Assembly (NCBI RefSeq): GCF_026151205.1
Contig: NC_087072.1
Span: 24,323,603 to 24,381,798, forward strand
Length of the DNA stretch: 58,196 nucleotides
Origin: Bolinopsis microptera
Taxonomy: Eukaryota > Ctenophora > Tentaculata > Lobata > Bolinopsidae
Direction of reading: 5' to 3'
Made by a program: the position numbers and the translations under genes. Of the stretch, positions 1-58,196 are shown piece after piece. Under the pieces are notes generated by a model that had not been told where the DNA came from, searched no databases, and was given only the letters and a program-made list of their open reading frames with translations. Every line of letters starts with the position of its first letter. Positions within the stretch are counted from its first letter, which is position 1.

Positions 1-251
1 ATAATGATGTGTTCTGAGATCCTTACAGCTTTCTATCCACAATATACGCGCGTTTATGTGTACTTCAGATCCTGAAACGCTAATTTTAGCTGTTTGTCGG
101 TTTTGTTCCTCCAGTAGGTTTATACACAGTACATACAATGTACCCAAGTCCCTAACTGTTATAGACTTAAAAGGATGTAGTATGTACTATACAACTACTG
201 TTTACTGAAGACCATGTGAATCCATTTGATTATACAATTAAGATATCTTAC
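1..251. other. Putative intron of the left matrixin gene
   Basis: The donor GTAAG at 247-251 (minus strand) opens an intron that should run to or beyond the left edge. I see no further exon, RNA gene or repeat here. Confidence 0.4.
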
Positions 252-1030
252 CTCCTTCTGGGTTGAAGGTATGTGCTAGCACGTAATTGGTTTCCGGAAA
301 AGCTTCTGTCATCACACAAGGAGATCTGACACATCTGTGCTTCCCTTCTTTAAATGATATCAGAATATCTGCATTCTTCTTGGACTCTGCTGGCAAAAAA
401 CTACGGAAAGCGGAAAAATTATGTTCGTTCCTTAGATACTGTATAAATGTCGGCAGTATTTGCCTCTTCATCTGTTATATTCGATAGAAAGTGAGTTTTA
501 TTTCCAACAGCAACTAAGTTAGAACTAAATTAAGCGAACGTACGAATCATAAAACACATGTATCTTCTTACCTGAGTGAATTACCAGAAGCGCGGTTCCA
601 AGCCTCAAATGAGATAACAACTTGTTGTTGAACAGCTTGTTCTGACATACTGGTCCACGGTGGATAGTTCTCTAAACTGTACGTGACAATGTGCTGATCA
701 CCATTCCCACATAGTGGCTGAAGAGGAATACAATCTCTAAACTCTAAAGTTATAAGTGCAACATTGGAATAGATTTCATTTGTTTTCAACACACACTTTT
801 GTTATAGTGTTTAGGAGCAATACAATTTGAACCACAGTATGGATGATTTTAACAGTCAACATGCTTACTTTATAGAAATAGGGGAGTTTCGTAACAGCAG
901 CACACTCGATAACTGTAAAGGCAAGAAAAACCAACGTCCAAGATGTAACGAAGATGAACATGATACCAACAACTGAATTCAACACTGTAGTATTGAAAAC
1001 TGAAGATGGAAGATATACGTATCCAGCCAT
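252..1030 (-). CDS. Matrixin (matrix metalloproteinase-like), 5' part of gene
   Basis: Three exons with compatible phases: 1030-869, 717-572 and 400-252; the gene continues past the left edge. Donors are GTAAGC, GTAAG and GTAAG; the acceptors at 718-720 and 401-403 follow pyrimidine tracts. The first exon has a hydrophobic stretch (an internal Met at 961 begins MFIFVTSWTLVFLAF) that would serve as a signal peptide. It is followed almost at once by PLCGNGD, which resembles the matrixin cysteine switch PRCGxPD, and then HIVTYSLENYPP, matching the start of the catalytic domain. The third exon has NADILISF and VLAHTFNPEGG, matching the usual ADIxIxF and VLAHAFxP. The structural-zinc loop (HGDGYPFDG in typical members) is replaced by a divergent stretch with two cysteines. 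The zinc-binding helix would lie outside the window, so activity cannot be judged. Start choice (1030 or 961) is uncertain. Confidence 0.65.
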
Positions 1031-1432
1031 CTACTCAAAGTCCGCTTTTAGGAGATCTGTGTGTTTGCACAGAAAACACTTCTATTTCTTATGTATTTTG
1101 CGGTACTTTTAGTGACGCACGTTTTTCGTCAATCGTTACGTAACAAAAGCATAAACAAAGCTTCAGTACCGAGTTAACAGTGAAATCTATATTGCATCAA
1201 TTACGCTTAACATCGTCATCAATGAGTCTACAGATCACTGAGTGGAAAAGAATTAATGTTCTAAGCAATAAGCATTGATCACTGCACGTCCGTTTGTAAA
1301 TAAAATATAAGATGTGTAGTGGTGAAACAATCCCTGTACCACAACAACGCAGGTCATTGAAATATTTCAAACTTTAGGGTTCAGGCACTGTTTCTTTCAC
1401 AGGTTATGTTTTATTTTCACAACCCTCACCAG
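913..1432. other. Start of left matrixin gene and urocanase intron end
   Basis: The opposite-strand matrixin first exon overlaps this stretch. No urocanase exon is visible between 1031 and 1432, so the exon ending at the split codon before 1433 must be further upstream. If the urocanase gene is intact, the matrixin gene is nested in its intron. Confidence 0.4.
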
Positions 1433-4400
1433 GTTTATGCCGGACACTTCACTGATGCGAGCATACCCGATATCAGAGTACAAGACAAAGCTAGTGGAGG
1501 GAGCAGCTGTGATACTCATGATAATGAACAACTTGGACTGGAGAGTCGCACAGTTCCCTGAGGAGCTGGTTACTTACGGTGGTAACGGCCAGGTTAGGGA
1601 CTTGTTACTTACGGTAGGAACGGCCATGTTAGGGACTTGTTAATTACGGTGGTAACGGCCATGTTAGGGACTTGTTACTTACGGTGGTAACGGCCAGGTA
1701 AGGGACTTGTTACTTACGGTGGTAACGGCCATGTTAGGGACTTGTTACTTACGGTGGTAACGGCCATATTAGGGAATTTTTACTTACGGTGGTAACGGCC
1801 AGGTAAGGGAATTGTTACTTACGGTGGTAACGGCCAGGTAAGGGACTTGTTACTTACGGCGGTAACGGCCAGGGTAAGGGACTTGTTACTTACGGTCTTA
1901 ACGGCCAGGTTAGGGACTTGTTACTTACGGTGTTAACGGCCAGGTTAGGGACTTGTTACTTACGGTGGTAACGGCCAGGTTAGGGACTTGTTACTTACGG
2001 TGTTAACGGCCAGGTAAGGGAATTGTTACTTACAGTGGTAACGGCCAGGTTAGGGACTTGTTACTTACAGTGGTAACGGCCAGGTAAGGGAATTGTTACT
2101 TACGGTGGTAACGGCCAGGTTAGGGACTTGTTACTTACGGTGGTAACGGCCAGGTTAGGGACTTGTTACTTACGGTGGTAACGGCCATGTTAGGGACTTG
2201 TTACTTACGGTGGTAACGGCCAGGTTAGGGACTTGTTACTTACGGTGGTAACGGCCAGGTAAGGGACTTGTTACTTACAGTGGTAACGGCCAGGTAAGGG
2301 AATTGTTACTTACGGTGGTAACGGCCAGGTTAGGGACTTGTTACTAAAGGTGGTAACGGCCAGGTTAGGGACTTGTTACTCACGGTGGTAACGGCCAGGT
2401 AAGGGACTTGTTACTAAAGGTGGTAACGGCCATGTTAGGGACTTGTTACTTACGGTGGTAACGGCCAGGTTAGGGACTTGTTACTTACGGTGGTAACGGC
2501 CAGGTAAGGGACTTGTTACTTACAGTGGTAACGGCCAGGTAAGGGAATTGTTACTTACGGTGGTAACGGCCAGGTTAGGGACTTGTTACTAAAGGTGGTA
2601 ACGGCCAGGTTAGGGACTTGTTACTCACGGTGGTAACGGCCAGGTAAGGGACTTGTTACTTACAGTGGTAACGGCCAGGTAAGAGACTTGTTACTTACAG
2701 TGGTAACGGCCAGGTAAGGGAATTGTTACTTACAGTGGTAACGGCCAGGTAAGGGAATTGTTATTTACGGTGGTAACGGCCAGGTTAGGGACTTGTTACT
2801 AAAGGTGGTAACGGCCAGGTTAGGGACTTGTTACTCACGGTGGTAACGGCCAGGTAAGGGACTTGTTACTTACAGTGGTAACGGCCAGGTAAGGGACTTG
2901 TTACTTACAGTGGTAACGGCCAGGTAAGGGAATTGTTACTTACAGTGGTAACGGCCAGGTAAGGGAATTGTTACTTACGGTGGTAACGGCCAGGTTAGGG
3001 TCTTGTTACTTACGGTGGTAACGGCCAGGTAAGGGAATTGTTACTAAAGGTGGTAACGGGCAGGTTAGGGACTTGTTACTAAAGGTGGTAACGGCCAGGT
3101 AAGGGAATTGTTACTTACGGTGGTAACGGCCAGGTTAGGGACTTGTTACTAAAGGTGGTAACGGGCAGGTTAGGGTCTTGTTACTCACGGTGGTAACGGC
3201 CAGGTAAGGGACTTGTTACTTACGGTGGTAACGGCCAGGTTAGGGACTTGTTACTAAAGGTGGTAACGGCCAGGTAAGGGAATTGTTACTAAAGGTGGTA
3301 ACGGGCAGGTTAGGGACTTGTTACTTACGGTGGTAACGGCCAGGTTAGGGACTTGTTACTAAAGGTGGTAACGGCCAGGTAAGGGAATTGTTACTAAAGG
3401 TGGTAACGGCCAGGTAAGGGACTTGTTACTTACGGTGGTAACGGCCAGGTTAGGGACTTGTTACTAAAGGTGGTAACGGCCAGGTAAGGGACTTGTTACT
3501 AAAGGTGGTAACGGCCAGGTAAGGGACTTGTTACTTACGGTGGTAACGGCCAGGTTAGGGACTTGTTACTTACGGTGGTAACGGCCAGGTTAGGGACTTG
3601 TTACTAAAGGTGGTAACGGCCAGGTAAGGGAATTGTTACTAAAGGTGGTAACGGGCAGGTTAGGGACTTGTTACTAAAGGTGGTAACGGCCAGGTAAGGG
3701 AATTGTTACTTACGGTGGTAACGGCCAGGTTAGGGACTTGTTACTAAAGGTGGTAACGGCCAGGTAAGGGAATTGTTACTTACGGTGGTAACGGCCAGGT
3801 TAGGGAATTGTTACTTACGGTGGTAACGGCCAGGTAAGGGACTTGTTACTTACAGTGGTAACGGCCAGGTAAGGGAATTGTTACTTACAGTGGTAACGGC
3901 CAGGTAAGGGAATTGTTACTTACGGTGGTAACGGCCAGGTTAGGGTCTTGTTACTTACGGTGGTAACGGCCAGGTAAGGGAATTGTTACTAAAGGTGGTA
4001 ACGGGCAGGTTAGGGACTTGTTACTAAAGGTGGTAACGGCCAGGTAAGGGAATTGTTACTTACGGTGGTAACGGCCAGGTTAGGGACTTGTTACTAAAGG
4101 TGGTAACGGGCAGGTTAGGGTCTTGTTACTCACGGTGGTAACGGCCAGGTAAGGGACTTGTTACTTACGGTGGTAACGGCCAGGTTAGGGACTTGTTACT
4201 AAAGGTGGTAACGGCCAGGTAAGGGAATTGTTACTAAAGGTGGTAACGGGCAGGTTAGGGACTTGTTACTTACGGTGGTAACGGCCAGGTTAGGGACTTG
4301 TTACTAAAGGTGGTAACGGCCAGGTAAGGGAATTGTTACTAAAGGTGGTAACGGCCAGGTAAGGGACTTGTTACTTACGGTGGTAACGGCCAGGTTAGGG

Positions 4401-7400
4401 ACTTGTTACTAAAGGTGGTAACGGCCAGGTAAGGGACTTGTTACTAAAGGTGGTAACGGGCAGGTTAGGGACTTGTTACTAAAGGTGGTAACGGCCAGGT
4501 AAGGGAATTGTTACTAAAGGTGGTAACGGGCAGGTTAGGGACTTGTTACTAAAGGTGGTAACGGCCAGGTAAGGGAATTGTTACTAAAGGTGGTAACGGG
4601 CAGGTTAGGGACTTGTTACTAAAGGTGGTAACGGCCAGGTAAGGGAATTGTTACTTACGGTGGTAACGGCCAGGTTAGGGACTTGTTACTAAAGGTGGTA
4701 ACGGCCAGGTAAGGGAATTGTTACTTACGGTGGTAACGGCCAGGTTAGGGAATTGTTACTTACGGTGGTAACGGCCAGGTAAGGGACTTGTTACTTACGG
4801 TGGTAACGGCCAGGTTAGGGACTTGTTACTAAAGGTGGTAACGGCCAGGTAAGGGAATTGTTACTTACGGTGGTAACGGCCATGTTAGGCACTTGCTGCG
4901 GTACGGCGTTGCAAATCGCATTTTCGCCGGCTGAGTCAATTGTTATATTCCTGTTGATGTCTGCTTTCCGGGGATACGTGTCACACACTGATCAGTAGCC
5001 AGGTAGCCTATAATTATAATAACCTGTAGTGTAGCTCTAACCTACACACAGTGTGGATGTACTGGACCACTGGATGTAGTATTAACTGCTTTTTCCTGGA
5101 GATTATTCTTAATAAACGAGCGACTGAAAATTTATCGTACTCTGTACGTGGACAGTGATTAATTGAATGTAGCTTAAAATTCTTTATTTGCGGTTAATCA
5201 GCCTCCTCTTTTTACATCCTATTAGGCTCACTACATGATTGGTTAAGAATATGATACTTCATGACTCCTGAGTTATGTAAACATTGCAAGTTCTTGTCGA
5301 ATTTGTCACCTTTTTATGATATCTAGCAGGTTGAATAAGGAACCGAAGTTGTTTAGACGCCCCCAGCTTCTTATCTTGACAAACTGGTCAACCCTGGCTG
5401 TTTTTTAGACAAGCTTTAGTGTAATGCGCGGCGCTAAACAATATTTTGCTATGCAAAAGGTGGCTTTTCAGCACTCACTGCGACATAAATGGGCGCGCCG
5501 CCACTGATTGGCTATAATGATGATGATGATGTGTCTGATTAAAAACCAAAACATGTTTTACAATGGTTTTACTTCTATTAATTCTAATTATTGACTAATC
5601 GTATTGACATATTCTCACGGAACACTGTTTCAGGTGTTTAGTAATTGGGCGCAGTTTAGACTAACTCTACATTATTTGAGTACAATGACAAACGAACAAA
5701 CCCTCTCCATCATGTCCGGCCACCCTGCTGGTAAGATATATCTTAATTTTTGGCGATAAATTTATGCAAAAATATACACGGATGATCTCTGAAAAAAAAA
5801 GTACAATGTGGTCTCGTGTGTTTTACAGTATTTAATATTTATTTACAAAGACGCTTATATTTATTCTGAAAAGTTTAACAAAAGCTCCTAATCAGGTCTA
5901 TTTCCCTCTCACAAGAGGGCACCACGGGTTGTGATAGCTAACGGTATGATGATTCCTAACTACAGTTCTAAAGACATGTACGACAAACTATTTGCTATGG
6001 GTTGTACCATGTACGGTCAAATGACTGCCGGTAAGCTAATGTCAAAAACATGTTTAAGATATGGTTCAATGGTTGCAGATTTTTCAGATTATCATGGCCA
6101 TCATTTTATATACATTTTGCTGCAGAATGATCTAGTGTCTCGACTACTGTGTACTGTGTAGCCTTTGAATTGAAATTAACCAAAAATTATATTATAGTGC
6201 GGCGCTGCGGCAGACTTAAATTAAGTTACAGGGTGGCCCAAAATTCAGCACACGTAAACGTTTTTCTTTATGATAAAGTTATGCCTCCTGTTCATGGCCT
6301 AATACTTTAGGTGACATGATGTTACCAGCCATTGCAGGAATCGGTCGTCAGAAAATTAAAATTCGCTTAAAATTCTATCACACTCTTTCAATCTAATGCA
6401 GTAGACCATAACGTCGTTCCGGTGAAACCATCTAATTATTATGTGCACTTGATTTCTGTGCACAAAGGGGTCATATAATTATGATCTTCGCTCACTTTGG
6501 GGAGATGAGTGCAAGATGAGCGCATAATTAAGTGGTCCAAGTGACAGATAAAGGATATCCAGAAGGAGCAAAGCAAACCTCTTTAAAAGGATTTTCAAAT
6601 ATTTGTTGCACTCGACTTCTGTCCTTTACTCCTTTCATTTCATTAAAATCATGTACAATAAGATCCATACTGTTTATTTTTCAGACCTTTTTTGATAGTA
6701 TAAAATTAATTCTATCCTCAAATAAATTGTAGGTTCAACTGCAAAAGATAGCGATATTTGTGCTAAGGTATTTTCTTGGCTCCTAACTCCTAAGTATGTA
6801 TGTGACAGGAGACAACTTAACTGTTGTGAAAGTTTGGGTATATCGCGTTTCTAGTTTTTCAAACTTTAGCCTGTTTTTAAGACTTTCCCATGGGAACTGT
6901 GTCGCAAACTTGTGTCGGTTTAAATGCTAAGGACCTTATGAATTAAATTAAGGTAAAAAACACTTGCTATGATGTTTTTTGCATAATCAAATATGCTCAA
7001 ATGAGATGATGATTTTGGCCATCTTAGGGTATATTCACATTAAATCAACATAATATGATGATGACAACATAGTTTTTAATAAAAGTGATAAAAGCCACTT
7101 TGAAAAGGATGATTAAACTATGCATTGCATAATTAAATATGCTCACATGAGATGATGATTTTGGCCATCTTATAAACCAACATGATAATTGATATGATGA
7201 TGACAACATAATTTTTAATAAAAATATAGCAAAAATCTACTGTTAGCGCTGGCCCTCTACTGAAAATCGTATTGTTATACCGAAATTTTGGTATATATAT
7301 TTTACTATCGAAGAGTTCGATTACAGTTTTATATAATATATACACTATACATACTAGTATAGCAGGAACCAGTCTCAAGACTCGAGAGACTAAAATAATG

Positions 7401-10400
7401 ATTACTTATTTAATTCGCGTTTTTAACACCACTTGGGGGTCCAAATTTTGGGCACTAAAATTCTTGTTCCTGGGCCTGTTTTTTATTTTTTCATGGCCAT
7501 TATTATTAAAGCATTTGAACCAGTCAAAAAAGTTCAAGTTGTATATCATTTACGGTTTTTGTGAAAAGTCGTGTTAAAGTTGATGCCGTGGTGTCAGTAA
7601 AATGGTACGGATATATATATACATAAATATATCGTCACGCTTTATATATAGTAAGATATACTGTAATATTTAACACTGCAAATCTGCAATGAAAGTCTTT
7701 TCGATAGTTAAAAATACATCCTAAAGAGTTGATCAGTCTCGCATATGAAACAACTATCTAGGATCTTTAAAATCATGTAAGTTTGATATAACGGAGTATT
7801 GTTTATTATACACATTTATTACGAGCAACCTTAAACTTATGTTGATAGTTTAAGTTAGAATACTATTTTATGGTCAATATTGTTTACAAATTTAAACTGT
7901 TATATAGGCTTCTATTATGTTTATAATATTTATCACTAGGACATATAAAATGGTTCGTCGTAGTACGATTGGCATACACGACACAAGTTTGAATTCGAAG
8001 TTGCGACTCCCGAATCGTTTTGTAGACGATATAATGCTGCTCATGCGGGCCATATTTTACTATTACTTTTCTTCTTTCCCCATATCCCATTATAAATTGT
8101 GTGTTACTCCCGTGTTACTGATAAAACGTATTTCTAATTGGTTGTATATATTTGTTTGTAATACTAATATCTTAATATGTTTGATTGAAAAAAATAGGCG
8201 AAACTTAAATCAGTCTGGCCACGTCAACGTGAAATTATTCAATTCTGTTTATGTTTGTCTTATGTTTGTTTTAAATGACTGCTTAGTAGGAACGGGCGTC
8301 TGCAAGTTGACCGTAAAAACTGCATATGTGAATAATTTCCACTGAAATGCTATGTTTATTTCTACAAAAATGCTGGCTGGAAACCCACCAAAGCTTTCTT
8401 TCTCGCATGTGTGTGATAAAGCCTACTTCTACCCTTAAATTTGGCTGTCAATACCTTAAAGTTGGCATGAAGGCTCAACGCAAGCCACCCAAGCTACTCA
8501 ACCTCAGCATATATTCTGGTCGGATTCTATCCCGGCACTTGTTTCTGACCAAATATGCAAGATTGTCATTCCCTAATAAGAACAGAGTCTCGCTTTGGTG
8601 GGCGTGGAGTTTGCTAATGGGTTCACACCAGTCGACAGGTGTCTGGCAGGGATTTGAAATGTTTGTGGTCAACTTATCGCTGCAAAGTTCCAGACTTCAT
8701 TAGATCTTCCTGGAGTTATGTTCTCGTCATTACTAAAATTATCGCTTTAAATAGCATAGCCTAATAGCCTTTCACCCTCACTGTAGTCAACCAAATTGCC
8801 CTACCCCCTTACCTTAACCAAAGAAGCCACTCAAATTGTATCAAATCGTATTATGACAGTCGTCAGACCTGACTGAAGTGCCAAGATATATCATCTATAA
8901 GTTGCTTCAACCGCAATTTAACGTGAACTCTTGACTGATGACCGTGGAAGAACTAGATATTATTTTGCCCAGCGTTACCACTACCACCAATACTCCGTAC
9001 AGAACCCGCAGGAACTGTTAACTTGCAAATTACTATCATCAAAATTCGGATTCCTGCCACCTAGAATCTCATAAACCCTCTTACAGTTTAAATTATTACG
9101 GTGTCCATCTCATCAGCAGTGGGCTCGACTGGTGCTTATCAGTTACTCAGACATGAAGTTGTGGTGAACATACGGCCGGTGACTTGGGGATCATTTATGT
9201 GCGGCCAGCGTGACCACCTATTTGAGCCTGCACCGTTCATAGACACTGGTGTGGTATTTTGGGCTGCAACTTGCAAGTTGGATTTTAATTAATTAAAATG
9301 AAATAAGATGCTCTGAATCTCAAATGAGCAGTAATATCAAGCTAGTACTACTTGGCACTAACTGACTAGCTGGTACTAGTTCCATGAAATACCATTAATT
9401 GCAGAATATCCGTTGTAACATTTGTGTAACAAGACTCTCTCTCCCTCAAGTGTTGATCTTATCGCATCACATTTTCTAATTGAACGACAGAAATACTAAA
9501 TATTTTGGTCCCATGATGTGACAAATTCAACCTCACGCTGGCTAGATCCCAATTCAGAACATATGGTATTATGGTATGTAACATGTCCATTGTTCTGTTT
9601 AAAATGCAATCGCAACTGGCTTCGCTACTAGTTTGTCGAGAATGTTCCACCTATGTTCCTTCCGCCTCCTATCTATGTAACATGCATCCTATCAAAGCAA
9701 ATTGGCGTATGATTAAGGGAAGGAACGCAGATTTAAAAGTATGCTTGGTTATTTATTTAAGGTATGCATGGTTATTTATAAATTCCCATTTTATCAACAC
9801 ATATTTCTTCATTTTAACGAGTGGCGGGGTCCGGATATATCGAAGGTGGTAACAGCTCTAGGACTCGATTTTGCAACCGTTTTCTAAATTAAACGTGCAT
9901 TTAAAAAGTATCGTTTTACATTGTAAATTATAACAACTTAACAAACGATTATGATATCTGAGCCCTAAGTCCATTCTAGAGTTCTAGTGAGGGTGTGGAA
10001 CAATCATCTTCAGGAATTCATAAACAAACGCCTTTTAAGATTTGTGCCAACTTTATCCGCTGAGAATAAGTATATTCACATGTCGTTTTGGAATAGGAAC
10101 GAACATTACCACTCATTAGTCGTGTTTTTGATAATAACTTTTGCTATCACGTTTATGTAACAAGTTAATCAAACTCTTCTTAGGATTAGGAAATATCAAT
10201 GCTACAATATTTCAATATGTTACAACTTGTTATGCAGTAATGTTGAAAGAATTATGTTTTAAAATTTTCAAACAATTTGGGCACCGAGTAAACTGTCGTA
10301 ATATAACGAAACATTTACAGTTTAAACGTTTATTTCCTTACCTCTTTCATACACACGTGATACTCAGAAATTGTGAACAGTAATCAGTTATTCAAAGTCT

Positions 10401-13400
10401 GGTTTAACTAAAGCTTAAACTCAGATGAACTGTTTTCAGGAAGCTACTGTTACATCGGTCCCCAAGGAATAGTCCACGGCACGACCATCACAGTGATGAA
10501 CGCTGGTCGGAAGTACCTAGGCCCCAACAACACGGCCGGTAAAGTATACGTAACATCTGGTCTGGGTGGGATGAGTGGAGCTCAGGGTAAAGCTATAGTT
10601 ATTGCAGGCTATGTTGGAGTTGTGGCTGAGGTTAGTGGTTGTAATATTAATATGTTATGTTGTTACAAACACTGCTGGGTTACAAATAGCGGAGGTATTA
10701 AATAAGGGGGGTCTTACGGGCTCCTTAGTCCCCCCTAACTTAGTATGTGTTTTTTACACTGACTTTCAGTTTAAAGAACTGAATACGCGTACGCCCCCCG
10801 TACGCATAATGCTATTAGGATTTTACTGAGGAGTCATGGTACAGATCTCATGTTACAAGCCTTAATTCATATAATATGTTGATTAAATACCTCAATTTTG
10901 TAATATAAAATTGTCCTTAACCTAAACGCGAAATTGTAATATAAAGATAATTTACGGAGCAACACCGAAGGTTTCCCGAGAAGCTCTGGATAAAAGACAC
11001 GCTCAGGGTTGGATCCAAGAGGTGGCTGACTCTGTTGATCAGTGTATAGAGCTTGTCAGAGAAGCAAGGAAGGCCACGAGAGTTCTCAGTATTGGGTAAA
11101 TTTAAGCTCTAGTTTTTGCCCATTACTAGATACTAATTGGACTGCAGCTGAGCTGCGACATTAACATTGGGGTGGCAGTCTGCAGCAGGTGTCTGCAGTT
11201 TAGCCTGTCAATGAATTAACATGACCATTTTGTCTCGACTTGTAATACACATGTTAAATAGTGGACCAAGTTAACTGTTAATAAGACTTCTCCCGCCCAG
11301 ATTTCATGGAAATGTGGTGACCTTATGGGAGGGATTTGCAGCGTACACAGAGCGCACTGAAGAGAACCTGGTCGAACTTGCCAGTGATCAAACCTCCCTC
11401 CACAACCCCTTTAACGGCGGGTACTACCCCGTACAGTTGTCTTACGAGGAGAGCAATGTGATGATGAACTCTGATCCGGCTCAGTTTAAATCTTTAGTTG
11501 AGGAGTCGTTAAGGAGACAAGTCAAAGCTGTTAATTACCTTTGTGGTAAGGGGATGCATTTCTGGGACTATGGAAACGCTTTCCTTCTTGAGGTTGGTAC
11601 AATTTGATTTCGGTTCGAGCTTGTCAGATACGGATTATTCTAGTGTGCATTTACTGCATCTGGCTAGTTTGTGTGCAAGTTTTTGCGTAATTACTAATGT
11701 TCTGTTTTGGAGTTTGCAATAAAATTCGATTATAAGAATTTGGAAAAACAATAATTAAATAACAAAACACAACAATGTTACAAAGTCACACATCAAATAT
11801 AAAAAACGGAAGGCTTTATAAAATGAGGATGTTTAATATATAAAATTCTATTTTTCAGTATTTACGTTATAACGATATTTTCAAATAACATATTGCGGTA
11901 AAAAGTGTATAAAATAAACTGTTTTTTATAAAGTATTTCATAAAGCATTTCATAAATTTGCATTCTTCAATCCTGTGCAATAAACAGAAATGAACCTATT
12001 ATATTGCAGGTCATCAATATTTTTCATTAAAAATCCCCTATCATCCTGCGCAGAAATGAAAAATTCTTGCAGGTCATCATTATATAGTCTTTATCAAAAA
12101 TTTCCTAAATAAAGGATGAAAATCATCGCTCTGAGAAACTTTGTGTTCGCAAAGTCACCGCTCATCTTGACAGTTCGGTGGATGGCTAATTCAGTCTGTT
12201 AGCCGGAACTTAGGTGCCTAAACTCACAGGGTCAGCGTCTAAGAATTGGAATAGTCTATTAGGCATCAAGGTAAGGAGGATCACCCTGGAGTGGACATCC
12301 TGAATTATAGACAGCTGCCTGGAACTCTCGTTTAGTTCCACAACCAATCTGCTGGAGGAAGTTCCTCGGGACTTTGTATCCAGCAATCTGACAGTGTTGA
12401 GCTATTGAGTTTGCGAAAGCACAAGTAGAACGTCCCTCGTATCGTGCCACCTTGGCAGCACATCCGTCCACGATGCACGAGTCTCTGTAGAATTTGGTGC
12501 CGATAACAGAAGCACATTCCGAGAAAGCGTCCGACTCCAGCATATTATCGCACTCCTCCTCTACCTCTGCTTGGTTATCGCATGTCACCTGTCCAACAGG
12601 TTCCTCAATTCCACACCAGTCGTATCTGTAGCCCCAGCTTGTTCCAAACTTGTTGCTATCATCTCCGGTCATTCCGAACCTGCCTCTGTACAGGTCATCT
12701 CCAGGCTCTCCGTTGTTGTTACCACAAATTCCCATAGTGTTCACTCCAGGACTGGTAATGATTTGAACTCCCCAAAATCCGTCAAACTGGACTTTTACTC
12801 CGTTCAGCATACTCAGCTCTATCGTTAGTCCGGTGTAGGTTACAATCATGTCGTCTATTTCCGCTGGCGTGTTCTTCTTGAGACGGAACTTCTCTCCGTT
12901 CTGTGCGACTATCCAACCTCTGGTAATAATCAGGGGTGCCTTGCTCCTGTCGTGGTGAATTACAACCTGCTCCAGACATGTTACTCCGTTTCCGCATGGC
13001 ATGAATCGACCTGAAATAAGTTGCGTTCAATAAATTTGTAGGGCTACAAATACAATGTATATAAATTCCCAGACTTGACATTGTTAAAATTTTGGTATGT
13101 TTAGTAAATATAGTATTTAGAATCAACATTGTAGGAGTTCTCAGAGTTTATAGCTTTTAATGTTATAAATGTGAAATGTGGAATTTGTAGAAAATGAGGT
13201 ACTTAGTCTTTTGAACTTACCAACAATCATCCACTCGTATCGATTGGCGTCCATCGCTAAGACGTAGTCGCAAACTCCCATGAAATCATATACCTTTCCA
13301 TCAAAAGTTTGAACGTGGGGATCTCCGAAAACTTTGCAGACCTTTGCTTTGGGGTTATCAACGAAGTTGTTGATTTCTTTGGGAATAACAACAACTTCGA

Positions 13401-16400
13401 CATCTTTGGAGACAACCTTCTTGCTACACTGCATGGCAATAGCTTTGTAGACTCCACCATCTCTCTCAGTGACACTTTGTACGAAGTGTTCGCTGTCTTC
13501 ACTGGCCATCTTTTGCTTGTTATTCTTCCTCATCTTCACCCATTTAAGAGAAGTAGGCATGGGGCTACCAGCGTAGGAGACAGTCAGAGACAGGCTTTCT
13601 CCTTCGTTGAGCTCAATCTTGGTAGCAGGCACAACCAGTTCGAGGGGATCGACCTTGCACTCTCCTTCGTTAACAAATATGAGGGGAATGTTATTCTCGC
13701 AACTGTGGGTCCTCATGTGGCAGCCGTTGTAGTAAGTCTGACAATCTGTGGCGCAGATAGGTTTGTAAGTTGGGTCCACACAAGGTTTACACTGGCACTC
13801 CGTGGTGAGAGTCTGGTAGTTGGGAGAACAGAACTTCCTTTTAGGGCACCTCACTCCTCTGCACAGATCTTCCTTCACTTCCATGTAGGCTCTGCTGAAT
13901 GCTACTCCGTGTTTATTGGATACGATGCAGACGTACCATCCTTGATCAGTATGAGCCAAATTCTTGATAGTCCTCTCGACGCTCACCTTGCTATCCAAAG
14001 ACCTTCGACGATTTCCTCCAGCGTTGAACATATTGAAGTCAGTTATGGTGTCCTCTTTGACAATCATAACATTGGGAGTGGGGCTGCCTTCACCCTTGCA
14101 GACAAAATTAGCAGTTTCTCCGACTCCGTTGGTAAAATTGGCTGGTCCTTGGATTATGACAGGCATGAGGTCTTCGAGAGCAGTTGCCGCAACAAATAGG
14201 GCGGCGAAAACAAACAGCATGTTAAAAAGCACGGCCAACACGTATCAGTTGTATTGAATACTATTGAGAAAAGTGAACTATGGGATATCTGTGTTCTAAT
14301 GAGTGCAGCTCCTGCTATATACTAGTTACAAAGTATCCCGCCCAGAGAGAGCGTGATATGATGACGTCACACGCGCTCGCTTCCCATTGGTTGAGCGGAG
14401 TGGGCTGGTAGCGCGCCGTCAGCATCCCTCCACACCTAGGCTTTAACATGTCCCTCATTTGTGACATGCTGGAACGCAAGTCAGCCCAAATAAGTACACG
14501 CTACACATTATCTCAAATAAATCATAACATCATCTTTGAATTGTGATTAGAGAATGTGAGAATATTTGTTGCAGATTGTCTGTATGCACATATTATATAT
14601 GCTAGTTCTAGTATAAAATTACAATGTGACATCGGAATTCAATTTTCACAAGAGATTGTTCGCTGACGCAATTTTTACGCTCAGTTCCGAATCCATGACC
14701 GTCTTATCTAAGATTTACTCCTGATTTCCTCACATTTGACGATAATTGCCGATCATCTCCTCGTTAATATAGTGAAGTAAAAATAGTCCGGAAACAGGAC
14801 AAGACAGGTCTAATTTTTGGCAGCAATTTTCGGCATTTGCTATGAAGTACCGGTAGTGATGATATCTTCCAGCGGCTTTCTTTTTGAACGACTACTCAGT
14901 ACCACGTGCCTGTACGCCCTGCTGGCAAAATTGGAAAAATTGTATTTCACATGTCACCGTTAATATACTGGTCTGCGTATATTGCAGGGGATCATCACTC
15001 CGTAGTTTGATATAAGCACCGGGCGTTGATTTATTGACCCAGATGTTGACACTGATGCTTAAATTGGATTTTGAGGGCAGTACTGAGTACATAACAGTCA
15101 TGAATTAAAGCTTTTAAAGGAGACATTTGGCAAGTGATCATATCTGCGATGACGGGTATTGGCAGAAAACCCACAACTATTACTTTTGAATTATAATAAG
15201 GACAGTGCAACTTCCTTGATTTGAAGTTTGTGAAGAGGTGAGCAGACGAGTGATCAAACGTTCGCTGACGAGTTAGAAAGTTAAACTGCTAACTCAGATG
15301 GATTCTCAATTATCATTCCTTCTTATTCTTGTGAATATAGAGGTTGTACTTACATTTTCTAAAGTGGTGGCTGCCTGACATGATGGCTGCATCCCATTCT
15401 AAAATAGATATAGTTGCTGTGCCCCACCCGGCCAAGGAACTAAAAAGGGTGACCGTTTAACCGCAATATTTAGATTTTAGAGTGCATCATACTCGCTTCA
15501 ACGGTTGACACATTCCAACTGAATGGCACTTTTGTTTACTCTCTACTCTCCTCTCGATGTAATGCACACCTGACACCAAAGTGTCACTTGTCACGTCTGG
15601 AATATTGTATTGATGACGGCACAATGATTTGAACTTCAAAATTACGCACGAGTCACTCTTAGGGCAGATTGGGGCGAATCCACATGTCCTGAGTCCTGAT
15701 TAAATTCCATCTCTATTTATCTTCCGCTGTGGTACTTTGGGATGGAGATGTTGCGTTTTGGAGCTAAACATACGATTGTTTAATGTTTAATATGGCCACA
15801 TTGAAACCTTTAGAAATGAATCTAGAAGTCAGTGTGCTTGCTCCAGGTGCCCACTGCGATTCTTCAAATGCCGTATTAATTCCAACTATAAGTATATTAC
15901 CCTGCATTTCTCTCTTCCGCTTACATTCCTCTACATTTTTAACTTCCTTCTCTGTACCAACACGAACATGTTACTTATCCGTCAATTCAGGCAAACGGCT
16001 GCAGGATATGAGGAATATTTCAAATATTCAGCAACAATTCTGACTGTACCATAGTAAAACAAGTTCAATCAAGTTCTGTAGAAAAATAAATGGCGGTGTC
16101 GACCTTGCCAGATGAAAATACCTTTATCATATTCATATCCCTAAACCTAAGCATATCATTGTTTTGCTGGCATGCTGAAGCCACTGAAACATGTTTTAAC
16201 AACCTGTTAAACGCAGCACACAGCAGGTAGACGGCCAGTTGTTTCCTGGCCTGGTTTAACTTTGTTGTTATTAAAACTATCACGGTAAACTATTTACAGT
16301 GAAACATTAAGCTCCGGAAAGCAAACCACGTACAATTATAATATCGGTCCAACCAAGCTAATTATTTTTTACTCTTTTCGACACCTAAAGAGATCAATGA

Positions 16401-19400
16401 ACCTCTTCGAATATTTTCATATTTTTTTCAAAAATAATCTGTCACTCCCATCACTGTAAATGTGCAGTAACAATGAAATATTTAGCTGTCTCTAGGTTTT
16501 TTCTTGCAGTAAATTCATATTTCTGCAAGCTTTTCACTTCTAGTTCTTTGGCGCCGCCACTACTACAATAAAGAGATTATAATAAAGTTGTTGACTGCTC
16601 TTTTGAAACGTACATGTATAACGTATGGATGTGTTTGAGTATTTGAAGAATCGGAAAGTTAGTGACAGGTATGTTTTGGAAAACGCCTTCTCGTTTGGTG
16701 ACTTGACTTCCTTACAAGTTGCTATGCCGATTTGCTAAATTAAGCGTGAATTTCAATTTTAACCCGTAAATTTTGATCTTTTAATCATGTGACGAGCTAA
16801 TTTCAAGATTGTTCGTGTCAAATTTACACCAAATTTGTCACGGCACAAGAAGATAATATTTAATTATTTTACCGGAAATTTTGTCAGTTGAAAGATAATG
16901 AACAGTATCGCCTCAAGGCTCAAAATGCTCGTTAGCACCGAATTAAAGTATCTTATCATATTAAGATTTCTTGTTATAACAGTCGGTGAAACTTGTAGGT
17001 TATCAATTGTAGTACGGTTTCCAGCGCTGAAATAACTTTTCAAAAATTCCCAAGAATTTCCATTAGATCATGCATTGTTGAGTATTGGCCATCGAGTCAC
17101 CCCGAAGCTGGGACTATGGTTTAATGGTTAATGGTCGTTGTGCTGGGTTATGCCGAACTTATTGGAGGATTTCAGTCGCTACAAACTATTTTTCTAAGAA
17201 ACCGGAGCTTCAAACATTTACCTAGGTATAATTGGTAATAGCAGATTTATCAAGGTCGGGTGGCATTATGTTGCAGGATAATGATCTAAGTTTTACCCCG
17301 AGTAGGGCTTGTAACACTAGTTATCAATCTAAAACACCTTACCCGGACCTGAACCATCACTAACGATACACTAGAACAAGCCTGAAGCCACTTAACGAGT
17401 TATCCAAGAGCCTGTTTCTTAATTTATCTCAATTATATGTACTATGTTGATTGTTGAAACCCGAACAATAGGGTTTAATTAGGCTGACCGTAAACCGAGA
17501 CCCGGTAATATTTGTGAGCTTTAACATTTCATGCCAATTATATGCCTGTGAAGCTGTTTAAAATAATAAATTAGACTACGAGCTTTATTTTAAAATCCTA
17601 TTTTTATTTCCGGTTTTTACTAGTCTTCCGCAATAACTGTAAAAATTAAAGTTAAAAATGTTGCATGGAATAAATGCGGGTTTGAAAAAGCTAAAATTTA
17701 CTGTGTCGGGTTGACAGAGGGTGTGCCAATTTTATTTTCATGGAGCTGGCGCCAGACTGATAGTATTAGTTCATTTATCATTCAGTTCGGAGCAACATGA
17801 GTTAAGTTTAGGGGACCTTAAAACATCATCGATACTTAAACAAGTGAAACATTAGGTTTTTATGCTGGAGATATAAGTTAAACTAATATTTAGTGGCAAA
17901 AAAAACTTACGTTTCGCTTGTACAACTATCATCATGTTAATATCTGGGCCAATATCATAATTCACAGAAAGTTGATATTATCAGGACAATAAACTCGTTC
18001 TCATGCTGCATGACAGTTAAACTAAACGAAGCCTGTCAAACCCCTTCCATAATCCTGGCTCTCAGCTTCTTAAACATGACTTTAATTCCCGTGTGAAAGT
18101 AATTAATGCATCTTGACATATGTAACTATTGGCAGGCTAGTAGAGCCGTGGCAGGCTAGTAGAGCCGTGGCAGGCTAGTAGAGCCGTGGCAGGCTAGTAG
18201 AGCCGTGGCAGGCTAGTAGAGCCGTGGCAGGCTAGTAGAGCCGTGGCAGGCTAGTAGAGCCGTGGCAGGCTAGTAGAGCCGTGGCAGGCTAGTAGAGCCG
18301 TGGCAGGCTAGTAGAGCCGTGGCAGGCTAGTAGAGCCGTGGCAGGCTAGTAGAGCCGTGGCAGGCTAGTAGAGCCGTGGCAGGCTAGTAGAGCCGTGGCA
18401 GGCTAGTAGAGCCGTGGCAGGCTAGTAGAGCCGTGGCAGGCTAGTAGAGCCGTGGCAGGCTAGTAGAGCCGTGGCAGGCTAGTAGAGCCGTGGCAGGCTA
18501 GTAGAGCCGTGGCAGGCTAGTAGAGCCGTGGCAGGCTAGTAGAGCCGTGGCAGGCTAGTAGAGCCGTGGCAGGCTAGTAGAGCAGATGTCACCAAACCGG
18601 ATGATTTGGGTTTAGAGACCCGTTAAACATGATCGATACTTAAACAAGTGAAACATTATCTTTTTGTCCGCTAGATATAACCTAAACTAATATTTAGAGG
18701 CGAAAACAATCACGTTGAGCTTGCTAAAGTTAAACTATCGCCATGTTTATTATTATATCTGGAAGGTCAAAATCATGATTCGCTCACCCCTTCCATAATC
18801 CTGGCGCTCAGCTTCTTAAACATGACTTTAATTCCCGTGTGATAACAATTAATGCATCTTGACATTTGTAATTATTGGCAGGCCAGTAGAGCCGGAGCAG
18901 ATGTCACTAAGCCGGATGGTAGCTTTATTTACCCGACCTACGTACAGCTGACTATCGGCAATGTGTTTTCGCTCGGGTTCGGACCCTTCAGGTGGGTTTG
19001 TGCCAGTGGCAGGGAGGAGGATCTCCAGAAATCAGATGAGATAGCTGCTGGGGTTATCAGAGAGCAACTTACTGAGAGCCCTAGTCCGGAGGTGGAGGGT
19101 AACCTTCGAGATAACCTCACTTGGGTCAGTTTATTTTATATTTATTCTTATATTTATTTCTAGATATTAGCTCTATATTAGCTCTATGACAAAGGCGTTG
19201 TTTGTAAGGAATTGGAACAATATACTGCACTGTATCGTCACATTGTTGATTGTAATTCACTCTTGAAATACAAATAATTTGTGATTTTATAGTGTTGAAA
19301 TAGCTACAAAATAAGCTTTTAAGTGTTTCAAGTTAAGATTCCCAATTCTGACAATTTTTTAAATAGTTTGTTTAAGTCTAAAAGACATAGATGTAGATTC

Positions 19401-22400
19401 CTAAAACTCAAATGATGGGTATTCTGCTTAACTTGATTTATTTACGTCCATTTTCTTGGTTGTGAGACTTGAATGTAAAATGACTTTGAAGTATTGTTTT
19501 TAAAATGCCCATTTTGACGATAGTTATGAGTAGAGGCATAATAATGGGCTATTTTCAAATATAAGACCTGGAGTCAGAAATATTCGTATCATTTAACAGA
19601 TATCAGCCCATTGCCAAAATCGTTTAAAAAATGTTGCGTCATATTGCCGCTATAATGGTACGGTACGTGTTATTTTCACAATACTCGTGACATGATTTTT
19701 ATATTTACGTGCTTGGGCGGTACGAGTCACAAGAATTTTGAGTCTTTCCTCAACCTTTTTAACTATAGAAATGTTCGCGCTAGTTGTCCAGTTTAGGCTA
19801 ATTATTTTCCTTGTATGGCTTAAAAGCTACCTAAAAGATAACTCTGAACTATTTTGAACGCATCGAGAATTAACCTTTTTGGCATCTTCTAAGACAGTCT
19901 CTGAATTTGTGCAACGCCAATGGTCTTTCGCCTTTGCTGCACTTGTAAGTAATTAACCGCTACATGAGGCTTCTCCCGAGTTACTAACACTCACCAGCAG
20001 GTTTATAGATGGGAACACTCCGTACAGGTTCTTGGCAGCAGCAGACATGACCACCACAAGATGTTAGAAAGAGACAAAACAGTCACTCTTCAGATACCCA
20101 GCATCCACTAACTAGCTGAGCAATTAGCAGAGTAATTAGCAATTAGCTCAGCAAGTTCTCACTCTGAGCAAGTTCTCACTCTGTTTACCGTTCAATATTA
20201 CTCAGGTGGAGAAAGCAATGGACAACAAGCTGGTTGTGGGGTCCCAAGCTCGTATCCTGTACTGCAACCAGGCGGGCAGATCTAGGATAGCAGCTGCTTT
20301 CAACAGAGCTGTCGCTTCCGGGGATATATCTGCCCCTGTTGTAAGTTAAGTTGTGCCGTTAGTGTTAGTGTAGTAGTACGGTAAGGATTCATAGTTACAA
20401 TAGACCGAACATGTTCTAGTGTGTAGTGTAACCTGATTAGCAAGTCGTGAAATTCGGACACTTTCCATTACCCAACACACATTGTCATGGCTTTAAACAC
20501 TGATTTAATACCTATGATATTACTGGGTTTATGCCTTTTATTTTTTATTAGATTATTCGATTATTTAAATATTTACAAAACTGATAACAACAACATAAAA
20601 ACCTCATGATAATAAATGAACCCAAAATTCCGAAACCCATATGTAATTCGTTGCCTAAAACTCGGTATTTTATAATTATCATGAGTTCTTTACGTACATC
20701 ATAACTATTGATATTGTGAGTTCTTCACTTGAACTGTTTACATTTGGTTTCATTATCAACTTTACAAGTGGGTCACAAGTTTATCCATATCTGTAATAAT
20801 TTCCCATAGAAACAAACCCTTCTCTCGACAGGTGCTATCACGTGATCACCACGACGTGAGTGGAACGGACTCTCCCTACAGAGAGACATCCAACATTACT
20901 GACGGCTCTATGTGGTGCGCTGACATGTCCATTCAGAATGTGATCGGAGACGCGCTGCGCGGCGCTACTTACGTCAGCATCCACAACGGTGGTGGAGTTG
21001 GCTGGGGCGAGGTGAGGAGATATACCAGCCATGCTGATAAGTTTTGTAGAAGATAGTTTAGTTGTTGACATGTTGGAGTTGTCAGTCGTCGGCGTATTCC
21101 CATGGGAAGAGTAAATTAAGTTGCTAATGGGTTTTGATATGTTGAACTTGATAAACGTTGCATGGGTGCCATTACTTGTGGTGACATCAAGATTAAATTT
21201 GTGATCCAAAACTTAAGAAATGCCTTTTTGTCTGACAAGTTGAGAGGAGGTTTTAACTTTTCACGTTACGCTACTTATGTTTTATGTATACTGACAGTGA
21301 GTTAAGAAAGCCGAAATATCACTCCATGTTGAATCATGGTCATGGTGTCTCCAAAAAGGTTACATCGACTACCTTGGGCATATGGGTATAAATAGCATCA
21401 TTAGGTTTTTGTAGTCTGCATCGAAAGTTTTATAGTAAGTTTTGAAATATCCAGGAATAACACAATCACAACAGCTCGTACAGCCTAAATTATCATTTGA
21501 CGTAGACATTATTCTAGTATCATGAGCACTTGCGGATATTTTGGAAGAGTAGCACAAGCCGCTGCAGCTACCACATTTTATATTGATTCTATGATCAGCA
21601 GTAACACTGAAATTTTCAGGAAATGTCATCTTCAATTAATTTTTACGTTTGTGGAAGTACGGGTATCGGCCTTACAAAATGACAGGCCTCACAAAATGAC
21701 AGCCCACATAGACCATGCTGTAGCTTAGGTTCCCTATACATTGAACCCTATTCCTTTTACTGTATGAAAGAAAAAGCATTAATTAACACTTCCCAAGGAA
21801 TGATAATGACATAGAATCTATATTTCTTACATAAATATGGACGTTTTTGCTGTTCAGTCATTGCCCCGCCTAACTGTTACCCAGAATGGAGACCAAAGTT
21901 TTGAATTTAACCCCAGAAAACCAGGTACTACCATGACTTATGTCAATCAAAGACTACTCTGGTCAAATAAAAAAACTGATGTAGTGACTTTGGTAGAAGA
22001 AATGACAAAAAAATGACCTAGCCTCACAAAATGACAGTGTTATGCCTCACAAAATGACAGTTTTATTTTATGATACAAAGATGGCATATTTATATTGGAT
22101 GCCCCTTGCCTAATTATTGGTATTCTTAAACCGAGTAAGCTCATGATGAGCCTAAATGTGTTTGTTTGATCATCAATTTTGATCAAAATGCCTCACAAAA
22201 TGACACCGAAAAGCCTTACAAAATGACAATGTTTCAGATTGAATTATTTTCATCATCTAAAATGGATCAGAGACAGTCAATACAAGAAGGAGTTAAAAAT
22301 AATCATAATCTGACAGTTAACAATCAAGTAGCATTAAAAAAGTGCAGTTCTGATATCAAAACTTTGATTTCAAACTCTTTGATTTCAAACTCTGATTTCA

Positions 22401-25400
22401 AAACTCAACGAAATAAAGCTTCTATTTTATGAAAGCAGAGAGTAATAACAACTCCTAAAACATGTCAAACGTTAACTAAACACTGAAAAGTGATCTATCC
22501 AGTCATAGAAAATATCAAATATAACCAAATACTGTGTTCAAGTATGAAAACAAAAAATGATTTTTACGCCTCACAAAATGACATTTTTTAAATTTTTTCA
22601 AAGTATAAAAAATGTTCCTTTTTAAATATATTTTGGTAAAAACAGAACTGGTATAATATAAACAACATATATATCTAACAGTAAGACACGTGAAAGAATA
22701 ATGAAACTTTTTCCCAAATCGGATTTGAAGTGATGCCGTTTTGGGTTGTCATTTTGTAAGGCACTATCTCACGCGAAATTGCCCAACTTTTTTTAATCAT
22801 CCTTTTTCCTGTAAAAGCTATTCTAATCTTCAATCTATCATATTTATCTAACTGTCCTAGGTGAAATCAAATTTCTATAGGCTGCTGTTAAAAAATGACA
22901 GCCGTGACGAAATTGTCATTTTGTAAGGCATGTTTTTTTGGAAGATTTCAAAGATGACAATTTTTATCGCAAAATTTACGGTTTTTCAATCAAATCAACC
23001 CCCGGGAAGAAAAATATACCTGTTGAACTACCTATCTGGATAATAAAACATGAACAAAACTCATTTTTGTGCATTTCAGAGCCATCTCCTTTTTCGTGTC
23101 ATTTTGTAAGGCCGATACCCGTATAAGCAATAATAAAAAGTTATAATCTGACTATAGTTCAGATCAGAGTCTTTTACAAGAACCAAAGGTCTTTTATCTT
23201 TTTATGCTACAAAATTGCGATCCCTGTCTTATCTATGAGATCTAAATTAAAAACTGAAATCTCTTATTTGTTAAAGGGTTGTTAAAATATACGCTAATTC
23301 AGACGTTACAGTGATACCAAATGATATAATATTTAATGTTACAATACAAGGATCAATAAAAAATAGAGAATTTAAGTTTCAAAATTAATACTGTCGAGTC
23401 CTGTTATGTTTTACTTTATAAAACACAATTTCTAATTTTTTCTCCCGTTTCTCCTTTCTTCAACGTCTTGTCCAGTGACCGGTATCGGTTTGTTTCTAGT
23501 CTCGACCAGTAGAAATGATCCCATCATACAAAAGACCGATATGAAAGCTAGGCTCCCAAGAACCACCGCTTTGGAAGTGATGAGTGCCAAATTGTTGAAT
23601 AAGAACGGACCTGTGAAGGAGCCAACTCTAGAAATACCAGAACAAAAGCTGAACACGATACCCCTATGTGTTGTTGGTGCTAATTCTCCAGTCCAAAGCA
23701 AAATTCCTGAGTAGAGTCCGTTCACAAATATGGCTCCGATCAAACAGCTGACGCTTTCCAGTGTCCAGCCACTTCCAAATTCCACGTTTGGTATCGCTGT
23801 AAGGTAGGTCAGAGCGGCCCCTAGAAACATAAATATCATGGCATGTCTTCTTCCCTGCCAGTCTATTAAAGAAACAGACATAAAATAAGAAATTATTTCT
23901 CCCACACCAGCCATAATGTACCCTAAGTACCTATCTGGAAGGATATCTCCCCAACCGAAGCCAAAGCCATAAGAAAACATCGCAATGGACGGCCAAATGA
24001 CCATAAGGATTGAAGTTTCAAGCAGAAGACTTGGGTACCGGATAAATTCGGTCAGTTGCTGCCTGACATTATGGTTTCTATCTTTAGCTTTTCCGGCGTC
24101 TATTATTTGGATGTTTTCTAGATCCAGGTCCATATTGTTCAATTTCGCCAAGGCTTTGAAGGATTTCTTGGCTGCCTCCACATCATTTTTTATCAAATAG
24201 TATCTGGGTGATTCTGGACAGATAAAAATTTGTAATGATGTGAGCACCATGACTATGGACGCTGCTAAAAACATGTTGTTCCAGCTTATTACGAAGTAGC
24301 CAATTCCTACTAAAGGTACGTAACCAAATGAACCCAAACACCCTGCCCAACCGTTTATGATGTGTCTGTGTTTTGATGGAACAAGCTCCGCTGTTAGAAG
24401 GTACATTCCATCGGACTGTAAGATATTACCAACGCCCACGAAGAACCTAACTGCTAAAAGTGAGGCGTAGTTATGACAAAATGTTCCCATTAAAAGCGAG
24501 AAAGTCACGATGAACATACCAATTATTGCTGTATTCTTTCTCCCAATTCTATCAAACAAGTAACCACCTAGAATAAATCCTGACAATCCTCCAGCAAATA
24601 AAATTGACATTAACAAGGTTTTTCGTGCCTTCCGGAATCCGACATCGCAGTACAAATCAAACTCCGCAGAAAATGAGGAATGTTCAAGACTCCATTCTAT
24701 GTCAGAAGATCCAAGGATAAGTTCTTTTTTACCATCCACTTCGTTGGTAATTTCGCAAGGAAATTTGTGTAGTAATGATGGATTGGCTCTTGTCAAATTA
24801 AAGCACTTTATGGATTTGCATTTCCAAGTGTCGTCGGGGGTTGGATCAATACCTGAAACAAAATTTACAAATTAATAATTTGCTAAAATAAACATAGATC
24901 CTCTTCATTGAATGAATATATCAATAATCAAAAGTAATGCATACATAAATATTGAACACGCTTTTAACTTTTTCCTGATTATGTACTTTTCGGCCTATAT
25001 CATACGTCATAATAATCCGTAATTAGGCTTGTAAGTTATTTAACCCACACCAATCACCTGCGAATTCAGTTATAAAAACATTCGAAGTCCCTCCCAACCA
25101 TACCAACATCAGTGACATTAGCAGAGCTGTGTACTTCCAACTCCGGTTCCGGGCTAACTCCTCTAGCAGATCATCACAACTGACCAGTTTTCTGTCAGTA
25201 TCTTCTACCGGTAGGGTGGATCCGTAAGTTGGGTGAGCCTTGATCTCGTCTATCATCTTCACAACTTCTTCAAACTTTTGGGATATTCTTCGGTTTATAA
25301 CTTAACTTCGATGGCGTGGGGTATCCAATAATGAAAAAATGGTGAAAAAATGGTGAAAAATTGTGTATTCCCGGCGAAAATGGTCAAATTCTCAATTAGG

Positions 25401-27723
25401 AAGGAAGGAAACATGATACTACAGAAACTGAGAAACATGTGATGTACGTGTACAATGTACATGTACAAAGGCCTCATGGATCTATGTCTGTAACTCTGTA
25501 AAGTTGGGGTTATTATATTCTGACGAAGTATTCTGCAGGAGAGTGTAGGAGTGTGGTGTGGTCTGCAGGAGAAGCTGAATGCGGGATACTGGATAGACCC
25601 CAAGAGGATAGCATGAAGACCTACCTCTGGGATGACTGGGGTGTCCTAAGCAGGGTTGTGAAATTCAAATACGTGTTTTACGTTTTTTTGAATCGGAGCG
25701 TTTTTACGTTTTTTAACAGGTTTTTGCGTATTTATTTTAAAAACGTTGTGATTTATACGGAAATTTACAATGTTTTGACGGTCACCGACTACCAGTAAAC
25801 GAACCAGCGAAGTACGAACACTGAGGCCTGGGCCACAATCACATAAGCAGATTGCAGTCTGCAGTTACACTGTACACTTACATTCCTATTAAAACTGCAA
25901 AGTATCGAAACGATCCATCACATATCCTCATTACTCACTTTATTATTGTAGTTAAGCGAACATTCCAGACTCTGCTATATTATATGAAACTGCAGCTGAT
26001 TCCCACCCCTCTTAGTTATTCGTGTTACATGTACAGCAACTTAGAAAGCAAGAGTTTCAACAGCCAACACAACTGGCAAGTTTGATTGGTCATACCGCTA
26101 CATTTTGAATTTCCACGTGAGTCGGCTTGATTAGATTATGCGAACGTTTTTTCTCGTTTTTGAACGTTTTTTGAAAAGGATAGAAAAAAGCACGTTTTTA
26201 ACGTTTTTTGAGTTTACCATTTACGTTTTTCACAACCCTGGTCCTAAGGAGATGATACCGCGGAAATCTATGAGAAAATGAGGGGGTCGAGTGGCAGGTC
26301 GAGTGAGGAGGAATAAGTAATATTATAACATGACGTATATTGTACATGAGCACACCTCATCATACAGCGCTGAATAAGAGCTGCATGCTGGTCACAAGAC
26401 ATGGTCACAAGGCATGGTCGCAACATGTCACCTTAAGGGAGCTGGATAGACGTTACACAAATGCGAAACAACGGTCGAAAACAAACGGTTATTTCACTCT
26501 GTTTATATGGATATGATATGATTTGATGAAATATGATAGTAACATCATCAAGTTCGGTGAAATATGATACCATAATCAGGTGACAGAGATTAAGAAGCAC
26601 AAACCAGTTGACAACGGTCGGAAAGTGATCACGTGATGTTTAAAAGCTTTTAAACACAATCCTTATCTTAATGATCTATCTCATATTTCTAGAACCCCCC
26701 TGCAAAACACTGATTAACCTACACAGGTCACAGGTATGAGAGCTACCTCAAAATAATGGGCTGTTCAAATCAAGCTTTATTGATGAAGACCTTTTTACAC
26801 TCGATTATAATGAGATACGGAAACATAAAACATGTACCTCATCGTGATTTGATCGGGTTGTACTTCCTAGATACATTCTTTAGGTTCAAACGTGAATACA
26901 TAGGGTGAAAGCCAAAGCTCAATGCACATGTATGTCCTTATTAGACTGCAAATAGAGACTGCAATTAGACTGCAATTAGACTGCAACAACACAAAACCTA
27001 AGTTTACGACCTAATCAAAGAACTTTACATAAACTGTTCGAGAGAACAACAAGCAACAAACAGGGTACATTGGAGAGGCCTAATACATCGGAGAATGGAG
27101 TTACTATGTGGTGCAGGCCACTCCAATGACTAGGAGGAGACCTTTTTAAGTACAAGTAGTAAGATTGTCTGTTTATGTAGTTATGTGTCAACTGTTACCC
27201 TCCATTGTTGCACTGTTGCTTTGACTAATGAGATGTAATAGGAAAGTCCTACATCAGATTAATGTATCTAACTCATAAATACATGTCCTATATTTCTTGA
27301 GAGATATTGAGGAAATTATTAAACTGAGAGATTTTGCCAAGAAACTGAAAGGAACTAGAGGCGAACATTTGCTAAATCGTATGTGACTTTTGTGTTTAAC
27401 ATGCGGTTATTGCGGGCTCTATTTTAATTATATCATGCTTCTTTAATGTTCCAACAAATTAAGTTTATAACAATTTGAATAATTAACATTTCCCTCTCCA
27501 GGTGATGAACGGAGGGTTCGGGATGGTGCTGGACGGTAGTGAGGAGGCAGGTGAAAAAGCAGTTTCCATGTTACACTGGGACGTAAGTAACGGGGTCTGT
27601 AGGCGAGCCTGGGCCGGCCACCCTCTAGCTCAACAGGCTATGTCCAACACTCAGGACACTGTGCCTGGGTATCATGTCACCATGTGTAACAATGCTGATG
27701 AGGATTTGATCCGGAGCCTTTAG
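1433..27723 (+). CDS. UROC1: Urocanate hydratase (urocanase), 5' incomplete
   Basis: Cytosolic NAD+-dependent enzyme of histidine breakdown, converting urocanate to imidazolonepropionate. Ten exons with consistent phases: 1433-1592, 5634-5730, 5896-6030, 10440-10630, 10971-11095, 11301-11592, 18882-19124, 20206-20340, 20832-21011, 27502-27723 (TAG stop). They join into about 592 residues; the vertebrate enzyme has roughly 676, so about 85 N-terminal residues lie upstream of the window. Recognisable blocks in order: MRAYPI, ELVTYGGNGQVFSNWAQF, MSGHPAG, NGMMIPNYSS, MYGQMTAGSYCYIGPQG, TSGLGGMSGAQ, SDQTSLHNPFNGGYYPVQLS, FWDYGNAFLLE, GFGPFRWVC (cysteine of the catalytic region), VVGSQARILY, LSRDHHDVSGTDSP, HNGGGVGWGE and NGGFGMVLDG. 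The exon-5 acceptor at 10970 has a weak pyrimidine tract. Introns host two complete minus-strand genes, two splice-site minisatellites and transposons. The known family motifs make the call very secure. Confidence 0.96.
1570..4895 (+). repeat. 35-bp minisatellite made of a 5' splice site, 95 copies
   Basis: The first copy (1570-1604) is the real end of the urocanase exon (codons for TYGGNGQ) plus the start of its intron, joined at CAG|GTTAGG. That unit then repeats to 4895. The spacing from first to last copy is 3291 bases, 94 units of 35 plus one base, explained by one inserted G near 1872. Most copies carry CAG|GTAAGG or CAG|GTTAGG, close to the animal 5' splice consensus. Common variants are TACTTACGG, TACTAAAGG and TACTTACAG before TGGTAACGG, and GGGCAG for GGCCAG. 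The final copy reads CAT|GTTAGGC. Because 35 is not a multiple of 3, copies rotate through frames, and the frame runs into a stop at 1641-1643. Only the first donor joins cleanly to GTG TTT AGT at 5634. Confidence 0.97.
4896..5633. other. Urocanase intron remainder
   Basis: Unique sequence between the minisatellite and the exon at 5634. It contains a short (ATG)n-like microsatellite near 5512-5532 and a pyrimidine-rich acceptor ending TGTTTCAG at 5633. No other gene seen. Confidence 0.6.
6031..10439. other. 4.4-kb urocanase intron
   Basis: AT-rich intron between the exons at 5896-6030 and 10440-10630. Two adjacent plus-strand open frames at 7917-8345 and 8347-8703 have no recognisable domain, and I do not call them genes. 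Apart from the imperfect duplication at 6981-7230 I see nothing interpretable. Confidence 0.6.
6981..7230 (+). repeat. Imperfect tandem duplication, 146-bp offset
   Basis: The block starting GCATAATCAAATATGCTC at 6981 recurs at 7127 with substitutions and small indels. Both copies contain GAGATGATGATTTTGGCC and a GATGATGACAACATA stretch. Intronic, no coding content. Confidence 0.8.
11593..12258. other. Urocanase intron left of the nested VWD gene
   Basis: AT-rich sequence that should include the 3' untranslated region of the nested minus-strand gene. A short direct repeat containing TTGCAGGTCATCA occurs near 12004 and again near 12073. No exon recognised. Confidence 0.5.
12259..14220 (-). 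CDS. Secreted Ig-Kazal-Ig-VWD-C8 protein
   Basis: Two exons, 14220-13221 and 13010-12259, phase 1 junction, donor GTTG|GTAAG and acceptor TTTCAG; 583 residues. I start at the ATG at 14220, which begins a clean signal peptide (MLFVFAALFVAATALE); an in-frame upstream GTG is not credible. Order: signal peptide; Ig-like domain (VCKGEGSPTP ... DQGWYVCIV, about 20-115); cysteine-rich follistatin/Kazal-like module (CPKRKFC ... CKPCVDPTYKPICATDC, about 120-190); second Ig-like domain (about 195-285); VWD domain opening with CKVFGDPHVQTFDGKVYDF and including GICGNNNGEPGDD; then a C8-type cysteine module to the end. No transmembrane segment. The families are extracellular and the product is probably matrix or mucus-associated (inference). 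It lies entirely inside a urocanase intron on the opposite strand. Confidence 0.9.
14316..14321 (-). promoter_or_regulatory. Possible TATA box of the VWD gene
   Basis: TATATA on the minus strand, about 96 bases upstream of the ATG at 14220. The position fits a short 5' untranslated region; no transcript data. Confidence 0.35.
14322..17811. other. Urocanase intron between nested gene and duplicated intron end
   Basis: About 3.5 kb of AT-rich sequence. Short minus-strand frames at 14892-15101 and 16065-16283 and a plus-strand frame at 15783-16043 match nothing I know. No further exon, RNA gene or clear transposon seen. Confidence 0.5.
17812..18881 (+). repeat. Duplicated 3' end of a urocanase intron
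   Basis: The intron end before the exon at 18882 is present twice. The left copy (about 17812-18130) and right copy (about 18609-18881) share ATCGATACTTAAACAAGTG, CTTCCATAATCCTGGC, CAGCTTCTTAAACATGAC and AATGCATCTTGACAT, then the acceptor TTGGCAG followed by GCYAGTAGAGCC. The left copy also kept about 30 bases of the exon (GCAGATGTCACCAAACCGGA), which soon meets a stop. Substitutions and indels show it is not brand new. The left acceptor is the seed of the 19-bp array. Confidence 0.92.
18131..18583 (+). repeat. 19-bp minisatellite made of a 3' splice site, 24 copies
   Basis: Unit GGCAGGCTAGTAGAGCCGT, 23 copies that look identical plus a partial last one. The unit is the duplicated acceptor CAG plus the first exon bases (compare CAG|GCCAGTAGAGCCGG at the true junction, 18879-18893). 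The lack of variation suggests very recent expansion. There is no polypyrimidine tract between copies, so only the first site has a normal acceptor context. There are no spacers, so it is not a CRISPR array. Confidence 0.97.
19125..20205. other. Urocanase intron
   Basis: AT-rich intron between exons at 18882-19124 and 20206-20340. Short direct repeats (AGCAAGTTCTCACTCTG twice near 20150-20180) lie just before the acceptor. No gene seen. Confidence 0.55.
20341..20831. other. Urocanase intron
   Basis: AT-rich intron, donor GTAAGT at 20341, acceptor CTCGACAG at 20831. Nothing else recognised. Confidence 0.55.
21012..21659. other. Urocanase intron left of TIR element
   Basis: Starts with donor GTGAGG. 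No feature recognised before the transposable element at 21660. Confidence 0.5.
21660..23121. mobile_element. Non-autonomous TIR element with dispersed internal motif, 1462 bp
   Basis: Perfect 25-base terminal inverted repeats (21660-21684 and 23097-23121; outer bases CGGGTATCGGCCTTAC) flanked by TA on both sides, consistent with a TA target duplication. A 15-base motif, CCTYACAAAATGACA, recurs about seven times forward in the left and middle part and about three times inverted in the right part (near 22748, 22913 and at the right terminus). No transposase reading frame; the longest frame is 88 codons without family features. Mariner-like or another TA-targeting superfamily is possible, but the family is not assigned. 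Confidence 0.85.
23432..25256 (-). CDS. SLC22-like organic ion transporter (MFS)
   Basis: Two exons, 25256-25058 and 24852-23432, join as GCAG|GT...TTTCAG|GT in phase 1; 539 residues, usual for SLC22. The ATG at 25256 is the first in frame; the frame opens two codons earlier at a GTG. An N-terminal cytoplasmic stretch precedes TM1 (SWKYTALLMSLMLVWLGG). A large extracellular loop with several cysteines follows, containing SAEFDLYCD, equivalent to the EWDLVCD element of OCT/OAT proteins. Next is the MFS signature GGYLFDRIGRK, then further membrane segments, a central cytoplasmic loop, DWQGRR between later helices, and a C-terminal ETRNKPIP resembling PETKGKPLPET. It should be a plasma-membrane carrier of organic cations, anions or carnitine-like solutes; the substrate cannot be inferred. 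It lies in the last urocanase intron on the opposite strand. Confidence 0.92.
25651..26240. mobile_element. Non-autonomous hAT-type element, 590 bp
   Basis: Terminal inverted repeats CAGGGTTGTGAAA (25651) and TTTCACAACCCTG (26228-26240), flanked by a perfect 8-base target duplication GTCCTAAG (25643-25650 and 26241-26248). CAGGG ends with 8-bp duplications are typical of hAT transposons. Both subterminal regions are packed with ACGTTTTT-like words in both orientations, possible transposase-binding sites. No coding capacity. It sits about 400 bases upstream of the SLC22 start and within the last urocanase intron. Confidence 0.93.
26249..27501. other. Urocanase intron end
   Basis: AT-rich, with short direct repeats of AGACTGCAATT near 26940-26985. 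The acceptor at 27501 follows a strong pyrimidine tract (TTTCCCTCTCCAG). No gene recognised. Confidence 0.55.
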
Positions 27724-28214
27724 AGAGTGAACGTTTCAACCATGATTAACTGAACACTGGATTTAGGATTATCAGAATACTTTACATTGCTTTTTAATTC
27801 ACTGTGACGGCGTGACCCGTATCTGTATTTTTATTCGTTGCTAATGTTTAGATATTCGTTTTATGGGAGTTTTTATAATACCAGATTGTTAGCATTTTAA
27901 CCCGAGCGTTGGAATATTTCATTTATTGTCGAAAATTTCTGTTATTTACCGATATTGAGGATGTATTTTAAGAGAGTATTTAATTTTTGTCATTTTTAGT
28001 GACCCCCGCACAAACTTTATTTTGACTGGTATATTTTGTATGTGTAGACTGAGCTGTATTGTACGTATAGCATGAGAATTGTGCTTTTTCAACTTTTAGA
28101 GTTTCACTATTACTCAGGCTTTTTAGAGTATCACAGAGTTGTTCGCTTGACTCTTTCAGACTGTCACTCGAAGCCATAAACATCAAAAATTTGACAAACC
28201 TTAACACTTAAAGT
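27724..28214. other. Urocanase 3' flank
   Basis: Probably includes the 3' untranslated region. I see no obvious AATAAA signal close to the stop codon. A minus-strand 75-codon frame at 27980-28207 has no recognised domain. Confidence 0.4.
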
Positions 28215-28574
28215 GGCCGGGGGTACCAATATTGAGAATCGTGGAAATAGATTTTATGATGTTTACTGAAAGAGGAGAGTGAGATCTTCCAGATGGTTTT
28301 TACTCCATAAAAAATATTAATTCTATTACGGACGCGATTTTACCATTTTAACTGTGACAGAAAGTCAGACAAAGTTGTCGGTATTTTCGGAATTACACAC
28401 ACGCGCCGACCTTTAATAGTTTAATGACCCATAACTTTTACCAGAATCCACATTTTTTTGATGTAATAAAAAGCATCTAGTAGATCTCACTCTCCTATTT
28501 TAGAAAAAATCATACAATTAATTTCCACGATTCTCAATATTGGTACCCCCCCCCCCCCCCCCCCCCCCCCGGCC
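28215..28574. mobile_element. Short inverted-repeat element with a 25-C run
   Basis: The left arm begins GGCC and a G5 run, then TACCAATATTGAGAATCGTG (28215-28248). The right arm is its inverted complement (28521-28574) but has 25 Cs (28546-28570) where the left arm has five Gs. No coding sequence and no clear target duplication. I read it as a MITE-like element whose right homopolymer has expanded or is a sequencing artefact. Confidence 0.7.
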
Positions 28575-31500
28575 CCTCAACCTGCAACTTTGTGCGACTT
28601 ATGTTCAGTTTTAAACACTTCCCAAAATATTATCTGACTTTTCAAAATTGTTAGAGTTGATGGGCATGCTAGCTGAATGCTTGGATCGAGGCTTGAGCTT
28701 AAAATGTCAACAATTCAACATACCCACGAGCTATAGGAAATAGCCGTTCTGTAAACCCTTTATGGCTCTGACAAGAGGTAAATGTTCTAAATAAATGATA
28801 AGAATCTGTTCTGTGATAGGAGATTATAATATAGGAGGAGCATAATTTACAACTCAGTATCATTAGATGAGACATTTCACCATGACCTTAGAAGCCTTAA
28901 CTTCTGAAATTACCCTGTGCTTTCCCTTTCAATCAATTTTGTCTAAAGATTGGAATTGTAATTGAGATTTGTTTGTTATGGCTTCTCTTCCTCCCAGGTG
29001 ATGTGTATTCCTTAGCCTTACGGTCTCCGCCCAAGAACGGCCATTGAATTCTGCCCAAGAGAAACCGCTAAACCTGGTAAGTACTTAGTTAAATCTGTAT
29101 GTCTGGTCATTATCCTTGCCTTTTTGGTCGTTATCCTTCTTGAAGAGCGTTGTACACCCGAGGTTACAAGCAATACCATGAATATTACCGAGCTATTTTT
29201 AGGATTTTGAGCGCCTTCTTCAACTCCTTGAAACCTTAGCCTGCGAATCTTGAGCCACTAGACTCAACCCTCCTGTTTAAAATCCGTGAATTTTCCCAGA
29301 CCACGCACTGTTTGTTTACAGCTATTAATGGTCACTAAAAGGTTAATTTGTGCACTGGACCATGATATTTTGTGTACTTAAACTTTAAAAGCGTTTAGAT
29401 GTAGAACGAAGTTCACATGGCGACTGGGAGGAAATGGGAGCCGTTAAACCGTTAGCAGGCACACAAGGCTAACTCTTATAAAGGGTGCATCATGAACTGG
29501 GACTGATTGCTTTGCTAATGACTTCTACCTGTGTACTTTGTATGTACATTTTATTGTGAACAGTTGCTGTTTTTCTCAGCCCAAGTCGTTGATTAAAACC
29601 TACATTTCTTCTAGCAACACCTGTAGTATAATACTCAATAGTAATTCGAACGTTCTAACCTGAGGAGCTGCCTGCATACCTCACATTGGCCGTTTACAGT
29701 TTAAAATTATATACCGCAGAACATGATGATAGCTGTATAAGTGAAACCTTTTTAACGTTATTTTGTTTTGTAAGTTTATTCCATTGCAATTGTATAAATT
29801 AGTTTATTGTATAAGTTGATTGATCAATATATCGAATACAGAATAATTCTCTAAGTGTATCAGGTAGATTGCACAGGACTAAATGATTACACCGTGGTCA
29901 CCACCCCACCCACCATTGTCAGCAAATTATTGTACTTCATCTTAATTACCAGGTTGTACATTGCCTCAGGAAATCTTCCCAAACAGCCTAGTCGCACGGG
30001 GTTTGCCCTGGCTATTACCACTTTGTTACAAGTTTGATTACCTGTGGCCATGGGTAAATATACAAATTTTATATGGAGCTTGTTCGTTGCTCATTACCCG
30101 GTATAATGAATAACGAATCCAGCTCCATATAAAAGTGATCTCTCCATTTTGTGGCCCGTTGCTTTGGTCTGCCATTGTGCCAACTAGACACCTGCACCCG
30201 TCTATTGTCTGACCGTATTCTTAATTCTTATAGCTATAACTGATATTCTGAGCTGTATCGCTCTGAAAATAAACTTCCCGTCACAAACAACCATCATGAT
30301 CAGTGTAACGTTTCCACTTTCCTTGAGATTATTATAAAGTAACACCTTGTCACCCTGCTCTCCGCCTGCTTCGTCTACTATAATATCAAATATACTGGTC
30401 TTATTCACATGAGAATGTCAATCAGCCAAGTAATTGCCTCGCCTAACTTTTGCTACCGGGGCCTCCTAGAATGTTGTTAGTCACCAGTGTTCGTTCCCAT
30501 TATCTGCCTCCTTCTTTATCTGGCTCCTTATTCTCGTTATTCAGGAGTTGTGCTGAGTGAGTGAGTACTGTCTCTCACACAGAGAGAGAGGCTCACCCAG
30601 GAGTACCTAGTACATAATATGTAGGTTTTCTTGGATTCACGACTCTCCTCGCAGGTCTTCTAAGTACATTTTTGATCTTAATTAGACACTATATAACCTG
30701 AATTGTGCTCTCAGTGCAGCAATGTGCACGTGTTCAAGACCTGCATCATCTTTGTGTTCAGAGGTGGGCGGGGGATGCACCCAATCGTTAGCGCTATTAG
30801 GTTTATGACTTTATGAGGCATGCTTATATTCTATATGCCCTCCTTACAAGCAACCAATTAGAGAATTAGGTAGGGTATGGTACTCCCGTACAAACCAGAA
30901 ACTCGAGCTTCTAGACTAGTGATGATCTATTACAATTCTAAGCGAGTACATATTAAAATTAAATGATTAAATGATATTGAAGTCCAGTGGCTGTGGAGGC
31001 CAGTCTATACCGAGGCTCCAGCTTCACTTCCCAACCCTCTCTAGCTCCACCGAGTACAGCCATTACTTAAGTTGTTAGTCACCGTGGCAACATCTACACA
31101 GCATCGAACTCATTACTATAGAATGTCCAGGAAGTTTAAAATACGCAATTATGCGTCCAGCCTTGGTCTTTGAGTGGAGTTGCCTTTTTCCGCCATAGTT
31201 CAGCCCGGTCATTTGCCAAGCTGAGGATCATGATGCTCTGCACACGCTCGGCAATTCGGCCTCAGACCTTGTTTCAAATCACGTTTAACCCTCATAATTA
31301 ATGTTTCACTGGCAAGAGAGTTGGCCCACTTCCGGGACCCTACAATTACTGTCTCCAATTTGAAGGGTGAATGTGTTGACATTGTGTAATGTACATAATA
31401 TTTGGGCTGTTCACTTTCCGCGTGTAGCCAGGTCGCGTGACCCCCACCTGACCTTTATTCTTTTCATTATATCTCACCCGAGCCCTAGTAACAGGCACAC

Positions 31501-33700
31501 TTCCACCCAGTTGGCACTTGCAAGGCACAACCACTTTTGTTCACATATGTTAACCGGACTCATGTACAGTTGTGCAACTTGATTCTTGAAATTTCCTACC
31601 TCGTTTCGTAGCAAAGTCCTTTGTCTGGAGTAGTTAACGGAAAATTGTCGTTAGTAAACCGAGTAAGTTTGCTCTTATCTGTCTCTACAACAAGCGATTT
31701 TAACAATCCGTACTTATTATTACATTATTCTCGTGCAGAGTCAACCTGAAATGGGTATGAAATAATTTTCCAAAGTATTAATCGCTAACATCATGCCCTT
31801 GATTTCAATTTATCGTATGATTAAATTTACGTAATGGCGCATCATTTATGGCGCAACATTTTACAATATTATTAATGTCCTTAAATACTGGGGGGATACT
31901 GGGTCAGGTACCCATGATAAGATAATGCATTCTTGGTCAAGAAACTTTTTCGTTGTTGCTTGTGGATATGGCATGGGATATTTGTACTTTTGTAATAATC
32001 TTAGTGCCTAGCGTAAGATGTACGTATCGTCCTTACTTTATTTTATAGAAAGATTTACATAACTTTAGGGATGTGTCCCCTACATGAACAGCACATGTGC
32101 AAATTCACATACATACTACTGTCTCGTCAGTAGCATATTATGTGAGACGTGAGTGCAATCTAATTATGTCGTGTTATGACATTTAAATCGTGCGCTTCAA
32201 AAGGGTGGTCACGCCGGGATTAAGCTCTGGCAGGTATTTGTACACGACTTGCTCTTGCTCACTTTATCTAATATAATATAAGGCATAATTTAAATTAAGA
32301 TTATGACCACGGCCACTATAATAGTTATGCTAATATTACCTGAGGACCTCACGCCTCGATGTTGCTAACTAAATGTGTCATACATCAATTTATCGCGCCA
32401 CAGCATGTATCTCAAAATTCATTATTTCACTCCTCTCCAGAAATAAGCTTCGTCCGAAGTCTGCAGACTATTTTGATTTTTGTGTTGATAATTTAATCCA
32501 TTGAAGGGGCATGGGCATCTTTAAAGGACGTCCGCAAGTTTTGTCCCATTTTGGATTGCAGCGAAAAAAGTAAATAAAAAATAATAACCCCAATTTTTCG
32601 GGCTTTGATATACCTAGTAGCTACCAGGAACCCATCAATTGATAAATATTGGGTGCATGGTGTTTCTCACCCGACAGTTATCAAATATTACATGTATTTA
32701 GCACTTAAATAAAAACCCCGATTTACAGGGGTTATAATATCCTCTCCCTGACAACCCTGGTTAATCGGGGGTATCAACGCACTTATCTCATGAACTCATT
32801 CCACTTCAAATTGAAGTTGTTTCAAAATCTCCGAGACATTCCACCTCTTAAGTAAATTATACTGACAATGACTGTAAGTCTGGGACGCAGGCCGTGATAA
32901 GTACTGTATTATTGACCGAAACACATGCCAGCCTATCATTAATTCAACCGAATGGTGCTGATAGTTTCCACAGACAATCCTAGTGTTGAAAGTTATTGTC
33001 ACCGTAAAAACGAAAGTATCTTAAGACTAGGAGCTTTTTGATATAATTTTGTCGAACTTAGATCTTGAGCTGCAAATCTCAAATCTGGTAAATTGACTGA
33101 ACCTATTAACGTTCATACAATATTCAGTTACAAATGTACCTTACCTTCAGTTAAAAAAGTACCTTAGCTTAAGGTAAAAGTTAAATCTTGTTCCTATCCA
33201 TATTTTATGAAGCAATAATACCACTCTCGGTTCTCACTCTACCGCTGCAAATTGGTTATCACTGTGACAGTGTGACAATCTGCTATTGTCACAACATCTG
33301 TTTACAGAGATGTGACTAATAATATTGCTATTGGCTGAAAGTGAATATTATTCAAATATTTGGTCTGCTACTTAACTTGGCACCCACGCAACCATTCTCT
33401 GACTCACTGAAGAGACCACAGCAGAATGGAGCTCTATCTTAATATGTCCTTCGATTTCACATTCGTTGGTACTTGGTCTGCGACACTTACTCTGTACGGA
33501 GCATCCAGGGGCTTTAATATATTGTTCGATCAGCCGCACAGTAACGATACCCACCAGGTCACTATGCTCGTCATACTAAGTTAGTGAATGGAACTAGATT
33601 ATTAGATTCTCGTTAGAAGGTAATTTCATCTTGATAAGCAGCGATTCAAACGTTAAATGATGACAATCATGATGATATTTTGTTTTTGTTAAATTAGGTA
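28575..33700. other. Gene-poor stretch
   Basis: About 5 kb of AT-rich sequence with only short frames (60-71 codons, for example 29855-30037, 30202-30408 and 31346-31582) that lack family features. I find no exon chain, RNA gene or clear transposon. Confidence 0.5.
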
Positions 33701-34882
33701 CCTTACTCGGGATTATTATAACGGCCAGGTAGCGCAGTTAACGGCCAGGTAGCGCAGTTGGTTAGCCAGCTTTGCAATCGTGAGGTTGCGGGTTCAAATC
33801 CCACTGCCTGCCTGGTCGTGGGGTGAGTGTTGTTGACATTCAGCTTAGGATCGTGAGTGGTCTATGCAGCCCCCCGGTCTACTCAGCCGAATACTCGAGA
33901 AATCGGGTGTGAGGGTTAAATGAGGAGCTGCACATTGCAGCAAAGTCTCGGGCGAAGAAAGTATGGTACACACTACCTTAACCGTCACTGGCTAAAAACA
34001 AATCCTTCGGCTTCCTGTAATTGGCTGGTTGCACTTGTGTAACAATATGGCTGTTGGAATACTCCGAAGTAAAATAAGTGTCTAGATAAAAAAAAATTAT
34101 GACCGGGATAAAGTGGTGGGTTTAGGGTAATTTCGCCATATTTTTCCCGAACCACATTTTCACCGGTCGTTAATAAACCCGCCTACTCAGCTTTTAGGGT
34201 TCCCAAGGGGTATGGGTGCTCATATTTTAATCGTTGTCTTATATTCACTAAAGAAGACTATTGGGACACTTGTTGTAGGTTTTTCGACTTCATTTGGCTA
34301 AAATTGCAAAAAATTCACCTTTTTGCCCAATTCTTGTCATATATCCTTATTGTCAAATTTGATTTAAATAGGCCAATTTTTAATTTCTTAGGTATTGACT
34401 ATCTCTACATAATGAAATAGGACTAAAAGTAAAAGTAACAGTTAAATTAAAACTTGAATTAATTAAAACTGATGAAAGGGATGATCCAGATGAAGATAAC
34501 GAAGATGATTACAACTTATTGGAAGACTAAACAGCTCTCCCTTTATCTTAATATCGATCTGGTTGTTACGCTTCAAATGTTAAAAACTATTTTCCATCCA
34601 GTTTGATTAACCACGAGTCATTATTTCTGTCTACTTTCAACAATTATTGATAATTTGACTTGTTTCACAAGTTTTAGCAATGCGAAAATTTCTAAACTTG
34701 CTTATCTCTAATAAGGAAATTTACATCTGAGACAACATTTTTGAATCTAAAATTGAAAGGTTGGACACCGGTAAAATGGCGACCGGGAAAATGTGGTGGG
34801 TTTTGAGCAATTTCGCCATATTTTTCCAGAACCATATTTTAACCGGTCGTTAATAAACCCGTCGTAATAATCCCGAGTAAGG
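33701..34882. mobile_element. Composite TIR element of the CCTTACTCGGG family
   Basis: Ends CCTTACTCGGGATTATTA (33701) and its exact inverse (ending 34882) with flanking TA on both sides. Two partial internal copies of the 121-bp relative seen at 43981-44101 occur at about 34101-34184 and 34778-34882 (shared words GTGGTGGGTTT, TTTCGCCATATTTTTCC, CCGGTCGTTAATAAACCCG). A SINE splits the left copy. The 34185-34777 part is unrelated filler without a transposase. Confidence 0.85.
33720..34096 (+). mobile_element. tRNA-derived SINE, tRNA-Ala-like head
   Basis: The head contains a pol III A box (TAGCGCAGTTGG, 33750-33761) and B box (GGTTCAAATCC, 33791-33801) at normal spacing. The anticodon-arm region resembles tRNA-Ala(UGC), with CTTTGCAA. 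The first 20 bases are duplicated (33720-33739 and 33740-33759). The body runs to an A-rich tail (about 34088-34096). The insertion interrupts the TIR element and is bracketed by a short ATTAT/TTAT duplication (33715-33719 and 34096-34100). Stem pairing is imperfect, so it is a SINE head and not a functional tRNA gene. Confidence 0.82.
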
Positions 34883-34884
34883 TA

Positions 34885-37800
34885 TACGACTACCCTTAAT
34901 AGTAATAGTTATAGTTGTCCCGATATAAATTACTGCCTATTGGATTAACCCTTCTGCGACTGCAGAATGCTTAATTTAATTAAAAGAGCATAACCTGCCA
35001 ATAGTCTCTATAACAATATAAGAATAGTATAATATATATATATTAATTTATATAAGTATATTATTATTATATTATTACCATATATTCCCTCAAATTCATT
35101 AAATTTGTGAGAGTCAGTCAATTATACAATTATATAATATGTTTTCAAATATCCACTTTAATTTATCAGCTTCCTTACGAGACATATTTATATTCGACAT
35201 AATTCCGGTGACCTAAATGATTTGGGAACGAAAATATGGGATTTTTTTCCAAAAAAAAAGTAATTTATAAATCATTTTAAAAGCAATTCAGGATCGAATA
35301 CTAGTGTTCATTTGTTAGATGAATCATATTTATAACACTATATTGATAGTAAATCGACAAAGTCATAATTAAAGAAATACGTGAAAAATAATTTGGGGAA
35401 AATAATGATGATGACCTAAATTTTGGTAGTCCGAAAATATGGTGTTTTTCCGGAAAACCACCGACTTTCGTACCTTTTAAATATGTCTCGTATTTGATTG
35501 GCTGGGCGAATCTTCTCGGGTATTTGTGTTATTGGCTAAAACATGGTTTTAAATTGCTATTTCACGCTTAATGCTATTCAGTGAACCTGTTTAATTATTC
35601 CGAATACAATATACACGCTTTGTCCATTGTTAAAATGTTTATTACATATTTATTTTCCCACCCAAAATCCAACTGTACAAACTACTGACATGCTTCATTG
35701 TTCCACCCGTACACAAAAACACTGTGCCCCGTCTTCACCTCCGCAGAAGCTTGAAGTAAAAAGCTGCAAGTTGTTGGCTCTTCTGTTGACGAGTGCTTGT
35801 TATTTTCGTCTACTTATTTATATTACAAGTACCGCGCGTTAGCCACCTGACCAGCACGTGACCTGAACGTGACCAGCAAGTGTTAGTTCGCCGGTTTGAT
35901 TGTATTGTCAGTTCTTGTCGTCGTTATCTTCTCCTGAAATATACTCGATTTATTGATCATTGATTACATTGTCCGTACCTCTGTTGCATTGCTGGATCAA
36001 CAGCTGTTGTTAATTAAAGCTTGACAAATTTCCGCTTGCAGTAGTAGATGATCAAACAATGGCCGATAGAATAAGTTATTAATTCCTAATTGTAATATTC
36101 GACAAATAAAATCTTACCGGTCAATTTCATGAAACTAACCGCCTTCTCACACAAAGGATTATATTTCAATTAATGACAGGAATCCTTATCGTCACATTTA
36201 ATTGTCAGTAGGAATTCGAGTAATTGAGTTTCAGGGAGGGCTGCGTGAAACATGACGGATTTATTATAATCACTATAACGCGACCATTGTCCACCAGCCA
36301 ATCTCTTACCGCCCTGCCTTCTCTCTTTACTCCTACTTCACATTCAACCAGGCGATATGTTACGAATATTGTAATTTTAAATTCCGGCTTATATACACTC
36401 GCAAGTGTTGCTTATTGGATGGTTTTACCCACAATAACACAACACACACCATTGGTCCGTAGTGATGACTTAGGAATTGTTCTTATAATGACCATGTTGG
36501 TCACATCATGCTATACTTAAATAATTCTCATGACTTATTAAGTTTTGCTCACGCCAAAATATCAGCTACGTAGCATGTTATAATCCAATTTATGTTATCA
36601 TGGAATAATGGCCATTCAATCTAAGGCTTGCCTTAATTGGGATTTCATCAAATACAGCTTTAAATCAAAACGGTTTAATTTGTCGGTAATTATCCACAAT
36701 CCACATTCTTAAACTTCATTGAGCATAATACCTAGAGTTTAATATCATGCCGTTTAGTCTTCAATATCCTCCTCGGTGATTATACGCGCTTATAACCGAG
36801 CCAGCCACGTTATAATGCCCACGTCTAATGAAGAGACTTAGGACCGACAGTAGATGTCGGTAACATTGCTTCGTGCTTGAACATAAATAGGGTTTGCATT
36901 TAATGTTTGTAGATATTGGTACGTACCACATTCGAGATGTTTCCTCTTTCCACTAATGCGTAGACTATTTCTTTTCTTGACTCCAGTGAGTATATTTATT
37001 TCTAGCATGTTTAATGGAGTTGTGTGCTTTTACCTGCAGTTAGCCGCTTGGATAACTATTGATATTTCTACTAGTCGAAGGATCTGGAAGCACTACATTT
37101 TTCATGATTATTTTGAGTAAACTTATTACTACGGACTTTTATTTTCTCATATTAATTTTACTTTTTACTTTCCGCAACTACATAACACTTTGAAGAATTT
37201 CAACACTTTTGAGTTATGTCACAACACCTACAAAACATCCTACGTGAGACTGAGAGGCATATATCAGTCATTATCAGCTCTATTCCACATAACCTGTTAA
37301 CAGTAACACGTTCAATATATTCAGCAGATGATCGGATCCAATTCACTTTATTAGCTGAACGGACTCATTGTCACTAATGAGCATGTATACGTGCCGATTG
37401 TGTCGATCCTACTTGCCATGACCTCCATAATATGGCCTGATTAATATCTGATTATCTGACTGTGTCCGACACTGGGAACAATGTCTATTGTCCCAGGCTC
37501 TACACAATCAGCACGGTCTACATGTTTCATGTTTACAGGCCATCAGTCTCCATATTAGTGACCGCTAACTCCTTGTTCACTCCACAGATGGACATAAGTG
37601 GCCTTTAATAGCCCATCGTTATTTACCTTGGAACGATATTGTTTCGTACTTCTTGGAAGGGTTAGCACCACGTCGACATAGTCCATTTTGAAATATAATG
37701 GTCGGACGGTAATTGCTTCTTCATAAAGACGCTTTTGTTGTTTAAATTCTGAACCATGTGGCATTTGGCAAGGGTTAAACGATGTCATTATACGGACAAA

Positions 37801-38296
37801 AATATCGTCTAGACTCGTGTCACGTCTGCCTATTTTTTACCATCATTTCTACTAATTGTGCTTCTATCTGATTTTCCAGCAAGTATCCGGTTGTGCCGGC
37901 ATTTTCATGCGAGAATAGGATGGTTTATTGCCCATTTAACCTATCCTAAACAGCTTGAATGCATGGATGCTTCTAGATGGTTGGCAATCACATAGCGAGC
38001 AATTCTCAGGTGACCTTACAGGGAAATGCCGTGGTAGGATTGTAGAGAATACTGTGTCATGTTCAGATGTGCTCAGCAATCCTTGTATTTTCCTGTGTTT
38101 ACAAGCGGTGTTGTGTTCTCTGGTTTACAGCCTGCTGTCATTAGTTTAATACGAAACTCAGGTTATTGCTGTCTACAGCACAAAAACACATGTTCTAGAG
38201 ATCAAGATGACGTTCACAGAGTATACTAGTGAATACTACGTGTAATACAGTCTCACTGTCCTGTACAGCTTATCATTTTAGAGTTAGTGATTGTCA
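34885..38296. other. Gene-poor AT-rich stretch
   Basis: Contains an AT-rich tract near 35025-35090. Short frames at 35627-35842, 36224-36520, 37555-37788 and 37955-38149 carry no recognisable domains. No exon chain seen. Confidence 0.5.
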
Positions 38297-38516
38297 GGGT
38301 TGTTACAGGGTTGTTACAGTGCTGTTACATGGCTGTTACAGGGCTGTTACAGTGCTGTTACAGGGTTGTTACAGTGCTGTTACATGGCTGTTACAGGGCT
38401 GTTACAGTGCTGTTACAGGGCTGTTACAGGGCTGTTACAGGGTTGTTACAGGGCTGTTACAGGGCTGTTACAGGGCTGTTACAGGGTTGTTACAGGGCTG
38501 TTACAGGGCTGTTACA
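38297..38516 (+). repeat. 11-bp minisatellite, 20 copies, open in all forward frames
   Basis: Unit GGGCTGTTACA with variants GGGTTGTTACA, GTGCTGTTACA and TGGCTGTTACA; exactly 20 units. Since 11 is not a multiple of 3 and no copy creates a stop, all three plus-strand frames stay open through the array. They spell the same 11-residue repeat (GCYRAVTGLLQ) in different phase. No flanking domain supports coding. Confidence 0.95.
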
Positions 38517-40928
38517 GAACGTCAGAACACGGAGATGTTTGTTCATATTCTCCTGGTCTGTTCAGTGTTTAATTAGTACGGTCTAATCTGCGCACATGTG
38601 ATCTTGTTCATGGTTGGAGGCATAGTGTAATGAGGAACTGCAGCAGCAAGCAGCATAACGACCACACATCGTACACGTATAGAGCATACATTGTACTATT
38701 ATTGGTAGCTTCTAGCTAGAGCATGACACCAACAACCATAAACAGTCCCTGGATGTATCTTGCATGTCCTGCCTTCCTTGTCATTATAATAATGATCCTC
38801 TGGAATATTTAATGAAATGCAGCCGTCTCGCATTTTAAGGTTTCTATGTAGCTACTTGTGGTTCAGTATAAAGCGTTCATGATACTGAATCTGCGAACCA
38901 GACCAACCTGCCGAATTGAAATGAATTAGACTATTGAGCTACTAATTTTCGACTGTCACTCGCCCACCCATTTATATTACGCTGCACTAGTTATTAGAAT
39001 TATGGCCGATCAAACATATGTCACGTCTATTCTGTTCAGAATTCTGAATTCTGATGGCTGCTGACAGAATTGATAATTTTTTTCGTTCCCTGCACGCTTG
39101 AACAAAAATATGATTCAATATTTCAGTGTAATTTTTAGCGATACAATTAGGATATGAATGATTAAAAGAAGAACCGACATGCATTTGCCACTAAGCACAG
39201 TTATAGTCATGTTAAGACTTTAGCTGCAGTTTCAAGCCTGATAAGTGCGTAATGTTTCCGTTTTACAACTGACTATTTCGTGGTATTAACTCTCCTCGTG
39301 TATTACAGATGGTTGTTTTCAGCCTAAATATTTAACAGATTGGTAATTCTACAGTAGTAAATTTGTAGTATTAGTAAATCTATAGGTCGCTAAGTTTGTT
39401 TACAATAGTTTTCCTTAACCAGATAAGCAGGGAACATAGAACCTTGGTTCTCGATTATCTTTATTTTTGGAATTTTTCCTAGTAGGCGATTAGGTTTCCT
39501 ACATTGAAGCGTTACGTATCAAAAATCTAAATAACATTAGAATTTTACTCTTATTATTTCGAATATCCACTAAATTTTATAATTGCCACAATTTCATTTC
39601 GTCCTTCTTTCGTTTAAGCACTACTGTCTTTTCATCTTTATTAGTTGTGTAAATATGTATGAAAATAGTTGGTTTTATTCAATGTCCTTGCCATTAATTC
39701 GATTTAATTATGCCTCTCTTCTCTTTTGTTAAAGGTCAGTCACGTCGGTGCCGGCTGATCTTCTCATTGTATTGCCTTCGTCCAACCTATCACCGTCCAA
39801 TTCCATAATTACAAATAAAGTATCTGATTTATGGTAATTACCAAAACTCAGTTCAGCTATTTATATTTTCACCGTGCTGTTATTCATAAATTTACAATGC
39901 GTGGGTAAAAATTTCTTCGTTATCTATATTATCTTACCATTCATGTCAATTAGCTAGCTAATTAAGTATTTTGTTTATGAAAGGTGAAGCCACAGTAAAT
40001 CTCAAACTCATCAAATTTGCTTCAAAAAGCCCATATTGTCGTGTGAAAGCATTTCCCAGTATAATTTGGCTGGCAGAGTTTTGGGTGAAATGCTACATGT
40101 CATGATGTCATGATAGCATAATTCCTCATTTGTCATTTGTGTTCAACCCAATTCTCCCAAAAATAGTGCTTAGTTTTTTTTGGCATCAACCGCAGCTACA
40201 TTGACTTGCTTTTATAACAGCTACTTGACTCGCTTTTTAAATACAACCTACAGCTACCTACTCACTTACTATTCAGTATTCACTAAAATTTAAAATGTCC
40301 GAGGCTAAACTATGCAGTGTGTAAGGTTATAATTATGTACGGTATTTACTATTTACCAGTCATGTCATTTTATTTATTATCTTTCTCTTCTCAGCATTTA
40401 AGATTGCCAAACATTTCGTAAAACACAGCACACTGACAAAGCTTAGTTGTGTAATTAAATATAATCCTTTGATTAAGTGGGGTGAAGAGTAAAATGTTTG
40501 TCTTAAATTGGTGTTTAACTCGGTATCCTTTGCCTTACTCTTCAAAGCTCCATACTTAGGTAATTTTCTAAAATTGAAATTGCAACAATTATTAAATGCT
40601 GAAAATTGTTTGGCGGTTGAATTTTTGTATGGTTATAATTATACACGGTTTAAATTATGTGCGTTTGGTAGTTTGAGGGCAATCATTACCGGATGAATTG
40701 TAAACGATAAATAAAGATAGATTCGTGGCTGCTACTTAATTACTACTACTACTACTATATTAAGTCGAACATTTTCTATAGATAAATTTTCACTTTCAAA
40801 TTTACTATAATCGCATACTCTATTCACATGAGTGTAGCCTATAATATTCGTATTTTAACTGTTACTGTTAGTCAAATATTATAGGAACATACATACATGT
40901 TACATGGCGAGATCTCCATCCAAAAGGA
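38517..40928. other. Gene-poor AT-rich stretch
   Basis: No exon chain or RNA gene recognised. A (TAC)n microsatellite lies near 40739-40756, just beyond the 3' end of the LINE. Confidence 0.5.
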
Positions 40929-42256
40929 TTAGTCTGCGTCATCTGCGTCATTACTTTGTATTATACAACTTCGGCGGGCAACATCCCTCCATCCCCCCCG
41001 ATCTGCAGCCAATCCCCTCACACAATCAATCGTGAGTCCATCACGATCCAATCCCCGCTCAGCATCCCCAACAAACACATCACTCAAGCTCCCCCTAGGC
41101 CCGCCTCCCGATCGCTTCCCACGCCTGGGTTTCCATTCAAGTAGATAGTTAGGTAACCGATCCTCAGGCATTCCACCGACATGCCCAAACCAACGCAGCC
41201 GTCCTGTTGCTATTATGTCAGCAAGAGCAGCCATTGAAGCCCTTCTTAAAACATCTTCATTTCTTACCCGACGGAACCACCTCACTCTCAGGATTCTGCG
41301 TAAGCAGTACTGATGGAAAGACCCCAATCCCCCTGCCTGCACTTGAGTCGCGCTCCACATCCCACCCCCACAGGCCAGAACGGCAAGAACAGCTGCGACG
41401 TAGATCCGCACCCCGTTGTTAATGCTCATGTTCCCACTCTTCCAAATGTTATTGAGTTGGCCAAAAGCTCCGGTTGCCCCCCCAATCCCGACACTCATTT
41501 CTTTATCGATCTTGCCATCCGATGCAACCCCGGCACCCAAACAAGCGAACTGAGCGACCTGCTTTGCAGAGCCTCCATCGACAGTAACATCTATGGTCCC
41601 ACTCTCCGGGAGCGGGCGCCGCGACGTATCTTTCCCAATTACCATGATCTCTGTTTTCTTTGCGTTCATCTTTAAACCCCCAAGCCCACAGTATTTCGCA
41701 ATATTGTCCGTTGTTTCTTGCAGTCCCTCGACAGTGTCATCCATGCCTGCTATGTCATCAGCATAGTCCAAATCAATGACACATTTTTCCGGTTGTCTGG
41801 AACTTTGTCTGTACTGAAGAGTAAAACCACGCGATATATTTTTAAACTTCTCGGCAAGTTCTAATCCCCAGTTAAGTACAAGGTTGAAAATGGGAGGCCC
41901 TTGCACATCACCTTGTCCAGTCCCCGAATCGACATCAAACCATCTTGTCAATAGGAACAAGTCCTTTTATAATTGCAAAAATGCTCGGATCGTTAATCAT
42001 TACATATTTTTCGGACTGTACTTTGGTTTTGACTTTGCATATTTTTACTTTAAAGTTATTGGTTAGTCATGTTTAAGAGAGCCGATCTGATATCAGCAAT
42101 CTCCACCTTGGTGGTGTTGATTTCTGATACGTACGGGGTATAAAAACTGCTTTGTCGTTCTCTCCTTCTAATTCGACCTTCTTTGATCGTGTCACGTAAA
42201 TAGGTAAATGTACTGCCAGTTTTCAAAGTTGCAGACCTACCTCGACGCTCATACAA
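40929..42256 (-). mobile_element. Truncated non-LTR retrotransposon (LINE), reverse transcriptase remnant
   Basis: A minus-strand open frame at 41960-40929 (343 residues) holds the later reverse transcriptase motifs: GTGQGDVQGPPIFNLVLN, then the catalytic YADD box (DLDYADDIAGMDD), followed by the C-terminal region CLRRILRVRWFRRVRNEDV and RLRWFGHVGGMPEDRLP common in LINE proteins. The frame ends in a short GACGCA repeat, resembling a LINE tail. A second frame at 42256-42056 (VEIADIRSALLNM) resembles the segment just before the reverse transcriptase palm, which suggests internal deletion. Endonuclease domain and first palm motifs are missing, so the element is inactive. GC-richer than its surroundings. 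Confidence 0.88.
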
Positions 42257-42331
42257 AAATCTGGATGCTTTCTTTTGTTGGATTTAAATTTATTTAATTA
42301 TATTATCTATTTTGCCTTATTGTGTGATCAG

Positions 42332-42676
42332 TCATTTCCTTTGTTTCCCAGTCATTTCCTTTGTTTCCTAGACATTTCCTTTGTTTCCCAGTCATTTTCT
42401 TTGTTTCCTAGACATTTCCTTTGTTTCCCAGACATTTCCTTTGTTTCCCAGACATTTCCCTATGTTTCCTTTGTTTCCCAGACATTTCCAATATCATTCT
42501 GTAAAAGTGAAAGCCACAGTTTGAATCCTTTGTTTCCCAGTCATTTCCTTTGTTTCCTAGACATTTCCTTTGTTTCCTAGACATTTCCTTTGTTTCCCAG
42601 ACATTTCCCTATGTTTCCTTTGTTTCCCAGACATTTCCAATATCATTCTGTAAAAGTGAAAGCCATAGTTTGAATT
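42332..42676 (+). repeat. 20-bp minisatellite of acceptor-like units with 149-bp higher-order copy
   Basis: Unit TCATTTCCTTTGTTTCCCAG or ACATTTCCTTTGTTTCCTAG, each a pyrimidine tract ending in an AG that resembles a 3' splice site. Two blocks each end with the same tail (AATATCATTCTGTAAAAGTG at 42490 and 42639). No annotated exon adjoins it, so splicing use is unproven. Confidence 0.92.
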
Positions 42677-43531
42677 GAAGCAGATCACACACAAATTGAA
42701 AGTTCCTTTCTGTGAAACTCAAGTTTAGCTTCAACTAACTAAATTGTCCTCATCTCCTGACGTCAAACACTTTTGGTTGGTGGATGTTTGGCAGTTCTTA
42801 GGTTGTGAGGCGCAGTTTCATAGCATTTTATACGTTCCTTAAACGACTTGCACTTTTGAACTGCGCCGAACTTTAATCTTAAATTGTACTGAAAACGGAA
42901 ATTTACTGCCGCGTGGCTGGACCATAATTAGTTTAGAGAACTGTATTACTTTCGAGAACTGTATTGTTCTTGCACCGCAAATTCACACGAGAAGAAATAT
43001 TTTGACGCATTTGTAATTTGGGTTTAGCCTCGTTTTCTACACATGCATATTTTTGTTCTACAACTACATGGTATTACTATTATGTAGTAACACTGTAACA
43101 ATGTCTACATTCTGCAAGTTACAACATTCTCTAGACATGTCTTGCTCTAACGTCTAGTTTCGCAATCGCTGTACAGAATATATTTTATTTTAGACAACTC
43201 AAAGTCATCATTACATTTATAGCTCTACAAGCTGTGTCACTTGTGTGCACGACAATAACCAGTTTATCAATTTTGCTTCTACTTTATATATGCCGCTTCA
43301 TCGGTTTACTGATAGCGTACATTAGCTTATATCATTTTCATTAGCTTATATTAAGCGATTGTTACAAATCTTGATGAAATATTCAATTTTTTAACTACTT
43401 TCGTCTTTACTTTCGTCTTTCATTTCAAAACGAACATGAAAGTAACTAGCTCTTAACTTACCCGCTATCTCAGAAATGAGGGAAAGCAGTGACCATGGTT
43501 AGCTGCTCTGACGCTCTACATTGGCTGTACA
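42677..43531. other. Upstream region of the receptor gene
   Basis: AT-rich; presumably contains the receptor promoter and 5' untranslated region. No TATA box stands out immediately upstream of the ATG at 43532. Confidence 0.4.
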
Positions 43532-46500
43532 ATGAGCTACATCCTTACACTCCCTTTTCTGATTATAGGTAAGCTGTAATTATATTGTCGAGTGATCTGG
43601 ACTCTGGTGGGGAGGTGGACCTTATTCTCATGTGTTGACACGTGAGGGTGATTCTGAGTTTTTATTGGTCAACACGGGAAGATTAATGGATAAACTTAGG
43701 CTTGTATCAGAAAGAATATGGTTCATATCCCTACTGGAGTATCAAGATCTATATTGTGGCACCATATACTACTAAATGTGCCCTGTTCGTCGCGCACTGA
43801 TAGTGGATGAAGTGGTCAGTGACTCAGTGACCACTGTGGTCACACCGTGGTCACACCGTGGTCACTCTGGTCACACTGTGCAGCGTGTAATATTGTGGAT
43901 ACTCCTAATACTGGTAAGGGATACTCTGCAGACTAATCATATCGTGGTCAATGTAACCACTGTAGTGGCTTGTGCTGTTACCTTACTCGGGAATATTATG
44001 ACTGGGATAAAGTGGTGGGTTTTGGAAAATTCCGCCATATTTTTCCCGGTCATTAATTTTCCCAGTCATAAATTAACCCGCTATAATATTCCCGAGTAAG
44101 GTATAGGAATTCAACCAAATAACCCAACCATTCGGGTTGCGCGATCATTCGGGCTTTTCGTGTCGGTTACTGCAGACAAGGCAACAATTAATTTCGTAAT
44201 CTTGCAACTATCACTTTACCCACCTGATCGTCCAATAAAAAGGCACGCTCCAAGGACTTTTCCAAACGGAATGTTATAATTTGACCATTGATTCTCATTG
44301 ATCAAGGAGGATTAAAGTTAATCAAAGAGAATGACGTAGAGAATAGTGTAGAATTGTACGCGTAGCATGTCTTATTTTATGCTTACAGTGACCTAGTGTG
44401 AAATAATGAAATAGCGAAGTACTGTGAATCAAATATCATGCCTTCGCTTGAGGCATAACTATATAATTGATGATTTTCGATTTATCAGCAATTCATATTT
44501 GTTCATACTTAGGAAGCGTGGTGCTATCAAATCACCAAATGTTAGGTAATGTTGGGTTTGTCGTGAAAAAACGTGATAATATGTCAATGTGGTAATTATA
44601 ATAATATTATGTGATAATTATAATGTGTGATACGTGTGTTCACAGCACTATTCTGCTTCGGTGGTATCTTCTCATTGTGCACTTGCTTATGTAATGTTTA
44701 TGCATTGTGTACATATTTGTGTACTACTGATATTACTATGCTCATGAATTAATTTTAATTGGCCAATGATCATGCACCCATAGATCTAAAAGCACACATT
44801 GTTGTATAAATATAATAATCGCATATATATATATATACAATATACATCTGATCGATAAATTCTTCCAAATTAAAATATATGGAAATTGAAAGTGTACACT
44901 TAAATGAGTCGCTCTGGCGCTCTAAATTTTCCATGATTCCACTACAACAATCACTGTATTTTGCAACAGCTCCGCTAATATACTCTTTATTCCCAGGTTT
45001 TCTTACAAAAATTGGTGACTCTGAAAATGATGGTTACCGACTCAAAGAAACCCAAGAAAGGGTAAATTCAGACAGCGGGGTAATCACTCCAAACCATACC
45101 ATCTACCTAGCAGTCCTCACTGACATCAGCTCTAGTCTGTATGCGGTAAGTAGTGTACAATTCTCATGTTTAGTTGTTTTTAACATTTCTAACATTATGC
45201 CATCTTGTTTGTTTTAAACGTGCACTTCGGATGACACGGTACGTGATTATTCGGTTGACACTTGACACGTAATTATTTGAGCAATTCAACACCTCTCAGA
45301 CGACGGGGTATGAGAACTTAGCCGCTGCTCGGCTAGCTATTGAAGATATCAACGCTGATAAAACCTTCCTGCCCGGCTATCATTTTGACATGTTGTTCAA
45401 AGATGACGGATGTGATATGGAAATTGGACTCAAAGCGCTGACTAACGCCTATGATAACGAGGAAAATAAGTAATATATATATAAGCCTTATCTGACTCGA
45501 AACTAATAACGAGCTGTAAAATACATTAATTATGAAATGTAATTCAACCACTTTAATTATACAACTACTAATGCTACTTTGCCAGTTACTACTAAACTGC
45601 TGCATACATACTTAAGTATACTTAACCTTGACCCTGCTGTTTTTCAGGAAGATTCACGCAGTTATTGGAATATTGTGCTCCGTACTTAACCTTGACCCTG
45701 CTGTTTTTCAGGAAGATTCGCGCAGTTATTGGAATATCGTGCTCCGTAGTGTGTGAGTTGGCCGGGTACTTGTGTTCCTCGGATCAGTGGAATATCCCCG
45801 TCGTATCCCACTCTTGCTCTTCCGACGATCTTTCTAAAACTGACAAATATCCCACCTTCGCTAGGTAAATAATAAATATATGTTGTATTTTGGTTACGAT
45901 CGGATGAAGCTGATAAGTATTATTGAGAAGACGGTTATCCTTTCTCAACTCTTGTAATTTATTTTTATCTCTTCTTGAAATAACGTCATTTACTTATTTT
46001 ACAGGTTATCATTGTCGGTGTTCAAGTATACCAAATCTATTATAGCCATCTGTAATAGGTTTAACTGGATTAAAGTTGGCTTGATGGTCAACAACATAGA
46101 TTGGTAAGAGTGCCTGACCGTTTGCTTTTTTGCTGTGTTTAACATTTTTAACACTGCGGGCCCTCGCTTTGTACGACAGGAAAAGCTACTTTAACATCAC
46201 TAACAATAAAAGTTAAACAATTCCCCGCTAATCTTTAAGTATAAATACATTTTTTAATTGAAAAGGACGAATATATCACTCTATATCGTCACATACGGCA
46301 GGTATGTGAAAACAGCTGGAAAGATGAAGGAACTTATGGGAACTAAAGAAAACAACGGAATGTTGGACATAGAAGTAATGTTAGAGAAGTTTTACTTTGA
46401 TGAAAATTCGGACGACGAAACTTCCGACACTTATCAGCTCCTTGTGGAACAGCTAAACAGGATGAAAACTAAAGTCAGAGGTGAATAGACTAGAATAATC

Positions 46501-49500
46501 GCGAAAAGAAGATTATCATTTCTTTTTGAATGTTCTAAAAGAAATGTTTTTCCGAGTGTTTTGTTAGATATTTGGGAATTGGGTTCGATCCATTTTAAAA
46601 TGCAATATTAACGATATTATGAACCATTTTAGGGGGTAATTAGTATTTTGATATTTTAACCGTACTAAATCCACGGTTCGAACCCTTACGTGGATAGTGA
46701 CCACTAACTATACTCACAGCCGAAGGATCAGAAAATTAATCATCTTTCAGTGATAATAATTGTGGGTTACGCACGGGATATTATATTTGTGCTGAAAACT
46801 GCCATGAAGCAAGGAATGAACAATGGACATTTTGCCTTCATCACGCAGGAGTTCATTCAGGCAGATCTTAATAAAGAAGATAAAGATCTAATCCAGTAAG
46901 AATTATATAAATTATTCTCATTAATTTAATGAACAAAATATAACCCTAGATCATTCTAGATCTGAATAATTTTGTCTAAACTTCTGCTAGACATACGGGT
47001 AGTTGGTACTATTTATGGATCGTGGTTGAGGGTACCTTAAAATGTCTGTTAGGATGTATCATGCGCTCAGTACGATAAGAAGATAAACATAGCACTGTAC
47101 ACACCAAACATAATTGCTCCAATTTCAGGTCAATAGAGGGTGTTATCGACCTCGAACCTCTGCTGGACAAATCAGATAAAAACTATATTTCTTTTAGCGA
47201 GCGTGTCAGAAAAGTGGTGGATCAGAAGCAGTATCCTAAAACAGGGAAAGACGTGGTGGGTGTTATCATCATTTTATTGTATTTTTTATAAATTTTCTTG
47301 ATTATTTAACAGCTAATTAATGAATGTAATGAATTATGAATATGAACAAAATACATTCACTGCAATCGAATCTTCAATCTTGATCCTTTTTCTTACTGTT
47401 CTTAACCCTTTCTGCACTTCAGAGTATTTACATGACTGACAATTCATTTCTAGACTGACTGACTTTCGTGTCCCACAATATTGGGCTCATTCAGCATGTG
47501 TTGAAGCAAATGTAACCTACCTGCAACGGCATGTGGTGACCGTCCGATAGGTGTCAACTTAAACAGCGATTGTCATTTCTTTCTCCATCTTGAACTTTAA
47601 GCAAGTCCTTTGGATATGTTTAAACATTTTAACTTCCACGATAATATAGTGTGCTTCATGGTATGTACAGGAACGTTTATTATTAGTTGTGCTAATTTGG
47701 TCCGTAAAGTCAGACCATACAACTGCAGGGGGTATTTTAATTTGTAATATCCAGTGCTGAAACCTGGCCAGGTTCCTCTGGTCACTTTAACTGGTTAAGT
47801 AACTGGTGAAAATTATCAAATGTATTTTTAATTTAGTGCTGCATAATTCTTCTAGATAAGCCAACAAAATGCAATACCAATTGTCCAATTGGTTAAAATA
47901 TTCTAAAAATTATAACATGCTAGTCGCTGGCTTGGGGGTGTCATAGCTATTCAATTGAAAAATTTCGGATTTTGTCCTTGAGAGATCATTTGTTCGAGAA
48001 ATACCAAAAGTCGCCAGTAATGAGACCCCCAGACCAGAAATAGACAATAATGATAAAATAGAAAGTAGTACCAGAATCCCCCAGGCGAATCTAGTTGCAG
48101 CACAGATGTATGACGCAGTGATGCTCTATGCTAAGGCTCTGAAAACAGCAGTTGATAACAACCACGAAATTGAAGATGGAGAGAGACTGGTAGCCTCTAT
48201 GGCAAAATACGCTTGGACTGGTAAGAACTGTGCTCACTTCAATTGTAACAATCTCTTTTGGTAAAACTGCGTGAAACATATTTTGGACTAAAATAATGAC
48301 TTTGAATCATGGACCATGCTATGAATTTCAGCACCAGCAGATAACAATGTATCACACAGTCCGATTTTCAGGGATGTCTGGACAAATAAAAATAGATGTA
48401 ACTGGAGACAGGCTTGGAAACGTCCAAGTAATGAACATACAAAACGGCGATTTTAAACAGGTTTGTTTTCTTGAGTTGGAGTAACTGTTCGAATTTTTAA
48501 TTGAATTTCGCTTGAATGTAGAAATTGGGTTCTTACATTAAGAATCTGCTCAAATTAAGTATGCTCTATAAATTGGAAATTTAACAAGAATTGACGGAAC
48601 TGGGATATTTAGCATGAGCTATGAACTGTTATTTTATAAGGCTTCTATGGGCTTTTCATTAATTATTGTCCATAATATTATAATGCGGACCATTAACCCA
48701 TATCTTCCTTATTATATTTTTCGAAAGTTTCATTTTGTACAATGTATGTACGACCGCTCATTGGTCCTACATTGAAAGGCAGCAAGGCAGACCTGCAGCA
48801 AGCTTGCGACGTGTTGTTATTCCCTGCCTTTGATGTTATTAGTTATTTAGTAGCAGTAGCCAGTTTTCTTATTTTAAATAACTGGCCGCTAATGTTGCTG
48901 TCTTTTTTGTTAGCGACGTGATGATTAGTTTAATTTCTTTCCCAATGATGTGCTCTTTTGACAAAGTTTTGTCAATTATCACAAGGACTATTTCACAATA
49001 CTCATTTGGTCGATATCTAAGTTATCGCTTTATTAGAATAGAATCTCAATATTTACATTAATGATTAGAAGATTGACACACTATCTCTCTATGAAAAATT
49101 CCACTGTGCATTGTTAGGTGAGGGAGAAGGTATGGAAAATGCCAAAGCATTTAAAACTTACCAAGTATAATATTTCCATCAGCGACCAAGCAAACCTTGC
49201 TTGCATACCAGTTTGTGGCCTCAACCTCAGTAGTAAAACAAAGTATTTTTAGTAAAACAAAGTATTTTATTTATTAGCAGTGCAATCAATTCATATGATA
49301 TAATTATAAGAATATAATAGTATGTCACACCTATTTAACTGTTACGTTCGAGTAGTCGTGTCATGGCTAAATTTAACTAGGACCAGTGGTGTCGATTAAC
49401 ATTTTAAAAGGTGATTCTAAGTGACACAAATGGAAAATTTTAAGAAAAGACGGATCAAAACACAGATCCAAGGACAAGGAGACCCCACTGCAGGACCATA

Positions 49501-52500
49501 CATGCTATTGGCTTGTGCATGGCCCAAAAGGTTCCAGCTGTCCAGGAAACTGTACGTAGCTGGTCAACTAGTTTTAAAATCAGACTAGGCTTGATGAGTT
49601 CTGGGGTTTCTAGAGTAAGATTTGATGGTGCCAGGTTTGTTCAGGCGGACATGGAAATTATGCGAGGAATATATAGGTATATAAAAATCATATCAATATA
49701 AAAATAGATCCAAAAATAGATCCAAAGATTCACACGGCAGTCAGGGAACTTCCAGACAGGATGCTTTTAAAACAGGTATAATTAGCGCTTTTGTAATTAG
49801 TTGTATGCAAGGGATGGGATGCTGATTGACTAAGCTGGTTCAATGCCCCAGCTATTTAGGGGGAGCCACTCAATTTCACGCCCAGGTGTTGTCAATTGCT
49901 GGGTTTCAAGTAAGAGCTTTTTGATACGGCTCTTGATAATTGAGATGGGGGAGGAAAGGTCGGAAAATTTACTAGAGCCAGGGACCATGACATTGTTTTC
50001 ATTAGGAGTGCATTTGTCGAATATTTTATCAACCAAACTGTTCCATATAGTCGTACCTTTGAAGACAAAATTGTGTTTAGAAATTTCAAGTTTGTGTCGG
50101 GGGACCCGCATAGTTTGGCTACATGCTCTGGAACTTGTTTGGAATAAACTTGTCAGAGAGATAGGTTGATGCAGTTTCAAGATTTTAAACAGTTCAGTGG
50201 ATATATGTTGGGTGTACAGGTTGTGGATTGACATGATTTTCTCGGTATTGAATATTGGCTTAGTGTTTTCCAAAGCAAAGCTCCTTTTTGCGATGTGTTC
50301 ACTGTATGGTCTTGCACGTGCACATGTTTTATAATACTCTGCCCGGTCAAAGCTTGGTTTGCTTCCAAATAGAAGGCGTACACATCTTTTTTGGATGGAG
50401 AACAGTTTAGATAGTCTATGAGGTGTGACACCACCCCAGCTACTGATACAGTAGCTCATATGAGACTTGAATAAGGAGTCATACAGCTTATGGTACTCTG
50501 TTTCTGGAATAAACTTCATAATACGTTTAATTATAGCTATACTTGTAGTTAGTTTACTTTTTATGTTATCTAGTTGGGGTTCCCAGGATAGTTCATGGTC
50601 TATGATAACACCAGTCACAAACTGTACGCTCCTCGAGAGATAACAGATAGAGGTATTGGTATCCACAGTTGCAGAGAAATACTGTGATTCTCGGAGTAAC
50701 AGTGTAGCACAAGCCTTGAAATCAGCTGCTCCGTACGCGCCGTATGAGTTAATCTTTGATTTGACTCCTCCTTTCCAGCAGACTGATCTAGGCAGTGTTG
50801 TGGGCAAGATTTGGTCCGGTGGAAAGAGTAGAAGGAATGTCGTGAGCAAATATATGCTTTTCATAATTGAGAATCATGAAAACGGGCGAGTGAAAAGTAA
50901 AAATTGAGCAGAAACAAAATCCTGAATTTCAGTACAAAATTAGGCTCTTGAGATCGCAGCGTTGTATAAATTCTTTAATCTACAAAAGTTACTGCCTGTT
51001 TACCGGACATACCCTAACTAAATTATTGCATATTTTAGCGGGGCCAATCAGTTTAATTGATCGTTTGAGCGTTATCATGCCTTGATATCTGTCACAGGAT
51101 AGCTTCTGTAACTATCTCTAACCCAGTTAGCGACTGTCGTAAAAGTGAACGGTCATTAGAACGCATGGTTACCATGGTTACGAAGCAATGTCACCCCCTC
51201 ATGTCTATCAGTATAACAAATCAGTACAGGCTCATTTGATAATAAATATTCGTTTAGTCATTAATTAACGATTAAACGTGGTCTAATCAAACACCCCTGT
51301 TCACCAACTCACTAAAATTTCTACACTCCCATTCTCCCAGGTGGGCACATGGTGGATGGATAGACACCTGAACGAGTCTCTAACGCTAAGTGCTGATAAC
51401 ATAATCTGGCCAGGAGCTCCCGAAGAAGCGCCCGCAGCGTGTGGGAGACAGTACGAGCTGTGTGAAACCTACTCAGGTCGGTCCACCTCCCACTGACCCT
51501 CAATTTGTACAGTTTCACTTCCCCCCTGTATATGTCAGTTAACATACCCCTTATTGTAGACGCAGCCGCCAGAATAACCATGATCACACTCGCTACTTGG
51601 ACATTTATATCTGTGTTTATAATAAAGCTGTGCTACTATAACAAGGCCAGCACCAGACAAGAGTAAGTTCACCTTTTTCTCCATGGTCTGGCGTGCTTCA
51701 TACTTTATTTTGGGTTCTGCCACTTGAGTGCGTCTGGGACTTCATTTGATGTGTGTGAAAAATTTAGGTCCTTTTTGGTGTTCAGGTGTATTGTTCGGAC
51801 TTTCTAGTCCACTCATGTCTCATTCAGGTTTCTTTTACTACTCTCACCTTTAGTTATTTGTAGCATTTCATAAAAATTTAAAGTAAGCTCGTGTGCATTG
51901 GTAGTCGAAGTTCTGTTGTTTGTACTGCATTGAACATTCTTATTTGTTTACGTTCACCCACTTCGGAAGCACTGGTGTTGCAGCATTTTAAAGTTTGAAG
52001 TTTGAACCTTACTGGTTTAGTATGGGACCAGCCATATTTTATTCAAGGCCTAGTTGAAAGTAAAGTATTGATATTTGATCAATGATCATGTCATTGGATC
52101 TATGAGCCCTGAGTTATTAAAGCAAGTTTATTGCTACATGTAGCAAGAGCAAGTATTTTACAGCTAACTGTAAGATGTCAGTATTGGTTGAGCTGCGCTT
52201 TGTATCTTCACACAATCTTTGTAGTCCGGAAGACTATGCCAGCAGTTGCATGGAACGCTGCTTGGTTGGTTGTGGATGTGCAGCTAATGAAAACTCCAAT
52301 CAAGTAAGATTCTGCGAGTAATCTCCTGATTTCATGTCATCCTGTGGTTGTGCTCATTCATGTTCAATATTTCATCATTTATTTTGAGTGTCGTAGCGGT
52401 ACAATTACTTTCGTCTTCTTGCAGTCTCGTTGTAAAGTTGTCATGAGAGCAACATCCTTGAGTTCAGCAACTTTTTATCGTCTTCAGAGAGTAAATGGTT

Positions 52501-53044
52501 GTAACATTTAAATGCTAAATGCTTGTCTCATTATTACTTTTCTATAATCAACTAAAAGGTGACCACACACTTAGGATTAGATAACCTAGTTGTCGCCATG
52601 ATCTCCGTTTGGCACCATGTCAAATCAAGAGCCGACATCTCCATTTTAAGTACTTCTTTTTACAAGACACAGGCACCGTTATCTCATACTGGTTGCACAA
52701 TGGATCCGTCAAGTATAATACACTGGCCCCTTATACCGTTATATTACCATGACGACGTTATATTATAATTATATAAATGAACCGACATTTTGTGAACTAA
52801 ACGATTTTCTCTTAAAATGAAAGCCCTTTTTCAACTCGTTTTTCAATCTTCAACAAATATTATTTTCAATGCTTCACTGTTGTCAGTGTTGTTACTGCTT
52901 CACTGTTTTCAGTGTTGTCAATGTTGTGACTTTTCTTTTATTTCAGACGCGATAGCAAAGATCACTCTTATGGCCCTCGTATGCGCTGCATTCCTCTTTG
53001 GACTATCAATTCGACTTTACCTCTATAATAGAACTAACAAATAG
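43532..53044 (+). CDS. ANF-receptor-domain single-pass receptor (natriuretic receptor-like, no cyclase)
   Basis: Exons with matching phases: 43532-43568 (signal peptide MSYILTLPFLIIG), 44997-45145, 45300-45469, 45712-45864, 46005-46103, 46266-46480, 46751-46895, 47129-47255, 47983-48220, 48372-48460, 51341-51476. Then there is either 51560-51662, 52225-52303, 52425-52490, 52559-52768 (671 residues) or 52947-53044 (551 residues). The extracellular part fits the type I periplasmic-binding fold of natriuretic receptors: NLAAARLAIEDIN, YHFDMLFKDDGCD, AVIGISCSVVCELAGYLCSS, WNIPVVSHS, FNWIKVGLMV, NLVAAQMYDAVMLYAKAL, GMSGQIKIDVTGDR and NIIWPGAPEEAPAACG. One transmembrane helix follows. No kinase-homology or guanylate cyclase domain is found before the stop codons, so the layout resembles the clearance receptor NPR-C. 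The signal-peptide exon and the terminal exons are the least certain. Confidence 0.87.
43827..43880. repeat. Short array of GTGGTCAC words
   Basis: Several GTGGTCAC or TGGTCAC words spaced about 10 bases, with GTGACC inversions at the left end. Lies in the first receptor intron. Might be simple repeat drift or a regulatory cluster. Confidence 0.6.
43981..44101. mobile_element. 121-bp MITE of the CCTTACTCGGG family
   Basis: Perfect inverted ends CCTTACTCGGGAATATTA (43981 and 44101), TA on both sides, no coding capacity. Shares internal words with the composite element at 33701-34882. In the first receptor intron. Confidence 0.92.
45620..45747 (+). repeat. 64-bp tandem duplication across a 3' splice site
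   Basis: Two 64-base copies (45620-45683 and 45684-45747) each contain CCCTGCTGTTTTTCAG and the first bases of the exon (GAAGATTC). They differ at two visible positions (CACGC/CGCGC and ATTGTG/ATCGTG). The downstream acceptor (exon start 45712) keeps the frame. Using the upstream one (45648) adds 64 bases, shifts the frame and soon meets a stop. Confidence 0.95.
49400..49829. other. Unassigned intron segment
   Basis: Lies in the 2.9-kb receptor intron (48461-51340). A plus-strand frame at 49513-49701 and short repeats of AATAGATCCAAA near 49710 suggest an old insertion, but I cannot name a family. Confidence 0.3.
49830..50864 (-). CDS. Signal-peptide ORF fused to LINE reverse-transcriptase C-terminus
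   Basis: One uninterrupted 344-codon frame. Residues 1 to about 22 form a signal peptide (MKSIYLLTTFLLLFPPDQI). Residues about 26-80 carry cysteines spaced somewhat like an apple/PAN fold (VCWKGG ... FKACATLLL ... TSICYLSRS), a weak resemblance. From about residue 82 the protein is typical of the C-terminal part of jockey/CR1-like reverse transcriptases: FVTGVIIDHELSWEPQ, IIKRIMKFIPETEYHKLYDS, MSYCISSWGG and SIQKRCVRLLFG. It runs to the end with no catalytic palm. The simplest reading is a 5'-truncated LINE inserted into the first exon of a small secreted-protein gene, leaving an open chimeric frame. Nested antisense in a receptor intron. Expression is unknown, and the junction may be fortuitous. 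Confidence 0.6.
   Translation of the reverse strand: MKSIYLLTTFLLLFPPDQILPTTLPRSVCWKGGVKSKINSYGAYGAADFKACATLLLRESQYFSATVDTNTSICYLSRSVQFVTGVIIDHELSWEPQLDNIKSKLTTSIAIIKRIMKFIPETEYHKLYDSLFKSHMSYCISSWGGVTPHRLSKLFSIQKRCVRLLFGSKPSFDRAEYYKTCARARPYSEHIAKRSFALENTKPIFNTEKIMSIHNLYTQHISTELFKILKLHQPISLTSLFQTSSRACSQTMRVPRHKLEISKHNFVFKGTTIWNSLVDKIFDKCTPNENNVMVPGSSKFSDLSSPISIIKSRIKKLLLETQQLTTPGREIEWLPLNSWGIEPA
51560..52768 (+). other. Receptor alternative 3' end A: TM exon plus cysteine-rich tail
   Basis: The exon at 51560-51662 encodes DAAARITMITLATWTF and a membrane helix, then KLCYYNKASTRQ. Three further exons (52225-52303, 52425-52490, 52559-52768) stay in frame and add CMERCLVGCGC and a mixed tail of about 110 residues ending at a TAA. 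Cytoplasmic by topology; the clustered cysteines could be acylated (inference). Confidence 0.6.
52947..53044 (+). other. Receptor alternative 3' end B: second TM exon with stop
   Basis: Acceptor TTTCAG, then codons for DAIAKITLMALVCAAFLFGL and a short basic tail RLYLYNRTNK before TAG. It has the same phase, same first residues (DA) and same layout as the exon at 51560, so it looks like a duplicated, mutually exclusive terminal exon. Confidence 0.7.
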
Positions 53045-54010
53045 AATCTTTTACTGGGTTGCAACAGTTTGTTTTTACGATATGAATAAAATGATTGTTT
53101 ACGTCACCGATAGAGTTCGTTTTTATTCATTTTTACGCACAGAACTCGACCAAGCATTATGGTCGAAGATCATGTATGAATTTGTTAACATAACGTTTGG
53201 AAATGCATGATGTGATAATTTTAAAAAGTCGTGCAGTGACACATTTTTGATATTTGTTAATTTGAATCATTATTGATGTTATTTATCACGTTAAGTAATA
53301 TTTTGTGTAACTTTGGATATAAGCTTGGTGATTTTCGCACTTAACGTTAGAAACGATAGTTTATGGGTAAAACTAAGCTCAAATATATTTAGTCTATGAA
53401 ATAATGATGTTTTTAATCAATTCAGTATGTGACTCAAAACTTTTTGACTTCATCGAAAACGACCGATTTCATCAATTAAATCATTATCAATTATTATCAT
53501 AAAATTAGGTGTTTTTTGCATGCATACCGTGAACGTAAAAAAACAAGAATTTGCTCCAATGTTATAAATCGAGTAGTAGTCTGTGTAAAATGATAAGCGC
53601 AGAGAAGAGGCAATAGAATTATAGAAATCTTTTGACAATCAATATCATTCATCTTGCTCAATTTGGTATTAAAGTGCAGTGTGAATGATACAAAACCTAC
53701 TGGAATGGGAAATTTCATCAAAGTAATGGAATCAATAAATACAGCCTTATTAATCATAATCCGTATTCACAATTCAACTACAGTTTTTTATGTATTATAG
53801 AGGGTGTTACTGTTAACTGTAATTAAATGCAGTTATACAGATCAGTTGACCACACATAGAAACGTCACTATACGGTAGATCGCATACTCGTCATAGAAAT
53901 CATCAAGTCACAACTTCAGATTGTAATCTCACTGTTTGACAATAATTTTGCAGCACTTGAGGCCCCAGAACCTCGTGTTCCTCCAGATAGAAGCTGCTCC
54001 GTACCCCTCC
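53045..54010. other. Intergenic region between convergent genes
   Basis: AT-rich; short frames only (for example minus strand 53450-53638). Would contain the 3' untranslated regions of the receptor and the collagen-tailed matrixin. No repeat recognised. Confidence 0.5.
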
Positions 54011-57000
54011 CTACACTGGACAGTGGGGAATAACACTGCTACTCCCGTAACAATGGCCCAGCGTTAATCCACAGCTCTCCGGTTTACAATCCTGTTCTCC
54101 GGGCACTCCAGCAGAACCATCATCTCCTTCTATTCCCTGATCACCCTTCAGTCCGGATTCTCCTGAAAGTCCAGGAGCTCCTTCACTACCCTCTCTACCC
54201 TTCTCTCCTTGTGGTCCTTGTGGTCCTTGCTCGCCAGAGTCTCCAGTTGCTCCAGCCTCCCCGTTAGCACCATTCTCACCTGTTGCTCCTTCAAACAAAC
54301 AGATATCCAATGAACAGAAGTCGTTATTTCCTTGAGCCCCTTTATCTCCAGTCGCTCCTTCTTCTCCTTTTTCTCCTTCCTCTCCTTGTGGTCCCTTTTC
54401 TCCTGAGATTATAAGCAATAACCTTTTAGTTTTTATTTATGTTTCAATGAGTTTCGTTCCGGATCCCCGAAACCAGGAAACACATCGTTATACTTTCTAA
54501 TAATATTCTGTAAACAAGTCACCTTACTTCTGTAGGCTCGCAAACAGAGTGTACTAGAAAATGAACAGAATGTATTACTATTAGAATGAACAGAATGTAC
54601 TAGAATGAACAGTCTATTGGAATCACACTTAATAATCTGCTAGCAATGGTTCTGTTAAGAGTTCGTATGTTTTATATTCGTAGAACACGTTTTAACGTTA
54701 TTAACCCACCTTTGGGACTTGTGTCGGAGTCAATAAAGTTCTTTTGACCACTTAATTAATTATGTGGGTGTTACGGTTAATATCCTGTTCCCTAGCAAGA
54801 TGGTGATGAAACTAAGATTCAGTTTTCAAAATAGTAAGTTAAAGAATGTTTAGTTATTCTTAAACTTTGATTGCACTTTGAACGCTGTTAGGAGGTGTCG
54901 TGCAGGAATGTGTTTTGTCCTTACCTGGGGCCTCCAAAGTCTTTAAACGACTAGGAACACCTGGAGAAGTTATGTTAATTTTTTCTCAAGTAAAAACATC
55001 AAAGTTTAATGAAGATTTTACATTGAGCACGACAAGACAGCAATATAATCATAATAATAAAATTTAGACTTCTTACCAAAAAGAGATACCGCTGCGTCTA
55101 TGTCGTCTTTATGGAAGTTGATATCTTCTTGGTACCCTGGAAGATATTTCAAACGTCAGGTCGTCAAACAATTATTTTATTTCTGGTTAACACTTTAGTG
55201 TTTAGGGCCGCAAATTGTTATTTGGTTATTTGTGTACTGGTTTTCCCTTTAAAGGACACTGTATGAGTTCTTCACAGTAGTATTCACACTACATACGGCA
55301 ATATCGCAGCACTATTTTTTAAATCATGCACAACGATGCATAAAATTCAAAGTAAATAGCTAGTTGCTTGACAGGTAGTGTTACCAAGATTTCAAAAACA
55401 ATATGCTGTACAATGGCTCACCAAATTCAAATTTTAATTGACGCTCTCGTAACATTATCTAACTAATTCATAAGATTTCGAAATCTGAGTTAAGTGATGA
55501 TGGTACCTCTGTAGTAAGGGTACATGACAGCTCCGTAGACGTCGGAGTGTTTGATTCCCAGTACGTGACCGAACGTATGTGTGGCTACGTAATAGAGGTT
55601 GACACCGGAATCTTCATTCGCTGTGAACTGCTCGTCTTCATCAAAATGGATCTGGAAAAAGAGTAGTTTAATAAAAACAAAAAACCTGCAACTTGGGGGT
55701 GTGCAGTTGTGGATTTAGAAATAATTCCTTCCTTTCGAATTAGTTCAAAGTGTTAAGCATAATTTGGATTCTGCTACAGCAAAAACTCCGTTGCTAAAGT
55801 AGGTTGTGTACTTTTAGTAGCAGTTTGATTAATTATTTAATATATTATAACAACGCTAGATTATCGTGCTGCTTGATTATCTCATACTAATTCTAAAAAA
55901 AATGTAGCAGCAAAATCATAATAATGATTATTCTGATCCATTAAAATAACTCACTTTTCCCTCTCTGGGGTAGAAGCCGTGTGCTAACACTCCCCCCGGT
56001 CCGTAGAATGGGTGATCATCACCATGGTCACCACTTTTAAAGCCTATTCGAATATCTGCTTCCTCTTCATTCTCCGTCTGGGAGATTTAGTTTATTTAGA
56101 GTTCATAGACATAACTTCCCCCTCCTTGTCAGAATATTGTTGAAAATCAGTAACTTCATTTTGAAGCTAATTCTATGTAATCTGCACTTCAAATTGTACT
56201 TAATCCTACCTCCTCAAAATTGACATTGGCTACTTCTTTCCATTCATTCAGCGCCCTCTCAATTTCTTTTCTTTGCACGTCCTGGGACAAGTCCTCAGTG
56301 TATCCTTGGTAAAAGAACCTGTGAAAGGCAAATCGTGGTAATCATAATAACGTAATGAACCTGATTTACTGATGAACCATTTACTGTGTAAAACTGAGAA
56401 TATAGTGTGCAGTAAAACCTTTCCATCGTTATTATCACTTACTTAAAATCGCTAGTTCGCCATGATTTACGGCTTACTTTCCATCTCTTTTCTCTACTTA
56501 GTGATCTCCTTCTTCTGTCTAAAATTTCGCTTTTCTCGTCGGCAAGACACTCAGGCGTTTCTAAACATATTTTCAAATTACAAAAGAAAAAGCCAAAATT
56601 AGAAAAAGATTTTAATAATTTACCACTTACCCGTGTTCGTATTGAGTGTAGTGTAATTCGACATCATATTCATAGATACTACTACTAGATAGTATACTCA
56701 ATACTACTTCAAATGTACTTCAAACCGGTGTGGTGTGTACGGCTGTTAATGGTTAAATCATGAATATTAAATCTGAAATACTGACCACACCGCACGTCTG
56801 GGTTCCCACACCTTTCTTTCTTCATTTGGTCGCGGGTCTCTCTGGTTAGAGTTCCTGTTGGCTCTAAATTGTTAAACAGCTGGAACTCTTTCACTGCCTC
56901 CGTCACAGCGCACGGTGGTATCTTAGAAGGGACAGGTTTCAGTGTGTTCAGTAGGTATAACCTGGCTTAATTATAATATAAACTGTAGCAACAGAGAGGC

Positions 57001-58060
57001 TGAAATCCAGAAAACATGAAGCTTCAGAGAAAATTGTTGATAGTTTTTAGTTTATTTTTAGTCCCCAGACTTTTCGCGTAACTCACTGTTCCGTTATAGT
57101 TATCTAGCTTGTTGGGTGACATGTTGAGAACTTTTCCAAAGAATCCGAACGACTTTAAATACCCCTGACATAAAATATACGTTCAGTAATAAACTGCTTA
57201 GCTAAGAAAAGTTTAGCTAAGAAAGTAATATGTCACAAGAAAGTTAAGGTCAAAGTTATGAAGTTCTAGTCTGTACTAGTCCAACAAATGAGACTCACCA
57301 CAACAGTCTTTGTTTCTCCGTACACCTTAGTTATAATCGGAATCAGAGGTCCGTAAACTGGCTTAGTCACACCCACTTCCCCTACTTCAAAGTTATCATC
57401 ATTTGGATCTTGTACCAGCCGACCCAACATCTTTCGAAGGAAAGAGTCCTCTGAAAAAAATTATCAGGTTTACCATGCGAGTGGAAGAAGGAGTCCGCTG
57501 GAAACCAGATTTACTTAGTCTTAGCAGTGGAGGAAAAAGAGTGAAGACCGTTATTCAGAATTTAAAATATTGACTAAGTAGAAAAGATTAGGACTGAGCT
57601 GCGAACCACCCGATTATAATTATTCCGAAAACAGTTCAAACATACTCATCGATAGCTACAATGTACAATAGTAACCCCTTACTTTTCTTGAATTGACGTC
57701 TAATAGCCAGTTTAAGCAAAGGGCGTAGTCTTGGAGATTGTTGAAATTTTTGTATCCATTCATCTATCTTATTCTGAGCTGTTGGTTCTAAAAAATAACT
57801 AATTAGAAGTCAGAAGTTGACAAGAAACAAGAGTGAATTTATTCTGAGATCTCCACTAAAACATGACGTACAGAAACATATATTTATAATATGATATAAC
57901 GGTGTAAGAAAACAGTCAAAATTGCATTGTGAACTAATTGTTACAAGCGTTAACTTACCAACGTCCTCGTCCTCGACTTCTTTGGGCGTAACATCACACA
58001 CTGCGGAAACTGAAAGGTGAACGTACCTAATATTAGTGATAAAACTGTCCCGATTAACAT
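54011..58060 (-). CDS. Collagen-tailed matrix metalloproteinase with altered active site
   Basis: Thirteen exons join in frame to 509 residues: 58060-58027, 58000-57959, 57787-57683, 57450-57299, 57164-57087, 56921-56786, 56560-56443, 56318-56210, 56077-55955, 55651-55507, 55136-55077, 54960-54925, 54402-54011. Layout: signal peptide ([12 protein letters not shown]); long propeptide with GYLKSFGF and cysteine switch ERCGNPDV (Cys about 175); furin-like site [11 protein letters not shown] (about 198-208); catalytic domain with [42 protein letters not shown] and Met-turn AVMYPYY. The zinc histidines (about 324, 328, 334) are present, but the catalytic Glu is Thr325, so peptidase activity is not expected. 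In place of a hemopexin domain the last exon encodes 9 plus 22 Gly-X-Y triplets split by a segment with two cysteines, then a four-cysteine end. Secreted or matrix-bound by inference. Confidence 0.92.
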
Positions 58061-58186
58061 AACACTGCACATAAGAGTAAGATATTAACACTGCAGATAA
58101 TTTTGGAGAATTTGAATTTAGCAATAACACTGTTGGATTCCTTCTTCGAAGGGTTTTCTTGATTGTTGTAGTGTGTAGACAACTGA

Positions 58187-58192
58187 TTTATA
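58187..58192 (-). promoter_or_regulatory. Possible TATA box of the collagen-tailed matrixin gene
   Basis: TATAAA on the minus strand, about 127 bases upstream of the ATG at 58060. Plausible distance; no transcript support. Confidence 0.4.
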
Positions 58193-58196
58193 ATGT

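Follow-up and report, generated by a model that had tools for sequence, protein, structure and literature searches.

A 95-unit minisatellite across a 5' splice site of the urocanase gene in the ctenophore Bolinopsis microptera, a probable counterpart of the amphioxus 'mirages'

The urocanase gene of Bolinopsis microptera carries at the end of one of its coding exons a tandem array in which the junction of exon and intron is repeated 95 times, and this array is probably a neutral minisatellite that arose over the 5' splice site, of the type called a 'mirage' in amphioxus. It is a large further case of a kind of boundary minisatellite that is already known; what is new here is that similar arrays, missed by the initial annotation of this DNA, recur at other genes. 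Positions below refer to the window, the whole stretch of 58,196 nucleotides that was analysed (C1:24323603-24381798), in which the gene and its array are laid out as follows.

1433 to 1592, + strand: urocanase exon of 160 nt, ending in TYGGNGQ, the final 24 bases of which seed the array (Pfam Urocanase_N, 4.7e-14; PDB, 6e-14).
1569 to 4894, + strand: minisatellite of 95 units (Tandem Repeats Finder and cutting into units).
1590 to 1598, + strand: genuine donor CAG|GTTAGG, alone among the 95 in giving an open frame that runs on into the following exon (frame test; U1 duplex -7.6 kcal/mol).
4895 to 5633, + strand: remaining intron, of unique sequence, with the acceptor TGTTTCAG at its end (sequence reading).
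5634 to 5730, + strand: next urocanase exon (VFSNW...), in phase 0 to donor 1 (Pfam Urocanase_N, 2.8e-8).

The units lie head to tail and fill the array without a break, 94 of them being 35 bp long and one 36 bp, and Tandem Repeats Finder run on the window returns positions 1569-4895 with a period of 35, 95.0 copies, 92% matches and 0% indels. Each unit is made up of the 24 terminal bases of the urocanase exon and the 11 opening bases of the intron, with unit 1 being the tail of the exon itself (...VTYGGNGQ|GTTAGG) together with its 11 intron bases. The 36-bp unit is unit 9 (1849-1884), which has an extra G and a donor that reads CAGGGTAAGG; the donor 9-mers of the other units are CAGGTAAGG (44 units), CAGGTTAGG (42), CATGTTAGG (6), CATATTAGG (1) and CAGGTAAGA (1). 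The initial annotation had described a donor junction amplified about 95-fold with nearly all copies intact, and this is borne out, as 86 of the 95 units have exactly CAG|GTAAGG or CAG|GTTAGG. In an array of 3.3 kb with 92% identity between its units chance is ruled out as the cause, and a DNA search of the genome (264.65 Mb in 232 contigs) finds the array at one place, the urocanase locus.

The view that the first unit is the real end of a coding exon with its donor agrees with the Urocanase_N match and with a solved urocanate hydratase, which can be aligned with the exon through GGNG. The domain that begins in this exon is carried on by the exon at 5634, and all four of the downstream stretches tested, starting at 5634, 5898, 10436 and 11275, match successive parts of urocanase. 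Across the genome the models Urocanase_N, Urocanase and Urocanase_C match only at the array locus, as 3, 3 and 4 exon fragments respectively, by a profile search that may overlook weak matches, with the last Urocanase_C piece ending at C1:24351244, near window position 27642. A candidate N-terminal exon (NALRYFPKECHSELAAEFAKELDDFGHIYMYR), which we take to resemble animal urocanases, was read by eye some 1 kb before the window begins. Since the matches fall at a single locus and successive parts of urocanase follow downstream, the exon is real and belongs to what looks like one complete urocanase gene, and the earlier placing of the amplification within a single urocanase gene is upheld.

There are 27 types of unit. 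Unit 1 has the sequence of the commonest type (21 copies), and because it is also conserved coding sequence, the exon is the source of the array. The way in which the array has grown can be read from its longest internal repeat.

2900 to 3494, + strand: units 39-55, a block of 17 units repeated exactly as units 66-82 (3845-4439) at an offset of 945 bp (unit comparison).

The longest repeated run in 500 shuffles of the units was 6, against the 17 observed, and duplicated blocks of many units fit the unequal exchange that had been proposed. Fourteen units have a sequence found nowhere else in the array; nine of these fall within units 2-14 and another is unit 95, the pattern expected if the edges of the array are homogenised less. 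An exact 945-bp repeat of 17 units could in principle equal a mis-join, in which case the array or its copy number would be wrong, but it is very unlikely that assembly is at fault here, for the 27 unit types stand in a long ordered pattern, both flanks are unique with the gene continuing on each side, and the DNA search placed the array at one site alone.

It had been claimed that only the first donor is in phase with the next exon, and this stands in one sense and fails in another. By length 32 of the 95 donors are in phase; by open frame donor 1 is alone, and the array holds 72-85 stops per frame in each of the six frames. Reading the intron past donor 1 soon ends.

1641 to 1643, + strand: first in-frame stop on reading the intron past donor 1 (frame test).

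The strength of the donors can be judged from their pairing with U1. A U1 RNA family search of the genome gave 10 matches above the family cut-off, and the 5' end of the U1 genes is ATACTTACCTG in all 8 of the loci retrieved. The predicted duplex of this end with the authentic CAGGTTAGG is the one of -7.6 kcal/mol given above, that with CAGGTAAGG reaches -11.5 kcal/mol, and two further donors of the urocanase gene give -8.0 and -8.2 kcal/mol. About half of the array copies therefore out-pair the authentic donor for U1, an observation that sits uneasily with a neutral array. The description of the array as dozens of strong U1 sites is thus true of about half the copies, the 44 with GTAAGG, and not of the authentic GTTAGG. 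Arrays of this type set dozens of near-identical 5' splice sites in a row and thereby offer a natural test of donor choice; the question posed by the urocanase array is how the spliceosome chooses one donor among nearly ninety.

In the favoured explanation a minisatellite would have started across the 5' splice site of the urocanase exon and been enlarged by unequal exchange or slippage. The spliceosome would mostly pick donor 1, giving the normal 160-nt exon, with the use of a later donor leading to a premature stop and so to a truncated product or, probably, loss of the mRNA by decay. The array would be tolerated because unit 1 retains both the protein and the splice site, and the arrays at other exon ends would be the same accident in a minisatellite-rich genome.

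Such an array is not without precedent, and the statement that no described system amplifies a donor junction in this way is overturned by published cases in amphioxus (PMC3087553, PMC3902484) and by a minisatellite of the human gene IFI6 (PMC4526556). The amphioxus papers describe mirages as minisatellite-like duplications of exon/intron boundaries in Adh3, the globins BflGb6 and BflGb9, and TnC, with units of 10-72 bp in Adh3, at either the 5' or the 3' boundary, splice signals preserved in many copies and edge units that escape homogenisation (PMC3087553, PMC3902484); imperfect duplications are also mentioned in PGBD5 (PMC3902484). A mirage is further recognised by length instability among individuals or tissues and by regular splicing being kept. 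The urocanase array is alike in that its short tandem units, of 35 bp, cover an exon/intron boundary that is real by the Pfam and PDB matches of the exon, in that splice signals are mostly intact, with CAG|GTWAGG in 86 of 95, and in that its inner units show concerted evolution with less homogenised units at the edges. Judged by its sequence it has the structural features of a mirage, and the report that amphioxus mirages, so similar in anatomy, leave splicing undisturbed (PMC3087553) favours the neutral reading. It differs from the amphioxus globin mirage, for which 3-6 copies are reported, in having 95 copies and in belonging to another kind of animal. Within the scope of its listing, a literature search on ctenophore minisatellites returned no on-topic paper. 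It is apparent that boundary-spanning minisatellites can attain 95 copies, and that they recur at unrelated genes of another animal genome.

The minisatellite of IFI6 (G1P3, 6-16) has a unit of 12 bp. It is reported to supply several splice donors (Turri 1995), with two downstream repeat units acting as donors and giving protein variants (PMC4526556), whereas the later donors of the urocanase array give no open frame. For human paralogs, variable tandem repeats with splice sites at exon-intron boundaries and intron gain by tandem duplication have been described (PMC2812944, PMC4974935), and these cases end in a new intron, whereas the urocanase array sits in an intron with an ordinary acceptor. 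The array might still supply new introns or a site of recursive splicing, with CAG|GT serving as acceptor and donor as proposed for mirages; CAG|GT is present in every intact unit, and an intron-gain model has been put forward for the amphioxus globins (PMC3087553). However, the units have no pyrimidine tract ahead of CAG, the intron already has an ordinary acceptor at 5633, and there is no sign of a new intron, which makes such a fate highly improbable.

A functional reading would have the array act as a decoy or kinetic device that holds U1 snRNP, so that splicing is delayed, early polyadenylation is blocked or the share of productive mRNA is set. The retention of CAG|GTWAGG in most copies, the 44 copies that pair at -11.5 kcal/mol with a U1 end that is the same at every locus retrieved, and the productive frame from donor 1 only would all be in keeping with this. 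However, stricter keeping of the donor motif was not found, variable positions amounting to 4 of 9 in the motif and 12 of 26 outside it (94 units of 35 bp, with the 36-bp unit 9 left out), and selection on the motif was rejected as motif and non-motif positions are equally variable. The sameness of the copies is explained by block duplication alone and requires no selection on the motif. In the predicted fold of units 1-19 the donors have a mean accessibility of 0.005 (shuffled units, 0.019), but 8 of the 40 shuffled controls were even less accessible, and a fold that hides the donors was likewise rejected. Tests of motif constancy, unit pattern and fold in the array sequence gave no support for a U1 decoy, the amphioxus mirages are reported as harmless to splicing, and the functional reading is considered unlikely to a marked degree.

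The units next to the exon are distinctive in having lost their donors.

1604 to 1778, + strand: units 2-6, with dead donors in units 2, 3, 5 and 6 (CAT|GT or CAT|AT; unit reading).

Donors are lost in four of these five units and in 3 of the 89 other later units (hypergeometric 5.6e-5, in a post hoc test), which hints at selection on splicing and would count against neutrality. The dead donors beside the exon could reflect selection against close decoys or the common ancestry of edge units. At the DPH2 gene, the array of which is described below, none of the first four later donors is lost, so the dead urocanase edge donors are not relied on; with the post hoc character of the test and the kinship of the edge units, selection against nearby decoys was set aside.

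The urocanase array is not the only one of its sort in the genome. Clusters of three close donor motifs were counted genome-wide and compared with those of the motif reversed: CAGGTRAG gave 1,380 places against 205, MAGGTAAGT 669 against 0, and MAGGTGAGT 234 against 49, single sites of the last being about equal in the two directions (3,908 and 3,818 reversed). Among the matches listed there are at least 15 distinct arrays for MAGGTGAGT, at least 4 and at least 7 for MAGGTAAGT and at least 2 for CAGGTRAG, and the reversed MAGGTGAGT control has 7 distinct arrays in its full list of 49 places. That donor motifs in arrays are commoner than the reversed control is not obviously predicted by random seeding and speaks against the neutral reading. 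The upstream side was read for 28 other arrays, which with urocanase makes 29, a set that retains two arrays with common flanks (L015 and L026) and a 12-bp satellite (L038).

Exon ends backed by homology were found at 4 of the 29, namely urocanase, DPH2, ADPGK and, more weakly, a WD40 protein. At DPH2 (L017) the exon tail joins in phase to the next exon and the Diphthamide_syn match (5e-20) crosses the junction, and ADPGK (L034) is matched by ADP_PFK_GK at 3.9e-9. The WD40 exon (L037) has a Pfam WD40 match of 7e-4, under its gathering score, and the 1.1e-12 against the PkwA chain in PDB is a whole-chain sum over repeats in which no single stretch passes alone. A further five (L018, L028, L029, L036 and L041) were called as exon ends by open frame and splice-site fit; Pfam gave nothing above cut-off for any of them and in PDB searches L036, L029 and L028 had no match and L041 none better than E = 0.71, so these calls are readings by eye. 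At 20 of the 28 other arrays no convincing exon was present on the upstream side. In all 7 exon-end arrays put through the frame test (L017, L018, L028, L029, L034, L037 and L041) a stop follows within 24 nt of the first donor. In the set of 29 as a whole, open frames ahead of the first donor do not exceed in length those at 2,000 random positions (p = 0.45); at a threshold of 45 codons 13 of the 29 arrays pass against 574 of the 2,000 random positions (p = 0.049, marginal), and 4 of 13 AGGTRAG sites in random stretches.

Minisatellites are themselves frequent in this genome. In eight random stretches of 8 kb, with 63,103 readable bases, there are 11 arrays of at least 5 copies; 8 of the 11 are clustered in a single stretch, five stretches have none, and the window holds 4 of this size. 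The searched donor motif is in the unit of none of the 11 random-stretch arrays, an observation that tells against the neutral reading. If the clustered 8 are taken as one locus, the density is roughly 60 loci per Mb, or some 17,000 genome-wide. The number of introns may be guessed at 50,000-100,000, and for a 35-bp unit this guessed number leads to a rough estimate of 100-200 arrays over donor junctions in the absence of any bias. Therefore random seeding can account for the donor-spanning arrays, with the reservation that these numbers are rough.

It is also conceivable that minisatellites in this genome start preferentially at exon-intron junctions, by way of some mechanism tied to transcription or splicing, and the excess of donor motifs over the reversed control keeps this idea alive. 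The excess of MAGGTGAGT triples despite equal single sites, the 669 MAGGTAAGT triples against none, the more numerous distinct MAGGTGAGT arrays and the at least four arrays at exon ends by homology are in its favour. However, the comparison with single sites covers MAGGTGAGT alone, most of the other arrays lack a convincing exon, the open frames are no longer than random, and by the rough estimate 100-200 donor-spanning arrays are expected by chance. Biased seeding is thus doubtful, and the same tentative standing applies to the broader proposal that 5' splice-site junctions are hot seeds, with extra U1-site arrays in many genes and urocanase as the extreme case.

Two other repeats in the window deserve mention. 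A 20-bp repeat at 33719 has TAACGGCCAGGTA in common with the urocanase array and was rejected as its relative, as it lies in a stretch that by eye looks like a tRNA-like repeat. The other is a duplicated boundary at an acceptor, in which a 64-bp unit present in 2 copies takes in a 3' splice site together with the first part of an exon.

45619 to 45748, + strand: acceptor-side duplication, 64 bp x 2 (tandem repeat search; the exon matches ANF_receptor, 2.1e-9).

The 28-bp AAGGTGAGT repeat forms two arrays on different contigs, one in locus L015 (G000:C1:1996353-1998253, on the same contig as the window) and the other in locus L026 (G000:C2:19849749-19851649), and their upstream flanks are common to both. 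These shared flanks suggest that the repeat is carried by a dispersed element. A further array of this donor motif, that is a sequence resembling a 5' splice site, lies on the minus strand at G000:C1:4182436-4183016, with AAGGTGAGT sites at multiples of 44 bp; this lies outside the spacing used in the array search, and the array is not one of the 29 whose upstream side was examined (the urocanase array and 28 others).

At G000:C8:386015-386676, starting in locus L040, a 31-bp repeat contains AAGGTAAG together with the near-complement CTTACTTACC, and therefore each unit has a donor motif on both strands. The array at G000:C1:6658081-6665084, starting in locus L035, is 7 kb long or more. Its unit, about 57 bp in length, holds two CAGGTAAG motifs, and no exon was recognised where the array starts.

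Within the window, a minus-strand gene at 12259-14244 encodes Ig, Kazal and von Willebrand D domains. It lies between the urocanase exons at 11275-11604 and about 18963 and so appears to sit inside an intron of urocanase, on the opposite strand to that gene. The same intron holds a perfect 19-bp repeat (18130-18583, 23.9 copies, 100% identity), at the edges of which no exon was seen. Elsewhere in the window, a 64-bp unit present in two copies at 45619-45748 is a boundary duplication of the 3' splice-site type: it covers an acceptor together with the first part of the exon that follows, and this exon matches ANF-receptor.
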